A stretch of DNA of 64,000 nucleotides from Candidatus Aquidulcis sp. (GTDB taxonomy: Bacteria; Chloroflexota; Anaerolineae; UBA4142). A model generated the notes under the pieces. That model was not told where the DNA came from and did no database searches. It saw only the letters and a program-made list of their open reading frames with translations. Shown here piece after piece: positions 1 through 64,000 of this stretch. Each line of letters begins with the position of its first letter. Position 1 is the stretch's first letter. A program made the translations under genes and the position numbers. The stretch lies in the NCBI GenBank assembly GCA_020723345.1, contig DYJA01000008.1, positions 1-64,000 of the forward strand. The letters are read 5' to 3'.

Positions 1-19
1 TCTGCCAGCGACAACGGCA

Positions 20-134
20 CTCCGCTCCGCTACGTGCCGGACTACAAACGCAAGTCTCTGGGTAGCGGAGCGAGAAATCTCAACGTCGGAACAACGAGAT
101 TGCTCGCGGCAAAAACCGCTGCTCGCAATGACAA
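20..134. repeat. Dispersed intergenic repeat 3' of kdpB
   Basis: This patch contains an inverted pair (GCTCCGCTAC and its complement GTAGCGGAGC) followed by AAATCTC/GAGATT arms and a tail CTCGCAATGACA. The tail also occurs in the repeat at 52947-53071. It fills the space where kdpB would normally run into kdpC. No gene is seen in positions 1-143. Confidence 0.5.
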
Positions 135-143
135 AGGATTTCT

Positions 144-2222
144 TTACACCAAACGCAATACGACGAGAATCACGTCAATCACCTTGATGCCGATGAACGG
201 CGCGATGATGCCGCCGACGCCGTAGATCAAAAGATTGTCGCGCAGCAGTTGCGCCGCGCCGACCGGACGATACGGCACGCCGCGCAGCGCCAGCGGAATC
301 AGCGCGACGATGATCAGCGCGTTGAAGATGACCGCCGAAAGCACCGCGCTGTGCGGCGTCGCCAGTCCCATAAAATTTAGGGCTTGCAGCGCGGGGTACG
401 TCGTCGCGAACGCGGCGGGAATGATCGCGAAATATTTGGCGACATCGTTCGCGATGCTGAACGTCGCCAACGCGCCGCGCGTCATCAACAACTGCTTGCC
501 AATTTCGACGATGTCGATCAACTTGGTCGGATTGCTGTCGAGGTCGATCATGTTCGCGGCTTCGCGCGCGGGCTGCGTGCCGGTGTTCATCGCGACCGCG
601 ACGTCGGCTTGCGCGAGCGCGGGCGCGTCGTTCGTGCCGTCGCCGGTCATCGCGATCAAACGACCCCCGGCTTGGTACTCGCGAATGAGTTTCAGTTTTG
701 TCTCCGGCGTCGCCTGCGCGAGAAAATCGTCCACGCCGGCTTCGGCGGCAATCGCGGCGGCGGTCAACGGATTGTCGCCGGTGATCATCACCGTCTTGAT
801 TCCCATCTTCCGCAATTGCGCGAACCGTTCTCGAATTCCGCCCTTGACAATGTCTTTGAGATGAATGACGCCGAGCGCGTCGCCGTTGCGGACGACGACG
901 AGCGGCGTGCCGCCATGCCTGGCAATGTTCTCGACCGCGCGCTCCAAATCCATCGGGACGTGCCTGCCCTGATTCCGAATCAGACTGAGCATCGTGTCGG
1001 GCGCGCCTTTACGAATTTCCGTTCCGTTGAAATTGACGCCGCTCATGCGCGTCTGCGCGGTGAAGGGAATAAACGTCATGCCATCCTGGGTCTCTCCGCC
1101 CGCGCTGACCGAGCGTCCGCGCAAGCCGTATTTTTCTTTGGCGAGCACGACGATGCTGCGCCCTTCCGGCGTTTCGTCGGCGAGCGACGACAACTGCGCG
1201 GCTTGCGCGAGTTCGGTTCCGTTTCCGCCGTTCACCGAAATAAATTCGACGGCTTGACGATTGCCGAGCGTGATCGTCCCGGTCTTGTCGAGCAGCAGCA
1301 CGTCGACATCTCCGGCGGCTTCGACCGCGCGACCCGACAGCGCGATCACGTTGCGGCGAATCAAGCGATCCATTCCCGCGATGCCGATCGCGGAGAGCAA
1401 GCCACCAATCGTCGTCGGGATCAGACAGACGAGGAGCGCGACAAGCACGGTGATTGTGATCGGCGTCCCGGCTCCGGCGGATTGCACGCTGTAGATCGAA
1501 AACGGCAAAAGCGTGACGCACACGCCGAGAAAAATGATCGTGAACGCGGCGAGCAAAATATTCAGCGCGATTTCGTTCGGCGTCTTTTGGCGTTTCGCGC
1601 CTTCAACCAAACCGATCATCCGATCTATAAAGCCCTCGCCCGGATTCGCGGTCACGCGCACGATCAGCCAATCGGAAAGAACGCGCGTGCCGCCGGTCAC
1701 CGCGCTGCGGTCGCCGCCGGATTCGCGAATCACCGGCGCGCTTTCGCCGGTCACCGCGCTTTCGTCCACCGACGCGATCCCTTCGATCACCTCGCCGTCC
1801 GCCGGAATCAGATCGCCCGGTTCGACGAGAAACGTATCATCTTTGCGGAGCGCGGCGGAGGGCGCCAATTCGAACGACGCGTCGCGTTGTGGCTTTTTCA
1901 GTTTTTTCGCTTGCGTGTCGCGGCGCGCGCGGCGCAGCGTTTCGGCTTGCGCCTTGCCGCGTCCTTCGGCAAGCGCTTCCGAAAAATTCGCAAAGAGTAC
2001 GGTGAACCAGAGCCAAATCGAAATCGCGCCGATGAACGCGGCGGGCGCTTCGCCTTGCCCCAGCATCGCCTGAACCCCCAAGATCGTCGTCAACGCGCTG
2101 CCGACTTGTACGACGAACATCACCGGGTTGCGCGCCATCCGGCGCGGATCGAGTTTGACGAACGCGTCGATCAGCGCGCGGCGATAAATTTCTTGATGGG
2201 CGCGAATTTCTTTATCAGACAT
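144..2222 (-). CDS. kdpB: Potassium-transporting P-type ATPase subunit B (KdpB)
   Basis: This is the catalytic subunit of the KdpFABC high-affinity K+ pump, which hydrolyses ATP at the cytoplasmic face. The 692-residue protein is full length for the family. Visible motifs are TGES (about 158-161, actuator domain), DKTGT (312-316, phosphorylated Asp) and the hinge motif [11 protein letters not shown] near residue 510. Several hydrophobic helices occur in the N-terminal, central and C-terminal parts. The start ATG at 2222 has GAGGA seven bases upstream. It lies downstream of kdpA, separated by a 76-bp gap filled with a repeat. kdpC should follow beyond the left edge. Identification is firm. Confidence 0.98.
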
Positions 2223-2230
2223 GCTATCCT

Positions 2231-2297
2231 CAATGCACGTGTTGCGTGGTGCGTGTTGCGTTATACGTGATCACGCAACGCGCACCACGCTTCACGT
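2231..2297. repeat. GTGTTGCGTG-type quasi-palindrome
   Basis: Short words such as CGTGTTGCGTGGTGCG are mirrored by CGCACCACGCTTCACG, giving a long imperfect hairpin between kdpA and kdpB. The same word family recurs near 28.73, 37.5, 46.65 and 63.85 kb. Confidence 0.6.
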
Positions 2298-2298
2298 T

Positions 2299-4065
2299 TC
2301 ACTTCACCAACAACAATTGCTCGACAATCGGACCCAGCGACAGCGCGGGAAAGAAATTCAGCGCGCCGACGATGAGGATGATCGCGACGAGCCAGCCGAT
2401 GAACAACGGCGTGTGCGTCGGCAGTGTGCCGGTACTCACCGGGACTTGTTTCTTGCGCGCGAGCGAACCGGCGATCGCGAGCATCGGAATCGCCAGCCAA
2501 TAGCGCGCAACGAGCATCGCGATTCCGCCCAGGACATTGTAGAACGGCGTGTTGACACTCAAGCCCGCGAACGCGCTGCCGTTGTTGTTGCCCATCGAAC
2601 TGAACGCGTACAATATTTCGCTGAACCCGTGAGCGCCCGGATTCAAGATTGACGCTTTGCCCGCATCGAGAACGACGGCGAGCGCGGTGAAAAACAAAAC
2701 CACGAGCGGCATGATCAAAATTACGAGCGCCGCCATTTTCATTTCGTACACTTCGATTTTCTTGCCGAGATATTCCGGCGTCCGCCCGACCATCAAGCCC
2801 GCGACAAAAACCGCGACGATCACGAATGCGAACATTCCGTACAAACCTGACCCGACGCCGCCAAAGACGACTTCGCCCAGGTGCATCATCACGAGCGCGA
2901 CCAGACCGCCGAGCGGCATAAACGAATCGTGCATCGCGTTAACCGAGCCGTTCGACGCGCTCGTCGTCGCGGTCGCCCACAACGCGGAGTTGGCGATGCC
3001 AAAGCGGACCTCTTTGCCTTCCATGTTACCGCCGCCCTGCGTTTCACTTGCGATTTGATCCACACCCAGTTTCGTCAATGCCGGATTCGCGCTTGATTCC
3101 GCCCACACCGCGACCGCGAGAAACACGACGAAAATGATCAGCATCGCGGCAAGGATCGCCCAGCCCTGCCGCGTGTCGCCAATCATTTTGCCAAAAGTGT
3201 AACAAAGCGCGGCGGGAATCAGCAAAATCGAAAGCATTTCCAGAAAATCGGAAAACGGCGTTGGATTTTCGAATGGATGCGCTGAATTCGCGTTGAAGAA
3301 TCCGCCGCCGTTCGTGCCGAGTTGTTTGATCGCGATTTGCGACGCGGCGGGACCGACCGCGATGACTTGCTGCGCCACCGCGTTGCCGTTCGCATCTTTC
3401 GTCGCCTGCACGAGATTCGCCGTGACGTACGGATTGAACGTTTGCACGACGCCTTGCGAAACGAGAACGAGCGCGAGCGCGATGGATAGCGGCAGCAGGA
3501 TGTACAGCGTCGAGCGCGTCAAATCGATCCAGAAATTGCCAACCCCCACTCCTTCCCTCCTCCGTTGCGCGGGGGAGGGCGTGCGCGTAAACCCGCGCAC
3601 AATCGCGACGAGGATCGCCATGCCCGTCGCCGCCGAGACGAAATTCTGCACGGTGAGCGCGAGCATTTGCGCGAGATAACTCAGCGTCGTCTCGCCGCCG
3701 TAATTCTGCCAATTCGTGTTCGTCGCAAAACTCACCGCGACATTCCACGCGCCATCGGGCGCGACCGCGCCTTGTCCTGCCGGATTGAATGGCAGGAATC
3801 CCTGCACGCGTTGAATCGCGTAAACGACACCCAGCCCCAGGAAATTGAACACGAGCAGCGCGACCGCGTACGTCTTCCAAGCCATTTCCTGATCCGGACT
3901 GACGCCGCACGCGCGATAGATCACGCGCTCGACCGGGCGCAGCACCGGATCGAGAAACGTGCGCTTGCTTTCGTACACGTCTGCCATGAACGCGCCCAGC
4001 GGTTTGACGAGCAAGACCAGCGCGACGAGATAGAGTGCGATTTGGAGCACACCGAACGTCGTCAT
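2299..4065 (-). CDS. kdpA: Potassium-transporting ATPase subunit A (KdpA)
   Basis: This is the K+-binding and translocating subunit of the Kdp pump, a polytopic membrane protein of the SKT superfamily. I place the start at ATG 4065, giving 588 residues. That start overlaps the kdpF stop (TGATG), which is tighter than the GTG at 4074. Selectivity-filter-like segments are visible, for example [11 protein letters not shown] near 115-125 and [11 protein letters not shown]. Residues about 160-176 replace a loop of usually about eight residues with a longer, Pro/Arg-rich stretch. Its DNA (3538-3588) is a small C/G-rich palindrome, apparently an in-frame repeat insertion. Confidence 0.97.
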
Positions 4066-4154
4066 CAAAACCACTCCGGTTTCAGCAACGCGGCAAACAG
4101 ATAAACGAGCAGCGCGAGTGAAATGATGCCTGCGGCGATGTAGAGAATGTTCAT
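4065..4154 (-). CDS. kdpF: KdpF small membrane subunit
   Basis: This 29-residue single-helix peptide reads [20 protein letters not shown] and ends with the typical KdpF tail ALLKPEWF. KdpF is known to stabilise the KdpABC complex in the membrane. It sits just before kdpA, and its TGA overlaps the kdpA ATG by one base. It is two bases from the stop of the preceding 30-aa peptide, so these two and kdpA are translationally linked. Confidence 0.93.
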
Positions 4155-4155
4155 C

Positions 4156-4248
4156 TTATTTCCCTTCCACGCGCTCGCAGAGCGAAATGTAGCCAAGCGT
4201 CGCCTCGAAAAACACGACGGTGAGAGCGAACAACAAAAGATCAGTCAC
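4156..4248 (-). CDS. Short hydrophobic peptide at the head of the kdp operon
   Basis: A 30-residue reading frame starts at GTG 4248 behind a strong ribosome site (GGAGGC about seven bases upstream). It encodes a hydrophobic helix followed by a polar tail, beginning MTDLLLFALTVVFFEATLGY and ending CERVEGK. Similar very short peptides ending in a Cys-Glu-Arg motif precede kdpF in many bacteria, but I know of no assigned function. A role as an accessory subunit of the pump is inference from position. Confidence 0.75.
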   Translation of the reverse strand: MTDLLLFALTVVFFEATLGYISLCERVEGK

Positions 4249-4607
4249 AGACTTGCCTCCGGTCCGAAAATCCGTTCATACTGTATGCTGATTCAGTTCA
4301 ATTGCGCGACAAGAAAAGTCCTGGAGAGGTCAAGAAACCGTCAAGAAAATGGATGGCCGGCTCAGAAAAGCGGATGGGGCGTTCAATTGAACGCTCCTAC
4401 CCGATTGCACAATCGCTGCGTGGATTCGCTACGGAGGGAAAACGAAAATGGGGTAATATAAAACGCGCCGTAAGGGTTTCCAGATCAGGTAATCCTTGCA
4501 GCGCGTTTATTTCAGCCGCGATGGCCGACTCTTCGCGAATCCCCGTGAACAGAAAAGAAGATTCACGCAGATTCGTGCAAGTTCGCGGACGAACATCTTC
4601 GTTCGAA
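4249..4607. other. Gap between the kdp operon and the transposase remnant
   Basis: No convincing gene is seen. The part next to the kdp operon must hold its promoter, but I could not assign clear boxes. It contains a small palindrome (GGCGTTCAATTGAACGC, about 4379-4395). A hairpin at 4461-4508 is preceded by GGAGGGAAAACGAAAATG and resembles an element at 54774-54849. Confidence 0.5.
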
Positions 4608-5105
4608 ATGAAGCGCAGTTATTACTACTGCCCGCACTGTCAGCAGGGTCTTTTTCCCCTCGACCAACAAAAGTCTTTGGGCGGACGTGTAGCGAAATGG
4701 TCGCGAAACTGGCAGTCGAGTTATGCGGTTGGATGACTCCTGCCGAGACCGAGACGATCTTGGATCAACTGGGCGGCATTACCTTTTCGGGTACCAGCGT
4801 CTGGCGGCGCGTATTGCTATGATACCAAAGTCCTTGGGGATGGTGCCCAGTGGATTTGGCAAAGCGTGGTGACAGAACATTTCAGTACGAGTCGCCAAGT
4901 GGTAGATTGGTATCATGCGACCGAACATCTCTATACCGCTGGGCATGTGGTGCATGGCAAAGGGATAGCCGAAGCGACGCGCTGGGTCAAGGCAATGGAA
5001 AAACCGTTGTATCAAGGACAGACTTGGGAGGTGTCGCATCACATCACGGGCTTGGCGCAGGAACATCCCACCCTCGTCGAGAAATTACAGACGGAGGTTG
5101 CCCCT
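4608..5105 (+). pseudogene. ISKra4-family transposase remnant
   Basis: Three blocks in different reading frames align in order to an ISKra4-type transposase. They are a zinc-finger-like block (YYYCPHCQQGLFPLDQQ), a central helical block ending ITFSGTSVWRRV near 4810, and a catalytic block (GDGAQWIW, then VVDWYHATEHL) at 4826-5105. A frame change lies near 4690. A stop follows WRRV, and roughly a hundred residues between the second and third blocks are missing, as is the C-terminus with the last acidic residue. The element is dead. Terminal repeats were not found. Confidence 0.8.
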
Positions 5106-5136
5106 AAACTGACATGCGCCCGAAAAATAACGCGGC

Positions 5137-5165
5137 TTGCCGCAAGCGCGTTCGTGTGATATAAT
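5137..5165 (+). promoter_or_regulatory. Predicted sigma-70-type promoter for the STAS gene
   Basis: TTGCCG (5137-5142), a 17-base spacer and TATAAT (5160-5165) lie 30 bases upstream of the ATG at 5195. Confidence 0.65.
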
Positions 5166-5194
5166 TGAGCCAGTCCAAATCCAGGGGAGGCAAT

Positions 5195-5536
5195 ATGGCA
5201 CTCAAAGTTACCAGCAGGGAATACAAGCGCGTCGATCTCGTCGCGGTCGAAGGGCGCGTGGATTCCAGCACCGCGCCGCAACTTGAAAAGGCGCTGCAAA
5301 AAATTATCGACGCAGGGCGCTTTCGCATCGTCGTAGACCTCGCCGAGACCGATTTCATGAGCAGCGCGGGTTTGCGCGCATTGCTCTCCGCGCTCAAGCA
5401 AGTCCGCCGTTTCAATCGCGGCGATTTGCGGCTGGCGGGTATGTCGAGCAAAGTGAAGAAAGCGTTCGAACTGGCTGGACTGACAGTCGTTTTCCAATTG
5501 TACGACAACAGCGTCGACGCGGTCGGCAGTTTTTAG
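5195..5536 (+). CDS. STAS-domain anti-sigma factor antagonist
   Basis: This 113-residue, single STAS-domain protein is of the SpoIIAA/RsbV type. Such proteins bind anti-sigma or switch kinases and are controlled by phosphorylation of a serine. The region DLAETDFMSSAGLRALLSAL carries the Ser-Ser-Ala-Gly phosphorylation loop. The start ATG 5195 is preceded by GGGGAGG and a TATAAT promoter. A start 30 bases earlier would overlap the promoter. No kinase partner is adjacent, but a zinc-finger anti-sigma-like gene is 225 bp away on the other strand. Confidence 0.93.
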   Translation: MALKVTSREYKRVDLVAVEGRVDSSTAPQLEKALQKIIDAGRFRIVVDLAETDFMSSAGLRALLSALKQVRRFNRGDLRLAGMSSKVKKAFELAGLTVVFQLYDNSVDAVGSF

Positions 5537-5545
5537 AGACAGCGT

Positions 5546-5716
5546 TTAGAATTCCGAGTTTCCCGAAAGTTCGGAATGCTGTTTTGCGGCGGCGATTGCT
5601 TCTTCCAATTCCTCGATCCGGAGGAGGAGCGCGGGTGGAATCGAATGGCGCGGTAGTTGGTGTTTTAACTGCGCCAATTCGTGTTCGAGCGCGGCAAGTT
5701 GGTGTGATTCAATCAT
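5546..5716 (-). CDS. Small coiled-coil protein, 56 aa
   Basis: This frame encodes a short, charged, probably helical protein (ELAQLKHQL, then LPRHSIPPALLLRIEELEEA). Similar HSxPPxLLxRIEELE proteins are familiar to me as uncharacterised small proteins in Chloroflexota-like genomes, but I cannot name a function. It starts at ATG 5716 without a clear ribosome site. It follows the zinc-finger gene on the same strand, 45 bp downstream of its stop. A perfect 28-bp palindrome sits between them. Confidence 0.5.
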   Translation of the reverse strand: MIESHQLAALEHELAQLKHQLPRHSIPPALLLRIEELEEAIAAAKQHSELSGNSEF

Positions 5717-5726
5717 TGTTGTAATT

Positions 5727-5754
5727 GCAGGGGCGTTTGATCAAACGCCCCTGC
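5727..5754. repeat. Perfect 28-bp palindrome
   Basis: GCAGGGGCGTTTGA is followed directly by its exact complement. It resembles the palindrome at 27755-27783 in the outer arms (AGGGGCG/CGCCCCT) but not in the centre. It could act as a terminator for either flanking gene. Confidence 0.7.
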
Positions 5755-5760
5755 GCGTTT

Positions 5761-6024
5761 TTATGCTCCCCTTGTGTTGCTGTGCATTTGTTCGAGTCCC
5801 AATGCCTGAATGAGGTGCGCGTGTACTTCGCGCGGCACAGCCACGCGCCGGTCGTGATAAAGCGCGATCGTTTTCCGCAGCGTGTCGGTTGCCACGCGAC
5901 AGGCATCGCACGTCGCCAGATGGCGCTCGATTTTTTCGCACAGCGCCGCGTCGAGTTCACCGTCCAGAAAATCGGACAACTGCGCGATTAGTTCTTGGCA
6001 GGTTTTTGAGAGTGGGACTTGCAC
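5761..6024 (-). CDS. Putative zinc-finger anti-sigma-like protein
   Basis: This 87-residue protein carries a mycothiol-system-type anti-sigma zinc-binding motif. C9 comes first and the HxxxCxxC signature follows in ERHLATCDACR. Between them is the usual FLDGELD segment. Such domains bind an ECF sigma factor or another regulator in a redox- or zinc-dependent way. There is no transmembrane helix, so it would be cytosolic. No sigma factor gene is next to it. It starts at GTG 6024. The ribosome site is weak. Confidence 0.75.
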   Translation of the reverse strand: MQVPLSKTCQELIAQLSDFLDGELDAALCEKIERHLATCDACRVATDTLRKTIALYHDRRVAVPREVHAHLIQALGLEQMHSNTRGA

Positions 6025-6060
6025 ACCGGTTTAGATGCGCGCGGTATGGAAAAGGTTTCA

Positions 6061-6128
6061 AAATAGGCAATCGGGCAATCAGGCGATCAGGCGACCGCTT
6101 GACTGATTGACCAATTGCCTGATCGCCT
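6061..6128. repeat. AATCAGGCGATCAGGCGACC-type quasi-palindrome
   Basis: GGCAATCGGGCAATCAGGCG is mirrored by CCAATTGCCTGATCGCC. The patch abuts the stop of the HD gene. Related patches occur at 6799, 8427, 30777 and 40332. Confidence 0.6.
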
Positions 6129-6756
6129 AAATCTCTCCTTTCACTTCACGTTCCAACCGCGCGAAAAATTCCGCCATAAACGCGTGCCGTTCCTCCGCGA
6201 TCTGGCGCGCCGTCGCCGTGAAAATCCGTTCGCGCACCTTGCTCAACTTGACGACGAATTCCGCCGCCGCCGTGTGGTTTGAATTATGTTGCTCGCGCGT
6301 CGCGACCGCGTCCGGCGCAGTCGCGCTCCACAGCCGTTGATTGAGCGCGCCGGAAACCGCGTACGCGCGCGCGACGCCAATCGCGCCGAGGGAATCGAGT
6401 TTGTCCGCGTCGAACAAAATTTTCGCTTCGAGCGTTTGCGGCGCGGTGCTGCCGCGAAAGCGGTGCGCGGCAATCGCGTGCGCGACCGCGCCGGCGCGCT
6501 CCGGCGCGACGCCGCGCGCGAGCAAGATTTCGCGCGCGCGCATCGCGGCGGTTTGCGCGTGATCGCCGCCGCGCCCGGCGTCTTCGTCCGCGCGCGTCAT
6601 ATCGTGCAAGAGCGCCGCCGCGCGCACGATCGCCAGGTCGGCGCTTTCCGCGCGTGCCAAGCGTTCCGCGAGCGCGAGCACGCGCAAGACGTGATCGAAA
6701 TCGTGCGCGCTCTCCGCGCCGTGATAGTACGTTTTGGCTTCGTCAATCGTCAGCAT
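6127..6756 (-). CDS. HD-domain phosphohydrolase
   Basis: This 209-residue HD-superfamily protein has the metal-binding residues in order: H (SAHDFDHVLRV), HD (ALLHDMTRADED), a later H (AIAAHRF) and D (LFDADKLDSLGAIGVARAY). This is the pattern of the YedJ/COG1418-like cytosolic phosphohydrolases. The substrate is unknown. Its start ATG 6756 is back-to-back with a promoter for the acylphosphatase gene. The 3' end runs into a repeat that supplies bases just after the stop. Confidence 0.88.
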   Translation of the reverse strand: MLTIDEAKTYYHGAESAHDFDHVLRVLALAERLARAESADLAIVRAAALLHDMTRADEDAGRGGDHAQTAAMRAREILLARGVAPERAGAVAHAIAAHRFRGSTAPQTLEAKILFDADKLDSLGAIGVARAYAVSGALNQRLWSATAPDAVATREQHNSNHTAAAEFVVKLSKVRERIFTATARQIAEERHAFMAEFFARLEREVKGEI

Positions 6757-6762
6757 CGTTTT

Positions 6763-6790
6763 TTGTCTCTCCGTTTAGAAATGGTATAAT
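6763..6790 (+). promoter_or_regulatory. Predicted promoter upstream of acylphosphatase
   Basis: TTGTCT (6763-6768), a 16-base spacer and TATAAT (6785-6790). The resulting leader would carry the repeat at 6799-6884. Confidence 0.55.
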
Positions 6791-6798
6791 AGGTGGGC

Positions 6799-6884
6799 GA
6801 TCAGTCAATTGGTCAATTAGCCAATCAGGCGCAAGTCAATCAGTGATTCCTGATCGCCCGATTGCCTGATTGCCTGAGATCCAA
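6799..6884. repeat. GATTGCCTGATTGCC-type quasi-palindrome
   Basis: CAGTCAATTGGTCAATTAGC is mirrored by GATCGCCCGATTGCCTGATT. It lies in the leader of the acylphosphatase gene. Confidence 0.55.
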
Positions 6885-6890
6885 ATCGGT

Positions 6891-7178
6891 ATGGTAGAGT
6901 CTTCACCTGCTCGCCTTCACGGCATTGTCATCGGAATCGTCCAGGGTGTCAACTTTCGTTGGTTCACCCAACGCCGCGCAGCAGACCTGGGACTCGTCGG
7001 ATACGTCCGCAATCGTTCCGACGGCTCGGTCGAATTTGTCGCGGAAGGAACGCGCGACGCGCTCGAACGGCTGCTCGATGTTGTGCGCGTCGGACCGGCG
7101 TCAGCCGTCGTCGAGAATGTGGACGCGCAGTGGCGCGCGCCCACCGGAGAATATCATCGCTTTGAAATTCGATTTTGA
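6891..7178 (+). CDS. acyP: Acylphosphatase
   Basis: This 95-residue enzyme hydrolyses acyl phosphates in the cytosol. The signature GIVQGVNFRWFTQRRA contains the phosphate-binding loop and catalytic Arg. YVRNRSDGSVEFVAEG contains the catalytic Asn. The C-terminal strand EYHRFEIRF completes the fold. I chose ATG 6891 over TTG 6870, because the seven extra residues come from the repeat. The 36-bp gap to the next gene suggests cotranscription with the FecR-like gene. Confidence 0.93.
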   Translation: MVESSPARLHGIVIGIVQGVNFRWFTQRRAADLGLVGYVRNRSDGSVEFVAEGTRDALERLLDVVRVGPASAVVENVDAQWRAPTGEYHRFEIRF

Positions 7179-7214
7179 GCGCGCGCGCCGCGCCAACCCG
7201 CAGGTTGTCCGCGC

Positions 7215-8426
7215 ATGAGCAATCACAAACCGGAACGCGCCGCGTGGTTCGTTTTATGGGGCGCATTTCTCACGTTCCTCGTCCTCTGCGCCGCCATGCC
7301 TCTCGGCGCGCAATACTATCTTGAACACGCGACCACGCCGCAATTCGCGACGCTCGAAGTGATCGGCGGGACCGTGCGCGTCCGCGAGCCGAGCGCGGCG
7401 GCGCCGATTGCCGTAACAAAGACGGTGCAACTGCCCGAAGGGACCGCGATCGAGACGGACGAAAATTCGCGCGCCATCCTGACTTTTAGCGATGACAGCA
7501 CGACGGTGCTTTTCCCCAATACGCAAATCTTTTTGCGCCAAATGCGCGTCGCATCTTTTCCGTGGGGCGTCGAGCCGACCTCGATTGTCCTCGACCAAAC
7601 ACGTGGGCGGCTGCGCGTCGGCGCGGCGCAACAAGTTCCCCAAGCGGGCGACACGCCGCGTCCGCGAACGTTTCAGGTTTCAACTCAGCACCTCGTCGCG
7701 ACGCTTGCCGAAGGCAGTTACGCGATTGAAATCCGGAGCGATGCGACGGAGGTTTCCGTGCGTGATGGCGCGGCGACGGTGAGCGCGCAGAATAAAACGG
7801 TGATGGTGGGGCGCAGTCAGCGCACGCTCGCGCGCCGCAATGCAGCGCCGCTCGCGCCGCTGCCTGCCGCGCAAGATTTGATCGTCAACGGCGATTTCAT
7901 GGATCCGCGTTCGCGCGGCTGGAACGATCAGATCGAAATTCCCAATCCGCCGGGCGCGCCCGCCGGTCGATTGAACAATGTCACTTTGGACAATCGCGTC
8001 GCGCTGCGAATTCAGCGGATGAGTTCGAATCAGACCAGTGCGATCACCGGGATCGTTCAGGAAGTCAAGCGCGAGGTTTCCGACTATCGTTCCGTGCGGC
8101 TCGCGGCGGACGTGCGCCTCCAGTATCACAATTTGTCCGGCGGCGGCATTCTCAGTTCCGAGTACCCGCTGATTCTGCGCGTAAAATATCGCGACGTGTA
8201 CGGCAGCGAAGCGGAATGGGTTCACGGATTTTATTATCAAAATACCACGAACAACCCGACAAACAACGGCGAACCCGTGACGCCCAACGTGTGGATTCCG
8301 TACGAAAGCGGCAATCTCTTGGAAGTGCTCAACCCGCGACCGTTCTTCATCACCTCGATTCAGATTTACGCCTCGGGCTGGGATTACGATTCGTACGTCA
8401 CCGGAATTCGTTTGATCGTCGAATAG
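7215..8426 (+). CDS. Membrane-anchored FecR-domain protein
   Basis: This 403-residue protein has one N-terminal membrane helix (about 10-32). A FecR-like beta domain follows at about 45-200 (EVIGGTVRVREP, ILTFSDDSTTVLFPNTQIFL, VRDGAATVSAQNKTVMVG). A C-terminal beta-rich domain, about 220-403, resembles a carbohydrate-binding jelly roll (LIVNGDFMDPRSRGWNDQ at its start). FecR domains outside TonB systems are usually extracytoplasmic structural modules. The product is probably displayed on the outer face of the membrane. It precedes two polysaccharide genes, but a link is only positional. Confidence 0.75.
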   Translation: MSNHKPERAAWFVLWGAFLTFLVLCAAMPLGAQYYLEHATTPQFATLEVIGGTVRVREPSAAAPIAVTKTVQLPEGTAIETDENSRAILTFSDDSTTVLFPNTQIFLRQMRVASFPWGVEPTSIVLDQTRGRLRVGAAQQVPQAGDTPRPRTFQVSTQHLVATLAEGSYAIEIRSDATEVSVRDGAATVSAQNKTVMVGRSQRTLARRNAAPLAPLPAAQDLIVNGDFMDPRSRGWNDQIEIPNPPGAPAGRLNNVTLDNRVALRIQRMSSNQTSAITGIVQEVKREVSDYRSVRLAADVRLQYHNLSGGGILSSEYPLILRVKYRDVYGSEAEWVHGFYYQNTTNNPTNNGEPVTPNVWIPYESGNLLEVLNPRPFFITSIQIYASGWDYDSYVTGIRLIVE

Positions 8427-8510
8427 TCGCCTGGTCAACTAGTCAATCAGTCAATCGGTGGAGTGAACTGCAGCACACCAGTCGACTAGTTGACTAATTG
8501 ACTAGCCGAC
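8427..8510. repeat. TCAACTAGTCAATCAGTC-type quasi-palindrome
   Basis: GGTCAACTAGTCAATCAGTC is mirrored by GTCGACTAGTTGACTAATTG. It sits between the FecR-like gene and the glycosyltransferase promoter. Confidence 0.6.
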
Positions 8511-8515
8511 TATTT

Positions 8516-8543
8516 TTGATTTTGCGCCAAGTTGTGCTAGAAT
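8516..8543 (+). promoter_or_regulatory. Predicted promoter giving a leaderless glycosyltransferase mRNA
   Basis: TTGATT (8516-8521), a 16-base spacer and TAGAAT (8538-8543). Only seven bases separate the -10 box from the GTG start at 8551, so transcription should begin at or next to the start codon. Confidence 0.6.
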
Positions 8544-8550
8544 CGCAACC

Positions 8551-9459
8551 GTGAGCGAGATTGGAATCGTCATCGTCAATTACAACACCCGCGACCGCCT
8601 GCGCGATTGTTTGACATCGCTGCAAGCCAGTCGCGGCGTTTCGTTCGTCGTGTTCGTCGTGGACAACGATTCGCCGGACGGCAGCGCGGCGATGGTGCGC
8701 GCCGAATTTCCGCAGGTGCCGTTGATCGAAAGCACGATCAACGGCGGCTATGCGTACGCCAACAATCTCGCGCTCCGCGAAATCCTCGCGCTCGATCCCG
8801 CGCCGCCGTTCACGCTCCTGCTCAACCCCGACACCGTCCTGCCGCCCGACGCGCTCGCGCAAATGCTCGCATTCTTCGCCGCGCACCCGGACGCCGGCAT
8901 TGTCGGTCCCAAGTTGGTGATGGCGGACGGCAAACTCGATAACGCGTGCCGCCGCAGTTTCCCCTCGCCCGAACTTTCGATCTATCACGTCCTGGGTTTG
9001 GATGATCGCTTTCCCAAGAGCAAACGCTTTGCGCGCTACGAAATGACTTTTCTCGACGAAAACGAAACGACGGAAGTGGATTCAGTCGTCGGCGCGTTTA
9101 TGATGCTGCGAACCGAAACGCTGCGTCAAGCCGGGCTGCTCGACGAGTCGTATTTCATGTACGGCGAAGACCTCGATCTCGCGCTGCGGATCAAGCAACG
9201 CGGTTGGAAAGTGTACTATTATCCCGCTGTCCAAGTTTTGCACTATAAACGCGAAGCGAGCCGCCATTCCGAACGCGCGCCGTACGAATTTTGGCGCGCG
9301 GGCTATATCTTTTACAAAAAGCATTACGCGGACAAAACGCCGTTGCCTTTGCGCGCGATGATCGTGTGCGGACTCGCGGTGAAAGGCGGAATGAAACTCG
9401 TGCGCGAAATGCTGCGCCCGTTGCCGCCACCGCCCAACGCATCGGAGATTTATTCGTGA
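8551..9459 (+). CDS. Family 2 glycosyltransferase
   Basis: This 302-residue GT-A fold enzyme is of the rhamnosyltransferase/WbbL type. It has the nucleotide-binding N-terminus [20 protein letters not shown], the acidic motif LLNPDTVLP and the acceptor-side motif [18 protein letters not shown]. It likely adds a sugar to a lipid-linked glycan at the inner face of the membrane. The GTG start at 8551 has no ribosome site but lies right behind a -10 box. Its stop overlaps the start of the next gene (GTGA), indicating coupled translation. Confidence 0.92.
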
Positions 9460-10853
9460 AACATTACGCGCAACTCGTTTTCACGATCTCGCTGCTCGGC
9501 GTCGATGTCGCGCTGACGTGCCTCGCGTTCGTCCTCGCCTATTTTCTGCGCCCGCGCGAAGCCACGCCGAACCAGGTGATTCCCCCGTTCACCTATTACC
9601 TCGGCATGATGGTCTTGAGCGTGATCGCGCTCGTCGCCGTTTTCTTTTTCTACCGGCTGTATCATTTGAATCGCGGCATCACGCGCTTGGACGAATTGTA
9701 TTCGGTCGCGTCGGCGACTTCGATCAGCATCATCGTCGGGATGGCGTTGACGACATTTGTGTATCGTACCGAAATCGATTATCCGCGTACGATGATCGTC
9801 TACTTTTGGGTGAGCGCGATTGTGCTCGTCGGACTGGGACGCGTCGCGCATCATACATTCCGCTCGGCGATGTATCGGCGCGGCTGGGACGAATCGCGTT
9901 TGCTCATCGTCGGCGCAGGCGATGCCGGTCAAACGATTCTGGAAAAAATTCGCGTCTCGCCGCAACTCGGTTATCGTCCGGTTGGATTTTTGGATTACGA
10001 GCGCGTTGGAGAAATGACGCTGGGGTTGCCGGTGCTGGGCGGCGTGGATCAGTTGGGCGACATCGTGCGCGAGCACAAGATTGACGAAGTGATCATCGCG
10101 CTGCCGGAGGCGTCGCACCAGGATTTGCTTTCGATCATTTCGCGCTGTGAGGATGGCCGCGTCAACATCAAGATTTTCCCCGACGTGTTTCAAATCATGG
10201 CGGCGGAAGTGAACGTCGGCGATCTGAACGGCTTGCCGCTCTTGACGATGCGCGACATTGCGCTGCGCGGCTGGCGGCTGACCGCGAAACGAATCGTCGA
10301 CATTGTGTTGAGCGCGATTGTGCTCGTGTTCATTTCGCCGCTGCTGATGCTGATCGCGCTGCTCGTCAAAATCGATTCGCGGGGCCCGGCGTTGTATTGG
10401 CAGGAACGCATGGGGTTGGACGCGCGTTCGTTTCCGTGTTTCAAGTTCCGCTCGATGCGCCAAGATGCCGAAGCGGAAACGGGACCGGTATGGGCAACCC
10501 GCGACGATCCGCGTCGCACGCGCGCGGGCGCGTTCTTGCGAAAATACTCGCTCGACGAATTGCCGCAATTCATCAACGTTTTTCTGGGGCACATGAGTCT
10601 GGTCGGTCCGCGCCCCGAGCGTCCGATGTTCGTGGATCAATTCCGTCAGCAAATTCCGCGTTACATGGAGCGGCATCAATTGAAAGCGGGGATCACCGGT
10701 TGGGCGCAGGTGAACGGTTTGCGCGGCGACACGTCGATCTGGGATCGCACCAAGTACGATTTGTATTACATCGAACATTGGTCGCTGTGGCTCGATTTCA
10801 AAATTATGATCTTGACCGCGTTGCGCTTTTTGCGCGATCCGGCGGCGATATAA
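9456..10853 (+). CDS. Undecaprenyl-phosphate sugar phosphotransferase (exopolysaccharide initiation)
   Basis: This 465-residue polyprenyl glycosylphosphotransferase transfers a sugar-1-phosphate to undecaprenyl phosphate. It has four or five N-terminal helices and a CoA-binding-like Rossmann segment ([17 protein letters not shown]). The C-terminal bacterial sugar transferase domain contains [41 protein letters not shown] and GPRPERP. The start GTG 9456 overlaps the upstream stop. Full-length WbaP/WcaJ-like layout. It probably begins assembly of the polymer extended by the preceding glycosyltransferase. Confidence 0.93.
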
Positions 10854-10935
10854 AGGATGAAGGATGAAGGCGGAAGGATGAAGAAACAATCCTTTCCGCC
10901 TTCTTATTTCATCCTTCATCCTTCATCCTTTTGCC
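10854..10935. terminator. Long GGATGAAGGATGAAGG hairpin between convergent genes
   Basis: AAGGATGAAGGCGGAAGGAT is mirrored by CCGCCTTCTTATTTCATCCT. It can fold into a long hairpin serving as a two-way terminator. The rnhB stop codon and its last residues lie inside it. Confidence 0.55.
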
Positions 10936-11575
10936 TTTGTGCGACCGGCGCGAATGAAACGCGATGCGCGCGCGAAACGCCTAGCGTTGCGAGCGCGGCT
11001 TGGTGCGCGGCGGTGCCGTATCCTTTGTGTTGCGCGAACGCGTAACCGGGCAACTGCGCGTCCAATTCGATCATCATCCGATCGCGCGTCACTTTGGCGA
11101 GGATCGACGCGCACGCAATCGAAAGCGAAATCTGATCGCCGTGAATGATCGCTTTTTGCGGCAAGCGGATCGCGGACAGTTTCACCGCGTCGATCAAGAG
11201 CGCGTCTGGCGCAATCGCCAGCGCAACAAGCGCGCGCTGCATCGCCAGCCGCGTCGCCGGGACGATGCCGAGCGCGTCGATCTCGTCGTTCGTCGCGAGT
11301 CCGGTCGCGGCGGCAAGCGCGTGCGCGCGAATCGGATCATACAGGGCGTCACGCTGTGCAGGCGAGAGGAGTTTCGAGTCGCGCGCGTGTGCGAGCGCGC
11401 GGAGCGCATCGTTCAGCCACCACGTTTTGACGCGGCGAACGCGCGGCAAAATCACCGCGCCCGCGACGACGGGACCCGCCCACGCGCCGCGTCCGGCTTC
11501 GTCTACTCCGGCGACACGCGCGAGTCCGCGCGACCAGAAGGCGTGTTCGAATTGGAGAGTGGGGATGATTGGCAC
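10916..11575 (-). CDS. rnhB: Ribonuclease HII
   Basis: This 219-residue enzyme cleaves the RNA strand of RNA/DNA hybrids and removes misincorporated ribonucleotides. The catalytic motif AGVDEAGRGAWAGPVVAGAV supplies D and E. Further acidic residues are in DALLIDAVKLS and the region ending AQHKGYGT. I chose GTG 11575 (MPIIPTLQFEH). It lies seven bases behind a TATAAT box (11583-11588), so the mRNA is probably leaderless. The last residues (QRQKDEG) are encoded by the neighbouring GGATGAAGG repeat. Confidence 0.95.
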   Translation of the reverse strand: MPIIPTLQFEHAFWSRGLARVAGVDEAGRGAWAGPVVAGAVILPRVRRVKTWWLNDALRALAHARDSKLLSPAQRDALYDPIRAHALAAATGLATNDEIDALGIVPATRLAMQRALVALAIAPDALLIDAVKLSAIRLPQKAIIHGDQISLSIACASILAKVTRDRMMIELDAQLPGYAFAQHKGYGTAAHQAALATLGVSRAHRVSFAPVAQRQKDEG

Positions 11576-11618
11576 GTAACGGATTATACAACGAATTTGG
11601 GTTTTGCGGTTATGCGAT

Positions 11619-11692
11619 GTAGGGGCGAAGCATTTTTCGTCGTTCGACTCCGCTTCGCTCCGCTCACGATGCGAAAAATGCTTCGCCCTTAC
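11619..11692. repeat. GCGAAGCATTTTTC inverted repeat
   Basis: GTAGGGGCGAAGCATTTTTC is mirrored by GAAAAATGCTTCGCCCTTAC with a short spacer. Copies recur at 42241 and 44963. Here it supplies the C-terminal codons and stop of the 71-aa gene. Confidence 0.8.
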
Positions 11693-11879
11693 GCGTCTCA
11701 TCATCGTCCGCGCGCGTCTGCTCCCGCAAAAACGCGACGAGCATTTCGAGCGAGGCGAAACCGCGTCGCTCGCCGGTGTGCGGATCTTCGAGCGAGGCGC
11801 GCCAAGCGAATTCATCGTTGTCGCGCACTTGCCACAGACGGAGCATAAACGCGAGATAACGCGGTTCCTGGGTTGTCAT
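11664..11879 (-). CDS. Small conserved protein, 71 aa
   Basis: The sequence LAFMLRLWQVRDNDEFAWRA followed by SLEDPHTGERRGFASLEMLV is a pattern I recognise from short uncharacterised Chloroflexota proteins. The fold is unknown and there is no membrane segment. It starts at ATG 11879. The C-terminal KGEAFFAS is encoded by the inverted repeat at 11619-11692, so its natural end may have been overwritten. Confidence 0.75.
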   Translation of the reverse strand: MTTQEPRYLAFMLRLWQVRDNDEFAWRASLEDPHTGERRGFASLEMLVAFLREQTRADDDETRKGEAFFAS

Positions 11880-11895
11880 CGCAGTTTCCAGTCGT

Positions 11896-11930
11896 AGACC
11901 CTTCGGATCGCCGAGACCCGAAGGGTCTTG
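11896..11930. terminator. AGACCCTTCGG hairpin
   Basis: AGACCCTTCGG pairs with CCGAAGGGTCT across a nine-base loop, directly 3' of the DJ-1-like lipoprotein gene. There is no U-run, so it may be only a repeat. Confidence 0.45.
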
Positions 11931-11936
11931 TCAAAC

Positions 11937-12611
11937 TCAGCGGGCGGAGGCGAGCAGGGCGATGAATTTCTGGGTCAACTCGGTGGTTCCGTCCTGCCCT
12001 CTCCCCGCTCTCGCCATCTGAGGACAGCTCCCCGAAGTGACGATGTTCCCGTCTTGAACGACGCCTTCGCCTTTGTAAATGCCCTTGTTGGGAACGTAAT
12101 TCTCATATCCGGTTGACTGCGCGAATTGTCTGCCGTCCAAAACACCGGCTTTAGCCAAGAAGAAGACACCGGAAACTTGCGCGGCTATGGGTTTTCCGAG
12201 CGTTGCCGCTTTTTTTACAATCTCGACCGTTGCAGGAGCAAATTCATACGAAGCCATGCAGGGCACGATGAAACCGGCATAGTCTTCCACTTTGACGTCC
12301 GCCAATTTCATGTCTGGTTTGAGAGTTGCAGTACCTCCGCTGATGAGCTGACCTGATACTGAGGCGACGACTACCGTAAAGCCGGCTTTCTCAAGCGTAC
12401 TCTTCATCACGCCGACTTCTTTGGTCAGCATGAGTTCCATGCTCTCCGAGGTTTCCCTCGCGAGCAAGAGCACTTTTTTCGGCGGTACCGGTGTTGCGGT
12501 CGGCGGCACCGGCGTTGGCGCGGGCGTTGGCGTCGGCGGTGGCGTGGCGCACGCGGCGAGCGCGATGACGCCAAGCGCGAGCGCGCAAATCAAAAAATGT
12601 TTCGTTTTCAT
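11937..12611 (-). CDS. Lipoprotein with DJ-1/PfpI-like domain
   Basis: This 224-residue exported lipoprotein has a signal peptide with lipobox around ALAAC (Cys21) and a Pro/Thr linker (about 23-44). The rest is a DJ-1/PfpI-like alpha/beta domain (KKVLLLARETSES, GFIVPCMASYEF). The family's nucleophile elbow (Cys-His) reads AAQVSGVFFLAKAG here, so residues 146-147 are Val-Ser and the classical catalytic pair is missing. It is probably a binding or structural protein outside the membrane. The start ATG 12611 has GGAG upstream, and upstream in-frame codons are repeat-derived. Confidence 0.8.
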   Translation of the reverse strand: MKTKHFLICALALGVIALAACATPPPTPTPAPTPVPPTATPVPPKKVLLLARETSESMELMLTKEVGVMKSTLEKAGFTVVVASVSGQLISGGTATLKPDMKLADVKVEDYAGFIVPCMASYEFAPATVEIVKKAATLGKPIAAQVSGVFFLAKAGVLDGRQFAQSTGYENYVPNKGIYKGEGVVQDGNIVTSGSCPQMARAGRGQDGTTELTQKFIALLASAR

Positions 12612-12696
12612 TTTCTCCTCCGCGCGGACCCTGGGAAGCGCCAACCTTTCGACTACGCTCAACCCAGGCACTTTGCATGACAAGTTATTGGGTTCA

Positions 12697-12794
12697 TTGG
12701 GAGTTGCCGTGATTCTTGACATAAGCGGCCGTATCCCATGCGATTTTGCCGCACAAATCGCGCATCAATCGCTCCCAATCACGGCAATTCCCAA
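12697..12794. repeat. 18-bp inverted repeat with 62-bp loop
   Basis: TTGGGAGTTGCCGTGATT (12697-12714) is matched with one mismatch by the complementary AATCACGGCAATTCCCAA (12777-12794). The loop reads on the minus strand as a protein-like stretch (ERLMRDLCGKIAWDTAAYVK) closed by a stop at 12694. This may be a small gene relic. No start codon with a ribosome site was found. Confidence 0.5.
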
Positions 12795-12820
12795 AGAGCC
12801 AGTTATTGTTTTACAGATCC

Positions 12821-13753
12821 TCATCGTCCTGGGTGCTTCGTGCGCACAGACATGTACAGATCAAGTCCTCCGATAACGCCAGGACGGTAGGAGGCGAAAA
12901 AGAGTGTCATTCCATCGGAAGACATGGCGGAGCGCGCCTCTTCGCCCGTGCTGTTGACTTCCGTCACGTTGACTGGAGTTGACCAGGCATCACGCGTTGA
13001 CTCTCGCGTCGAAACCCACAGATCCCGTCCCCCGACTCCACCAGGTCGGTTCGATTCGACGAAGATCTCCCGCCCATCATGCCGAAGACTGGGACCTCCG
13101 TCTGACTGTGGACTACTGAGTTCGCGAACCAAGACAGCCGGACCGAACGAGCCATCAGTGACACGGGCACTGACATAGATATCGCTGCTGCCAAGCCCAC
13201 CCGGACGGTTACTCATGAAATAGAGTTCCGGAATCCCTACCTCTTCGTTGTCAAAGTAGTGGGGAGTGTATTCGGACGTCGGGGAGTTGACTCCCGAGCC
13301 GAGGTTGACAGGGGGCTGCCAACCAAAGTCGTCATGCGTGTGCGCGCGCCAGGAGACCCAAATGTCATTGCCGCCGAAACCCCCAGGACGATTACTTGCA
13401 AAGTACATCCAGTGCCCGTCGCGTGAAAAATTCGGCGTGGAATCGATGGAAGCGGTGTTAATATTCGGGCCCAGGTTGACCGGCGCACCCCAAGGATCGT
13501 CCAGTGTGGCGCGCTGGGAGACCCAGATATCGTAACCGCCGAAACCTCCTGGGCGGTCAGACGCGAAGAAAAGACTCAGCCCATTCTTGGAAATCGCCGG
13601 AGCAAAATCCCAGGACGCCGAATTGAGCGTTGCGCCGAGGTTGACCGGTGGCGACCATTCCGAATACTTTTGGGCGGCAGTGGGAGAGTACGTCAAGCCC
13701 AGCATGACCAAGACGATCAACGTGAGGACAACCCCACGAGTGTTGCGTTTCAT
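12821..13753 (-). CDS. Exported PD40/WD40-like beta-propeller protein
   Basis: This 310-residue protein begins with a signal peptide (MKRNTRGVVLTLIVLVMLGL, cleavage near TAAQ). It contains about five propeller blades, each with a form of LFFASDRPGGFGGYDIWVS. These TolB/OmpA-associated PD40 blades usually mediate surface binding. The start ATG 13753 is preceded by AAAGGAGA at good spacing. Single gene with no obvious partner. The C-terminus ends soon after the last blade. Confidence 0.85.
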   Translation of the reverse strand: MKRNTRGVVLTLIVLVMLGLTYSPTAAQKYSEWSPPVNLGATLNSASWDFAPAISKNGLSLFFASDRPGGFGGYDIWVSQRATLDDPWGAPVNLGPNINTASIDSTPNFSRDGHWMYFASNRPGGFGGNDIWVSWRAHTHDDFGWQPPVNLGSGVNSPTSEYTPHYFDNEEVGIPELYFMSNRPGGLGSSDIYVSARVTDGSFGPAVLVRELSSPQSDGGPSLRHDGREIFVESNRPGGVGGRDLWVSTRESTRDAWSTPVNVTEVNSTGEEARSAMSSDGMTLFFASYRPGVIGGLDLYMSVRTKHPGR

Positions 13754-13880
13754 AAGTCTCCTTTCTTTCAGTGGAATTGAGTTACAAAAGTGTGTTAGAG
13801 GACACCGCGTCAACTTTTTGCGATTGACACCTCCTTTCCGGTTTGACAATACCACACAAACGTAGGGAGATCGTAGGGAA

Positions 13881-13909
13881 TTGAGGAATCTTCGATGTTG
13901 CGGTATAAT
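13881..13909 (+). promoter_or_regulatory. Predicted promoter for the BTAD regulator
   Basis: TTGAGG (13881-13886), a 17-base spacer and TATAAT (13904-13909). It points towards the gene starting at 14150. Confidence 0.65.
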
Positions 13910-13986
13910 TCAGTTGCTTGTAAGCCAGTTCGCGCTCGACGGGTGCACGCCAAAATTTCGTGCGGCTTCGTTGCGCGCGTCCGCCA

Positions 13987-14128
13987 TCGAATAAATTCGA
14001 TGTCTCAACGAGATGAAAACACGTTGAAACGTGTTGAGTCTGATCAGCCAATCCGATTTACCCTGGCACCGCCCGCCAGAGCAGGTGTCGGATTTCCACC
14101 TCGCTGAGACGCCGAATTCATTCGGCGG
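13987..14128 (+). repeat. Tandem covarying-hairpin element, copy A
   Basis: The hairpins in order are ATCGAAT/ATTCGAT, AACACGTT/AACGTGTT (14019-14036), AATCCGA/TCGGATT (14050-14094) and GCCGAAT/ATTCGGC (14111-14126). The linkers are TCAACGAGATGA and TCCACCTCGCTGAGAC. The linkers match copies near 36.4 and 49.9-50.1 kb, while the stems differ. Confidence 0.75.
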
Positions 14129-14149
14129 CGTTCTTGGAGGAGGTGAGCA

Positions 14150-17100
14150 ATGCCGCATCTCGCGCTTTCCCTGCTGGGAACATTTCGGGCAACCTTGGAC
14201 GGCGCGCCGATCACGGGCTTTGAATCGGTCAAAGTCCGCGCGCTCCTCGCGTACCTCGCCGTCGAAAACGATCGTCCGCACGCGCGCGAAACGCTGGCGG
14301 GCTTGCTCTGGTCCGATTTCCCCAATTCCGACGCGCTGCGCAACTTGCGCCTCGCGCTTTCCAATCTCCGCCAAGCCCTCGGCGATCACCGCGCCGATCC
14401 GCCTTTCCTGCTCATCACGCGCGACACGATCCAGTTCAACGCGCAAAGCGATTATGAGTTAGACCTGGAAGGTCTCGGAGACCTTCCAGGTCTTGGCGCA
14501 TCGCGGGGCAAATTCCTCGACGGTTTCTCCTGCGACAGCGCGCCGTTCGAAGAATGGCTGTTGCTCAAGCGCGAGCAGATCGGTCAGCAGATTTTGCACG
14601 CGCTGCGCGATTTGACCGCGCGCGCGGAAGAACGCGGCGATTACGACCGCGCGCAAACCTACGCGCGCCAGCAACTCGAACTTGAACCGTGGGACGAACA
14701 CGCGCATCAGCAATTGATGTGCGCGCTCGCGTTCGGCGGACAGCGCAGCGTCGCGCTCGCGCAGTACGAAACCTGTCGCCGCGTGTTGAAGCAAGAATTG
14801 GATGTCGAGCCATCGCGCGAAACGACCGCGTTGTACGAAAGCATCCGCGACGGCAAACTCAAAGCGCGCGCGCCGACGAACGTGCCGCTGCCGCTCACCA
14901 GTTTCATCGGGCGTAAACAAGAAATAGCGGAGATCACGAATCTGTTAAAAGGTGAGGGGATTCATCCTTCCGCCTTCCGCCTTCTGACTTTAACCGGCGC
15001 GGGTGGGTGCGGCAAGACGCGACTCGCGCTTCAGATCGCGCAAGACCTCCGAGGTCTTGGAGACCTCGAAGGTCTGAGATTCTCCGACGGCATTTGGTGG
15101 GTTGACCTTGCCGCGCTGAACGATCCCGCGCTTGTCACGCAAGCCGTTGCGACAGTGTTCAATCTGAGCGAATCGCCGGGAATGTCGTTGATTGCCGTCC
15201 TCACGAATTACTTGCGCGCAAAAGAATTGCTGCTCGTCCTTGACAACTGCGAGCACTTGCTCGGCGCGTGCGCGCACTTGATCGGCACGCTGCTGAGCGC
15301 GTGTCCCAGGTTGCGCATCATCGCGACGAGTCGCGAGGTGCTGAATATCAGCGGCGAAACGGTTTGGCGCGTGCCGTCGCTCGCGTCGCCTCCGCTTGAA
15401 CTTTTGCCGCCGCTCGCGCAACTCCGCCAATTCGATGCGATTCAACTTTTTTCCGCGCGCGCGTTGGCGGTCGCGGCGAATTGGCGACTGGTTGAAAATG
15501 CCGCGCCTGCCGCGCAGGTCTGCGCGCGTTTGGACGGCATCCCGCTTGCCATCGAACTGGCTGCCGCACGTCTAAAAGTTCTATCCACGCAAGAAATCGC
15601 GGCGCGACTCGATGATCGTTTCAACTTGTTGACCGGCGGCAGTCGGACGGAATTGCCGCGTCACCAAACACTGCGCGCGACGATGGATTGGAGTTACGAT
15701 CTCTTGTCGGACGCGGAGCGGTCTTTGCTTCGCCGGTTGTCGGTTTTTGCCGGAGGTTTTTCGCTCGAAGCAGTCGAAACAGTGTGCGCCGACTTTCGGT
15801 TTTCGATTCCCGATTTGCGATTGAATCACTCCACGGCAATCGAAAATCGAAACCATGTCCTGAGCGAAGCCGCAGGATCGAAAATCGAAAATACAACCAT
15901 GCTCGATCTGCTCACAGCCCTCATTGACAGATCCCTCGTCGTCGTGGAGCAAAAGGGAAACGACACGCGCTATCGTTTGCTTGAAACCGTTCGGCAGTAC
16001 GCACGCGAAAAATTCGCGCAAGCGGAGCAAAACGAATCTGAAATTTTTGCTCGGCGGCATCGCGATTGGTTCATTCAACTGGCGGAACAAGCCGAGCCGC
16101 ACATTCTCGCGAGCGAACAGCTAGAGTGGTGCGAGCGGCTGGAGCGCGACATGGAAAACTTGCGCGCCGCGTTGACGTGGTCGCTCGCGCAAACGGATCC
16201 CGATGACGCCGGGATGACACTGCGCCTTGCCAGAGCGCTGGCATGGTTCTGGATCAACCGCGGCTATTGGAATGAGGCGCATACCTGGTTCGAACGCTCT
16301 CTGGAGAATCCCATCATCATGTGGGCAAGGGCTGGGGTACTTGTGGGATTAGGCGGCTTGGAATTTTTGATCGGCAATCCGGCGAAAGGCGCGGAGTTGC
16401 TTGAAGAGTCGCTCGCGCTATACCGACAATTTGGGGACAAAGAGGGCATTGCCTTCGCGGCAAGTCTAGTGGCTGGATTCGCGCTACGCGACCCGGTACG
16501 AGCCAATGCGTTGTTTGAAGAGGCGCACGCGCTCGCGCAGGAATTGAACGTTGAATGGCTTTCGGCGAGAATCTACATTGGGCACGGCATGTCTGCCCAT
16601 CGGCAAGGCGATCTCGCACGCGCGTCCGCGCTGTACGCGTCCGCGCTCGATCACGCGCGCCGGTCAGGCAATCGGTGGTTCATCGGTAATGCGCTGAAAT
16701 ACTGGGGCGATCTTGCGCTCACGCAAGGCGATGACGATCATGCCGCCGCGCTTTTCACCGAGAGTCTGCAAGTCCGCCGCGAATTGGGCAACAAGAACGG
16801 CATGGCGGATGATCTTTTCAATCTGGGGATCATCGCGCTCCACCGTCAAGATGCGCGTCAGGCAAAGACGTTCTACGAACAAGCTCTGGCGCTCCGCCGC
16901 GAGATGGGAAATACGCGCGGCATCCTCGAATGTCTGCGCGCGTTCAGCCAAGCGGCGGCAATGGAACAACGTTACGAATACGCCGCGCGATTGCTGAGCG
17001 CGGCTGAGCCGTTGCGGGAAATGTTGAATGAAAAAGATCGTCGCGCGTTTGAGGATGAATTTGGCGCGCTGCGCGCGCAACTGGGCGACGCGGCGTTTGA

Positions 17101-17167
17101 CGTCGCGCGGGACGCGGGACGCGCGCTGACGATTGAAGAAGCAATTGAGTACGCGTTGGAAACCTGA
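14150..17167 (+). CDS. BTAD/NB-ARC/TPR transcriptional regulator (SARP/AfsR type)
   Basis: This 1005-residue regulator has a winged-helix DNA-binding domain (1-100, LLGTFRATLDG...VRALLAYLAVEN) and a BTAD domain (about 125-240, with the EPWDEHAHQQLMCALA motif). An NB-ARC-like ATPase follows (260-520, Walker A GAGGCGKT at 293-300, LLLVLDNCEHLL), then C-terminal TPR repeats (700-950). It likely activates nearby genes in response to an unknown signal through ATP-dependent assembly. Four short in-frame stretches (near 104-118, 268-278, 310-320 and 550-585) are made of intergenic-type repeat words and sit in linkers. The start ATG 14150 has GGAGGAGGTG. Confidence 0.92.
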   Translation: MPHLALSLLGTFRATLDGAPITGFESVKVRALLAYLAVENDRPHARETLAGLLWSDFPNSDALRNLRLALSNLRQALGDHRADPPFLLITRDTIQFNAQSDYELDLEGLGDLPGLGASRGKFLDGFSCDSAPFEEWLLLKREQIGQQILHALRDLTARAEERGDYDRAQTYARQQLELEPWDEHAHQQLMCALAFGGQRSVALAQYETCRRVLKQELDVEPSRETTALYESIRDGKLKARAPTNVPLPLTSFIGRKQEIAEITNLLKGEGIHPSAFRLLTLTGAGGCGKTRLALQIAQDLRGLGDLEGLRFSDGIWWVDLAALNDPALVTQAVATVFNLSESPGMSLIAVLTNYLRAKELLLVLDNCEHLLGACAHLIGTLLSACPRLRIIATSREVLNISGETVWRVPSLASPPLELLPPLAQLRQFDAIQLFSARALAVAANWRLVENAAPAAQVCARLDGIPLAIELAAARLKVLSTQEIAARLDDRFNLLTGGSRTELPRHQTLRATMDWSYDLLSDAERSLLRRLSVFAGGFSLEAVETVCADFRFSIPDLRLNHSTAIENRNHVLSEAAGSKIENTTMLDLLTALIDRSLVVVEQKGNDTRYRLLETVRQYAREKFAQAEQNESEIFARRHRDWFIQLAEQAEPHILASEQLEWCERLERDMENLRAALTWSLAQTDPDDAGMTLRLARALAWFWINRGYWNEAHTWFERSLENPIIMWARAGVLVGLGGLEFLIGNPAKGAELLEESLALYRQFGDKEGIAFAASLVAGFALRDPVRANALFEEAHALAQELNVEWLSARIYIGHGMSAHRQGDLARASALYASALDHARRSGNRWFIGNALKYWGDLALTQGDDDHAAALFTESLQVRRELGNKNGMADDLFNLGIIALHRQDARQAKTFYEQALALRREMGNTRGILECLRAFSQAAAMEQRYEYAARLLSAAEPLREMLNEKDRRAFEDEFGALRAQLGDAAFDVARDAGRALTIEEAIEYALET

Positions 17168-17174
17168 ACCCGAT

Positions 17175-17273
17175 TGTCATGGTTTGTAGTCAGCGACGCA
17201 GCGCAGTTTGCGGAGTCGCGTTGCGTGTCATGGTTTGTAGTCAGCGACGCAGCGCAGTTTGCGGAGTCGCGTT
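17175..17273. repeat. Two tandem copies of a 51-bp unit
   Basis: The unit beginning TGTCATGGTTTGTAGTCAGC occurs at 17175-17225 and again, nearly whole, at 17226-17273. A complementary arm (CTGACTACGAAC) follows at about 17322, so the region can also fold on itself. Confidence 0.75.
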
Positions 17274-17344
17274 GTCCGCGCGCGCAAGGCGGCTCTCCGC
17301 AAAAGAACGCTGCGTGCCTGACTACGAACGAGTGTTGATGGAAT

Positions 17345-18145
17345 ATGATCACCAGTCTTACAAACCCCAAAGTCAAACACATCCGCGCGCTCGCGCGCAA
17401 AAAGGAACGCTACGCCGCGCGGCAATTCGTGATCGAAGGCGTGCGGCTGATCGAGGAAGCGCTCGCCGCGCGCGTTGTGCCGTCGCTCGTGTTGCACACC
17501 GCGAATGTGGAAGACGACGCGCGGACGCGCACGCTCCTCGAACGATTGCGCGCGGCGACGCCCGAAGTGTTCGCGGTGAACGACGCGGTGATGAAAGAAA
17601 TCACCAGCACGGAAACGCCGCAAGGCATCGTCGCAGTTGTACCGTTTGTTGAATTGCCGATGCCAGCGCCGCCGCAATTCGTTTTGATTCTGGACGCGGT
17701 GCGCGATCCCGGCAATGTCGGCACGATTTTGCGTTCGGCGCGCGCGGCAGGCGTGAACGCGGTTTTCTGCGCGCACGGCACGGCTGATCCGCACAACGAC
17801 AAAGTTGTCCGCGCGGCGATGGGCGCGCATTTTGCCGTACCGCTGCGCGTCGCGGCGTGGGAAATGATCGCGGACGCGTTACGCGATGTCCCGCGCGTCT
17901 ATCTCGCGGACGCGCGCGGCGAAATTGTCTACACGCGCGCGGATTGGACGCGCCCGGTCGCGCTCATCGTCGGCGGCGAGGCGGAAGGCGCGAGCGACGC
18001 CGCCAAAAAAATCGCTACCTCGCGCGTTTCGATTCCAATGCGCGGCGGCGCGGAATCGCTCAACGCGGCGATGGCGGCGACGATCCTCTTGTTTGAAGCA
18101 GCACGGTATCAGTCAACAGTGAGCAGTGGTACTGTTGACTGTTGA
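17345..18145 (+). CDS. SpoU/TrmH-family RNA 2'-O-methyltransferase
   Basis: This 266-residue protein has an N-terminal substrate-binding domain (SLTNPKVKHIRALARKKER, FVIEGVRLIEEAL). The SPOUT catalytic domain has motif 1 in VRDPGNVGTILRSARAAG, motif 2 in ALIVGGEAEGAS and motif 3 in VSIPMRGGAESLNAAMAATI. It methylates a ribose in rRNA or tRNA using SAM; the exact target cannot be read from sequence. The last dozen residues (YQSTVSSGTVDC) come from a repeat at 18107-18166. The start ATG 17345 has no clear ribosome site. Confidence 0.93.
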   Translation: MITSLTNPKVKHIRALARKKERYAARQFVIEGVRLIEEALAARVVPSLVLHTANVEDDARTRTLLERLRAATPEVFAVNDAVMKEITSTETPQGIVAVVPFVELPMPAPPQFVLILDAVRDPGNVGTILRSARAAGVNAVFCAHGTADPHNDKVVRAAMGAHFAVPLRVAAWEMIADALRDVPRVYLADARGEIVYTRADWTRPVALIVGGEAEGASDAAKKIATSRVSIPMRGGAESLNAAMAATILLFEAARYQSTVSSGTVDC

Positions 18146-18166
18146 CTGTTCACTGTTCACTGACTT
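18107..18166. repeat. CAGTCAACAGTGAGCAGT-type quasi-palindrome
   Basis: CAGTCAACAGTGAGCAGT is mirrored by ACTGTTGACTGTTCACTG. It provides the stop codon of the methyltransferase gene. A similar patch lies at 31203-31268. Confidence 0.6.
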
Positions 18167-18264
18167 GTGGCATAATTCGCGGTAGACAAGGAAACAAGTA
18201 GACCAGTAAACGAATGGGCGCGCCCGATACTTGTCTACCTGTCTACTTTCCCCGGGAGGCACCG

Positions 18265-18861
18265 ATGACCGACTCGTTCGCGCGCTACCGCCCGTACCTG
18301 GCAATGCTGATTTTGTTCGTCATCGTACTGATCGGCACGATTTTCTTTTTGCGCCGACCGGAAGCGCCCGCCGCGGTGACGCTCGCGACGGTGACGCCGC
18401 GTCCCAGCGCGACTCCGGCGTCGATCATCGTGGATGTGCGCGGCGCGGTGAACAAGCCCGGCGTCTACACACTGCCGGTCGGCAGTCGCGTGCAAGACGC
18501 GCTGACGTTTGCGGGCGACGTGATGAGCAACGCGGACACGCGTCCGCTCAATCTCGCGCGGCGGCTCAACGACGGCGAACAGATCTACGTCGCGGTCATC
18601 GGCGAAACGCCGCCGACGGTGGTTGCCGCGTCCGGTAAGGGTGTCGCCCCCACCAAGCCACCGGTCGGCAAAATCAACCTCAACACCGCGACGCTCGCCG
18701 AACTCGATACCTTGCCGGGCATCGGTCCGTCAATCGCGCAACGGATCCTCGATTACCGCACGCAGAATGGCGATTTCAAGACGATCGAGGATTTGAAAAA
18801 AGTGCGCGGCGTCGGCGACGCACTGTTCAATCAGATCAAAGATTTGATCACGGTGCAGTGA
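18265..18861 (+). CDS. comEA: ComEA-like DNA-binding protein
   Basis: This 198-residue membrane-anchored protein has one N-terminal helix (about 10-28) and an SLBB domain (about 50-110, VRGAVNKPGVYTLPVGSRVQ). A tandem helix-hairpin-helix DNA-binding domain follows at the C-terminus (INLNTATLAELDTLPGIGPS...GVGDALFNQIKDLI). ComEA binds incoming DNA outside the cell during natural transformation. No comEC neighbour is visible, though dprA is present at 28.7 kb. The ATG 18265 follows GGGAGG. The length matches the family. Confidence 0.92.
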   Translation: MTDSFARYRPYLAMLILFVIVLIGTIFFLRRPEAPAAVTLATVTPRPSATPASIIVDVRGAVNKPGVYTLPVGSRVQDALTFAGDVMSNADTRPLNLARRLNDGEQIYVAVIGETPPTVVAASGKGVAPTKPPVGKINLNTATLAELDTLPGIGPSIAQRILDYRTQNGDFKTIEDLKKVRGVGDALFNQIKDLITVQ

Positions 18862-18893
18862 AAATGAAACGTGATGCGTCAAGCGGAGGAACT

Positions 18894-19784
18894 GTGAAAC
18901 GACAAATCGCGATTCTTGTTTTGGCAATCTTTTTGGTTGCGTGCGCCGCGCCCGCGCCGACGGCGCGACCACCAACTGCCGCGCCTGCCGCCAAACCGAC
19001 TGAAGCGCCCAAGCCCACTGCCGCGCCGACTCAAGCGGCAGCCGCGACCGCGACTGCGCCGGGCAAATCGCCGCTCAGTCCCGCGAGCAAGTCCAGTCCT
19101 GCGCTGACGCCCCAATCGATCAGACTGCAGAACGTCAAGCGAGACAAACAAGCCGACGGCAGCGTCGTCACCAGCGCGAGTGTGACCGCGCCGGAAAACC
19201 TGGGTGTCGGACAAATGGAACTCGCGTCGCCGGATGCGATGCTGTTGAGCGAGACGCGCACGATTCGGCTGCGCCTTTCGCCCGCGCCGCAACTCGTCGC
19301 GTTGACGCCGGTTGCCGCGCCGGGCAAAACGCCGGACATTCCAAATTTTGTGTACCGCTTTTCCGGCAATGTGCAATTGTATCCGATCATGTACGCCGAA
19401 CTGCGCGCGCTCACGTTCGACCTCGATCAAAAAGGACCGGTGCGCCGCATCGTCGAATCGAACAAGCCGGTCGAATGGGTATGGGTGGTTCAACCGCGCG
19501 CGGCGGGACGACAGGAATTGACGATTGAACTTTCGATCCCGATGATCGTCAACGGCGTCACTACCGAAATGAGCACGCATGTTTTGCAGGATTTGACCGT
19601 CGCGATCCAGGTCGCCGCGCAGCCGACGGTACCCGAGCCACTGCCGACAGCCACACCCCGATCCATCACCGACCGCGTCGGCGATTCGATAGTCGAACAT
19701 TCCGGCGCGCTGCTCGCGTCGATCATTGGCGTCGTCGGCGCGATCCTCGGCGGCATCTTTGCGCTGCTGCGACGCAGAGCGTAA
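18894..19784 (+). CDS. Exported lipoprotein of unknown function
   Basis: This 296-residue protein starts at GTG 18894 behind GGAGG. It has a lipoprotein signal (ILVLAIFLVACAAPAP, lipid Cys about 16), an Ala/Pro/Thr-rich linker and a beta-rich ectodomain. A C-terminal membrane helix (LLASIIGVVGAILGGIFALL) is followed by Arg residues. Both ends are therefore membrane-attached. I do not recognise the central domain. It begins 32 bases after comEA, so the two may be cotranscribed. Confidence 0.7.
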   Translation: MKRQIAILVLAIFLVACAAPAPTARPPTAAPAAKPTEAPKPTAAPTQAAAATATAPGKSPLSPASKSSPALTPQSIRLQNVKRDKQADGSVVTSASVTAPENLGVGQMELASPDAMLLSETRTIRLRLSPAPQLVALTPVAAPGKTPDIPNFVYRFSGNVQLYPIMYAELRALTFDLDQKGPVRRIVESNKPVEWVWVVQPRAAGRQELTIELSIPMIVNGVTTEMSTHVLQDLTVAIQVAAQPTVPEPLPTATPRSITDRVGDSIVEHSGALLASIIGVVGAILGGIFALLRRRA

Positions 19785-19795
19785 ATTGGACAAGC

Positions 19796-19888
19796 CAATA
19801 TCAAACCAGCCCAACCGCAAAGAACGCAAAGACCGCGCAGAAAGAAATTTCCTAAACCTTTGCGGGCTTGGCGTTCTTTGCGGTTCAA
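19796..19888. terminator. CGCAAAGAACGCAAAG hairpin
   Basis: CAACCGCAAAGAACGCAAAG is mirrored by GGCGTTCTTTGCGG. It lies between the lipoprotein and the antiporter and could end transcription. No T-run follows. Confidence 0.5.
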
Positions 19889-19904
19889 AATCCATTGAGG
19901 CAGA

Positions 19905-21008
19905 ATGAAACCCACACCCCGCGCCCTCCGTAAACTTTTCTCCGATCCTTCGCGCGTCGTCGACGCGCTCTTGATTTTCGTGCCGATTGCGATCGTGCTC
20001 GAACTCGCGCACGCGAATCCGACCGCGATTTTTGTCGCGTCCGCGCTCGGCATCGTGCCGCTCGCCGGGTTTCTGGGCGAAGCGACCGACGCGCTCGCGC
20101 AGCGCGCCGGTCAGCGCGTCGGCGCGCTGTTGAACGCGACGCTCGGCAACGCCGCGGAACTGATCATCACGATTGTCGCGATTCGCGCCGGGCTGCTCGA
20201 AGTCGTCAAAGCGTCGATCACCGGTTCGATCATCGGCAACATTTTGCTCGTGCTCGGTTTGAGTTTGCTGCTCGGCGGGATCAAGCATGGCTTTCAGACG
20301 TTCGGACGGCGCGGCGCGTCCGTCAACGTGACGATGATGACGATTGCGATCATCGGCTTGGTGATTCCCGCGATCTTCGCGCAAGCGATCGAGCCGCGCA
20401 ATCACGACGCGGTCGAGTACCTCAGCATCGGCGTCGCGATTGCGTTGATGCTCGCGTACGTGTTGAGCGTCGTCTTTTCGTTTCGGATGCCGAGCGAGGA
20501 AACGCACGCCGCGCCCGGCGCAGTGACCACGACTGAACACGCGGCGTGGGGCGTGAACCGCGCGCTCGCCGTGTTGACGGTGAGCGTGATCGCGATTGCC
20601 GCGCTGAGCGAAATTCTCGTCGGCGCGCTGGAGCCGCTGGTGCGCGAGCAAGGTCTGACGGAATTGTTCGTCGGCGTGATCGTCGTGCCGATCATCGGCA
20701 ACGCGGCGGAACATCTGGTCGCGGTCGAAATGGCAATGAAAAACAAAATGGAACTCGCGCTCGGCATCGCGCTCGGCTCGAGTTTGCAGATCGCGCTCTT
20801 CGTCGCGCCGCTGCTCGTGTTCCTCAGTCTCGCCGCCGGGAATCCCATGTCGCTCGTCTTCAATCCATTCGAACTTGCCGCGCTCTTTGCGACGGTGCTG
20901 ATCGCCGCGTTCATCGCGTTCGACGGCGAATCGAACTGGCTGGAGGGCGCGCAGTTGCTGATCGTCTACGCGATTCTCGCGCTCGCGTTTTTCTTTTTGC
21001 CGGTATGA
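19905..21008 (+). CDS. Ca2+/H+ (or Na+/H+) antiporter, CaCA family
   Basis: This 367-residue protein has about eleven hydrophobic helices in two inverted halves. Each half carries the ion-binding signature: [20 protein letters not shown] and [18 protein letters not shown]. This is the ChaA/CAX layout, exchanging cytoplasmic Ca2+ for protons. It begins at ATG 19905. Its TGA overlaps the ATG of the RCK gene, suggesting that cation export and the RCK protein are made together. Confidence 0.92.
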
Positions 21009-22045
21009 AGTCTTTTCATTCTCTCTCCCGCCGCCTCCACGCCACGTGGCGCGACACCGCGCTCCTCTTGCGCGATTTTCGCGCGCCGTTAATTTTGTTC
21101 GCCATTCTGATTATCGGCGGCGGTTGGGCGTACTATAATCTCGCCGCGTACGCAAACGAACCGATCGACAGTCTCGGCGCAGCGGTTTACCTCGCGCTGA
21201 CGATGGTTTTTTTCCAAGCCGCCGAAGACTTTCCGCACGCGTGGTATCTCCAACTGTTTTATTTTGCGATGCCGCTGCTGGGTCTCAGCGTCCTCGCGCA
21301 AGGGCTGACCGATTTCGGCGTGTTGTTGTTCAATCGCAAACAACGCAGCAAGGAGTGGGAAATGGCAGTCGCTTCCACCTTCAATCATCACATCGTTCTC
21401 GTCGGTTTAGGGCATCTCGGTTATCGCGTCGTCTCGCAGTTGCACGAACTGAACCAAGAAGTCGTCGTAATCGAAGCCAAGCCGCGCGATGATCTCGTCG
21501 CGAATCTGCGCGCGTTCGACATTCCGATTTTGGAAGGCGACGCGACGCGCGAAGCGCTGCTCGACGCGGCGGGAATCAAACACGCGCGCGTCCTCGTGTT
21601 GTGTACGCAGAACGACAATTTGAATATGCAGATCGCGGTCAAGGCGCGGAGTCTGAACAAAGACATTCGCGTCATCATGCGGATTTTCGACGACGATTTC
21701 GCGCACGCGCTGCAGAAGCAATTCGGTTTCACTGCGCTCAGCGCGACGGGCATGGCAGCGCCGGTCTTTGCGGCGACGGCGGCGGGCATGGACATTTCGC
21801 ATCCGATCACCGTCGAAGGGCAGGCGCTCTCGCTCGCGCGGATGGACGTTTCGCCGAAAGCGCAACTCGTCGGGTTATCGGTCAGCCAGATCGAACAGCA
21901 GTACGATGTGAGCGTCGTCTTGCTGCACAACAGCAACGGACGCGATTTTCATCCGGCGGGCGATCGGCGCATTGCCGCAAACGATATTATCGCGGTGCTC
22001 GGCGGACACGCGCAGATCAATCGGCTCGCGCAAGACAACAAGTAA
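21005..22045 (+). CDS. RCK/TrkA-N protein with two-helix membrane domain
   Basis: This 346-residue protein has a membrane part (about 25-110) that looks like a two-helix channel with a re-entrant segment. I do not see the usual TVGYG potassium filter; the corresponding region reads TMVFFQAAEDFPHAW. An RCK Rossmann domain follows (HIVLVGLGHLGYRVVSQLHE, with acidic residue EAKPRDD), and then a TrkA-C-like domain. It may be an ion channel of altered selectivity or a sensor for the adjacent antiporter. It starts at ATG 21005, overlapping the previous stop. Confidence 0.85.
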   Translation: MKSFHSLSRRLHATWRDTALLLRDFRAPLILFAILIIGGGWAYYNLAAYANEPIDSLGAAVYLALTMVFFQAAEDFPHAWYLQLFYFAMPLLGLSVLAQGLTDFGVLLFNRKQRSKEWEMAVASTFNHHIVLVGLGHLGYRVVSQLHELNQEVVVIEAKPRDDLVANLRAFDIPILEGDATREALLDAAGIKHARVLVLCTQNDNLNMQIAVKARSLNKDIRVIMRIFDDDFAHALQKQFGFTALSATGMAAPVFAATAAGMDISHPITVEGQALSLARMDVSPKAQLVGLSVSQIEQQYDVSVVLLHNSNGRDFHPAGDRRIAANDIIAVLGGHAQINRLAQDNK

Positions 22046-22047
22046 TT

Positions 22048-22100
22048 CTCGATTGCCGCTGAACGAATCGAAAATCGAAAATCCAAAATCGGAAATTCGA
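22048..22100. repeat. CGAAAATCGAAAATCC-type repeat
   Basis: ATTCTCGATTGCCG and GAATCGAAAATCGAAAATCC form an imperfect hairpin. Very similar words are found in frame inside the BTAD regulator near 15840-15900. Confidence 0.5.
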
Positions 22101-22110
22101 TGGAGTCGAA

Positions 22111-23493
<1,383 letters not shown>

Positions 23494-23545
23494 CTGACAC
23501 CGCGAGGGGCGGCACAATGAAGACATCAAGGATGAAGGAAAGGCA

Positions 23546-24328
23546 ATGAAAGAGCCAATCGAAGGAAGCAACTGGTTCTTTGTGGATGAATCGGGAGACC
23601 CGACATTTTATGATCGCAACGGCAACTTGATTATTGGACAACCAGGTTGTTCACCAATTTTGATTCTTGGATTCGCCGAGACGACCGAACCTGCGCCAAT
23701 GCGCCGTGCGCTTGCCGAATTACATCGCGAGATTGCTGCAGACGAGTATCTCAAAGGTGTTCCGTCGGTCAGCAAAACGAATATCGCGTTCCATGCTAAA
23801 GACGATGCGCCTGAAGTGCGCGAGAAGGCGTTCAAATTGATTCGCACACTTGATTTCAAAACACAATTCGTCGTCGCGCGCAAGATTGAGCGTGTTTTCC
23901 AGAATACTTTTCACGGCAAAGAATCCAGGTTCTATGAGCATCTCGTGAGTCTGCTTTTCTCAAACGCGGTACATCGTCATACGGAGAATCATATCTATTT
24001 TGCCAAGCGGGGTTCGACGACGCGTCAAGCGCCGTTGGCATCGGCGATCCAAATAGGCATCAAGCAATTCGAAGAAAAATATCGAACGACCGTCAACACA
24101 AAATGGCGTGTTAGCGCGCAAGTTCCCGATGGGGAACCCTGTTTGCAGATCATTGATTACATGAATTGGGCAGTCTATCGCGCGTTTGTAAAAAGAGAAA
24201 TGCGATACTATCGTTTTGTCGAGGACAAGATAAGTCTACTCGTGGACTTGTACGACACGGAGAACTATCCGAAGAATTGGTACAACCGCCATAACCCATT
24301 TGACATAGAAAAAGCCAGCCCCCTCTAG
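23546..24328 (+). CDS. DUF3800 protein
   Basis: This 260-residue member of the DUF3800 family has an RNase-H-like fold. The signature FFVDESGDPTFYDRNG lies at its N-terminus, and later acidic residues lie in ENHIYFAKRG and CLQIIDYMNWAVYRAF. Its biochemical function is unknown. The gene is clearly lower in GC than its neighbours and free of CGCG words, suggesting recent transfer. It starts at ATG 23546 after GAAAGG. The 3' end and stop run into a strongly folded segment (24314-24386), a combination known for DUF3800 genes. Confidence 0.9.
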   Translation: MKEPIEGSNWFFVDESGDPTFYDRNGNLIIGQPGCSPILILGFAETTEPAPMRRALAELHREIAADEYLKGVPSVSKTNIAFHAKDDAPEVREKAFKLIRTLDFKTQFVVARKIERVFQNTFHGKESRFYEHLVSLLFSNAVHRHTENHIYFAKRGSTTRQAPLASAIQIGIKQFEEKYRTTVNTKWRVSAQVPDGEPCLQIIDYMNWAVYRAFVKREMRYYRFVEDKISLLVDLYDTENYPKNWYNRHNPFDIEKASPL

Positions 24329-24386
24329 GCTAGACTTGGGTTCCCAAGCGCACGGCATGAAGCCGACTTTCACCTACAGAGGACTG
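24314..24386 (+). ncRNA. Candidate DUF3800-associated structured RNA
   Basis: Starting in the last codons of the DUF3800 gene, CCTCT (about 24322-24326) pairs with AGAGG (about 24378-24382) and encloses two hairpins. They are CTTGG/CCAAG with loop GTTC, and CGGC/GCCG with loop ATGAA. An outer CAG/CTG pair extends the closing stem. DUF3800 genes were reported with several dedicated RNA motifs (Weinberg and colleagues, 2017, as I recall). Which motif, if any, this matches I cannot test. Confidence 0.5.
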
Positions 24387-24647
24387 ACTTGATTCTGCGC
24401 GTATTATACAACGGTTACCTAATCCTGTCAATGTTTTTTGCGAAAAATGCTATAAAAAACTTCCGACGGCATCAGGCCGTGTCACTAAAGAAAAAACAAA
24501 ATCGTGGAAGTACGCGGTGAGACCACAGACCTTCCAGGTTTCCACAAGCCTGGAGGGTCTTTCATTTTACACTCATTTTACAGCAAACTCATCCGCGTTT
24601 CATTTGCGCGTGCGATAGTGGCAGTGGAAAGAAGGGAGGCAATCACC
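24329..24647. other. AT-richer gap between DUF3800 and the lipoprotein gene
   Basis: It contains the structured DUF3800 3' flank, an AT-rich stretch (24420-24500) and a strong hairpin terminator at 24527-24568. The ribosome site AAGGGAGG of the next gene follows. No further gene is seen. Confidence 0.5.
24527..24568 (+). terminator. AGACCTTCCAGG hairpin with T-rich tail
   Basis: AGACCTTCCAGG pairs with CCTGGAGGGTCT, followed by TTCATTTT. It is probably a functional terminator. The same words occur at 25918-25952 and inside the BTAD regulator gene. Confidence 0.65.
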
Positions 24648-25421
24648 ATGTTCAAGAAAATCTTTTTACTCAACACACTGTTGATCCTTTTTGCGTTGAG
24701 CGTGACCGCGTGTCAAGCGATTCCGGATCTCGCGCCGCAACCCGCGCCGGTCGCCGCGCCAACGGACGCGCCGACGCCTGCGACAGCCGCGCCGAGCGCG
24801 CCTGTCGCGCCGCCCGCGCAAGCCAAGCCGCAATTACCGGATCGCGGCAAGGTCGAAGGCGCGCTCAAACTCGCCGATTTGTCCGGCGGCGTCGTCGCCG
24901 AAAACAAAAACGGCGCGCTCACGCTGCGCCTCGCGCAACGCCAAACCCAGCAAGTGCAGACGAACGCGAGCACGATCGTCGTCGTGCCCGGCAAAGCGAA
25001 CGCGCAGGTCGCCGATATTCGCGTCGGGGATCGCGTCATCGTCGATTTCGGCGGCGACACGACGAATACGACTGCCGCGTTCCTGCTCGCCTTGCCCGCC
25101 GATTACAACGTAGGCAATGTTTTGTTGGGCGCGGTCATGTCGACCCAAGGCGAAACGATCAACGTTCGCACGCGCACCGGGAACGGCCGCGTCGTCACCG
25201 GCAGCCAGACGACCTTTGTGAATCTCAGCGACGACAAGCCAACAATCGGCGCGTTCAAGGATTTGAAACAAGGCAACGTCGTCGTCGCGATTGGACAGGA
25301 CACCAGCGACGCGTTCAACGCGCAGATTATCGTCATCGCCGACAAAGACGCGCGCGCGATTTTGGATCGCAACAGAGGCAATCAACCCGCGCCAACGCCA
25401 ACGCCAAAACCGGGCGCGTGA
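24648..25421 (+). CDS. Lipoprotein with DUF5666-like beta repeats
   Basis: This 257-residue protein has a lipoprotein signal peptide (LLILFALSVTACQ, lipid Cys about 23) and a Pro/Ala linker. Two related beta-barrel-like repeats follow (about 75-150 and 160-235), each with a VxVGDRVIV/LKQGNVVVAIG element, as in DUF5666 domains. A Pro/Thr tail ends the protein. It is extracytoplasmic and has no known function. ATG 24648 follows AAGGGAGG. It is 45 bp upstream of another exported protein, likely in one operon. Confidence 0.75.
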   Translation: MFKKIFLLNTLLILFALSVTACQAIPDLAPQPAPVAAPTDAPTPATAAPSAPVAPPAQAKPQLPDRGKVEGALKLADLSGGVVAENKNGALTLRLAQRQTQQVQTNASTIVVVPGKANAQVADIRVGDRVIVDFGGDTTNTTAAFLLALPADYNVGNVLLGAVMSTQGETINVRTRTGNGRVVTGSQTTFVNLSDDKPTIGAFKDLKQGNVVVAIGQDTSDAFNAQIIVIADKDARAILDRNRGNQPAPTPTPKPGA

Positions 25422-25466
25422 TCGCAAAGACAAGACAATCCCATTCCCAAAAACCAGGAGGTTGAA

Positions 25467-25910
25467 ATGAAACACAAATCAGTGATCGCCTTGACAGTCG
25501 CGCTGAGCGCGGTTTTGCTGATGACCGCAGCCGCCGGGGCAGAACAAGGCGGCGGCACCGGCACGCTGACCGCACAAGGCGACGGCTTGGCAGCGATGCG
25601 CGGCAACGGCTCGATCGCGATCAGCGGCTCGGGCGTGCTGACGATTCGCGATCTGGCGGGCGACGCGCAGATCGAGGTGACTGGCGAAGGACACAAACGC
25701 GAACCGAACGAGCGTACCGTCGTCTACGCCGGTTTCGACGGCAAGGCGCAGATCAGTGGGAGCAACATCGTCGTGACACTCAAGGGCAAAAACATCAAAC
25801 TCGAAGCGACCGGCACCGGCAAGTTCTTGCTGCGCGGACACGGCAAGTATCACACTGACAAAGAAGATGGCGAGTGGACGGAACGCGGCAAAGTGATCAC
25901 GCTGCCGTGA
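25467..25910 (+). CDS. Small secreted beta-rich protein
   Basis: This 147-residue protein has a signal peptide (IALTVALSAVLLMTAAAGA, cleavage near AGA-EQ). The rest is a compact Gly-rich beta domain (GSIAISGSGVLTIRDLAG, GKAQISGSNIVVTLKGKN). I recognise no named family. It starts at ATG 25467 after AGGAGG and lies between a lipoprotein and a Tat-exported hydrolase, all facing the outside. Confidence 0.72.
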   Translation: MKHKSVIALTVALSAVLLMTAAAGAEQGGGTGTLTAQGDGLAAMRGNGSIAISGSGVLTIRDLAGDAQIEVTGEGHKREPNERTVVYAGFDGKAQISGSNIVVTLKGKNIKLEATGTGKFLLRGHGKYHTDKEDGEWTERGKVITLP

Positions 25911-25966
25911 GCGAAGCAGACCTGGAGGGTTTCCCCAAACCTTCCAGGTCTTTGGTGGCACCCACA

Positions 25967-27670
25967 ATGCAAACGACCCGACGCGAATTTCTCAAACAAA
26001 TCGGCATCGGCGCGGCGTCTCTGGCAAGCGCATGGATGTTGTCAAGTTGCAAGGCGGCAGATTTGCCCGCGCGCGCCGCCCTCACTCCAACATCCAATTT
26101 CCAACTTCCGACGGCGACTCTTCCGGCTCCAACGCTCGCACCTCCGCCGATCACCGCGCGTCTCAGCGCGGACGTGAGCCGCGTCGTCGGCGCGTGCGAT
26201 TCCAAGATGTGGGCGAACATCGGCTTCGACCCGATGTACTCGCACACGGTTTCCCCGGCGACGCAGCCGGTTTGGGATCTGATTCGCACGAACAAATTGT
26301 TTCGCTACATCCGCTGCCACAACACGTTCAGCGACGCCGCGCCAAACGCGCGCCCCGATCAAATTTACGGTTGCCGCGTGTACTCGGAAGACGCGACCGG
26401 CAAATCGCGCTACAACTTTCAATATCTCGATCAGGTGCTGGATACCTGGACGCGCGCGGGCTTGAAGCCGATCCTCGAAATGGGTTTCATGCCGGACGCG
26501 CTCGCGGAAGGCGCGCTCGTCCGCAACTACTCGGGCGGCGCGGTCAACACCCCGCGCGATTACACCAAATGGCGCGAACTGATTCACCAAACGGTCAAGC
26601 ACCTCCTCGCGCGGTACGGCGCGGACGAAATTCGGACGTGGTACTTTGAAATCTGGAACGAGCCGGACTTGCGAACCTATTTCATCGACGGTCATCAGCC
26701 GCCGCTGCCGGGCAAATTCACATCCGAAAGCGTCGCGCGCTTTATGAAGATGTACGATTATTTTGTGGACGGCGCGCTCGCGGCAGATTCACAAATCAAA
26801 GTAGGCGGTCCGGGACTGGCGGGCAATAACGAATTTTTCAAACTCTTTCTCGATCACATCACGCGCGGGACGAACGCGGTCACCGGCGCGCGCGGCACGC
26901 GCGCGGATTTCATTTCGTGGCACGGCTACGGCGCCAGTCAGAGTTTGCTCGACAACAATCGCAAACGCCGCGCGCTCGTCCGCAGTTATCCTGAACTCGC
27001 GCCAGCCGAATTGCACCAGAACGAATGGGGACCCGCGCTGAATCTTACCGACCGGGGACAATCGGCGACCGTTCTCGGCGAATACTACGCCGCGTTTCTA
27101 TGTCGTTCGATTGACAACAATTTCAACAACGCGGACGCGCGTGTCGATCTAATTTTGCGCTGGGGACAGATGGCGGACGGCTGGCGCGCCCACACGCGGC
27201 ATTACGGCGAGCAGGTCGTCCCGCTGCCGATTTTCAACGCGTACCTGCTGCTGAACAAACTGGGGCCCGAACGCATCGCGGTCGAGCACGCGCAAGCCGG
27301 CGCGAACGTGCGCGCGTTCGCCGCGCGGCGCGGTGCGCCTTCCGCGCAGATCGTCGTCTATCGCCTGGAGGAAAAAAACGAGGACGGCACTGGCGATGCG
27401 GTCGGCGTCGAGTTGACGGTGAGCGGATTATCCGGCGCGACGCTGCCGGTCAAACACTATCGAATCGACCGCGAACGCGCGAACGCGTACCGCGCGTGGC
27501 TCGCGCTCGGCAGTCCAAAGCAGCCGACGCGCGCGCAGATCGACGAAATCGCCGCGCGCGCCAATCTTGCGCCGGAAACAGAAATCGTGAAAATCGAAAA
27601 CGGCGCGGCGCGTCTCGCGTTCGGAATTTTGCCGAATGCGATGTCGCTGCTCGCGCTGGGTGAAGAATAA
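25967..27670 (+). CDS. Tat-exported GH39-like glycoside hydrolase
   Basis: This 567-residue enzyme starts at ATG 25967. The signal has TTRREFLKQ and ends in a lipobox (LSSC), indicating a folded lipoprotein exported by Tat. After a linker comes an (alpha/beta)8 domain of clan GH-A, most like GH39 beta-xylosidases. The acid/base Glu is in FEIWNEPDLRTYF, and the nucleophile Glu is probably in ELHQNEWGP. A beta-sandwich C-terminus follows. The linker TPTSNFQLPTATLPAP is encoded by words typical of local intergenic repeats. Confidence 0.85.
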   Translation: MQTTRREFLKQIGIGAASLASAWMLSSCKAADLPARAALTPTSNFQLPTATLPAPTLAPPPITARLSADVSRVVGACDSKMWANIGFDPMYSHTVSPATQPVWDLIRTNKLFRYIRCHNTFSDAAPNARPDQIYGCRVYSEDATGKSRYNFQYLDQVLDTWTRAGLKPILEMGFMPDALAEGALVRNYSGGAVNTPRDYTKWRELIHQTVKHLLARYGADEIRTWYFEIWNEPDLRTYFIDGHQPPLPGKFTSESVARFMKMYDYFVDGALAADSQIKVGGPGLAGNNEFFKLFLDHITRGTNAVTGARGTRADFISWHGYGASQSLLDNNRKRRALVRSYPELAPAELHQNEWGPALNLTDRGQSATVLGEYYAAFLCRSIDNNFNNADARVDLILRWGQMADGWRAHTRHYGEQVVPLPIFNAYLLLNKLGPERIAVEHAQAGANVRAFAARRGAPSAQIVVYRLEEKNEDGTGDAVGVELTVSGLSGATLPVKHYRIDRERANAYRAWLALGSPKQPTRAQIDEIAARANLAPETEIVKIENGAARLAFGILPNAMSLLALGEE

Positions 27671-27752
27671 GAAAATACACGACGCGTGCCGCCCGGCATA
27701 TCTCGATCTCTCGCCGCTGCGCGATGCGTTCAAGCAAGCGACGATGAAATAA
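27660..27752 (+). pseudogene. Short protein-like relic after the GH39 gene
   Basis: In another frame than the GH39 gene, 30 codons from GTG 27660 read like a protein end (HDACRPAYLDLSPLRDAFKQ then ATMK and stop). No ribosome site or longer frame is present. It may be the remnant C-terminus of a lost gene. Confidence 0.25.
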
Positions 27753-27754
27753 AT

Positions 27755-27783
27755 GTAGGGGCGCAATTGAATTGCGCCCCTAC
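27755..27783. repeat. 29-bp palindrome
   Basis: GTAGGGGCGCAATT and its exact complement surround a central G. It lies between convergent genes and could work as a two-way terminator. Confidence 0.7.
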
Positions 27784-27788
27784 GCATT

Positions 27789-28163
27789 CTAACACGTCAC
27801 GTGCAAAATCGCGGCGACGCGTTTGCCCGCGCGCGTCAATTCCGCGTACCGTTTCAGCGCGTCACGAATCCGCCGCGTTTCCAGCGTGACGCCGCGCGCC
27901 GCTAGCAACGCGCGCACCTCCGCGCGAATCGGCAGTATGCCGAAATGCCCGCAGCCGACGACGAGGATTTCAGGATTGCCGATCAACGCGTGTTCAACTT
28001 CTTCAGGACCGAGCGCGGTGTGCCAGCCGCCGTACTTTTTGCTCAACTGTTTCGGCCGCGGCACAATTTCACCGGCAACGGTGACGACATGATCGTTTTC
28101 GCACCGCTGTTCGTTCGCGACGAACCAGCCAAAGCCGCATGATTCAAATTTCGGCGCGCTCAT
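27789..28163 (-). CDS. Mth938-like domain protein
   Basis: This 124-residue protein is of the Mth938/DUF498 fold family (NDUFAF3-like). Typical segments are PKFESCGFGWFVANEQRCEN at the N-terminus, VEHALIGNPEILVVGCGHFG in the middle and GVTLETRRIRDALKRYAEL at the end. The function is not established in bacteria. Its ATG 28163 overlaps the stop of the preceding membrane-protein gene by four bases, so the two are coupled. Confidence 0.88.
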   Translation of the reverse strand: MSAPKFESCGFGWFVANEQRCENDHVVTVAGEIVPRPKQLSKKYGGWHTALGPEEVEHALIGNPEILVVGCGHFGILPIRAEVRALLAARGVTLETRRIRDALKRYAELTRAGKRVAAILHVTC

Positions 28164-28717
28164 TTGTCGTGCAGGGGCAGTTGGAAAAAGTAGAACCACA
28201 TCTGCCACAGGAAGAACACGAACGCGGCAAACCCGGAAACCGCGTACTCGTTTTGCGGCACGCGGACGCCGGTAAAGTACAGCGCCACCGCGAGCGCGGT
28301 GCTGTCGATGATCGCCACGAGCGTGCAGAGGCAAAACGTGATCGTCCACGGCTTGCCTTGCGCGGGAATCGTCTCCGTCCGCCACCGCAGCGCACTCGCC
28401 AGTTCGGGAAATTTTTCGACGTAGAAATCTTTGATGCGATTCATCGTTAGCGCGCTGTCGTGCCACGCCTGACGCAGACGCACCAACTTCATCAGCGTAA
28501 AAAAGCCGATGAGCGCGAGCAAACCAAACACGATGACGTACACGCCGCGCGGCAGCGTTTGTCCCAAGCCGGCAATGATCGAGCCGACGCCGCCGACGAG
28601 CAGCAAGTAGAGATTCAAAATCGTCGCGCGATCATCTTGCGCCTGTTCCGCCGTCGTCTGCGCGTACTCAAATTCCAATTTCAAAATTTCTTCGGGATTC
28701 AAATTCATGTTGGACAT
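28160..28717 (-). CDS. Four-helix membrane protein of unknown function
   Basis: This 185-residue protein has an N-terminal amphipathic helix (EEILKLEFEYAQTTAEQAQD) and two membrane helices (about 34-75). A cytosolic helical segment (KLVRLRQAWHDSALTMNRIK) follows, then two more membrane helices (about 120-175). The layout is reminiscent of small SLATT-like membrane proteins, but no signature proves it. It starts at ATG 28717 and overlaps the Mth938-like gene. Confidence 0.72.
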   Translation of the reverse strand: MSNMNLNPEEILKLEFEYAQTTAEQAQDDRATILNLYLLLVGGVGSIIAGLGQTLPRGVYVIVFGLLALIGFFTLMKLVRLRQAWHDSALTMNRIKDFYVEKFPELASALRWRTETIPAQGKPWTITFCLCTLVAIIDSTALAVALYFTGVRVPQNEYAVSGFAAFVFFLWQMWFYFFQLPLHDK

Positions 28718-28721
28718 TCGT

Positions 28722-28757
28722 GCACCTCACGTTTCACGCATCACGCATCACGTTTCA
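28722..28757. repeat. CATCACGTTTCAC-type repeat
   Basis: CACGTTTCACGCATCACGCATC is a short member of the GTGATGCGTG family. It supplies the last codons (KRDA) and stop of dprA. Confidence 0.5.
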
Positions 28758-29880
28758 CTTCCCCTGCTACTTGCGCGTTATATTCCGCTTGCTTTTCGCG
28801 CGCGACGATGTAATTCATCCCGCCGACTTGGCGCACGAGTCCTTTGAGTTCCATCAGCGCGAGTGTGCTGGAAACAGTCGCGGTGGGCAACTGCGTTTCG
28901 CGCGTCAAATCGTCGATGTGGAGTGGATCAGATGACAGATGTTTGAGCAGCGCGGCTTCGGTTTCGTTGGCGGGGAGCGCGGCGCGCACTTCTTGATGTT
29001 GTTCGACCATCGTCAAATTCAATTCCTCCAAAATGTCGAGCGCGCACGTGACGAGTTTGGTTTCACCGCGCTGGATCATCCGATTCGCGCCCGCGCTTGT
29101 GCGATTGAAAATATTGCCCGGTACTGCGAACGTCTCGCGTCCCTGCTCCAACGCATAGTCAATCGTGATGCGCGCGCCGGTCACTTCGTCGCCTTCGACG
29201 ATCAGCGCGCCGAGCGACAGTCCGCTGATGATGCGATTGCGCGGCGGGAAATTTCCCGCTTCGGGTTTCGTGCCGAGCGGATAATCGCTGACGAGCGCGC
29301 CGTTCTCGACGATTTGCTCCGCGAGTTTTTTGTGTTCCGCCGGGTACACGATGTCCACGCCGCAGCCGAGGACGGCAATCGTTCGCCCCTGCGCGTCGAG
29401 CGCGGCGCGATGCGCTTCCGCGTCGATCCCGCGCGCCAGTCCGCTGACAATTGTGACGTGGCTCTGCGCCAACTCGGTGACGATCCGCCGCGTGACTTCG
29501 CGACCGTACGGCGTCGCGCGCCGCGTGCCGACAACGGCGACCGCCCAATCGTCGTCCGGCAGAATTTCGCCTTTGACGTACAGGACGAACGGCGCGTTGT
29601 CGATTTGTTTCAAGAGGCGCGGGTAGGCGGAGTCGTCCGGCGTGAGCACGCGCACGTGCGCGCGCGCGATTTTTTCGAGTTCGGCGTCGAGGTCAATCGT
29701 TTTACGCGTCGTGAGGAGATTTTCCAGCGCGCGCTTGTCGAGTCCCGCCGCGTTGAGGTCGAACGCGTTCGCGCGCCACGCGGTTTCCAAATCGCCAAAG
29801 TGATCGAGGAGGCGTTGGACTTTGACGGGACCGATTTGGGGAACGAGGTTGAACGCGATCCAGTAGCGCGGGTCAGTCAC
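28741..29880 (-). CDS. dprA: DNA processing protein DprA
   Basis: This 379-residue protein loads RecA onto incoming single-stranded DNA in transformation. A SAM-like N-terminal domain contains YWIAFNLVPQIGPVKVQRLL. The Rossmann-like DprA fold follows (VGTRRATPYGREVTRRIV, SGLARGIDAEAHRAAL, FPPRNRIISGLSLG), then a winged helix C-terminus (LSSDPLHIDDLTRETQLP). I chose GTG 29880 behind AGGAG rather than an earlier ATG in repeat sequence. It follows rimM in the ffh cluster. Confidence 0.95.
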   Translation of the reverse strand: MTDPRYWIAFNLVPQIGPVKVQRLLDHFGDLETAWRANAFDLNAAGLDKRALENLLTTRKTIDLDAELEKIARAHVRVLTPDDSAYPRLLKQIDNAPFVLYVKGEILPDDDWAVAVVGTRRATPYGREVTRRIVTELAQSHVTIVSGLARGIDAEAHRAALDAQGRTIAVLGCGVDIVYPAEHKKLAEQIVENGALVSDYPLGTKPEAGNFPPRNRIISGLSLGALIVEGDEVTGARITIDYALEQGRETFAVPGNIFNRTSAGANRMIQRGETKLVTCALDILEELNLTMVEQHQEVRAALPANETEAALLKHLSSDPLHIDDLTRETQLPTATVSSTLALMELKGLVRQVGGMNYIVAREKQAEYNAQVAGEVKRDA

Positions 29881-29889
29881 GTCGCTATG

Positions 29890-29990
29890 ACTCCTGATAG
29901 TGCAATCGTTGGATCGTTGGATGGTTGGATAGTTTGCTGGTCGGTTAGCGACCCAACCAACTATCAAACCAGCAAACTATCCAACTAATC
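29890..29990. repeat. GGATGGTTGGATAGTTTGC-type hairpin
   Basis: ATCGTTGGATGGTTGGATAG is mirrored by CAAACTATCCAACTAATCC. It lies between dprA and rimM and overlaps the rimM stop. Confidence 0.55.
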
Positions 29991-30483
29991 CATCAATCAA
30001 TTCCACAATCATTTCCCCGCGTTCGAGGTTGATCTCTCTGACGACATCGGGAATCGCGGGGAGCAGAATTTCGCGCGTGCCGTCGGAAACAATATACACA
30101 TCGTTCGCGCGCGTGTCAAGCACATCGGCGATCGCACCGAGCGTTTGTCCATCGGTCGTCGTGACGCGCAAGCCGATCAGTTGGTAGAGATAGACGCGAT
30201 TGGCGGGCAGCGGCACGGCGTCTGCGAGCGCGACGTACACGAATTGTTCGCGCAAGCGCGCCGCGGCTTCCGGCGTGTCGATGCCCGCGAGTTTGATCAG
30301 CGCGGCGCCGCTGTGCAGACGCGCCGATTCCACCGCAAATAATTTCGCGTCGTCGCCAAGAAAAACCTGGCGGAGCGACGCGAAGCGTTCGGGAAATTCG
30401 GTGAGAATTTCGATTTTGAGTTCGCCGCGTACGCCAAAGGGCTTGAGCACGCGACCGATGATCAGATGAGCGGGCTTGTCCAT
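29977..30483 (-). CDS. rimM: Ribosome maturation factor RimM
   Basis: This 168-residue protein helps assemble the head of the 30S subunit around S19. The N-terminal RimM domain begins LIIGRVLKPFGVRGELKIEI. The PRC-barrel-like C-terminal domain contains YLYQLIGLRVTTTDGQTLGA and ends with ILLPAIPDVVREINLERGEM. I chose ATG 30483 over an upstream start because of homology. It lies in the standard order ffh-rpsP-khpA-rimM. trmD, usual downstream, is replaced by dprA. Confidence 0.95.
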   Translation of the reverse strand: MDKPAHLIIGRVLKPFGVRGELKIEILTEFPERFASLRQVFLGDDAKLFAVESARLHSGAALIKLAGIDTPEAAARLREQFVYVALADAVPLPANRVYLYQLIGLRVTTTDGQTLGAIADVLDTRANDVYIVSDGTREILLPAIPDVVREINLERGEMIVELIDGLVG

Positions 30484-30517
30484 CGAAAAACTCGTAGGAC
30501 AAATTTGCAAATTTGTC

Positions 30518-30751
30518 TTACACGATTTCCAAATTCACGCGCTTGCCTTCGCGCGCGGCGGCGACGCGGACGAGCGTGCGGATCGCGTTGGCGATGCGTC
30601 CGCTCTTGCCGATCACGCGCCCCATGTCGCCTTGTCCGACGCGCAGTTCCAGCGTGATCGAACTCGAATTCTCGATGACATCTACGGAAACCTGGCTCGG
30701 ATCTTCGACCAGGTTTTTCGCAATGTATTCGACGAGACCTTGAAGGTCCAT
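30518..30751 (-). CDS. khpA: KH-domain RNA-binding protein KhpA
   Basis: This 77-residue single KH-domain protein is of the YlqC/KhpA family. It binds RNA and, in Firmicutes, influences cell division with KhpB. The RNA-binding loop is DMGRVIGKSGRIANAIRTLV. It starts at ATG 30751 and sits between rpsP and rimM as in many bacteria. Confidence 0.95.
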   Translation of the reverse strand: MDLQGLVEYIAKNLVEDPSQVSVDVIENSSSITLELRVGQGDMGRVIGKSGRIANAIRTLVRVAAAREGKRVNLEIV

Positions 30752-30776
30752 GTTGCTCCTGAAAGGCGATTGCGCA

Positions 30777-30866
30777 ACGAGTCAATCAGTAATCGGTCAA
30801 TCGGTAATCAGTCACCTCATCGTCCGATTACCTAGTTGCCTGATCGCCCGATTGCCTGATTGCCTA
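30777..30866. repeat. CAATCAGTAATCGGTC-type quasi-palindrome
   Basis: GAGTCAATCAGTAATCGGTC is mirrored by TGATCGCCCGATTGCCTGAT. It lies between rpsP and khpA and touches the rpsP stop codon. Confidence 0.55.
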
Positions 30867-31202
30867 CGCCGTCGGCGCTTCGGCGGGCTTGTCGGCGGGT
30901 TTGGCTTCTTCCGCCGCCGCGGATTTGCTCTTGCGCGCGGTGTGCATTTTGACGTACTTGTCGGTGATGCCGGCGCGTTTCAAGATCGGCCCCAGCGCGT
31001 CGGTGGGACGCGCGCCGACGCCGAGCCAGTACTTGGTGCGCTCTTCGTTCAAGACGACGGTTGGCGGATCGGTGCGCGGATCGTAATGACCGATCTTTTC
31101 GACGATGCGCCCATCGCGCTTGCTATGTTCTTCTGCGACGACGACGCGATACGCCGCTTGTTTCTTCGCGCCAATGCGCGCAAGACGAATTTTGACGGAC
31201 AT
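30864..31202 (-). CDS. rpsP: 30S ribosomal protein S16
   Basis: This 112-residue protein binds 16S rRNA. The typical start MSVKIRLARIGAKKQAAYRV is present, as is LNEERTKYWLGVGARPTDAL. It has a longer Lys/Ala/Pro-rich tail than the minimal S16, which is common in this phylum. It follows ffh with a 67-bp repeat-filled gap. Confidence 0.97.
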   Translation of the reverse strand: MSVKIRLARIGAKKQAAYRVVVAEEHSKRDGRIVEKIGHYDPRTDPPTVVLNEERTKYWLGVGARPTDALGPILKRAGITDKYVKMHTARKSKSAAAEEAKPADKPAEAPTA

Positions 31203-31268
31203 TGAACTCCTTCAGTGTTCAGTATCCAGTCTTCAGTATTCAGTCTGAACACTGAAGACTGGTTCTAG
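31203..31268. repeat. CAGTGTTCAGTATCCAGTC-type hairpin
   Basis: CTTCAGTGTTCAGTATCCAG is mirrored by CAGTCTGAACACTGAAGACT. It fills the ffh-rpsP gap. Confidence 0.6.
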
Positions 31269-31269
31269 A

Positions 31270-32598
31270 TTACATACCCGGAATTCCCGGAAACATGCCG
31301 CGCCCTCTGCCGCTCTTGAGTTGCTGCATCATGCGCTGCATTTGTTTGAATTGACTGACTAGTTGATTGACTTCTTGTACCGACGTGCCGCTGCCCAGCG
31401 CGATCCGTTTGCGCCGCGAGCCGTTCAACACTTCGGGACGTACGCGCTCTTCGCGCGTCATCGAACTGATGATCGCTTCGACGCGCTTCATTTGCTTGTC
31501 GGTCACGTCGGCGGGCAAATCCTTGGCGACTTGATTCAACCCCGGGACCATTCCCAGAATTTGCGAGAGCGGTCCCATTTTCTTGATCGCCTGCAACTGT
31601 TCGAGAAAATCTTCGAACGTGAATTGCGCGCGTAAAAGTTTCTCCGCGGCTTTTTGCGCGGTCTCCTGATCGATGGTCTCTTGCGCTTTTTCGATGAGCG
31701 TGAGGACGTCGCCCATGCCCAAAATGCGCGAAGCCAGTCGATCCGGATAAAACGCTTCGAGCGCGTCGGTCTTTTCGCCGACCGCGAGATACTTGATCGG
31801 CACGCCGGTCACCGCGCGCACCGAGAGCGCCGCGCCGCCGCGCGCATCGCCGTCGACCTTGGTGAGGATTAACCCGGTCAATCCGACGCGCTTGTTGAAT
31901 TCGTCCGCGACGCGCACCGCCTCTTGTCCGGTCATCGCGTCCACCACAAGGAGGACTTCTTGCGGCTTGGCTTTGGCTTTGACCTCTTCGAGTTCGCGCA
32001 TCATCTCGTCGTCAATGTGCAGACGACCGGCGGTGTCGAGCAGGACGACGCTGTACGCGCCGTCGCTCGCGCGCTTGACCGCGTTCGCGCAGATGTTGGG
32101 CGGTGGAATCGTATTGCCTTCTGAATGTACGGGAATATCTAATTGCTTGCCGAGCGTTTGCAATTGTTGGATCGCCGCCGGTCGCCGCGTGTCCGCCGCG
32201 ACGAGCAGCGGCTTTTGCTGATGCTTGCGGAGTTGCAGCGCGAGTTTCGCGGCAGTCGTCGTCTTGCCCGATCCTTGCAGCCCGACGAGCATGACGACGT
32301 GCGGCGGCTCGCCGGACAAATCGATCTTCGCCGGTTCGCCGAGCGTTTTGATCAATTCCTCGTTGACGATCTTGACGACCATCTGCGCGGGCGAGAGCGA
32401 GCGCATCACCTCTTCGCCGACGGCGCGTTCGCGCACGCGCGCGAGGAACTCTTTGACGACTTTGAAATTAACGTCCGCCTCGAGTAATGCAAGGCGGACC
32501 TCCCGCAGCGCGGCGTCCACGTCGGCTTCGGACAATTTGCCCTTGCCGCTCAATTTCTTGAAGACCGCGTTGAGTTTCTCGCTCAGACTATCGAACAC
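31270..32598 (-). CDS. ffh: Signal recognition particle GTPase Ffh
   Basis: This 442-residue GTPase targets nascent membrane proteins to FtsY. It has the N domain (1-90), the G domain with P-loop VGLQGSGKTTTAAKLA and motifs DTRRPAA, DTAGR and TKVDGDARGG. The Met-rich M domain ends QMQRMMQQLKSGRGRGMFPG. The GTG start at 32598 lies eight bases behind a TAAAAT box (32607-32612) with a matched -35, so the transcript is probably leaderless. It heads the ffh-rpsP-khpA-rimM cluster. Confidence 0.97.
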   Translation of the reverse strand: MFDSLSEKLNAVFKKLSGKGKLSEADVDAALREVRLALLEADVNFKVVKEFLARVRERAVGEEVMRSLSPAQMVVKIVNEELIKTLGEPAKIDLSGEPPHVVMLVGLQGSGKTTTAAKLALQLRKHQQKPLLVAADTRRPAAIQQLQTLGKQLDIPVHSEGNTIPPPNICANAVKRASDGAYSVVLLDTAGRLHIDDEMMRELEEVKAKAKPQEVLLVVDAMTGQEAVRVADEFNKRVGLTGLILTKVDGDARGGAALSVRAVTGVPIKYLAVGEKTDALEAFYPDRLASRILGMGDVLTLIEKAQETIDQETAQKAAEKLLRAQFTFEDFLEQLQAIKKMGPLSQILGMVPGLNQVAKDLPADVTDKQMKRVEAIISSMTREERVRPEVLNGSRRKRIALGSGTSVQEVNQLVSQFKQMQRMMQQLKSGRGRGMFPGIPGM

Positions 32599-32606
32599 AG
32601 TGCGCT

Positions 32607-32635
32607 ATTTTAGCGCATAAGCGCGATTTGGTCAA
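32607..32635 (-). promoter_or_regulatory. Predicted promoter giving leaderless ffh mRNA
   Basis: Read on the minus strand: TTGACC (32635-32630), 17 bases, TAAAAT (32612-32607), then eight bases to GTG 32598. Confidence 0.65.
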
Positions 32636-35616
32636 ACTTTCCCTAGATCCGTTTCCACGACGCGCCCGTTTTCCAAGATGACGCGGTGCGTGAATAGCCG
32701 CTCGTTCACGTGGACGTGGCTGATCAGGAAGATCTGATCGAACGCGCGCGCGATTTCGCCTTCCGTCAGCAAATAAATCAGCGCGTCCGCGCGCTCGTCG
32801 TCGAACGAGCCGAGCGGCTCGTCGAGAAAGATGAACGACGGCGCGGTGCCGCGCTCTTGCGGCAGCGTCGCCAGCGCGAACGCGAGTCGCAGCGCGAGCG
32901 AGAATTGATCCTTCGTGCCGCCGCTGAAAATATTTTTCTCTTTGAACGCGCCGCCGCTGGAAACGCGCTCGTCCCACACTTGAATCTTGTACGATTCGGG
33001 ATCGAGTTGCGCGTCGTGGTAGCGGTCGCGCGTCAACGTCGGCAGAATACGGCGCATGTAATCCATCGTCGCAGGCAAAACTTTTTGGACGATCCGCTTG
33101 CGCGCGAGCGAAACGATTTCGACGCCGCGCTCGCGCACGAACGACTCGCGCATTTTCGCTTCCCACTCGGCGCGGCACGCGGCGGGTTCGAGCGACGTGC
33201 CAGTCAGTCCCAGATCGCGTTCCAGTTGCGCCTGCCGATCGCGCAACGAATGCACGCGCCCGACGAGTTCGCGCTGCCGCACGCGCAGCGTCGCCTCGTC
33301 ACCCAAGTCGAGCGATGCGAGTTTGGCTTCGAGGTCTTCCAGTTCCTGTAGCGTTGGCGATTCGGACAGCGCGTTCGCTTGTCCGCCCTCCGCCAAGATT
33401 TCTTGCGTGCGCGCGACGAGCAATGCCGCGTTCCGCGCGCGCGTCGCGCGTTCGCCTTGCCGCCGCCCCAATTCGCCTTCGAGTTCGCGCGCTTGCTTGA
33501 CGACCGCTTCGCCGCCGAGATCGTTGTACTCCGCGCGCAACTCTTTGCCAAACGCGTTATAATCTCCAATCTCTAATTTCTGATCCCACGCCGACACGTC
33601 GGGTTTCGCCGCGCGCGCTTTGTTGTATGATTCCTGCGCGCGCGTCCACAACTCTTGCGCCTGCTGTTCGCGCCGCGCGATTTCTTGCTGCAACCGCGCG
33701 GCGTCGCTCGCGCGGCGTTTCGCTTGCTCGATTTGCGCGTTCGTCTCGTATCCTGCGCGCTGCGCCGCGCCCGCGTCGAGCGCGATGGCTAGCGCATCTG
33801 CGCGCGTCTGTAATCGCGTTTGCCACGCCGACGCGAATTGTTCCGCTTTTTGCGCGGCGCGTTCGCAGCGCGCGCGTTCGTCCTGCACGCGCGACGCGTC
33901 GGCGATGGCGTTCTGTCTCTGCAATTCGTCTAGTACCGCGCGCGCGCGGAGTAAACGTTCGCGCGCGGCGTCTTGCGCGGCGCGCAGTGCATCCGGCGCA
34001 GCCAAGTCGCGCGCGCTGCCAGCGCGCTGTATCTGCGCGTGCTCAAGCGTCTCTGGAACCGCGACGCCAAGTTGGGTCAGGCGCGCTTGCGCATTTTGCA
34101 ATCGCGCGAGTTGCGCGTCGCTCGCGGAAGCGCGCGCGCGCGCTTCGCCTTCAACTTGTCCCAATTCTTCCGACGCGCGCGCGAGATCGCGCCAGAGCCG
34201 CGTCGCGCGCGCGACGAAAAACACGGCAATCAACGCGGCGACTCCGCCCACCGCGAGCGCGATCAGAAACGCGATACCAAGCGCAGTCGGCGCGACAAAC
34301 GCAAAAGCCAGCGCGACCGCCGCGACCGCGAGCGCGATGACGACGATCAGAATTGCCGCGCCGCCGTACAACTCGAGCCGCAAGCGGCGCGCGATGCGGT
34401 CGCGCGCGGTTTGTTTCGCGGCAACCTGGAGCGCGATTTCGCTCGGCGGTAGCGCTTCGCGGCGCGCGGCAATCCAATCGTCCAGTGCCGCGCCGATTTC
34501 CTGTTCGCGTACGCGCGCTTGGGCTTGCTCAAACGCGGTCTCTTCGTGCGCGACAGTCGCGCTCAATTCGGCGAGGCGCGTCTGTGCGTCCGCGAGTTGC
34601 GCCGCGCGTATCGCGTATCGTTCCCGCGCGGCGCGGAGTTGTTCTAATTGTTGGAGCAGACGCGCGAGGTGACGTAATCCAGAGACTCGAGATTGGAGAT
34701 TGGAGATTGCATCGGCGGCGCGGCGCGCGTCGGTTTGTTCTTGCTGTAGGCGTTCGATTTCGCGCGTGTTATCCGTGACGCGTTCGACCGCGTCGCGCGC
34801 CTCTTTGACGTTGAGCATTGCCTCTTTCAGCGCGTCGAGCCGTTCGATCCGCTGCGCGGTTTCGGCGCGTTGCGCGTCGAGCGCGTGAATCTGCGCATCG
34901 AGTTCCTGCACCGCGCGTGTCTCGTTCAGCGCGCCTTGCGCCGCGCCGCGCAGATCAATCAAGCGCAACTGGCTTTCGGTTTTCGCGAGTTCGTTTTCGT
35001 GCGGAGGCAGTTCGGCTTGGATCGCCGCAAGGTCGGCGCGCTTTTTCAGACGTTCCAATTCTTGCTTGTCTTCGGCGCGGATTTTCAAATCGCTTTCGAC
35101 TTGGACGAGCGAATCGAGATTCAGTAGTTTCGCGAGCGATTCTTCGCGCTTGGCGCGATTCAGCCCTTCGAGTTTCTCCAACTTTTTCTGTTCGACGAAA
35201 CAGGTGTTCAAAAGCGCGTCGCCGTCGAATCCGAGTTCGCCAATCAATCGTTTATTGACGACAGTGTTGCCGCGGATTTCGTCCACCACGTCGCCGCGCG
35301 CGATGTCGAGTTCCCAGGTGTTGCTCTTGCCGCGCGCAATCGTCCGGCGAATCGTAAAAACGCGCGTGTCGACCTGTAAGTCCAATTCAACGCGCGCCTT
35401 TTCGACGTCGTACCGGATCAGATCGTCCAAACCGCGCGCGCCGCTTTCGGTCGCGAGCGCGCTGCCGAAGAGCGCGAAATACAACGCCTCGAACAGCGTC
35501 GACTTGCCCGCTTCGTTTTTCCCTTGCACGAGGACGCGCGCGCGATCGGGAAAGTGCAGTTCGATTTCGGAGAGTTGTTTGAAATTGTGCGCGTAGAGTC
35601 GTTTGAGATGAATCAT
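32632..35616 (-). CDS. SbcC/Rad50-like ATPase with a central transmembrane hairpin
   Basis: This 994-residue SMC-like protein has Walker A QGKNEAGKST (32-40) and long coiled coils. The C-terminal lobe has the signature FSGGTKDQFSLALRLAFALA and Walker B SFIFLDEPLGSFDDERAD. Where Rad50/SbcC carry a CxxC zinc hook, this protein has two strong membrane helices (about 418-470) and no CxxC. This resembles the membrane-anchored YhaN type. Two linkers (304-316 and 677-690) are encoded by repeat words GAGATTGGAGATTGGAG or their complement. There is no sbcD-like nuclease nearby. The ATG 35616 is divergent from the PAP2 gene. Confidence 0.88.
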   Translation of the reverse strand: MIHLKRLYAHNFKQLSEIELHFPDRARVLVQGKNEAGKSTLFEALYFALFGSALATESGARGLDDLIRYDVEKARVELDLQVDTRVFTIRRTIARGKSNTWELDIARGDVVDEIRGNTVVNKRLIGELGFDGDALLNTCFVEQKKLEKLEGLNRAKREESLAKLLNLDSLVQVESDLKIRAEDKQELERLKKRADLAAIQAELPPHENELAKTESQLRLIDLRGAAQGALNETRAVQELDAQIHALDAQRAETAQRIERLDALKEAMLNVKEARDAVERVTDNTREIERLQQEQTDARRAADAISNLQSRVSGLRHLARLLQQLEQLRAARERYAIRAAQLADAQTRLAELSATVAHEETAFEQAQARVREQEIGAALDDWIAARREALPPSEIALQVAAKQTARDRIARRLRLELYGGAAILIVVIALAVAAVALAFAFVAPTALGIAFLIALAVGGVAALIAVFFVARATRLWRDLARASEELGQVEGEARARASASDAQLARLQNAQARLTQLGVAVPETLEHAQIQRAGSARDLAAPDALRAAQDAARERLLRARAVLDELQRQNAIADASRVQDERARCERAAQKAEQFASAWQTRLQTRADALAIALDAGAAQRAGYETNAQIEQAKRRASDAARLQQEIARREQQAQELWTRAQESYNKARAAKPDVSAWDQKLEIGDYNAFGKELRAEYNDLGGEAVVKQARELEGELGRRQGERATRARNAALLVARTQEILAEGGQANALSESPTLQELEDLEAKLASLDLGDEATLRVRQRELVGRVHSLRDRQAQLERDLGLTGTSLEPAACRAEWEAKMRESFVRERGVEIVSLARKRIVQKVLPATMDYMRRILPTLTRDRYHDAQLDPESYKIQVWDERVSSGGAFKEKNIFSGGTKDQFSLALRLAFALATLPQERGTAPSFIFLDEPLGSFDDERADALIYLLTEGEIARAFDQIFLISHVHVNERLFTHRVILENGRVVETDLGKV

Positions 35617-35646
35617 GGTTGGAGCTTGGAGGTTAGAGATTAGAGA

Positions 35647-35674
35647 TTGGACATTCGACGATTCGGATTATAAC
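35647..35674 (+). promoter_or_regulatory. Predicted promoter for the PAP2 gene
   Basis: TTGGAC (35647-35652), 16 bases, TATAAC (35669-35674). A TATAAT-like box for the divergent SMC-like gene overlaps it on the other strand (35667-35672). Confidence 0.5.
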
Positions 35675-35689
35675 ACAAATTTGCGAAAA

Positions 35690-36415
35690 ATGGCTTTTCA
35701 TTGGATAATCGCGCCACTATCGCAGAGGAGCATTGCATTGAAACATACCTGGGTTTGGATCGCAATTGGCTTGGGAATTCTGGATTTATTTCTGACGATC
35801 ACCGTGCATCTGCGCGTGTGGCAGACTTGCGATTGGAACTCGCTCATTGCGACTCAAGCCGCGTTGCCGCGCTGGGTGGACTTGCCGTTCTCGATTCTCA
35901 GTTTGATCGGCGCTGCCGAAGTGACGGGGCTGATCTTTCTCGCGCTCGTTTTCTACGCGCGTCCCGCGCGACGTGTGCCGCTGATTCTCGCGTTCGGCGT
36001 TGCGACGCTGATCGAATTGATCGGCAAAACGATTGTCAATCAGCCCACGACGCCGGCGTACTTGTTGCGGTACGTCTCGCTCTTTCCGCTTCTCAGCGCG
36101 AAGATCAACCCGGGATTTTCATTCCCATCGGGACACGCGCTGCGGACGACGTTCATCATCATCGTGTTGATCGAGATGATCGCGTCCAGTTCGCTGCGCC
36201 GCGTGACGAAGAATGGGCTGTACGCTTTCCTATTGGCGTTTGAAGCGGTGATGATCGTCAGCCGCGTCTATCTCGCCGAGCACTGGCTGACCGATGTGAT
36301 CGGCGGCATAATGCTGGGCGCGGCATTCGCGCTGATCGCGCTGGCGGTCGCCGAATGGAATTCGACGTCTAATCAGGTGGAAACTCGTCCTGAGCGCAAT
36401 CGAAGGATCCGATGA
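35690..36415 (+). CDS. PAP2-family membrane phosphatase
   Basis: This membrane protein of six predicted helices carries the PAP2 signature in pieces: KTIVNQPTTPAYLL, FSFPSGHALRTTF (catalytic His) and SRVYLAEHWLTDVIGG (second His and Asp). It probably dephosphorylates a lipid phosphate such as undecaprenyl diphosphate. The start is either ATG 35690 (close behind the promoter) or TTG 35738, which has GAGGAG upstream. The last residues (VETRPERNRRIR) come from the repeat at 36374-36493. Confidence 0.88.
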   Translation: MAFHWIIAPLSQRSIALKHTWVWIAIGLGILDLFLTITVHLRVWQTCDWNSLIATQAALPRWVDLPFSILSLIGAAEVTGLIFLALVFYARPARRVPLILAFGVATLIELIGKTIVNQPTTPAYLLRYVSLFPLLSAKINPGFSFPSGHALRTTFIIIVLIEMIASSSLRRVTKNGLYAFLLAFEAVMIVSRVYLAEHWLTDVIGGIMLGAAFALIALAVAEWNSTSNQVETRPERNRRIR

Positions 36416-36493
36416 ATCGGATCGAACGTGCGCGCTCAACACGTTTCAACGTGTTTCCACCTTTTTGAGCCGACGGCTTGCAACCGTCGGCGG
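36374..36493. repeat. Tandem covarying-hairpin element, copy D
   Basis: Hairpins: GATCCGAT/ATCGGATC (36407-36424), AACACGTT/AACGTGTT (36438-36455) and GCCGACGG/CCGTCGGC (36469-36492). The linker TCCACCTTTTTGA corresponds to TCCACCTCGCTGAGAC of the other copies. Confidence 0.7.
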
Positions 36494-36495
36494 CT

Positions 36496-36524
36496 TTGAC
36501 ATCCCCCTTTCGATCGGATAGAAT
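36496..36524 (+). promoter_or_regulatory. Strong predicted promoter for the YeeE/YedE gene
   Basis: TTGACA (36496-36501), a 17-base spacer and TAGAAT (36519-36524). The GTG at 36531 lies six bases after the -10 box, so the mRNA would begin at this GTG. The element supports translation from upstream of the in-frame TGA. Confidence 0.75.
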
Positions 36525-36530
36525 GAACCC

Positions 36531-37496
36531 GTGAACGCAATACTTTTCGGCGCGCTCGTCGGCGCGCTGTTTGGATATGTGTCGCAGCGTGGTCGCTTTT
36601 GAATGTTGTCCGCCTTTTTCGAGGTGATCACCGGTCGTGCGCCGGACACGTTGCGCGCGTACTTGCTCGCGGTGCTTGTGGAAATGCTCGCGGTCAACGC
36701 GTTCATCGAATTTGGCGGCGTCGAAATTCCGTACTCGCATTTCTTCGGACTGGCGACCGCGCTCGGCGGATTCGCGCTCGGACTCGGCATGGTGTTGGCG
36801 ATGGGCTGCGCGGGTTCGGTTTTTTATCGCGCGGGCGAAGGCAAATTCGACTACGTCGTCGTCATCGCCGCGTACGGCTTGAGCGCGTGGCTCACTGCCA
36901 ATTGGCTCGTCGCGCCGATCCGGCAATTCCTCGGCGGCGAAGGAATTCGCATGGCGTTGCCGCGCGCGCTCGGTTTGGATCGTTGGATCACGATCGCGGT
37001 GATTGTGCTGCTCGCGCTCTTGTGGTTCCTCCGCGACCGGCATCGCCTTGCAATGATGGAAAGTTGGAGCTCGCTGCGGACAGGCATCGCGCTCGGCGTC
37101 GTCGGCGCGCTCGCGTGGATCACGTCGACGGTGATCGGTCAGCCGTCGGGCTTGGGGACCGTCGAAGGGAGCGCGAACATCGCCGAGTTGATTCTGCGCG
37201 CCGATCTGTCCGCGCTCGATTGGCATTTCTTTCTCGTCGTCGCGATTCCGCTTGGATCGTACGTCGCGAGCGTGCGGCGCGGCAAATCGCCCGCGCTGCC
37301 GGTGAAATCGAAGCGCATTCCGCAGGCGATGCTCGGCGGCGCGTTCATGGGGGTTGGCGCGACGATTGCGGGCGGCGACAATATTTTTCACGGACTCGCC
37401 GGCGTCCCGATTCTCGCGCTGAGCAGCATCGTCGTGATGATTTTTGTTTTTGCGGGCGTGTGGGTGGGAATCAAACTCAAATGGCTTGGAACGTAG
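36531..37496 (+). CDS. YeeE/YedE-family transporter, candidate selenoprotein (TGA = Sec24)
   Basis: Reading from GTG 36531 gives 321 residues if the TGA at 36600-36602 is decoded. The frame reads GALFGYVSQRGRF, then TGA, then MLSAFFEVITGRAPDTLRAY. In this family that position is a conserved Cys (QRGRFCM). The second conserved Cys is present in LGMVLAMGCAGSVFYRAGEG (residue 93). Spacing between the two equals the Cys22-Cys91 pair I recall for the thiosulfate importer TsuA (YeeE). About nine membrane helices are predicted. The third conserved Cys region reads GATIAGGDNIFHGL, with Asp283. No ribosome site precedes ATG 36603. A pseudogene or sequencing error remains possible. Confidence 0.72.
36607..36648 (+). 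promoter_or_regulatory. Candidate bacterial SECIS hairpin
   Basis: Downstream of the TGA, TGTCCG (36607-36612) can pair with CGGACA (36643-36648). Inside, CGA-GGT (36620-36625) pairs with ACC and TCG (36630-36637) across a two-base bulge. This leaves the loop GATC, whose first base is G, 23 bases after the TGA. Bacterial SECIS elements have a G near the start of the apical loop at about this distance. Drawn by eye; not folded by program. Confidence 0.45.
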
Positions 37497-37497
37497 C

Positions 37498-37550
37498 GTG
37501 ATACGTGATGCGTGTTGCGTGGACGGAGCACGCATCACGCATCACGATCC
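37498..37550. repeat. GTGATGCGTGTTGCGTGG-type hairpin
   Basis: GTGATACGTGATGCGTGTTG is mirrored by CACGCATCACGCATCACG. It separates the YeeE gene from the UPF0182 gene. Confidence 0.65.
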
Positions 37551-37561
37551 TGGAGGTTACA

Positions 37562-40333
37562 ATGGCTTATTATCGCGGCAAACGCGGCGGAGAGGCAACA
37601 CCAACCGTCGATTGGGACGATGTGTTTCGCCGCCAGCCGCCAAATCTGCGCCGACCGGTCTTGTTCGTCACGGCGTTCTTTTTGCTCTGGCTGATCTTTT
37701 CGATTGCGCCGCGCCTGTACACCGATTATCGTTGGTTCGAGGAAGTCGGGTACACGTCGGTCTTTACGACGGAATGGAGCGCGCGCCTCGCGATCTTTTT
37801 CGGCGCGGCAATCGTGTTTTTCGTTTTCTATCTGATCAACATCGCGATGGCGCGCCGCCTCACGCCGCGCGTCACCGATGAATCGTCGCGCTGGGCGCAG
37901 GTTGCCGCGTTCGCGGGCAAGTCAATCACGTTCTTGCTCGCCGCGGCGGGCTTGTTCCTCGCGTTCATCGTCGGCGCGCTCGCGCAAAACAATTGGCTCA
38001 CGTTCTTGCGCTACGCCAGCGCCGCGCCGTTCGGCGTGAGCGATCCGATCTTCAATCAAGACGTCGCGTTCTATGTTTTCACGCTGCCCGTCTACCGTTT
38101 TCTTGTTAGTTGGGGCGGCGGCGCGATCGTTCTCGCCGCGCTCGCGACGGGCGCGACGTACTTGATGGGACTCGGGCGCATCCAGTGGACGAACGCGGTC
38201 AAAGCGCATTTGTCGTTTCTCGGTTTTCTGTTTCTGCTGATCAACGCGTGGAGTTACCAACTCGACAAGTACGAACTCGTTTACTCGGCGCGCGGCGTCG
38301 TCTTTGGCGCGAGTTATACCGACGTGAACGCGCAAATCCCCGCGTACAACGTTCTCTCGATTCTCGCCGCCGCGCTCGCGGTGCTGCTGCTCGTCAACGT
38401 GTTCGTCCGCGCGCTCAAAGCGATCGGGCTGGCGGTTGCGTTATGGATTCTCGCGGCGGTCGTGTTGAGCGAATTCTATCCTGGGTTCGTGCAGAATTTC
38501 GAAGTCAAGCCGAACGAATTTTCAAAGGAAGAGCCGTACATCAAATACAACATCGCGCTGACGCGCCAGGCGTACGCGCTCGACGCGATTCAGGACGCGC
38601 CGTACCCCGCCGACGACGCGCCGTCGCCCGCCGACATTCAGCGCAACGCGGACACGGTCAACAACATTCGCCTGCAAGATTATCGTCCGCTCTTGCAAAC
38701 GTACAATCAAATTCAATCGATCCGCACGTATTACGATTTCAGTGACGTGGACATCGACCGTTACACCATCGACGGCAAATATCGCCAGGTGATGATCAGC
38801 GCGCGCGAACTCGCGACGCAAAAATTGTCGGACAAGGCGCAAACCTGGGTCAACCTGCATCTTGTTTACACGCACGGCTACGGCGTCGCGGTCAGTCCCG
38901 TCAACGAATTCACGCCCGACGGTTTGCCGAGTCTGCTCGTCAAAGATATTCCGCCGACTGGATCGATCCCGGTGACGCGTCCGCAAATTTATTTCGGCGA
39001 AGAGACGACGAGTTACGTCTTCGTCAAGACGCGCGAAAAAGAATTCGATTACCCCAAGGGCGACGAAAACGCGTTCACAATGTACGAAGGGACGGGCGGC
39101 GTGCCTGTTGCATCGTACTGGGATCGCTTGATGTTCTCGCTGCGCTTTGGCGACATGAATATTTTGCTCACCGACGCGCTCACGGGCGACAGCCGCGTGA
39201 TGTTCAATCGTCAGATTCAGACGCGCGTCAAACGCATCGCGCCGTTCTTGACGCTCGACAATGATCCGTACCCCGTGATCGCCGACGGCAAAATCGTGTG
39301 GATTCAGGACGCGTACACGACGACGGAGCGCTTTCCGTACAGCGAGCCGTCGAGAAATAACCTGAACTACATTCGCAACTCGGTGAAAATCGCGATTGAT
39401 GCGTACGACGGCGCGACGACGTTTTACATTGCGGAACCCGATGAGCCGATCCTGAAAGCGTATCGCGCGATCTTCCCCGCGCTCTTCAAAGCGATGGAGC
39501 AGTTGCCCGCGTCGCTGCGCGATCATCTGCGCTATCCCGAAGGACTTTTTTCGACGCAGGCGGCAATGTATCAGACATATCACATGCAAGACCCGCTCGT
39601 CTTTTACAACAAGGAAGACTTGTGGACGGTGCCGAACGAATCGGCGGGCGGTCAGCCGAACGCGATGGAGCCGTACTATGTGATCATGCGTTTGCCCGGC
39701 GATCCAAAGGAAGAGTTTATGCTGATGCTGCCGTTCACGCCTGCGAAACGCCAGAACATGGTCGCGTGGATGTCGGCGAAGAGCGACGGTGCGGATTACG
39801 GCAAGCGGCTCGTCTATCGTTTTCCGAAAGACAAACTCGTTTACGGTCCCGAACAAATTCACGCGCGCTTGAATCAAGACCCCGTGATCTCGTCGCAACT
39901 GACGCTGCTCAATCAGCGCGGCAGCCGCATCGTGTGGGGCAACTTGCTCGTCATCCCGATTGAGAAATCGCTGCTGTACATCCAGCCGATGTACTTGCTC
40001 GCGGAACAGTCGCAGATTCCGCAACTCAAGCGCGTCGTCGTCGCAACGTCGAACAATATCGCGATGGAAGCGACGCTCGGCGACGCGCTCGCGCGCGTTT
40101 TCGGCGCAAGCACCGCGCCCGTCGTGACATCGCCAACGACGACAACCACCGGCGCGCCGACGACGAGCGCGCCGACCAGCGCGAACGTCAACGCGCTGAT
40201 CAAAGAGGCGAACGATCACTACACGCGCGCGCAAGACGCGCTCAAGACGAGCGATTGGGCGACGTACGGGAAAGAGATGCAGGCGTTACAACAAACGCTG
40301 GATCAATTGATGAAAGCGACGGGGCAGAAGTAG
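37562..40333 (+). CDS. UPF0182 (COG1615) large membrane protein
   Basis: This 923-residue protein has about seven N-terminal membrane helices (up to about residue 320) and a long extracytoplasmic domain. The domain contains family signatures FEVKPNEFSKEEPYIKYNI, YHMQDPLVFYNKEDLW and RQNMVAWMSAKSDG. The C-terminus is a Thr/Pro linker plus a short helical domain. The family occurs in Actinobacteria, Cyanobacteria and Chloroflexota and has no established function. The start ATG 37562 is behind GGAGG. Confidence 0.93.
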   Translation: MAYYRGKRGGEATPTVDWDDVFRRQPPNLRRPVLFVTAFFLLWLIFSIAPRLYTDYRWFEEVGYTSVFTTEWSARLAIFFGAAIVFFVFYLINIAMARRLTPRVTDESSRWAQVAAFAGKSITFLLAAAGLFLAFIVGALAQNNWLTFLRYASAAPFGVSDPIFNQDVAFYVFTLPVYRFLVSWGGGAIVLAALATGATYLMGLGRIQWTNAVKAHLSFLGFLFLLINAWSYQLDKYELVYSARGVVFGASYTDVNAQIPAYNVLSILAAALAVLLLVNVFVRALKAIGLAVALWILAAVVLSEFYPGFVQNFEVKPNEFSKEEPYIKYNIALTRQAYALDAIQDAPYPADDAPSPADIQRNADTVNNIRLQDYRPLLQTYNQIQSIRTYYDFSDVDIDRYTIDGKYRQVMISARELATQKLSDKAQTWVNLHLVYTHGYGVAVSPVNEFTPDGLPSLLVKDIPPTGSIPVTRPQIYFGEETTSYVFVKTREKEFDYPKGDENAFTMYEGTGGVPVASYWDRLMFSLRFGDMNILLTDALTGDSRVMFNRQIQTRVKRIAPFLTLDNDPYPVIADGKIVWIQDAYTTTERFPYSEPSRNNLNYIRNSVKIAIDAYDGATTFYIAEPDEPILKAYRAIFPALFKAMEQLPASLRDHLRYPEGLFSTQAAMYQTYHMQDPLVFYNKEDLWTVPNESAGGQPNAMEPYYVIMRLPGDPKEEFMLMLPFTPAKRQNMVAWMSAKSDGADYGKRLVYRFPKDKLVYGPEQIHARLNQDPVISSQLTLLNQRGSRIVWGNLLVIPIEKSLLYIQPMYLLAEQSQIPQLKRVVVATSNNIAMEATLGDALARVFGASTAPVVTSPTTTTTGAPTTSAPTSANVNALIKEANDHYTRAQDALKTSDWATYGKEMQALQQTLDQLMKATGQK

Positions 40334-40375
40334 TCAATCAGTCAACTGGTCAATTGGTCAATCAGTGGGTCGAGA
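40332..40375. repeat. GTCAATCAGTCAACTGG repeat
   Basis: Words GTCAATCAGTCAACTGGTCA of the same family as 6061, 6799 and 8427. It directly follows the UPF0182 stop. Confidence 0.5.
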
Positions 40376-40402
40376 GGTGCAGAACTTTTCGACCCATTTC
40401 GT

Positions 40403-40431
40403 TTGACGGCGCGGTGATTTTCTTGTAGAAT
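40403..40431 (+). promoter_or_regulatory. Predicted promoter for the DUF2442 gene
   Basis: TTGACG (40403-40408), 17 bases, TAGAAT (40426-40431). Confidence 0.6.
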
Positions 40432-40454
40432 CGGGGCAACAGTGAGAATGCCCT

Positions 40455-40712
40455 ATGAGTCCTCGCGTATTCAAAGCGTACGATATTCCATATCCCGCAT
40501 CGGCGTACACTTTTCCACGCGAAGCACTGATCCACCGCGTCCAATTTGAACGCGACTACATCCGCGTCGAATTGACCGACGGACGAATACTTTCCATTCC
40601 ATTGAGGTGGATTCCAACTCTGCACAATGCCGAACCCGCCGAGCGCGAAAAATACGAGATCAGCCAGGATCGCAAGATGATCGTGTGGGACCCTACAAGT
40701 ACGGGCGATTGA
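40455..40712 (+). CDS. DUF2442-like protein
   Basis: This 85-residue protein has the DUF2442 pattern: IHRVQFERDYIRVELTDGRI, then SIPLRWIPTLHNAEPAEREK. It ends early (IVWDPTSTGD) without the usual DISVEGLL tail. The family often sits beside DUF4160 or toxin-antitoxin genes; no such partner is clear. Base composition is milder than that of the flanking genes. The same frame continues after its TGA into the next open frame. Confidence 0.75.
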   Translation: MSPRVFKAYDIPYPASAYTFPREALIHRVQFERDYIRVELTDGRILSIPLRWIPTLHNAEPAEREKYEISQDRKMIVWDPTSTGD

Positions 40713-40745
40713 TGCTGCGCGCAGGGGCGGTTTACGACGCGGGAC

Positions 40746-41102
40746 ATGTGGGAGGGTGACTACGATGCACCGTTGTCGTTGAATCATCGAAATTATGTCC
40801 AAGCCAAGCCAGCGAATTTCCCAGACCCGTCGGGGAGGCGCACGAGTGGCATAGGTAATGACAAAATCTGGGCGGGACTCAATAACGATTACAGTGGTTG
40901 GCATCTGATCGCAGAAGGCTTGAACGAAGACGGGCAAGAATGTCAGCAAAACTGGAACAAGGGAGAGGCAGCTTGGCAACGTGGCGACGATGGGCGAGCA
41001 ATTGCTTGGCGTTCTGGCTTTACCAGCGCAGTAGTGCGTGCCGCAGAATGGGTCAATGACAACAATCGGGACTGGGATATTCCTCCACAATCGCGACGAT
41101 GA
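40746..41102 (+). CDS. Hypothetical protein, in frame with the preceding gene
   Basis: A 118-residue frame has balanced composition (many Trp, Asn, Asp), for example NDKIWAGLNNDYSGWHLIAE and AIAWRSGFTSAVVRAAEWVN. I recognise no domain. It starts at ATG 40746 with GGGGCGG at long spacing. It is in the same frame as the DUF2442 gene, separated by one TGA and eleven codons, so both could be parts of one former gene. Its end overlaps the 3' end of the M20 peptidase gene on the other strand. Confidence 0.4.
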   Translation: MWEGDYDAPLSLNHRNYVQAKPANFPDPSGRRTSGIGNDKIWAGLNNDYSGWHLIAEGLNEDGQECQQNWNKGEAAWQRGDDGRAIAWRSGFTSAVVRAAEWVNDNNRDWDIPPQSRR

Positions 41103-42225
41103 GTTTGGCGAGTAGCGCGGTGCGCGGCACAATCGAATTCGCGTCGATGAATTCTTCGAGCGCGTTGTGCCCTCTGCCGCCGACAGGACCCAAGCCATCG
41201 AGCGTCGGCGCGCCGAGCGCCGCGGTGTAGTTGCCATCTGAGCCGCCGCCGGTCGCGACATCTTCGATCTCAAATCCAAGTTCGCGCGCGGCGCGCTTTG
41301 CCAATTCGACGAGGCGCGCGGTCGCTTCCGTTTTTTCCATCGGCGGATTGCTGATGCCGCCGCCCAACTCTGCCGTCGTCCCCGGCACGACAGCGCGCGC
41401 GAGAATTTCGCGCATCGCTTGTTCCAGCGGCGCGGCGTCCGCCGCGCGCAAAATTCGCACGTCCACGTCCGCGCTCGCGGATTCCGCGACGACATTCGTC
41501 TTCGTGCCGCCGCGCATGACGCCGACATTCACCGTCAAGCCCGGTCGAAAACCGTTCAACGCTTGAAACGCGATGACGTGCTGCGCGAGCGCGAGGTTCG
41601 CGTTCGCGCCCTTCTCCGGCTCGACTCCGGCGTGCGCCGCCTTGCCGCGCACCGTGATCGTGTAATGCCCGACGCCTTTGCGCGCGCTCACAATCGCGCC
41701 GCTCTCGCGCGCCGATTCGAGGACGAGCGCGGCAGTCGCGCCGCGCACGAATTCGGGATAAAGCGTGCGCGAGATCGGCGAGCCGACTTCTTCTTCGCTG
41801 TTGCAGAACAAACCGATCTCGGCAAAGTTGTCGAAACCGGATTGGACAATCGCGCGCGCGGCGTACAAGCCGCTCAACAATCCCGATTTCATATCGTTGA
41901 CGCCGGGACCCTTGAGGCGCGAGCCCAGTTTGTGGAACGGGAGTTGCGCGGCGGTGCCGTCGGAATAAACTGTGTCCATGTGTCCGACCATCACGACGCG
42001 CGCGCGCCCTCGTCCTTTCCATCGCGCGTACACCATATCGCCAAACTTGTCTTGCGGAAAATCGACGACCTCCGCGCCGAACGCGCGCGTGCGTTCGCGC
42101 ATGACGCGCGCGACCGCGTCCACGCCGGCTTTGTTGTGCGTGCCGCAATCGGTGTTGACGAGCGTTTCGAGATCGCGGAGATAGTCGGGAAGCATCGCGG
42201 CGATGCTGGCTTGAAAATCAGTCAT
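41053..42225 (-). CDS. M20-family metallopeptidase (glutamate carboxypeptidase-like)
   Basis: This 390-residue dizinc peptidase resembles carboxypeptidase G2. Metal and catalytic residues are visible: VVMVGHMDTVYSDG (His, catalytic Asp), GVNDMKSG (bridging Asp), FCNSEEEVGS (Glu pair) and the terminal GGRGHNALEEF His. The dimerisation lid is in the middle (GKAAHAGVEPEKGANANLAL). It likely removes C-terminal Glu or releases small amino acid conjugates. I chose ATG 42225. The upstream codons are tRNA and repeat sequence. Confidence 0.92.
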   Translation of the reverse strand: MTDFQASIAAMLPDYLRDLETLVNTDCGTHNKAGVDAVARVMRERTRAFGAEVVDFPQDKFGDMVYARWKGRGRARVVMVGHMDTVYSDGTAAQLPFHKLGSRLKGPGVNDMKSGLLSGLYAARAIVQSGFDNFAEIGLFCNSEEEVGSPISRTLYPEFVRGATAALVLESARESGAIVSARKGVGHYTITVRGKAAHAGVEPEKGANANLALAQHVIAFQALNGFRPGLTVNVGVMRGGTKTNVVAESASADVDVRILRAADAAPLEQAMREILARAVVPGTTAELGGGISNPPMEKTEATARLVELAKRAARELGFEIEDVATGGGSDGNYTAALGAPTLDGLGPVGGRGHNALEEFIDANSIVPRTALLAKLIVAIVEEYPSPDCCH

Positions 42226-42240
42226 GGGTTTACTCCAAGG

Positions 42241-42314
42241 GTAAGGGCGAAGCATTTTTCTGATCCTTCGCCTTCGCGACACTCCGCTCAGGATGAAAAA
42301 TGCTTCGCCCCTAC
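42241..42314. repeat. GCGAAGCATTTTTC inverted repeat
   Basis: GTAAGGGCGAAGCATTTTTC is mirrored by GATGAAAAATGCTTCGCCCC. Second copy of the family seen at 11619. Confidence 0.75.
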
Positions 42315-42342
42315 AACACGATCGAAAATCTGCAATTCTCTG

Positions 42343-42414
42343 TGGGCCCGGCTGGATTCGAACCAGCAACCCACGCCTTATGAGGGCGCTGCTCTGCCAT
42401 TGAGCTACGGGCCC
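42343..42414 (-). tRNA. tRNA with CAT anticodon (Met or Ile2)
   Basis: Acceptor GGGCCCG pairs with CGGGCCC. D-stem GCTC/GAGC, anticodon stem GCGCC/GGCGT, loop CTCATAA and T-loop TTCGAAT are complete. CCA is not encoded. Elongator Met and lysidine-modified Ile cannot be separated by eye. Confidence 0.92.
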
Positions 42415-42422
42415 CGGCGGAA

Positions 42423-42495
42423 AAAGATGAAAGAGGAAAGATGATAGATGAAAGACGCATTCCCTTTCATCTTTCACCTCTCATCTATCCTCTTT
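42423..42495. repeat. AAAGATGATAGATGAAAG-type hairpin between tRNAs
   Basis: AAAGATGAAAGAGGAAAGAT is mirrored by ATCTTTCACCTCTCATCTAT. It lies between two cotranscribed tRNA genes. Confidence 0.6.
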
Positions 42496-42503
42496 TCCGT
42501 CAG

Positions 42504-42575
42504 AGCGGGAGACCGGGTTCGAACCGGCAACGTCCACCTTGGAAGGGTGGCATTCTGCCATTGAATTACTCCCGC
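42504..42575 (-). tRNA. tRNA-Gly (TCC)
   Basis: Acceptor GCGGGAG/CTCCCGC, anticodon stem CCACC/GGTGG with loop CTTCCAA giving TCC, and T-arm with GGTTCGAACCC. CCA is not encoded. Confidence 0.95.
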
Positions 42576-42593
42576 GCAATTAAATGTATCGAG

Positions 42594-42666
42594 TCGGGGC
42601 GAATGGACTTGAACCATCGACCTCAGCGTCCCGAACGCTGCGCGCTACCAACTGCGCTACGCCCCG
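42594..42666 (-). tRNA. tRNA-Pro (CGG)
   Basis: Acceptor CGGGGCG/CGCCCCG, anticodon stem CAGCG/CGCTG with loop TTCGGGA giving CGG, T-loop GGTTCAAGTCC. It is first in a three-tRNA minus-strand unit. Confidence 0.95.
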
Positions 42667-42678
42667 TTTGCGAAACGC

Positions 42679-42706
42679 ATTATACACCGATTCGCGGATT
42701 TTGCAA
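42679..42706 (-). promoter_or_regulatory. Predicted promoter of the Pro-Gly-CAT tRNA unit
   Basis: On the minus strand: TTGCAA (42706-42701), 16 bases, TATAAT (42684-42679), then twelve bases to the tRNA-Pro. Confidence 0.65.
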
Positions 42707-42743
42707 AACGCGCTTTTAGTGGTACCTGCAACGCGAATGGCAA

Positions 42744-42806
42744 CTGCAGAGAACACAGAGAAAAAACCATAACCCCTGCGCTCTCTGCGCCTCTGCGGCA
42801 GAATTT
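42744..42806. repeat. GCAGAGAACACAGAG hairpin repeat
   Basis: CTGCAGAGAACACAGAGAAA is mirrored by CTCTCTGCGCCTCTGCGGCA. A second copy lies at 50817-50884. Confidence 0.65.
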
Positions 42807-42817
42807 AGAAGCCGCGA

Positions 42818-42845
42818 TTGACAGCGCGCGTAATCCGGCTAGAAT
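42818..42845 (+). promoter_or_regulatory. Predicted promoter for the HD gene
   Basis: TTGACA (42818-42823), 16 bases, TAGAAT (42840-42845). Confidence 0.65.
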
Positions 42846-42860
42846 GACGCGCGGAGGTAA

Positions 42861-43445
42861 ATGATGAGCCAACGCGCGAATTATTTGAACGAGGTCGGCA
42901 TGTTGAATCGCACGCCGCGCAGCGGATTTGCGTTTCTCGGTTCCGGCGCGCAATCGGTCGCCGAGCATATCCATCGCATGATGCACATCGCGTTCGTGCT
43001 GGCGCGCCTGAGCGACGAAAAAGTTGACGAACTGCGCCTGCTGCACCTCGTTCTCTTTCACGATCTGCCGGAAGCGCGCACGAGCGATCACAATTACGTG
43101 AATCGCCGGTACGTGATCGAGGACATGGAAAAAGTTTTGGACGATGGCGCGCGCGAATGGGTCAACGGCGACGAAATTGTCGCGTTGATTCGTGAATTCG
43201 AAGCCGGTGAAACACCCGAAGCGCGCCTCGCCAAAGACGCCGATCAACTCGAATTGCTGTTGATGCTCAAACAGCAAGCCGATCTCGGCAAGCCGCACGT
43301 GGACGAATGGATCACACCGCTGCTCGCGCGCTTGAAAAGCGCGCCGGGCAAACGGCTCGCGGACGAGATTCTCGCGACGCGCTGGGACGCGTGGTGGTTC
43401 GACGACAAACGCGATCCGCATTGGGTCGAGGGGAAAAAACGCTGA
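42861..43445 (+). CDS. HD-superfamily hydrolase (YfbR-like)
   Basis: This 194-residue cytosolic phosphohydrolase is of the COG1896 type (deoxynucleotide 5'-phosphatases and relatives). The metal site is SVAEHIHRMMHIAFV (His), LVLFHDLPEARTSD (His-Asp) and AKDADQLELLLMLK (Asp). GGAGGT lies before ATG 42861 or 42864. It stands alone between tRNA units and has its own promoter. Confidence 0.9.
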   Translation: MMSQRANYLNEVGMLNRTPRSGFAFLGSGAQSVAEHIHRMMHIAFVLARLSDEKVDELRLLHLVLFHDLPEARTSDHNYVNRRYVIEDMEKVLDDGAREWVNGDEIVALIREFEAGETPEARLAKDADQLELLLMLKQQADLGKPHVDEWITPLLARLKSAPGKRLADEILATRWDAWWFDDKRDPHWVEGKKR

Positions 43446-43452
43446 GCCGAGT

Positions 43453-43480
43453 TTGACACGCGCGGCGATTTGTCTATAAT
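43453..43480 (+). promoter_or_regulatory. Consensus promoter of tRNA-Leu
   Basis: TTGACA (43453-43458), 16 bases, TATAAT (43475-43480), 19 bases before the tRNA 5' end. Confidence 0.85.
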
Positions 43481-43499
43481 GGGCATGCAGCCAAGCGAT

Positions 43500-43585
43500 G
43501 CCCCGGTGGCGGAATTGGCATACGCGGCAGTTTGAGGGGCTGTGTCCTTACGGACGTGAGAGTTCAAGTCTCTCCCGGGGCACCA
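43500..43585 (+). tRNA. tRNA-Leu (GAG)
   Basis: Acceptor GCCCCGG/CCGGGGC, class II long variable arm (GTCC/GGAC), anticodon loop TTGAGGG giving GAG, T-arm GAGAG/CTCTC. CCA is encoded, unlike in the other three tRNAs. Confidence 0.95.
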
Positions 43586-43591
43586 AAACAA

Positions 43592-43624
43592 AACACTCGG
43601 TTCAACACCGAGTGTTTTTGTTTG
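43592..43624 (+). terminator. Intrinsic terminator of tRNA-Leu
   Basis: AACACTCGG pairs with CCGAGTGTT, followed by TTTGTTTG, directly after the tRNA. Confidence 0.85.
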
Positions 43625-43665
43625 CGCTACCCCGACTGTTTATTTCTTCTATTTCCCGGCACTGC

Positions 43666-44052
43666 TCACTGTCCTGCCAGCGCGATCACTTCAATCTCGA
43701 CGCGCGCGTCTTTGGGCAGCCGCGCCACTTGCACTGTCGAACGCGCCGGAGGATTCGACGGAAAAAATTCCGCGTACACCGCGTTCATCTTTTGAAATTC
43801 GTTCATGTCGAGCAAAAAGACGGTCGTCTTGACGACGCGGCTGAGCGAAGTGCCGGCGGCTTCCAACACCGCCGCAAGATTTTGCAGCGTGCGCCGCGTC
43901 TCCGCTTCGATGCCGCCGCTGACGAGATTGCCGGTCGCGGGATCGAGCGCGGCTTGTCCCGCACAAAATACGAACTCGCCCACGCGAATCGCTTGCGAGT
44001 ACGGACCGATCGCTTTGGGCGCGTGGTCGGTGTGAATGACTTGACGATCCAT
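43666..44052 (-). CDS. ridA: RidA-family enamine/imine deaminase
   Basis: This 128-residue trimeric enzyme hydrolyses reactive enamines and imines made by PLP enzymes. It has the typical start HTDHAPKAIGPYSQAIRVGE. The active-site Arg is in PPARSTVQVARLPKDARVEI and the terminal Glu in EIEVIAL. I chose ATG 44052. It is 14 bp downstream of the zinc-ribbon gene and may share its transcript. Confidence 0.95.
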   Translation of the reverse strand: MDRQVIHTDHAPKAIGPYSQAIRVGEFVFCAGQAALDPATGNLVSGGIEAETRRTLQNLAAVLEAAGTSLSRVVKTTVFLLDMNEFQKMNAVYAEFFPSNPPARSTVQVARLPKDARVEIEVIALAGQ

Positions 44053-44066
44053 AATCCTCCTTTTCT

Positions 44067-44951
44067 CTAATTCCAAATGAACGACCGCGTCATGCTCGGC
44101 GCGCTGATCGGCGCGCGATTGAGCGAGGCGAACGGATCGAGTCCGTCGACGCGGACGATGGTGACGTACCATTTGACGACGCGCGCGTCCGGCGCCAAGT
44201 CGTTGCGCCAATCCGTCCGAACCGTCCAGCGCGTCTCTTTGGTATAATGCCGATACTCCCCGGGGGTATTGCCGCGCGCAGAATAAGTTAGTTTGATTTC
44301 GTACCACTCATTTTCGCGCAAGCCGCCGGTCGACGCCGGCAACCACTCCAACAAAATATTCGCGTCCGCGCCAGCGTACACCGTCGTGTTTGCCGGCGCG
44401 AGCAATTGCGGCACTGGATAAAAACCGGGGAGCAAGGTCGGCGTCGTGGTGATCGCGGGCGTCGCGGTCTTCGCGCCGCGCTTGGTCGGCGTCGGCGAAA
44501 AGCGCGACGTTGGCGTTGCTGTGGGCGTCGCGGTCGGCGTCGGCGTCGGCGGAATCGGCGACGCGATCACATACATGACTTGTACGATTTTTGTCGGCAC
44601 GACGGCGGGCGGATTCAGATTCAACGCGCGCACGAGCGTATTCGTCGCAAACACGCGAAAAATGATCCAGCCAACGCAAATCAGCAGCACGACGCCGACG
44701 AAAATCGCGGCGAGGCGCGGGATGATCGGCGGAATGCGATCGGCGCGCGGGTTGCCCTGGCAGCGTGGACACACCGCGGCGTCCGCTGGGATGCGACTGC
44801 CGCAGCGTTTACAACGAATGCGCGTCCGATGCGGCAGCAATTCGAAACCGCAGGCGGGGCAAGTCGTCGCCGCCGCGCTGATGCGTTTGGCGCAATTGGG
44901 GCAGCGCGGCGCGTCGTCCTTTAGGCGAGCAGATTCATCCAGGTGAGGCAA
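44067..44951 (-). CDS. Membrane-anchored double zinc-ribbon protein
   Basis: This 294-residue protein has two zinc ribbons at the N-terminus (CPNCAKRI...CPACGF and CKRCGSRI...CPRC). One membrane helix (about 80-105) and a Pro/Thr linker (TPTPTATPTATPTS) follow. The extracytoplasmic beta domain reads LAPANTTVYAGADANILLEW and ends with FASLNRAPISAPSMTRSFIW. The zinc ribbons face the cytosol by topology. Such proteins occur in Chloroflexota; no function is known. Confidence 0.8.
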   Translation of the reverse strand: MPHLDESARLKDDAPRCPNCAKRISAAATTCPACGFELLPHRTRIRCKRCGSRIPADAAVCPRCQGNPRADRIPPIIPRLAAIFVGVVLLICVGWIIFRVFATNTLVRALNLNPPAVVPTKIVQVMYVIASPIPPTPTPTATPTATPTSRFSPTPTKRGAKTATPAITTTPTLLPGFYPVPQLLAPANTTVYAGADANILLEWLPASTGGLRENEWYEIKLTYSARGNTPGEYRHYTKETRWTVRTDWRNDLAPDARVVKWYVTIVRVDGLDPFASLNRAPISAPSMTRSFIWN

Positions 44952-44962
44952 GTGAATTTCAG

Positions 44963-45010
44963 GTAGGGGCGAAGCATCCTTCGACTGTCGCTCAGGATGC
45001 TTCGCCCATA
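44963..45010. repeat. GCGAAGCATCCTTCG inverted repeat
   Basis: GTAGGGGCGAAGCATCCTTC is mirrored by CTCAGGATGCTTCGCCCATA. Third copy of the 11619 family; note the compensating change in the stem. Confidence 0.7.
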
Positions 45011-45014
45011 CAAA

Positions 45015-46544
45015 TCAAGGCGCTGGCAAAATCGGTTGACCGGCGATCAAGCGCGCAACGTCAAAGTACGAAATGATCAACATCAAGCCCAGCAAAATCG
45101 CCAGCCCGACGAGATGCACCAGTCCTTCTTTTTGCGGATCGATTTTCTTGCCGCCGCGCAGCCATTCGAGCGCGACGAAAACGAGGCGTCCGCCGTCGAG
45201 CGCGGGAAAGGGCAACAGATTGACAATCGCCAGGTTGAGACTGAGCAACGCCAGCAACTGCAACAGCGCGATCGGTCCGCCGCGCTGCGCGACTTCGCCG
45301 GTGAATTGATAGATGCCGACGGGACCGACGAACGCGTTCGCGGGCGCGGTGCCGGCGAACAACTGCTGAAACATCATCGGGATCGCGGCGACGACCGTCC
45401 ACATATCCTGCGCCGCTTTCGCCGGCGCGTCGAGCGGCGACATTTGCAGATTCAGACCCAGCGCCGCGTCTTTGGGATCGAGCGACGCGGGAATTGACAC
45501 GACGATTGGATCGCTCAACTCGCTGCCGCGCTGGACGCGCCATTCGATTTTCCAACCCAGATGCGCTTGCGTGAATTGCTCCAATTCGTTCTGATCGCGC
45601 AAGGGACGCTGCGAATCGACGAAGAACAACAACACGTCGCCCGCGCGCACGCCCACCTTATCCGCCACCGAACCAGACGCGACGGAGGTAACGCGAATTC
45701 CGACCCAGCCGTCGAGTCGAATGCCCAAGGGACCTTCGTTTGCCGGTGGATTCGCGCGCGGCACAACCTTGATCGAATCCTGCGTTTGATTCTTGTGAAC
45801 GACTGCGAGCGTCACTTCGCGTCCGGCGCTATCGCGGATGATTTGGCGGAACGTCGGATAATCGTGCTTGATCTCGCGTCCATTCACCGCAACGATCGTA
45901 TCGCCGGCGCGCAACCCAACGAGCGCGGCAGGCGAGTCCGGCATAACATCGCTGATCGTCGTCGTTTGCACGGTCGCGTACGGCGGCGTGAGAAATGTCG
46001 CCAGGGTAAAGACGAGCAACGCGAGGATGAAATTCATCGTCACTCCCGCGAGCAGAATCGGGACGCGAATCCCAGGTTTCGCGCTGGCGAAACCGCCGGG
46101 CACCGCCGGGTCTTCTTCGCCGAGCAAGCGCACGAATCCGCCGAGCGGAATCGCGTTCAGCGTGTATTCGGTGCCGCGATCCAGGTTTTGCACCGGGCTG
46201 GTGAGCATCTGACCCTGGTTTTCCGCATCGATCACTTGAATGTTGGTCAACACCGCGCGCCCGTTTTGCATCGCGGTCTTGTAGATCACGTGCGAACCGA
46301 CGGTGAGATTTTGCGGGAGTTGAAACTGGCGCGGGATGAAAATGCGTTTGCCCTGAATTTCGATCCAGCCGGAACCTTTCCAGAATCGCCACACGCGCGG
46401 CGGAAAACCAAAACCAAATTCGAGAACGGGAATGCCCAAACGTTTGGCGACGCCAAAGTGACCCAGTTCATGCACGAAAACCAGGACACCCAGGATCGCC
46501 GCAAAGATGAGCAGATTGATCCCATTTGAAACAAGTATATTCAC
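45015..46544 (-). CDS. rseP: Site-2 intramembrane protease RseP
   Basis: This 509-residue zinc protease cuts membrane-spanning substrates such as anti-sigma factors. The first helix holds FVHELGHFGVAKRLG (HExxH). The C-terminal helix holds the Asp ligand in VNLLPFPALDGGRLV. Two PDZ domains lie between (about 230-300 and 315-395, SPAALVGLRAGDTIVAVNGR and ADKVGVRAGDVLLFFVDSQ). The region between helix 1 and the first PDZ has an extra beta segment. I chose GTG 46544 behind GGAAG. Confidence 0.94.
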   Translation of the reverse strand: MNILVSNGINLLIFAAILGVLVFVHELGHFGVAKRLGIPVLEFGFGFPPRVWRFWKGSGWIEIQGKRIFIPRQFQLPQNLTVGSHVIYKTAMQNGRAVLTNIQVIDAENQGQMLTSPVQNLDRGTEYTLNAIPLGGFVRLLGEEDPAVPGGFASAKPGIRVPILLAGVTMNFILALLVFTLATFLTPPYATVQTTTISDVMPDSPAALVGLRAGDTIVAVNGREIKHDYPTFRQIIRDSAGREVTLAVVHKNQTQDSIKVVPRANPPANEGPLGIRLDGWVGIRVTSVASGSVADKVGVRAGDVLLFFVDSQRPLRDQNELEQFTQAHLGWKIEWRVQRGSELSDPIVVSIPASLDPKDAALGLNLQMSPLDAPAKAAQDMWTVVAAIPMMFQQLFAGTAPANAFVGPVGIYQFTGEVAQRGGPIALLQLLALLSLNLAIVNLLPFPALDGGRLVFVALEWLRGGKKIDPQKEGLVHLVGLAILLGLMLIISYFDVARLIAGQPILPAP

Positions 46545-46616
46545 GGAACTTCCTTTCGAGGCAAGCGGAGCGTGCGAAGATATTATACACGCGCGGGGGA
46601 AATGTGGCAAGCGGGG

Positions 46617-46702
46617 AACATGAAACGCGATGCGTGATGCGTGATGCGTGTTGCGTAATGCGTGAACGGAACACGGAACACGCAACGCGCAACACGTATC
46701 GC
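46617..46702. repeat. GCGTGATGCGTGATGCG repeat
   Basis: GAAACGCGATGCGTGATGCG is mirrored by GCAACGCGCAACACGTATCG. It lies between mvaD and rseP. Confidence 0.6.
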
Positions 46703-46703
46703 G

Positions 46704-47693
46704 TCAGAAGAGGTGTTCTTCGATGAGTCGCGCCGCGCCGCCCGGCGCGTTGACGATCACTTGCTGCACGTCGGAGATTTCGCGCGCGCGCGCGGCGACT
46801 TGGTCGGCGTCTTGCGCTTCGCAAATCAAATGTACGTTCGGTCCCGCGTCGAGCGTAAAGTACACCGCGAGTCCGTCGGCGCGCCAGCGCTGCGCGGCTT
46901 GAATCACGCGCACCATGCCGGGCGACCAATAGTAAATCGGCGGCGCGCTCGTCATCGCGATCAAGTGCAATTCGACCGCGTCTTCTTCGATGGCTGGACC
47001 CAGCGCGGCGAGATCGCGCGCAAAGAGCGCGCGCCGCACGCGCGCGAGACGCGCCGGCAACGCGTTGACGCGTTCGGCGAGGAAATGGCTGGACGCGGCG
47101 GCAGCGTGCCCATCGGTCGAGCCGACCTTTTTTTCTTCGGTGCTGACAAGCGCGATCACGTCGCGCAGATCCCAAAACGATGGCGGTGCGATACTGACGG
47201 CGTACGAGTTCGCGTTCTCTGAACCCGCGAGCCATTCGACAAAGCCGCCGGGGATCGAGCGGCACGCGGAGCCGGAACCTTGTCGCGCGAGGATCGAAAG
47301 TTCGCGCTCCGGCAGTTCCAGTCCAGCGGCGCGCGTCGCGGCAAGCGACAGCGCGGCAAACGCGCTCGCGCTGGAGGCGATGCCCGCGCCCATCGGAAAA
47401 TTGTTGCGCGATTCCACCCGCACGCGCGTCTCGATTTTCGCCAGCGCACGCACGCGGCCGAGGTGTGCGATCACGCGCGCGCGTTGCGCGGCGTTTGCTG
47501 GCGCGTCGCCGATGACAATTTCGTCGTCGTTCAGCGCGGCATCGAACGCGACGGTCGTCGTCGTCGTCGCGTGATCGAGGTTCATCGAGATCGAGTTGTT
47601 GAGCGGGATGCGGAGCGCGGCGTCGCGGTTGCCCCAGTACTTGATGAAGGCGATATTCGAACAACTGATACAAGTGGCTTTGTGTGCCGACAT
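46704..47693 (-). CDS. mvaD: Diphosphomevalonate (or phosphomevalonate) decarboxylase
   Basis: This 329-residue GHMP-superfamily enzyme forms isopentenyl (di)phosphate in the mevalonate pathway. Typical blocks are SNIAFIKYWGNRDAALRIPL, NSISMNLDHATTTTTVAFD and the ATP-binding loop NNFPMGAGIASSASAFAALS. The GSGSACRSIPGGFVEW block and the C-terminal TLDAGPNVHLI are also present. A Roseiflexus relative was shown to prefer the monophosphate, so the exact substrate is open. It starts at ATG 47693 after GAGGAA with its own promoter. Confidence 0.92.
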   Translation of the reverse strand: MSAHKATCISCSNIAFIKYWGNRDAALRIPLNNSISMNLDHATTTTTVAFDAALNDDEIVIGDAPANAAQRARVIAHLGRVRALAKIETRVRVESRNNFPMGAGIASSASAFAALSLAATRAAGLELPERELSILARQGSGSACRSIPGGFVEWLAGSENANSYAVSIAPPSFWDLRDVIALVSTEEKKVGSTDGHAAAASSHFLAERVNALPARLARVRRALFARDLAALGPAIEEDAVELHLIAMTSAPPIYYWSPGMVRVIQAAQRWRADGLAVYFTLDAGPNVHLICEAQDADQVAARAREISDVQQVIVNAPGGAARLIEEHLF

Positions 47694-47729
47694 TTGTTCC
47701 TCGTCACCTTGTTGTTTTCTTGTGACACC

Positions 47730-47758
47730 AGTATACCATACACATTTGACACAGACAA
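47730..47758 (-). promoter_or_regulatory. Predicted promoter of mvaD
   Basis: On the minus strand: TTGTCT (47758-47753), 17 bases, TATACT (47735-47730). Confidence 0.6.
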
Positions 47759-47765
47759 TCAGCCA

Positions 47766-49118
47766 TCACGCGCGCAGCGTGGGCAGCGTAAAAGTGAAGA
47801 TCGTTCCGCGACCTGGTTCGCTCGCGACTTGAATCTTGCCCCCGTGCGCCTCGACCCACTGCTTCGCAATCGCCAAGCCCAATCCCGCGCCGCCTCCTGA
47901 GCGAGAGCCGAAGGAGGCGCGCGTGCGCGATTTGTCGGCGCGATAGAATCGCTCGAAGACGAACGGTAAATCCTCCGCCGCGATGCCGATGCCCGTGTCG
48001 GCTACCGCGACTTGGACCCAATTGCCCAACGCGCGCGCGGTTATCTCGACGCGTCCACCCGCAGGCGTGAACGAAATCGCGTTGGTGAGCAAGTTCCGCA
48101 GCACCTGACCGATTCGCTCCGAGTCCACGTCCACGCGCAAATCGGATGGGACGGCGATGTTTAGCGCGATGTCCTTTGCGCGCGCTTGGTCGGCAAGCGC
48201 GCGCGCCGCGCGTTCCACGATTCCCGATAACGCGACGGTCTGCCGATCCAAATCGACCTGCCCTGCTTCCGCGAGCGAAAGTTCCTGCAAATCATTGACG
48301 AGACGTTTGAGGAGCAACCCCTCTTCGTACGCCGAATCGAGAAACGCAGGATTCGGCTCGGCGACGCCATCGCGCAGCGCCTCAAGCGAACCCAGGACAC
48401 TCGTGAGCGGTGTCCGCAGTTCGTGCGCGACATCCGCGACGAGATTGCGGCGCAATTGATCGGTGCGCGCCAAACTTGATGCCATCGTGTTGAACGCGTC
48501 GCCCAGTTCGCCGATCTCGTCCGACGACGCGACCTTGACGCGTTGGCTCAGATCGCCGTGCGCCATCCGCGTTGCCGCGACGGTGAGCGCGCGCACGGGC
48601 GCACTGATTCGGCGCGCGATCACGAAACTCAACACCGCCGCGACGACACTCGCGGCGAGTCCCGCCAAAACGATCCCGCGGAACGTCGCGCGCATAAAAT
48701 CGCTGTTCAATTGCGCGCCTGCGGACGACTGGCTCAGGTACATTCGCCCGACGACTTGACCTGCCACGTGAATATCCATTTGCGTATCGCCCGAATCAGG
48801 CGTGAACGTCTGCCCGATCAGCGTGTTCCCCGAATCCACGACGACGATATTCTCCAAGTCCACGACCACGAAGCGCTCCGACATCCAACCCAGGTTGTTC
48901 CCGATCAGATTCTGCGCGCCCGCCCACGATTGGTTTTGCGCGTAATATTGCGCCAGCATCATCGCGAGCGGGCGCCGCTGCATCCGCCCGCTGTGCGCGA
49001 CAAACGCGCCGAACTCGGTCGCGGTGCTTTGCGTGCTGACGCCTGCGATGACGACAAGCGCGACGAGAAAAACCGCGATGAACGCTCCCAGCAATCGCCA
49101 CTGCAAACTAAGTTTCAT
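47766..49118 (-). CDS. Sensor histidine kinase
   Basis: This 450-residue membrane sensor has a first helix (about 8-30) and an extracytoplasmic domain (30-150). A second helix (155-180) and a HAMP domain (ARRISAPVRALTVAATRMAH) follow. The phosphoacceptor His is in LVADVAHELRTPLTSVLGSL, and the ATPase has N, G1 and G2 boxes (LRNLLTNAISFTPAGG, VADTGIGIAAEDL, GGGAGLGLAIAKQW). Just before the G2 box, a few extra residues (SFGSRSGG) are encoded by a small CCTCC...GGAGG palindrome. Its ATG overlaps the regulator gene by 11 bp. Confidence 0.94.
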   Translation of the reverse strand: MKLSLQWRLLGAFIAVFLVALVVIAGVSTQSTATEFGAFVAHSGRMQRRPLAMMLAQYYAQNQSWAGAQNLIGNNLGWMSERFVVVDLENIVVVDSGNTLIGQTFTPDSGDTQMDIHVAGQVVGRMYLSQSSAGAQLNSDFMRATFRGIVLAGLAASVVAAVLSFVIARRISAPVRALTVAATRMAHGDLSQRVKVASSDEIGELGDAFNTMASSLARTDQLRRNLVADVAHELRTPLTSVLGSLEALRDGVAEPNPAFLDSAYEEGLLLKRLVNDLQELSLAEAGQVDLDRQTVALSGIVERAARALADQARAKDIALNIAVPSDLRVDVDSERIGQVLRNLLTNAISFTPAGGRVEITARALGNWVQVAVADTGIGIAAEDLPFVFERFYRADKSRTRASFGSRSGGGAGLGLAIAKQWVEAHGGKIQVASEPGRGTIFTFTLPTLRA

Positions 49119-49815
49119 CGTCGCGCCTCCTGAATTTGTAGCCGACGCCGAAAACAGTTTGGATGTAGCGCGGATTCTGCGGATCGGTTTCGATTTTGCG
49201 CCGAATATTTTTGATATGCACATCCACCGAACGTTCATAGCCCTCGTACGCTTCGCCAAACACGTGATCGAGAATTTGTGCGCGCGACCAAGCGCGTCCT
49301 GGCGAACGCGCGAAAAAACTGAGCAATTCGAATTCGGCGGCAGTCAACTCCACCAGCCGCGTTCCCAAGCGCACTTCGTGCGCGAGAAAATCAATCGTCA
49401 AGTCGCCAATCGTGATCGCCTCGGTCGGTTGGTCGTTGTTCGCGTAGGTGCGCCGCAGAACCGCGCGCACGCGCGCGACCAGTTCGCGGAAATTGCACGG
49501 CTTGGTGACATAGTCGTCCGCGCCCAATTCCAGTCCGACCAGTTTATCGGAGTCTTCGGCGCGCGCGGTCAGCATGATGATCGGCACGGACGACTCGGCG
49601 CGCAGCGCGCGGCACACATCGCGTCCGTCCATTTCGGGCAAGAGGAGATCGAGGACGATAAGCGCGGGACGCTCGCGGCGCGCGAGATCGAGCGCGCTGC
49701 GCCCATCGTACGCCGCGACGACGCGATAGCCGTCCTTCTCCAGATACATTTTGACGAGGTCTACGATCTTGCGATCATCGTCCACGACGAGGATTTTTTT
49801 ATTCGGTAAAGCCAT
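49108..49815 (-). CDS. OmpR-family response regulator
   Basis: This 235-residue protein has a receiver domain with acidic pair VDDDRK, the phosphoacceptor in LIVLDLLLPEMDGRD, a Thr in IMLTARAED and a Lys in DDYVTKPC. A winged-helix DNA-binding domain follows (VELTAAEFELLSFFARSPGR...SVDVHIKNIRRKIE). It is coupled to the adjacent kinase. Targets are unknown; the MacAB-like exporter operon upstream on the same strand is a natural candidate. Confidence 0.96.
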   Translation of the reverse strand: MALPNKKILVVDDDRKIVDLVKMYLEKDGYRVVAAYDGRSALDLARRERPALIVLDLLLPEMDGRDVCRALRAESSVPIIMLTARAEDSDKLVGLELGADDYVTKPCNFRELVARVRAVLRRTYANNDQPTEAITIGDLTIDFLAHEVRLGTRLVELTAAEFELLSFFARSPGRAWSRAQILDHVFGEAYEGYERSVDVHIKNIRRKIETDPQNPRYIQTVFGVGYKFRRRDDET

Positions 49816-49839
49816 TCGCTCAACTCGTTATCCAAAACC

Positions 49840-49867
49840 ATTATATCCCGTGTGAGTCACGGAGCAA
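49840..49867 (-). promoter_or_regulatory. Predicted promoter of the two-component genes
   Basis: On the minus strand: TTGCTC (49867-49862), 16 bases, TATAAT (49845-49840). Confidence 0.6.
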
Positions 49868-49868
49868 A

Positions 49869-50135
49869 AAGCCGCCGTCGTTTCAAAACGACGGCTCAAC
49901 GAGACGGAAACTCGATACAATCGAGTTGACGCGAAGCGAATCGGTTTCCAACCGATTTCCACCTCGCTGAGACGCCGAATTCTATGACTCTGTTGGCGAA
50001 CTCCATCGGGCGTTACAAACGCCCGTCTAAGATAGGTCGAAACTCGATGAATCGAGTTGGGCAATCGGTTTCAACCGATTTTCACCTTGCTGAGACGCCG
50101 ATTTCCAATCGGCGGCGAGTTCGCCAACAGAGTCA
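49869..50135. repeat. Tandem covarying-hairpin element, copies B and C
   Basis: Hairpins in order: GCCGTCGTT/AACGACGGC, AACTCGAT/ATCGAGTT (49909-49927), AATCGGTT/AACCGATT (49939-49957), GGGCGTT/AACGCCC, AACTCGAT/ATCGAGTT (50041-50058), AATCGGTT/AACCGATT (50063-50080) and GCCGATT/AATCGGC (50098-50114). A perfect 19-bp outer pair (TGACTCTGTTGGCGAACTC at 49986-50004 and its complement at 50117-50135) encloses the last four. Confidence 0.8.
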
Positions 50136-50155
50136 TTCTATTCGGCGTTCTGTCC

Positions 50156-50698
50156 CTACCTGGCTTTTCTCTGCAAGAGTGCAAGCAAATAGTCTACATT
50201 CGCCACGCTGCTGCTCGCGCCGCCCATTTGCGCCTGGCGCGTCGCGCGCTCGGCGGGGCTGAGCGATTGCCCCTGACCTGGTGTCATGCCACTTGCTACG
50301 GTAACCCCAAGCATCTGATAGAACGCCTGCATGTCGGCTTGAACCAACTGCATCGCTCGGATCGCTTTGATCTGCTCCGCCGTCATCGCCGCCAGAATTT
50401 GATTGTTCACAGCGTCCATCTCGGCTTGCGATGCCGTGCCGCTGACCGTGAGTGACTTGGACGCTTGCCACAATGGAATCAGTTTCGCGGCTTGCTCTTT
50501 GGTCACCGCGGGACCATTCCCTTCTTCCAGTCGAACCGTGCCAATCAACAGTTGACCGCGCGCGTTCAGCGCGTTCGGGTAACTGGTGTCCAAGCCAGAA
50601 ACCTGGGCGGAGGTCGCGGGCGCGGCGCTGCCGCAAGCCGCCAAGACCGCGCTCAGTCCCGCCAAAACCGTTGTTACGAAAACGCGTTGGTAGTTCAT
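50156..50698 (-). CDS. Lipoprotein linked to the MacAB-like exporter
   Basis: This 180-residue lipoprotein has the signal LAGLSAVLAACGSA (lipid Cys about 22). A mostly helical domain (about 60-140) includes KEQAAKLIPLWQASKSLTVS and MTAEQIKAIRAMQLVQADMQ. The pattern of Gln/Ala helices resembles small periplasmic Spy-like or metal-response proteins, but I am not certain. It is last in the exporter transcription unit, 296 bp after the permease. The start ATG 50698 has AGGAGG. Confidence 0.7.
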   Translation of the reverse strand: MNYQRVFVTTVLAGLSAVLAACGSAAPATSAQVSGLDTSYPNALNARGQLLIGTVRLEEGNGPAVTKEQAAKLIPLWQASKSLTVSGTASQAEMDAVNNQILAAMTAEQIKAIRAMQLVQADMQAFYQMLGVTVASGMTPGQGQSLSPAERATRQAQMGGASSSVANVDYLLALLQRKAR

Positions 50699-50816
50699 CG
50701 AAATCCTCCTTTGAAAATGCGACCGCCGACGACAGACCGCCGACCGCCATCCACTCTGTCACTTTAGTCCGCGAATCTCGCGAATCTTCGAGACTGTAGC
50801 ATGTCCACCGATTCAC

Positions 50817-50884
50817 TCACCGCAGAGGCGCAGAGAGCGCAGAGTTTTCGATTTTTCTCTGCGTCTCTGTGTTCTCTGCGGTAG
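50817..50884. repeat. GCAGAGGCGCAGAGAGC hairpin repeat
   Basis: CCGCAGAGGCGCAGAGAGCG is mirrored by CTCTGCGTCTCTGTGTTCTC. It pairs with the family copy at 42744. The rest of the 50699-50994 gap holds a CCCTGGCG/CGCCAGGG-like hairpin and no gene. Confidence 0.65.
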
Positions 50885-50994
50885 CAATGCTACACTGTCG
50901 AATCTTCGCGGATTTTTCTGTTTTCCATTCGCGTTACACTTGCCCTGGCGGGAACGCAAGTGCCAGGGTTCGCGTGATTCGCGGGTAATTATTT

Positions 50995-52200
50995 TTACTC
51001 GTGCCGCAACGCTTCAATCGGATCCAGGTTCGCGGCTTTGGTCGCGGGGAAATAGCCGAAGAAGATGCCGACGACTGCCGATGCGGCGAAGGCAAGTCCC
51101 AACGACCACGGGATGAGGACTGTTCGCATCGCGCCCGTCTCATCGAACAGCCACGCGCCGCCGATGCCTGCCAGCACTCCGACCAGCCCGCCGAACAGCG
51201 ACAGCATCAGCGCTTCCAGCAGAAACTGCCTCCGCACGTCCTGGGGACGCGCGCCGATGGATACGCGCACGCCGATCTCGCGCGTCCGCTCAGTCACTGA
51301 GACGAGCATGATATTCATGATGCCGATGCCCCCGACAAGCAACGATACCGCCGCGACCCAAGCCAACAGCGTGCGAAAAGTTTCGGTCGTCGCTTGCTGG
51401 GTTTTGATAATGTCTTCCTGGGTCTGGACGATGAAATCAGGATTGCCGAGCGTGACGCCGTGTCGTTGCGCCAGAATGGATTTGATTTGACCCAGCGCGC
51501 TATCCAGCGTTTCGCGGCTCGTCGCCTGAACGAAAACGGTCCGCAGGCGATTGTTCATCATCGGATTCGTGAGAAACCGCTGATACAGCACGGTCAGTGG
51601 AATGTAGACGCGGTCGTCATAGTCCGTGTCTGCCACTTTGCCTTTCGGCGCCATCACGCCGAGCACCGTCAGGCGCGTCGTGCCGAGCACGATTTCTTGG
51701 TCCACGGGACTCACATCTCCAAAGAGATCTTGCGCGACCTTGGAACCGAGGACGACGACTTTGCTTTTGCGATCCAGGTCGGCTTGCGTGAAAAAGCGCC
51801 CCACGCCCAAAGGCGCTTCGCGCACCAAGGGAAAATCAGGCGTCGTGCCAAGAGTCGGCGCGGTGAAACTGACGTTGCCCCACTTGATCAACTGATCCGC
51901 GACGATTTGTTCCGCCGCCACACCCTTGATGCCCTTGACGCTTTGCGCGAGCGCCAGCACATCGTCGTAGACCAGGGTCGGTGGACGACCTGGTATTCCG
52001 CGCGTCGGCGTGATGATGATCAAGTCAGCGCCCAGCGCGTTGATCTGATCGGCAATCGCGGCTTCCGCGCCCGCGCTGATCGCGATCATCAGGATGACCG
52101 CGGCGACGCCGATAATGACGCCGAGTGTCGTCAGGAACGAACGCAACTTGTTGAGGACGAGCCCTTCCCACGCCAAGCCAATCGCTTCGATCAAAGTCAT
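50995..52200 (-). CDS. ABC transporter permease, MacB type
   Basis: This 401-residue protein has four membrane helices: one at about 20-45 (LTTLGVIIGVAAVILMIAIS) and three after residue 280 (SLLVGGIGIMNIMLVSVTER). A large extracytoplasmic MacB-PCD domain lies between them. The C-terminal ATKAANLDPIEALRHE is typical. It works as a mechanotransmission exporter together with the ATPase and adaptor. Its start overlaps the ATPase stop by four bases. Confidence 0.94.
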   Translation of the reverse strand: MTLIEAIGLAWEGLVLNKLRSFLTTLGVIIGVAAVILMIAISAGAEAAIADQINALGADLIIITPTRGIPGRPPTLVYDDVLALAQSVKGIKGVAAEQIVADQLIKWGNVSFTAPTLGTTPDFPLVREAPLGVGRFFTQADLDRKSKVVVLGSKVAQDLFGDVSPVDQEIVLGTTRLTVLGVMAPKGKVADTDYDDRVYIPLTVLYQRFLTNPMMNNRLRTVFVQATSRETLDSALGQIKSILAQRHGVTLGNPDFIVQTQEDIIKTQQATTETFRTLLAWVAAVSLLVGGIGIMNIMLVSVTERTREIGVRVSIGARPQDVRRQFLLEALMLSLFGGLVGVLAGIGGAWLFDETGAMRTVLIPWSLGLAFAASAVVGIFFGYFPATKAANLDPIEALRHE

Positions 52201-52916
52201 ACGGCGATCTCCTTGCGCTTTTTGCCATTGTGTCCATCTGAAAAAATCTTGCCATCTTTCATGTGAATGATGCGCCCCGCGTGGTTCGCAATATCCGACT
52301 CGTGCGTCACCATGACGATGGTGACGCCTTGCCGATTCAGTGATTCCAAAATTCCCATGATCTCTTCACTCGATTTGCTGTCCAGGTTTCCCGTCGGCTC
52401 ATCTGCCAGGAGCAGCGACGGGTGATTGACGAGCGCGCGCGCGATCGCGACGCGCTGTTGCTGCCCGCCCGAAAGTTGATTCGGGCGATGATGCGCACGC
52501 TCCCCCAGTCCAACCGATTCCAGCGCGGCGATGCATGCGTCTTCGCGCGCCTCCGCGCTGATTCGATTCTCGACGCGGTAGCGGATCGGCAGCATCACGT
52601 TTTGCAGCGCGGTCAAACGCGGCAGGAGATTGAAACTCTGAAAGATGAAACCGATCCGCCGATTCCGCAGATCGGCGAGTTCTTCCACCTCCATCTCGCC
52701 GACATCTTCGCCTTCCAGCAGGTAGCATCCTTCGGTCGGACGATCCAACGCGCCCAGCACATTCATCAACGTAGATTTGCCCGAACCCGAATGTCCCATG
52801 ATCGCGACGAATTCCCCGCGTGCAATGTCGAGCGATACGCCATCCAGCGCGCGCAGCGGCACTTCGCCCGTGTCGTAAATTTTGACGAGTTGTTCGACTC
52901 GAATGATTGGATCCAT
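52197..52916 (-). CDS. ABC transporter ATP-binding protein, MacB/LolD type
   Basis: This 239-residue ATPase has Walker A GHSGSGKSTLMNVLGALD, the Q-loop GFIFQSFNLLPRLTA, the signature LSGGQQQRVAIARALVN, Walker B LLLADEPTGNLDSKS and the H-loop VTHESDIANHAG. It energises the permease encoded next to it. The C-terminus (DGHNGKKRKEIAV) is short and basic. ATG 52916. Confidence 0.96.
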   Translation of the reverse strand: MDPIIRVEQLVKIYDTGEVPLRALDGVSLDIARGEFVAIMGHSGSGKSTLMNVLGALDRPTEGCYLLEGEDVGEMEVEELADLRNRRIGFIFQSFNLLPRLTALQNVMLPIRYRVENRISAEAREDACIAALESVGLGERAHHRPNQLSGGQQQRVAIARALVNHPSLLLADEPTGNLDSKSSEEIMGILESLNRQGVTIVMVTHESDIANHAGRIIHMKDGKIFSDGHNGKKRKEIAV

Positions 52917-52946
52917 CGCTTTGCTCTACTTGGTGTTCAGCCCAAT

Positions 52947-53071
52947 GTCATTGCGAGGACCGTTTTTGTCCGAAGCAATCCCCAAGCCGCAGTTTGGAGA
53001 TTGCTTCGTCGCATCCTTCGACTCCGCAGCAGAAAACGCTGCTCCGCTCAGGACGCTCCTCGCAATGACAC
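52947..53071. repeat. ATTGCGAGGACC...CTCGCAATGACA hairpin repeat
   Basis: TCATTGCGAGGACC at one end pairs with CTCCTCGCAATGACA at the other. Inner GAAGCAATCCCCAAG and TTTGGAGATTGCTTC also pair. It lies within the exporter operon between adaptor and ATPase. Confidence 0.75.
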
Positions 53072-53081
53072 CTGAGCGGCT

Positions 53082-54458
53082 TTACTTGGTGGCGATTGTG
53101 CCAGTGCTTACGGTCTCACCCAGTTGCAACCCGCTTTTGATCTCGACGAGCGATGTGCCCTTCAAACCGATCTCGACGGGGCGCAGCGACAATTGCTGCT
53201 TCTCATCCACGACGAACACCGCGTATTGACTCGCGCCCATCGGGCGCACCGCGTCCACAGGCACTGTGAGCACCTGCATCGCCGCGGCGGCGGTCACTTT
53301 GGCGCTGCCGTTCATTCCAACCTTTAGCGACGGTGCGGGATTCTTCAGTTCGGCAATCGCATACAACGTCGAGACACCATTGACCATGACGATGGCTGGG
53401 CTTATCTCCACGATGGCCCCTTGCGATGTCTGATCAGGCAACGCATCGAAGGTCACATCCACAGGGTATCCGAGCGCGGCTTTGCTCGCGTCGGTTTCGT
53501 CAATCGCGATTTGCACCCAGGATTTGCTCACGTCTATCAGAGTCATAACAGGCGCGGTGCCGACGACTTGCCCTGCCGCCGCTTTGAGATCAGAGACGAT
53601 GCCATCGAACGGCGCGAGCAGCGTCGCCTCGGCGAGGCGCTGCTTCGCCAAATCGCGCGCGGCGCGCGCGGCAGCCACGTTCGCCTGTTGCTGCGCGATG
53701 TCGTCGTCCGTCGGCGTCAAACGCGCGAGCGCGTCTTTGGCTTGCGTGATCTGCGCCTGCGCGGCTTGCAACTGCGCGTTCGTCGGACTCAGTTTCGCGT
53801 TGTACGCCGCAACCGCTTTTTGGTACGCCAGCGTCGCGTTCTGCAATTGCAACGATTGCGACGTCATGCCGATGCTCGGATTCAACGCGCCGCCGATCTT
53901 GTCGTACGCGGCTTGCGCTTGATCGAGCGCGGCTTTTGCCATCGCGACATCGCTCTGCGCGATCGCGACATCGTTTGGATCGGGGTGCAAAAGTTTATCG
54001 TACGCCGCGTTCGCCGAGTTCAGATTCGCTTGCGCGGCGGCAAGCGCGGAAGACGTGCCGCCTTTGCGGAGCTGACTCAATTTCGATTCGGCGAGCGCGA
54101 GATTCGCGTCGGCTTGCGCGAGTTGCAATTCCAACTGCGCGGCGTCCAGTTTCGCCAGCGTCTGCCCGACTCTGACCGCGTCGCCTTGCCGCACCAATAC
54201 TTGGACGACTTGTCCACCTGATCGAAATCCCAGCCCCGCTTCGGTCATGGGGATCAAACTGGCTGTGCCAGTCGCCGTGATCGTGATGTCGCCTTTCTTG
54301 ACCTTGGCGGTTTTGAGCGTGTTTGTAGTTGCGGCTTTAGCCGCATTTTGCGGAACGACTGTTTGGTAATACCAGGTGCCGCCTAACATCGCGAGCATAA
54401 CGATCGCGAGTGCGACAATCCAGATCGCGCGAGAGGATTTGCGTTTAGAGCGAGCCAT
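53082..54458 (-). CDS. Membrane fusion protein (MacA/HlyD-like)
   Basis: This 458-residue adaptor has one N-terminal membrane helix (about 13-33) and a split lipoyl-like domain (KKGDITITATGTASLIPMTE...ATLLAPFDGIVSDLKAAAG). A long alpha-hairpin (about 120-290, many AQAA repeats) and beta-barrel and membrane-proximal domains follow. It is first in the exporter operon and passes substrate or force from MacB-like permeases across the cell wall. ATG 54458 was chosen after homology. Confidence 0.93.
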   Translation of the reverse strand: MARSKRKSSRAIWIVALAIVMLAMLGGTWYYQTVVPQNAAKAATTNTLKTAKVKKGDITITATGTASLIPMTEAGLGFRSGGQVVQVLVRQGDAVRVGQTLAKLDAAQLELQLAQADANLALAESKLSQLRKGGTSSALAAAQANLNSANAAYDKLLHPDPNDVAIAQSDVAMAKAALDQAQAAYDKIGGALNPSIGMTSQSLQLQNATLAYQKAVAAYNAKLSPTNAQLQAAQAQITQAKDALARLTPTDDDIAQQQANVAAARAARDLAKQRLAEATLLAPFDGIVSDLKAAAGQVVGTAPVMTLIDVSKSWVQIAIDETDASKAALGYPVDVTFDALPDQTSQGAIVEISPAIVMVNGVSTLYAIAELKNPAPSLKVGMNGSAKVTAAAAMQVLTVPVDAVRPMGASQYAVFVVDEKQQLSLRPVEIGLKGTSLVEIKSGLQLGETVSTGTIATK

Positions 54459-54700
54459 GCGAATTCTCCAGGTGAGGTTTTGCGTCTGTTCTTCGACCCT
54501 AACATAGCACGGGCTTGTAAGGATTTGATGAGGTTGGAATGGGGATTTGGTGTAGAGGACGTAGCAAATCGGAAGGGATCCGTCGCCCGTCCTCACCGGC
54601 TTGGCAGTTCTCTTTCTAGTGCTCTGGAAAAATTTCGAAACGCACCACGTCCGCGCGGAACCCTGCTTGCGGAAGAAAAAAATGGTTCGTCGCCAAATGG

Positions 54701-54728
54701 TTGACGGGAGCGAATAAATCCGTATAAT
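54701..54728 (+). promoter_or_regulatory. Predicted promoter of the SDR-ligase operon
   Basis: TTGACG (54701-54706), 16 bases, TATAAT (54723-54728). Confidence 0.7.
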
Positions 54729-54797
54729 ATTGGCATACGAATTCGCATCGCGCCAGTTTTGATTTGCTTCAAAGGAGAAGCGAAAATGCCAGAAACA

Positions 54798-54846
54798 AAA
54801 CGCGCCCCAAGGTTTGCCGAGTCACGCAATCCTTTGGGCGCGTTTG
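54798..54846 (+). promoter_or_regulatory. Leader hairpin upstream of the SDR gene
   Basis: AACGCGCCCCAAGG pairs with CCTTTGGGCGCGTT with one mismatch; inside, TTGC pairs with GCAA. It may act as an attenuator. The hairpin at 4461-4508 has the same plan with different stem bases. Confidence 0.5.
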
Positions 54847-54866
54847 CTGTTTAGCAGGAGCACGCC

Positions 54867-55802
54867 ATGTCCCCCAACAATGTCACTCCCATTCGTTTCG
54901 ACGATCGAGTCGCGATTGTGACCGGCGCGGGCGGCGGGCTGGGTCGCGCGTACGCGCGCGCGCTCGCCGAACGCGGCGCGCGCGTCGTCGTCAACGATCT
55001 TGGCTGCGCGCGCGATGGCGCGGGCGACGCGCGCGATTCGGCGGACACTGTCGTCGCGGAAATTCGCGCCGCCGGAGGGCAAGCCGTCGCGAACTACGAT
55101 TCGGTCGCCACGCCGGAAGGCGGCGCGCAAATCGTGCAAACCGCGCTGCAAGCGTTTGGACGCGTCGACATTTTGATCAACAACGCCGGCATCATTCGCG
55201 ACAAGACCTTTCCCAAAATGACGCCGGAGATGTGGCAGCAAGTCGTCGCGGCGCATTTGAACGGCGCGTACCACGTCACGCACCCGACATTCCTCACGAT
55301 GCGCGATCAAAATTACGGGCGCATCGTCTTCACGACGTCGTCGGCGGGACTCTTCGGCAATTTTGGACAGACGAACTACGGCGCGGCAAAGATGGGTCTC
55401 GTCGGCTTTATGCATTGCTTGAAATTGGAGGGCGAACGCTACAATATCAATGTCAACTGCGTCGCGCCGCTCGCGTTCACGCGCATCAACGCCGAAATCA
55501 TTCCCGAAAATTTGCAGGCGTCGCTCAAGCCGGAGTACGTCGCGCCACTCGTGTTGTACTTGTGCGCGCGCGAATGTTCCGTCAGCGGCAACATCTACAA
55601 CGCGGCGATGGGATATTTCAGCCGCACCGCGCTCGTGACCAGCCCGACGGTGCAAATCAGCGCGCCGGGAAAAATTCCAACGGTCGAAGAAATTCACCGA
55701 CACTGGAATTCGATTGACGCAGTGGGCGATCAAGTTTTCAACGATGCGGTCAGCGCGTTGTTTGCAATGACGCCGTCAGAGCGAAACGAGGAGAGTGGAT
55801 AG
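54867..55802 (+). CDS. Short-chain dehydrogenase (hydroxyacyl-CoA dehydrogenase type)
   Basis: This 311-residue NAD(P)-dependent oxidoreductase is related to the dehydrogenase domain of peroxisomal multifunctional enzyme 2. The nucleotide loop is VTGAGGGLGRAYARALAERG. NNAG and the catalytic Ser, Tyr and Lys are in FTTSSAGLFGNFGQTNYGAA and the following KMG. It has a C-terminal extension after the core. It is followed 64 bp later by an acyl-CoA ligase, suggesting fatty or aromatic acid metabolism. ATG 54867 after AGGAG. Confidence 0.92.
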   Translation: MSPNNVTPIRFDDRVAIVTGAGGGLGRAYARALAERGARVVVNDLGCARDGAGDARDSADTVVAEIRAAGGQAVANYDSVATPEGGAQIVQTALQAFGRVDILINNAGIIRDKTFPKMTPEMWQQVVAAHLNGAYHVTHPTFLTMRDQNYGRIVFTTSSAGLFGNFGQTNYGAAKMGLVGFMHCLKLEGERYNINVNCVAPLAFTRINAEIIPENLQASLKPEYVAPLVLYLCARECSVSGNIYNAAMGYFSRTALVTSPTVQISAPGKIPTVEEIHRHWNSIDAVGDQVFNDAVSALFAMTPSERNEESG

Positions 55803-55866
55803 GAAATGTTTTTGCGACAGTCGGCGGTCTGCTGTCGGCGGTCGTGTTTTCAAGGAGGAGGAGCCA

Positions 55867-57555
55867 ATGGAGGCATCATTTCCCAAACCCTGGGTCAGGT
55901 TCTACGAACCCGGCGTACCCGAAACCGTGGAGATTCCGTCGCACACACTCCACGAATCGCTGACGATGGCTACCGCAAAGTATCCGACGAGTACTGCGAT
56001 CATCTTCTTCGACAAAAAGATGACGTGGCGCGAACTCGACGCGGCGGTCACGCGCTTTGCGGCGGCGCTGCAAGGACTCGGCATCAAACGCGGCGACCGC
56101 GTCATGCTGTACATGCCGAACACGCCGCATTTCGTCATCGCATTTTACGGCGTGCTGCGCGCGGGCGGCATCGTCGTTCCGGCGAATCCGCAGTACGTTC
56201 CGCGCGAACTGGCGTACCAGGCGAACGACAGCGGCGCGGAGACGATTGTCGCGCTCACAATGTCGTGGAAGACGATCAAGGAAGCGCGCAGTCAAACGCC
56301 CTTCAAGCGCGTGATCCTCGGCAACATCAAAGAATATTTTCCGCCGCTGCTTAAATTCTTATTCACCGTTGCGAAAGAAAAGAAAGACGGACATCGTCCC
56401 GATTTACGCGGCGAGCCGGGCATTTACGATTTCCAATCGCTGCTGCAAAATGATCGTACGCTCGCGCCAATCCAAGTCGCGCAAAACGACATCGCGGTGC
56501 TGGGCTACACCGGCGGCACGACCGGCGTGTCGAAAGGTGCGATGCTCAGCCATCGCAACCTGGTCGCGCAAGCCGCGATCACGCTCGCGTGGTTCCCCGC
56601 GAAAGAACCGGGCAAAGATGTGTTTATGGGCGCGCTGCCACTCTTCCACAGTTTCGGTTTGACGTGCGTGATGAACACCGGCGTACACAACGGCGCGGCG
56701 ATGGTGCTCGTGCCGAATCCGCGCGATTTGCCCAGCGTGCTGACCGCCGCGCACAAACATCGCCCCACGATTTTTGCCGGCGTGCCGACGATGTACGCGG
56801 CGATCAACAATCGTCCCGATTTGAAAAAGTACGATCTGACTTCGATCAAAAGTTGCACGAGCGGCGCGGCGGCGCTCCCGCTCGAAGTGCAGACCGTTTT
56901 CGAGCGCATCACCGGCGGCAAGTTGGTTGAGGGGTACGGGCTCACCGAAACGTGTTCGCCCACGCACATCAATCCTTTGTCCGGCACGCGTAAAATCGGG
57001 ACGATTGGTGTACCACTGCCGAACACGCTCTCCAAAATTGTCGACGCCGAAACCGGCAAAGATTGTCCCAGCGGCGAAATCGGCGAGATCGCGATCCAAA
57101 GTCCGCAAGTGATGTTGGGTTATTGGAACAAGCCCGACGAAACCGCGAAGGTGCTGCTCGACGGAAAATGGTTTTTGACCGGCGATCTGGGGAAAATGGA
57201 CGAGGACGGTTTCTTCACCGTCGTGGATCGCAAAAAAGATATGTTCATCGTCGGCGGATTCAACGTCTACCCGCGCGAAATCGAAGAAGTGCTGTACCAA
57301 CATCCCAAGGTGCTGGAAGCCGCCGCCATCGGCATTCCTGATCTCGCGCGCGGGGAAAATATCAAGGCGTACGTCGTACTCAAGCCGGGCGAGACGACGA
57401 CGGCGGAGGAGATTATCGCGTATTGCCGGGAGAACCTCACGCGCTACAAAGTGCCGCGCGAAGTGGAATTTCGCGACGCGCTGCCCAAAACGATGGTGGG
57501 CAAAATTCTGCGCCGCGCGCTGCGCGATGAAGAGTTAGCGAAGAAGGTGAGTTGA
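55867..57555 (+). CDS. Long-chain acyl-CoA ligase
   Basis: This 562-residue member of the ANL adenylate-forming superfamily activates a carboxylic acid to its CoA thioester. The P-loop is LGYTGGTTGVSKGAMLSHRN, then VEGYGLTETCSPTHINPLSG, the Asp motif WFLTGDLGKMDEDGFFTVVD and the hinge RKKDMFIVGGFNVYPREIEE. The conserved Lys is near the C-terminus (PKTMVGKILRRALRDEE). The start ATG 55867 follows AAGGAGGAGG. It is likely cotranscribed with the dehydrogenase. Confidence 0.95.
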   Translation: MEASFPKPWVRFYEPGVPETVEIPSHTLHESLTMATAKYPTSTAIIFFDKKMTWRELDAAVTRFAAALQGLGIKRGDRVMLYMPNTPHFVIAFYGVLRAGGIVVPANPQYVPRELAYQANDSGAETIVALTMSWKTIKEARSQTPFKRVILGNIKEYFPPLLKFLFTVAKEKKDGHRPDLRGEPGIYDFQSLLQNDRTLAPIQVAQNDIAVLGYTGGTTGVSKGAMLSHRNLVAQAAITLAWFPAKEPGKDVFMGALPLFHSFGLTCVMNTGVHNGAAMVLVPNPRDLPSVLTAAHKHRPTIFAGVPTMYAAINNRPDLKKYDLTSIKSCTSGAAALPLEVQTVFERITGGKLVEGYGLTETCSPTHINPLSGTRKIGTIGVPLPNTLSKIVDAETGKDCPSGEIGEIAIQSPQVMLGYWNKPDETAKVLLDGKWFLTGDLGKMDEDGFFTVVDRKKDMFIVGGFNVYPREIEEVLYQHPKVLEAAAIGIPDLARGENIKAYVVLKPGETTTAEEIIAYCRENLTRYKVPREVEFRDALPKTMVGKILRRALRDEELAKKVS

Positions 57556-57560
57556 AATCA

Positions 57561-57600
57561 AGAAACCAGGTTTCCGCCGAAGGCGAGAAACCTGGTTTCT
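57561..57600. terminator. AGAAACCAGGTTTC hairpin, two-way terminator
   Basis: AGAAACCAGGTTTC pairs with GAAACCTGGTTTCT around CGCCGAAGGCG, between convergent genes. Confidence 0.65.
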
Positions 57601-57604
57601 CAAT

Positions 57605-58321
57605 TTATTCCAGGTTGTCGACGCGTTCGCGCTGACGGTGCTCGACCGACGCGAAGGTGAGATAGCACACCAACACGAACGCGGCGAACAGAAACGTAAA
57701 GCCGAACGCGCCGGGATTCTGAACCGGATGCGCGAGCCGCGCGACGATATCCGCGATCACGCTGCGCGGTCGCAAGAACATGTCCCACGAATTCCAATTG
57801 AGAAAACGCCCCAGGTAAATTCCAAAACCGCACGCGCCAATCGCGCCGAACGCGAACAACCAGCCGATGACACGCCCGCAATAATCGCGCACGACGTTCT
57901 GCATCGCGTTGAGCGACGCGACTGCGAGGAACAAGCCCGTCCACGCGAACGAGGCAAGCATCGTGATGTCGTACCACAGCGGAATCGGTTTGCGCTCGCC
58001 GACCCAGTCGAGATGCCACAGATCGGTGACGATGTACGGCGCGTTCGGCAGAAACAACAACCACAGCGCGCTCGGCAGGAGCAGCAGCCACCAACGGCGC
58101 GGAAAGCGTTCGTGCAATAGCGCGATCAGCAGACTACACCCGTACGGAATCCACGCGAGAAACAAATTCCACACGAGAAAACGATACGCGCTGCTGTGAC
58201 TGAGATAGACGCGTCCCGCAAAAATCGCGACCGCGAGCAGACTCGACAGGACGAGCGGATACAACAAGTGGTTGACGCAAAAGCGATGGCTGCGACGGAG
58301 CAGGCGGACAAGATTGGACAT
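57605..58321 (-). CDS. DUF1361 membrane protein
   Basis: This 238-residue protein has about six membrane helices and the DUF1361 pattern: NLFLAWIPYGCSLLIALLHE, LWLLFLPNAPYIVTDLWHL and FGAIGACGFGIYLGRFLNWN. The family is present in Firmicutes and Chloroflexota and has no established role. It starts at ATG 58321. The C-terminus is charged and cytosolic. Confidence 0.9.
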   Translation of the reverse strand: MSNLVRLLRRSHRFCVNHLLYPLVLSSLLAVAIFAGRVYLSHSSAYRFLVWNLFLAWIPYGCSLLIALLHERFPRRWWLLLLPSALWLLFLPNAPYIVTDLWHLDWVGERKPIPLWYDITMLASFAWTGLFLAVASLNAMQNVVRDYCGRVIGWLFAFGAIGACGFGIYLGRFLNWNSWDMFLRPRSVIADIVARLAHPVQNPGAFGFTFLFAAFVLVCYLTFASVEHRQRERVDNLE

Positions 58322-58436
58322 TCAAACCTCCTGAAAGTCAAAAGTACCAAGTCGAAAGTAAAAAGTATGTCGGTAAGATTATAGCGGAAACGCCCCAGAT
58401 CGCCAAGAGTACTTTTCACTTTGGATTTGCGACTCG

Positions 58437-60575
58437 TCACTTGAACGTCATAATCGCCGAGGGGTTGCTCGTCTCATGCGCGATGGTGATACCTTCCGTC
58501 ATTAATTGCTGTCCGCTACATCGCGCTGATAACGCGCGATCACTCGATTCGATTTGATAAACTGTTTGCGGATCGAGTCCCTTGAGAATTACTTTCCGAT
58601 CACCGAACGCGTCCGCACCCTGAAAGAAAAAGATGACGCCGCGCCGCGACCCAGGATTGTAGAACTCGACCGCGTCCGGCTCGCGCGGCGGGCGCAAATT
58701 CGGCGGCGCGATCAGATCGGCTTGCGGCAGCAAGCGATAGACGCGGCTCGCGCGCAGAATCGGACGCAACGATTTGTAGCGCGCGATTTCTTCCCGGATG
58801 ATCGCGCGTTGCTCTGGCGACAAAACGCTCAACGTCACCGACACGCCGAACGCGCCCATCATCCGACTGCGTAACCACGCGCGCAACACGCCCGGCTCCG
58901 CTTGACCGATGTGTTCCCAGTACGATTCGACGAGCCACGCATTCAGGTACTCCGGCGGAAACGGATAACTCGCGCCTGCGACGTAATAGCGCACGCGATA
59001 ACTCGGCTCGGTGTCGTCGGCGAGCCATTGAACGTGTGTGCGGCGCAGCAAGCCGTAATCCATCCGATGTCCGCCGCTCGCGCAATTTTCGATCACCAAC
59101 TTGGGAAACTGCTGGCGCAAATAATCGAGCACCTCGTACAAGCCGCGCGTGTACGCGTACTCGGCGTCGCGCGTTTCGTTCGGCGGATCGCACGACACCC
59201 ACGCGTTGTTGTCCCACTTGAGCCAATCTACGCGATACTCGCGGATCACGCGCGCGAGCGTTTGCTTCATCCATTCGCGCGCGTCGCGGTTGCCAAGACA
59301 AATCCGCGCGTGCGGCGGCAGATCGGGCGACGGCGCGTCAAACGATGTGCGCGGCGAGAGCCACGCGTGCGGAATTTCTGTCCCAGGTCCCGCGTATTTC
59401 AAATCGACGCGCTCGGGTTCGACCCACAAGCCAAACTTCAACCCTTTGCGATGCACGTAATCGGAAAACGCGGCGAGTCCGCTTGGAAATTTGTCGCGAT
59501 TCTCGCGCCACGTTCCCAAACCAAAACTGAAATCGGCGTTGAGCGGTGATCCTTCGTACCAACCCGCGTCGACGCAAAACGCTTCCAGCCCCAACTCCGC
59601 CGCGAGATCGACCTCGCGTTTGAGCGCAGTCTCGTCGAGGTTGACGAAACTCATGAACCAGGTATTGAAATGCGCGTACGGAAAATTCGCCGGGCGCGAT
59701 GGCATCAGGTATTGTCGCGCGAACGCGCGCATCGTATTCGCCGCGTCGTCGAGATCGCCGTTGAAAAATCCGATGAACCGGTGCGGCGTCTCGAACGATT
59801 CGCCCGGCGCAAGTTCGCGCGCGATGTCGCCGACCATCGCAAAGAGCGACGTCGTTCCATTCGCGCGGCTCGCGCGCATCCACCATGCGCCCGACCATTC
59901 GACCGCGCCGACAATCCCTTCTTGCAAGTCCGGCGCAGCCAGCGCGAACCAGCCAATATTTTCTTCGGACGAGCGCCGCGTCGAAAACACATCCTGCGTC
60001 ACGTCGTCGGAGATTTCGCGCGTCTGCAATTTCAGCGCGGCGACGCGCGGCGTATCGCCAAGATTTTCGGGCGGGACATCTACGCCGTGAACCCAATGCA
60101 AGCGCAAATTTTCCGCCGACGGTTTGAACGCCCACCAGAAATCGTTGACCGCGGTCAACGCGGCAAGCGTCACATTCCCGGCGTTTTCGACAATCGCCCA
60201 CTGTTCGATGACACTCGCGCCCGGGAACGCGACGTTGTAGAAATGAAACCGCACGTCATTGCGCGCAAGCGTAATCCGTAATTCAACGGCGCGATTTTTC
60301 AACTTGCGCGTTTTGTGTTCGACCAGCGTCCACTCTTCCGCCAACGCTGTGATCGTTTCGCCGCCGGGCACGATCAGAAACGCGGCATTGTCACTTGCGG
60401 GATCGAGCCACGCGCGTTCGGTTTGCGGATTGCGAAAATCGCGCAGACGCAAACCCTTGCCCGGCTCAAATTGCATCCGGCGATAAATCCTGTCCGTCGC
60501 AATTCCCCACGCGCGTGCGGACGCGTCGTACGCGATGAAAGCATCTTTGGATTTGGCAATGATTTTGAATGCCAT
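58437..60575 (-). CDS. Alpha-galactosidase-like GH36 enzyme
   Basis: This 712-residue protein has an N-terminal beta-supersandwich (1-300) and a TIM barrel (300-620) with the GH36 motifs. The motifs are FCVDAGWYEGS, FGLWVEPERVDLKYAG, the nucleophile in VDWLKWDNNAW, ENCASGGHRMDYGLLRRTHV and the acid/base region QWLADDTEPSYRVRYYV. A C-terminal beta domain follows. It likely hydrolyses alpha-galactosides in the cytosol, since I see no signal peptide. I chose ATG 60575. Upstream frame is REP array. Confidence 0.93.
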   Translation of the reverse strand: MAFKIIAKSKDAFIAYDASARAWGIATDRIYRRMQFEPGKGLRLRDFRNPQTERAWLDPASDNAAFLIVPGGETITALAEEWTLVEHKTRKLKNRAVELRITLARNDVRFHFYNVAFPGASVIEQWAIVENAGNVTLAALTAVNDFWWAFKPSAENLRLHWVHGVDVPPENLGDTPRVAALKLQTREISDDVTQDVFSTRRSSEENIGWFALAAPDLQEGIVGAVEWSGAWWMRASRANGTTSLFAMVGDIARELAPGESFETPHRFIGFFNGDLDDAANTMRAFARQYLMPSRPANFPYAHFNTWFMSFVNLDETALKREVDLAAELGLEAFCVDAGWYEGSPLNADFSFGLGTWRENRDKFPSGLAAFSDYVHRKGLKFGLWVEPERVDLKYAGPGTEIPHAWLSPRTSFDAPSPDLPPHARICLGNRDAREWMKQTLARVIREYRVDWLKWDNNAWVSCDPPNETRDAEYAYTRGLYEVLDYLRQQFPKLVIENCASGGHRMDYGLLRRTHVQWLADDTEPSYRVRYYVAGASYPFPPEYLNAWLVESYWEHIGQAEPGVLRAWLRSRMMGAFGVSVTLSVLSPEQRAIIREEIARYKSLRPILRASRVYRLLPQADLIAPPNLRPPREPDAVEFYNPGSRRGVIFFFQGADAFGDRKVILKGLDPQTVYQIESSDRALSARCSGQQLMTEGITIAHETSNPSAIMTFK

Positions 60576-60876
60576 GATTGCCCTTTCGTAGGACAAGTTT
60601 TCAGAACTTGTCCCTGACGGACAAATTCTGGAAATTTGCCCCACGGTACGACGTTTTTCTGTCTTCGCGCGGTTAGCTCGTAGGACAAGTTTTCAGAACT
60701 TGTCCCTGACGGACAAATTCTGGAAATGTGTCCCACGGTACGGCGACTTTCAGTCTGCGCGCGGTTAGCTCGTGGGACAAGTTTTCAGAACTTGTCTCTG
60801 ACGGACAAATTCTGGAAATTTGTCCCACGGTACGGCGACATTCTGCCCTCGCGCGGTTAGCTCGTAGGACAAGTTT
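60576..60876. other. REP array, no gene
   Basis: This stretch is essentially filled by the tandem REP units described below. Confidence 0.8.
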
Positions 60877-60889
60877 TCAGAACTTGTCC
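60587..60889. repeat. Tandem array of 92-bp REP units
   Basis: Units start at 60587, 60679, 60771 and 60863 (the last is partial), a strict 92-bp period. Each has two palindromes: GGACAAGTT with AACTTGTCC around TTCAG, and GGACAAATT with AATTTGTCC. A GCGCGGTTAGCTCGT spacer joins units. The transposase stop codon lies in the last partial unit. Confidence 0.92.
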
Positions 60890-61524
60890 ATCCGGCAGTA
60901 CGACCACTTCCAATTCTCGGGGCGTGCGACTAAACCGGCGTGGACAGGATTGTTCAACACGTACGCCACAATGCGGTTGAACTCTGCCTCATCGCGCACA
61001 ACATGGTCGTAGTTTTCATGTTGCCAGAATTCGCCTTCACGCCCTAGGATTTCGTTGGCGTTTAGAGCCGTGTACCGTTTGAGCGAATGCATGATGCCAC
61101 CAATCGCGTGATATTTGCCTTCGCTGATTTGCAACGGAGTGCAAACCAGGTGAGCATGATTCGGCATCACGCAAAAGGCGTCAAGTAGGTATTTTGCGTG
61201 ATCAAGATGATGCAAACTATTGCAGACCAATTCGGCGACACGTCCATCTCTTAGCCACCGGGGGCCACTTTGCGCTGAATCGAGCACCTTGTCCCACTTG
61301 CCAAAAAGACGGCGATGCTCTTCATCCGAGCGGCGATTTCGTTCATCGGGATCAGTAATCTTCGCGAGGCGTTTCTCCACCTGCTCGCGCTCATCTTCGA
61401 GCAATTGGAGTACCTCGATAGGGATCGACCCTGACAAGCGGCAAGTGACGAACAATGTCGCACCCGGCGGCTGAATATGCGGCAAGTGCCGGCGATAGGA
61501 TACCTTGTAATCCAAATTGCCCAT
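60877..61524 (-). CDS. REP-associated tyrosine transposase (RAYT)
   Basis: This 215-residue IS200/IS605-related Y1 transposase is of the TnpA-REP class. It has PPGATLFVTCRLSGSIPIEV, the metal-binding HxH in CVMPNHAHLVCT and the catalytic Tyr in WQHENYDHVVRDEAEFNRIV. The characteristic end is NNPVHAGLVARPENWKWSYC. It is flanked on both sides by the palindromes it probably recognises. I chose ATG 61524 with GAGGG; its TGA falls inside a REP hairpin. It appears intact. Confidence 0.95.
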   Translation of the reverse strand: MGNLDYKVSYRRHLPHIQPPGATLFVTCRLSGSIPIEVLQLLEDEREQVEKRLAKITDPDERNRRSDEEHRRLFGKWDKVLDSAQSGPRWLRDGRVAELVCNSLHHLDHAKYLLDAFCVMPNHAHLVCTPLQISEGKYHAIGGIMHSLKRYTALNANEILGREGEFWQHENYDHVVRDEAEFNRIVAYVLNNPVHAGLVARPENWKWSYCRMDKF

Positions 61525-61535
61525 CGCACCCTCTA

Positions 61536-61622
61536 GGGGACAAGTTCTGGAAACTTGTCCTACGTGGGACAAATTTCCAGAATCTGTCGATCGGGGGCAA
61601 GTTCTGAAAACTTGTCCTACGA
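61536..61622. repeat. REP palindromes 5' of the transposase
   Basis: Three palindromes of the same type (GGACAAGTT/AACTTGTCC and GGGACAAATTTCC variants) with CTACG joints. They flank the transposase on its upstream side and reach the zwf stop. Confidence 0.85.
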
Positions 61623-61624
61623 CA

Positions 61625-63157
61625 CTACGGCGCTTGCCACACGCGTCCGTCGCGCGCGATCATCCGATCGGCGGCAACGGGTCCCCACGCGCCCGCCGCG
61701 TAGTTTGGAAATTCCGGCGGCGGCAACTGCGCCCAGCGTTCGAGGATCGGCGTGACGAGCGACCATGCGACTTCCACGGCATCGTTGCGATTGAACAACG
61801 TCGAGTCGCCGCGCATCGCGTCGAGCAACAGCGTTTCGTACGCTTCGCCCGGCGCTGCGCCAAACGACGTCGCGTAACCAAAGTCCATTCGCACATTGCT
61901 CAACTGGATCGCTTGTCCCGGTCGCTTTGCCGCAAACTCCCAATAAATTCCTTCGTCCGGTTGGATCCGCAAAGCGATCACATTCGGTTCGATGCCGCTC
62001 ACCACGTCGCGCGAAAACAAGGGATGCGGGACCGGCTTGAACTGGATGCGAATTTGAGTTGCGCGTTTCGGCAGGCGTTTGCCGGTGCGGAGATAAAACG
62101 GCACGCCCGCCCACCGCCAATTTTCGATCACAAGTTTGAGCACGACGTACGTTTCCGTGTTCGAATCCTTCGCAACGCGCGGCTCGTCGCGATACGCGAT
62201 CATCCCTTGCCCCGCCGCGTATTGACCGCGCGCGACCACGTCGTCTACGTCGTGATCGCAGAGTGGACAAATCGCGCGCAGCACTTTGACTTTTTCATCA
62301 TGCACCGCCGTCGCGTCGAACGAGACCGGCGCTTCCATCGCCGTCAGCGCGACCAGTTGGAGCAAGTGCGACTGCACCATATCGCGCAGCGCGCCCGCGC
62401 CGTCGTAATATCCGCCGCGATTTTCCACGCCGACGGTTTCCGCCGCGGTGATTTGCGCGTGATCCACGTAATTGCGATTCCACAGCGGCTCGAGGATCGT
62501 ATTGGCGAAACGAAACGCAAAAATATTTTGCACCGTCTCTTTGCCGAGATAATGATCGATGCGATAAATCTGCGCCTCGTCGAAAACCGCGCGCAGTTGC
62601 CGATTCAGTTCGCACGCGCTCGTCAAATCGCTGCCGAACGGTTTTTCGACGATAAGACGTTCCCACGCGCCGCCGAGTTCCGCGAGATTCGCCGCGCCCA
62701 ATCGCTCGGCGATCAACGCGTAATACTCCGGCGCGGTCGCGAGATAAAACAGCCGATTGCCTTGCGTGCCGCGCGCCGCGTCGAGTTCGTTCAAACGCTG
62801 CGCGAGCCGCGCGTAGCCATCGGCAGAATCGAACTCGGCTTGATGATAACAAATCATCTGCGCGAATTTTTCCCAGCGATCCGACGCGCTGTCCGGTTTG
62901 GCGCGCGCGAACTGCTGCACGCTCGCGCGCAGATCCGCGCGGAACGCGTCGTCCGATTGCTCGCGCCGCGCGAATCCGACAACGCAAAATTGCGCGGGCA
63001 GTCGGTTCTCGCAAAACAGATCGAACAACGCAGGCACGAGTTTGCGCCGCGTCAGATCGCCGGTCGCGCCGAAGATGACGAGGATGTTTGGCGGCGGGAC
63101 GCGCGGCGCGGTAAGACCGACGCGGAGAGGCGGTATAGCAGATTGATCTGTCATCAA
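61625..63157 (-). CDS. zwf: Glucose-6-phosphate 1-dehydrogenase
   Basis: This 510-residue enzyme oxidises glucose-6-phosphate to 6-phosphogluconolactone, making NADPH for the oxidative pentose phosphate pathway. The Rossmann loop is VIFGATGDLTRRKLVPALFD. The active site is YRIDHYLGKETVQNIFAFRF, and EKPFG, GAGALRDMVQSHLLQLVAL and RTGKRLPKRATQI are present. Start ATG 63157 or one codon later. It is 3 bp from the next gene upstream, suggesting cotranscription. Confidence 0.97.
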   Translation of the reverse strand: MMTDQSAIPPLRVGLTAPRVPPPNILVIFGATGDLTRRKLVPALFDLFCENRLPAQFCVVGFARREQSDDAFRADLRASVQQFARAKPDSASDRWEKFAQMICYHQAEFDSADGYARLAQRLNELDAARGTQGNRLFYLATAPEYYALIAERLGAANLAELGGAWERLIVEKPFGSDLTSACELNRQLRAVFDEAQIYRIDHYLGKETVQNIFAFRFANTILEPLWNRNYVDHAQITAAETVGVENRGGYYDGAGALRDMVQSHLLQLVALTAMEAPVSFDATAVHDEKVKVLRAICPLCDHDVDDVVARGQYAAGQGMIAYRDEPRVAKDSNTETYVVLKLVIENWRWAGVPFYLRTGKRLPKRATQIRIQFKPVPHPLFSRDVVSGIEPNVIALRIQPDEGIYWEFAAKRPGQAIQLSNVRMDFGYATSFGAAPGEAYETLLLDAMRGDSTLFNRNDAVEVAWSLVTPILERWAQLPPPEFPNYAAGAWGPVAADRMIARDGRVWQAP

Positions 63158-63160
63158 TCG

Positions 63161-63826
63161 TTATCCTGCGTACCCGCACACTCCCACGCGCGGCGAATTG
63201 ACGACCGGCAGGAAATAGTCCTCGCCACATTCATGCTCCGCCGCGTGTTCCTCACAGAGCCAGCCCTCGGGACCTTCGTACATACATTGGGTGCACACGT
63301 GTGTGGCAGGTTTGCCGCACTCGCCGCAAGGAATATCCGGCGGATCATTCCGCGCGAGTACTCGCACCGATTTCAGCGCGCCTTGCCGCTCAGAAACAAC
63401 TTTGAGCGCGAGTTCGGTCGTGGAGCCAAAATCGTACTCGTGCGCAAATCTCATTCCGGGTTCAAGTACGCCGTCCAATTTCGCGGACATACTTCGCGGT
63501 TTCCTGCCCGACCAAGGATCCGGTTCGGGAGTAACGTCGTAGGTTTCTCCCGCAATATTGAACGCGCTCAAATGCCCGCAACATTCGAGCCAGGTATCGC
63601 GCAGAAAACCGTCGAGTGTTTTCAATGACGCGTCGGCTGGGATTTCGACATGCAGCCAGTACTCCGGTGCGCCACGTCCTTCGATTTGAAGATGCAAAAT
63701 TCGCCGCTGTCCCGTCTCGCGTCCGGCGTGTTCTTGCTTGCACTTGGCAAGGTGTCGCGTCATCGCTTGCTTGCTGAATGACTCGCCGCATAGATTACAT
63801 TTGCCTTGCGAAGATTGTCGTGGCAT
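63161..63826 (-). CDS. PRiA4-ORF3-like protein with N-terminal zinc finger
   Basis: This 221-residue protein has a C2H2-like finger at the N-terminus (KCNLCGESFSKQAMTRHLAKC). A domain like the plasmid pRiA4b ORF-3 family follows (ILHLQIEGRGAPEYWLHVEI, FAHEYDFGSTTELALKVVSE). A Cys/His-rich C-terminal cluster follows (CGECGKPATHVCTQC...WLCEEHAAEHECGEDY). Two metal sites are likely. The family occurs widely on mobile and chromosomal DNA without known function. ATG 63826. Confidence 0.85.
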   Translation of the reverse strand: MPRQSSQGKCNLCGESFSKQAMTRHLAKCKQEHAGRETGQRRILHLQIEGRGAPEYWLHVEIPADASLKTLDGFLRDTWLECCGHLSAFNIAGETYDVTPEPDPWSGRKPRSMSAKLDGVLEPGMRFAHEYDFGSTTELALKVVSERQGALKSVRVLARNDPPDIPCGECGKPATHVCTQCMYEGPEGWLCEEHAAEHECGEDYFLPVVNSPRVGVCGYAG

Positions 63827-63837
63827 GTTTTCCTCCT

Positions 63838-63862
63838 AACGTTTCACGCCTCACGCTTTGCG
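63838..63862. repeat. CGTTTCACGCCTCACG repeat
   Basis: A short member of the GTGATGCGTG word family. It overlaps the stop codon of the partial gene at the right edge. Confidence 0.4.
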
Positions 63863-64000
63863 TTTCTTCACGCTCAACGCGCGCTTCACTTCCACCGCCA
63901 CCGCGCGCAACGTCGCGCCGCGTTTCAAATGCACGCGCAGCGCGCGCCGTCCGCGCGTCGCCAACGCTTGCCAATCGCCCGCCGCCTGCGCGCAAATCAA
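63851..64000 (-). CDS. Partial gene, C-terminal 49 residues
   Basis: The frame open to the right edge ends at TGA 63851-63853. It reads ICAQAAGDWQALATRGRRAL, then RVHLKRGATLRAVAVEVKRA and a basic tail KKRKA. I cannot identify the family from this end. The composition and frame match real genes here. Confidence 0.45.
   Translation of the reverse strand: MICAQAAGDWQALATRGRRALRVHLKRGATLRAVAVEVKRALSVKKRKA

Follow-up and report, generated by a model that had tools for sequence, protein, structure and literature searches.

The window analysed here is a 64,000-nucleotide stretch of a Candidatus Aquidulcis sp. draft genome of 6.3 Mb, and the locus of interest (contig C128) holds a gene of the YeeE/TsuA family that reads from a GTG start at 36531 to a TAG stop at 37496, with a TGA at codon 24 as its sole interruption. 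The features of this locus are given below.

36496..36524, forward strand: sigma-70-type promoter, TTGACA-17-TAGAAT, with the transcript start predicted at or adjoining GTG 36531
36531..37496, forward strand: gene for a predicted selenocysteine (Sec)-containing YeeE/TsuA-like membrane protein of 321 residues, GTG start, TAG stop
36600..36602, forward strand: UGA codon 24, predicted Sec, in the TsuA Cys22 column, based on the five-genome TGA, the homologue Cys, and the machinery
36611..36626, forward strand: conserved hairpin 1, 5 bp, two pairs with compensatory change
36631..36645, forward strand: conserved hairpin 2, the bSECIS candidate, 5-bp stem, loop CGUGC (36636-36640), 33 nt past the UGA
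36807..36809, forward strand: Cys93 codon TGC, in the TsuA Cys91 column by alignment
37377..37379, forward strand: Asp283 codon GAC, in the TsuA Cys293 column, Asp in all five Sec forms

Elsewhere, the window contains a tandem repeat (60586-60889; 92-bp unit repeated 3.3 times, 91% matches) and a perfect 51-bp duplication (17175-17274).

The original prediction placed an in-frame TGA at a conserved cysteine of the family, within a frame open on either side and with a 69-residue spacing to the next conserved cysteine. All three points are borne out: apart from the TGA, the frame is open from start to stop, and in the alignment with TsuA (6LEO) the TGA falls at Cys22 and codon 93 at Cys91. Read through, the frame encodes a full-length PF04143 Sulf_transp protein (188.9 bits in a profile search, against a gathering score of 27). 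The near-consensus promoter announced upstream of the TGA is also found, with 11 of 12 matches against 0.1 expected; TTGACA at 36496 is separated by a 17-nt spacer from TAGAAT, which ends at 36524. Among the relatives, G001 and G002 keep this promoter, as does G004 with a spacer of 16 nt, within upstream DNA that has otherwise diverged, and wherever it is kept the -10 box lies 6-10 nt before the start codon; in G003, no such promoter is present in the upstream stretch read. The transcript thus probably starts at or beside the GTG—i.e. upstream of the UGA—and would be leaderless.

Orthologues are present in four other assemblies, all Chloroflexota MAGs, with 90, 78, 65, and 50% identity to the window protein, and these four TGA relatives are the sole matches returned by a scan of genome contigs. 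The TGA stands at the identical column in all five Sec genes (window and four relatives), and none of the relatives has any other internal stop. Because the separate assemblies all give TGA at the same codon, rather than TGC or TGT, sequencing error at 36600 is excluded. A pseudogene or an error, in which a Cys codon (TGC or TGT, one base away) would have turned into TGA by chance, is exceedingly improbable, as five genomes share the codon even at 50% identity, in genes that are otherwise intact, and its conservation already refutes chance.

The predicted exchange of Cys and TGA among homologues is likewise seen, with Cys at this column in 28 of 28 non-TGA homologues, a count covering full-family homologues that have the Cys22-type site. 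The half-length proteins L032 and L035 have Ala or Ser at the Sec24 column, and both sit on another branch of the tree, while the Sec forms make up a single clade with support of 100/100. The regular stop codon of Sec-yeeE in all four relatives is TGA, as it is for the upstream PAP2 gene in the window, so TGA is not generally reassigned to sense. No relative of the Sec-YeeE protein was found in the viral contigs searched, and the plasmid records searched have distant Cys-type YeeE only.

The genome of the window encodes the machinery expected if Sec is inserted, and all four components that the original prediction had proposed to look for are found. Specifically, there is one strong tRNA-Sec match (76.3 bits; called tRNA-SeC with anticodon TCA by ARAGORN), and profile searches recover SelA (594 bits), SelB (361 bits, full length covered), and SelD (357 bits), the last with its own in-frame TGA within CAGUASK. 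Sec systems are widespread across the order, with selA in 15 of 20 genomes and tRNA-Sec in 17 of 20, and both are present in all five genomes that carry Sec-yeeE.

SelD of the window's genome is by sequence itself a selenoprotein, with its UGA at L050 1531-1533 and a hairpin (loop AGUUG) 32 nt downstream. In G004 (C347), Sec-yeeE is followed, after about 2.9 kb and just past UPF0182, by a tRNA-Sec gene (L104 3035-3126, minus strand), of which a second copy is on C435; in the window's genome, tRNA-Sec is on a contig other than that of Sec-yeeE.

Downstream of the TGA, RNAalifold predicts both hairpins from the five Sec sequences that make up the structure alignment, and both are conserved in all five genes. 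Pair cells are kept in 98% of cases, compared with 28-44% when one side is slid, and three pairs have changed on both sides, giving 5 compensatory cells, a number matched or exceeded in 0 of 500 shuffles. These compensatory changes fall at codon third positions; the clearest covariation, for example, is at column pair 33/45, where the last base of a Thr codon is paired with the last base of a Pro codon (ACC/CCG, ACT/CCA, and ACG/CCC). The full set of pairs does not form at these hairpin positions in Cys homologues. An Rfam search of 36400-36800 gave no match.

The published bSECIS model has a stem of 4-16 bp, a loop of 3-9 nt whose first or second base is G, a distance of 16-37 nt from the UGA, and a minimum free energy of -7.5 kcal/mol or lower (PMC13188914). 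In all five genes, the stem (5 bp, 4 in G003), the loop (G at position 2), and the spacing (33 nt) of hairpin 2 fit this model. Its energy is marginal, at -7.0 kcal/mol in the window and -5.2 in G003, with -8.9, -7.4, and -8.9 in the other three, against the cut-off of -7.5. A simple bSECIS rule gives many chance hits, with 19% of the window's TGA contexts carrying a hairpin at -5 or better, and as such it was not counted as proof. Similarly, the 63-nt stretch after the TGA ranks 27 of 301 gene windows by energy and among the top few by covariation, so that the evidence for the hairpins is covariation and position, not stability. The original prediction had pointed to another hairpin, at 23 bases past the TGA and probably GGT-GATC-ACC in sequence. 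This structure is present, yet it is not conserved among the relatives; it was rejected as the SECIS, and the candidate was moved to a different hairpin.

Together, the machinery, the TGA kept in relatives, the Cys in homologues, and the conserved hairpins support the predicted Sec insertion, and from these sequence comparisons we hold with high confidence that TGA 36600-36602 is a selenocysteine codon. A second reading of the same codon takes the UGA as a stop, with a 23-residue leader released and translation reinitiated at the adjoining ATG (TGAATG) to give a 297-residue protein. The TGAATG arrangement is indeed found in 5 of 5 Sec genes, and a mechanical ORF call yields the ATG-started frame. 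However, the 23 residues form the first helix of the family fold, with the alignment to TsuA starting at residue 5; family members with Cys at this column usually have Met next to it (e.g. RGRFCMNSAF); and, as was claimed, no ribosome site is visible before the ATG. Reinitiation would also leave the covarying hairpins and the Sec/Cys exchange unexplained. We thus regard it as very unlikely, though it could occur as a by-product under selenium shortage. It follows for annotation that genes of this kind are missed when a mechanical ORF call begins at the ATG after the UGA, dropping the first membrane helix.

The protein is predicted by AlphaFold2 (24 sequences) with a mean pLDDT of 82 and a pTM of 0.85, and the best structure matches to this fold are TsuA/YeeE proteins (TM 0.85-0.89; TsuA 0.88). 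The PF04143 fold is shared over its whole length with TsuA/YeeE (Spirochaeta thermophila, PDB 6LEO and 8K1R; E. coli YeeE). In TsuA, Cys293, Cys91, and Cys22 are the first, second, and third cysteines of the thiosulfate path, and Cys22 adjoins YeeD's active cysteine at the interface with the cytoplasm (PMC11073785). In the window protein, sequence mapping places Sec24 at Cys22 and Asp283 at Cys293, while Cys93 retains Cys91, so the three pore cysteines of TsuA are not present as such. The Cys293 column has Asp in 5 of 5 Sec forms, compared with Cys in 25 of 25 full-length Cys homologues. The original prediction held TsuA Cys22 and Cys91 to be essential; this stands for Cys91 but not for Cys22, as the pair termed indispensable is Cys91 and Cys293 (PMC11582611). 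What most sets this subfamily apart in the alignment is that, within a single clade, two of the three path residues have been exchanged. As Asp replaces Cys293, plain TsuA function cannot be assumed, and the entry-side Asp suggests a substrate or step unlike the thiosulfate relay.

No NCBIfam model covers the window protein above its cut-off. The scores for TsuA models are 158.5 of 400 (NF052577) and 131.1 of 645 (NF041049), and those for the YedE/FdhT putative selenium transporter, which belongs to the same superfamily, are 77.8 of 350 (NF033796) and 40.8 of 200 (TIGR04112); YedE has a proposed role in selenium metabolism (PMC5322559). With scores below the curated cut-offs for both TsuA and YedE, the protein is filed as PF04143, not as TsuA. 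The related SoxT and PmpA/PmpB proteins are YeeE-like with cysteines at the TsuA positions, but these are Cys and not Sec, and the Pmp proteins are half-length (PMC11582611). A Sec-containing YeeE/YedE protein, WP_012471001.1, is already listed in reviews (PMC13188914, PMC9312934), one of which gives the motif GUxSG. It is likewise a PF04143 selenoprotein, but this motif corresponds to the GCxSG cysteine (TsuA Cys91 type) rather than to RGRFC (Cys22 type), a placement made by motif alone. Our literature search found no description of Sec at the Cys22 position or in this Chloroflexota clade, and no experimental study of a Sec-YeeE protein. Sec in the YeeE family is therefore already known, while Sec at the Cys22 position with changed pore residues appears, from these sequences, to be new.

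A second type of Sec-YeeE was also observed in two genomes. It is half-length and PmpB-like, with an in-frame TGA in GAGFUPGTCAAG, at the TsuA Cys91 position, and the two genes are located as follows.

G003:C229, L035 1501-2007 and within L102 at about 4230-4800, forward strand: second Sec-YeeE with in-frame TGA
G012:C19, L032, TGA 1726-1728, minus strand: second Sec-YeeE with in-frame TGA

A hairpin with a GGU loop lies 18 nt past the UGA, closed by a pair whose two bases have changed together (U-A to A-U). In G003, this gene is preceded by a Cys-type PmpA-like half and followed by genes for a PhsA-like molybdopterin reductase, 4Fe-4S and NrfD proteins, and a cytochrome.

For the full-length protein, we propose that transcription would begin at the GTG, ahead of the UGA, and that ribosomes would insert Sec at codon 24, aided by the hairpin with the CGUGC loop 33 nt downstream. 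The pore line Asp283-Cys93-Sec24 would then stand in for Cys293-Cys91-Cys22 of TsuA and, by analogy with TsuA, Sec24 would place a selenolate at the pore's exit to the cytoplasm, to take or pass on a sulfur- or selenium-containing ion. Sec might, as the original prediction supposed, make this a more reactive site for sulfur or selenium handling. The most likely reading, to which we give about an even chance, is that the protein is a chalcogen-ion transporter with Sec24 as its cytoplasmic-side acceptor.

A role as a sensor or redox switch of the sulfur or selenium state, with Sec inserted and no transport, as proposed for SoxT1B, is a serious rival to this reading, if a distinctly less probable one. 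SoxT1B, a member of the same family, acts in signalling and does not feed oxidation (PMC11582611), the Cys293 that is indispensable in TsuA is lost in the Sec forms, and no TusA gene adjoins Sec-yeeE. Conversely, no regulator gene adjoins it either; its neighbours are PAP2 upstream and UPF0182 downstream, which offer no functional clue. TusA-family genes are found in all five genomes, none adjoining Sec-yeeE, and the window gene also differs from TsuA in having no YeeD gene beside it. Separately, on another contig of the window's genome, a YeeE/YedE-like paralogue without TGA (L012; G000:C53:55500-56270; 372-aa frame) adjoins a TusA-family gene.

Whether the protein transports or senses, we give even weight to the combined proposal that an undescribed Sec-YeeE subfamily, in one Chloroflexota family and having an Asp-Cys-Sec pore, uses its Sec in chalcogen import or sensing. 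Predicted selenoproteins are seldom membrane transporters, and if the transporter reading is true, this would be one whose Sec itself takes part in substrate movement. As the residue sits on a path mapped in TsuA structures with thiosulfate, the roles of Sec and Cys in the movement of chalcogen ions may be tested by swapping the two.
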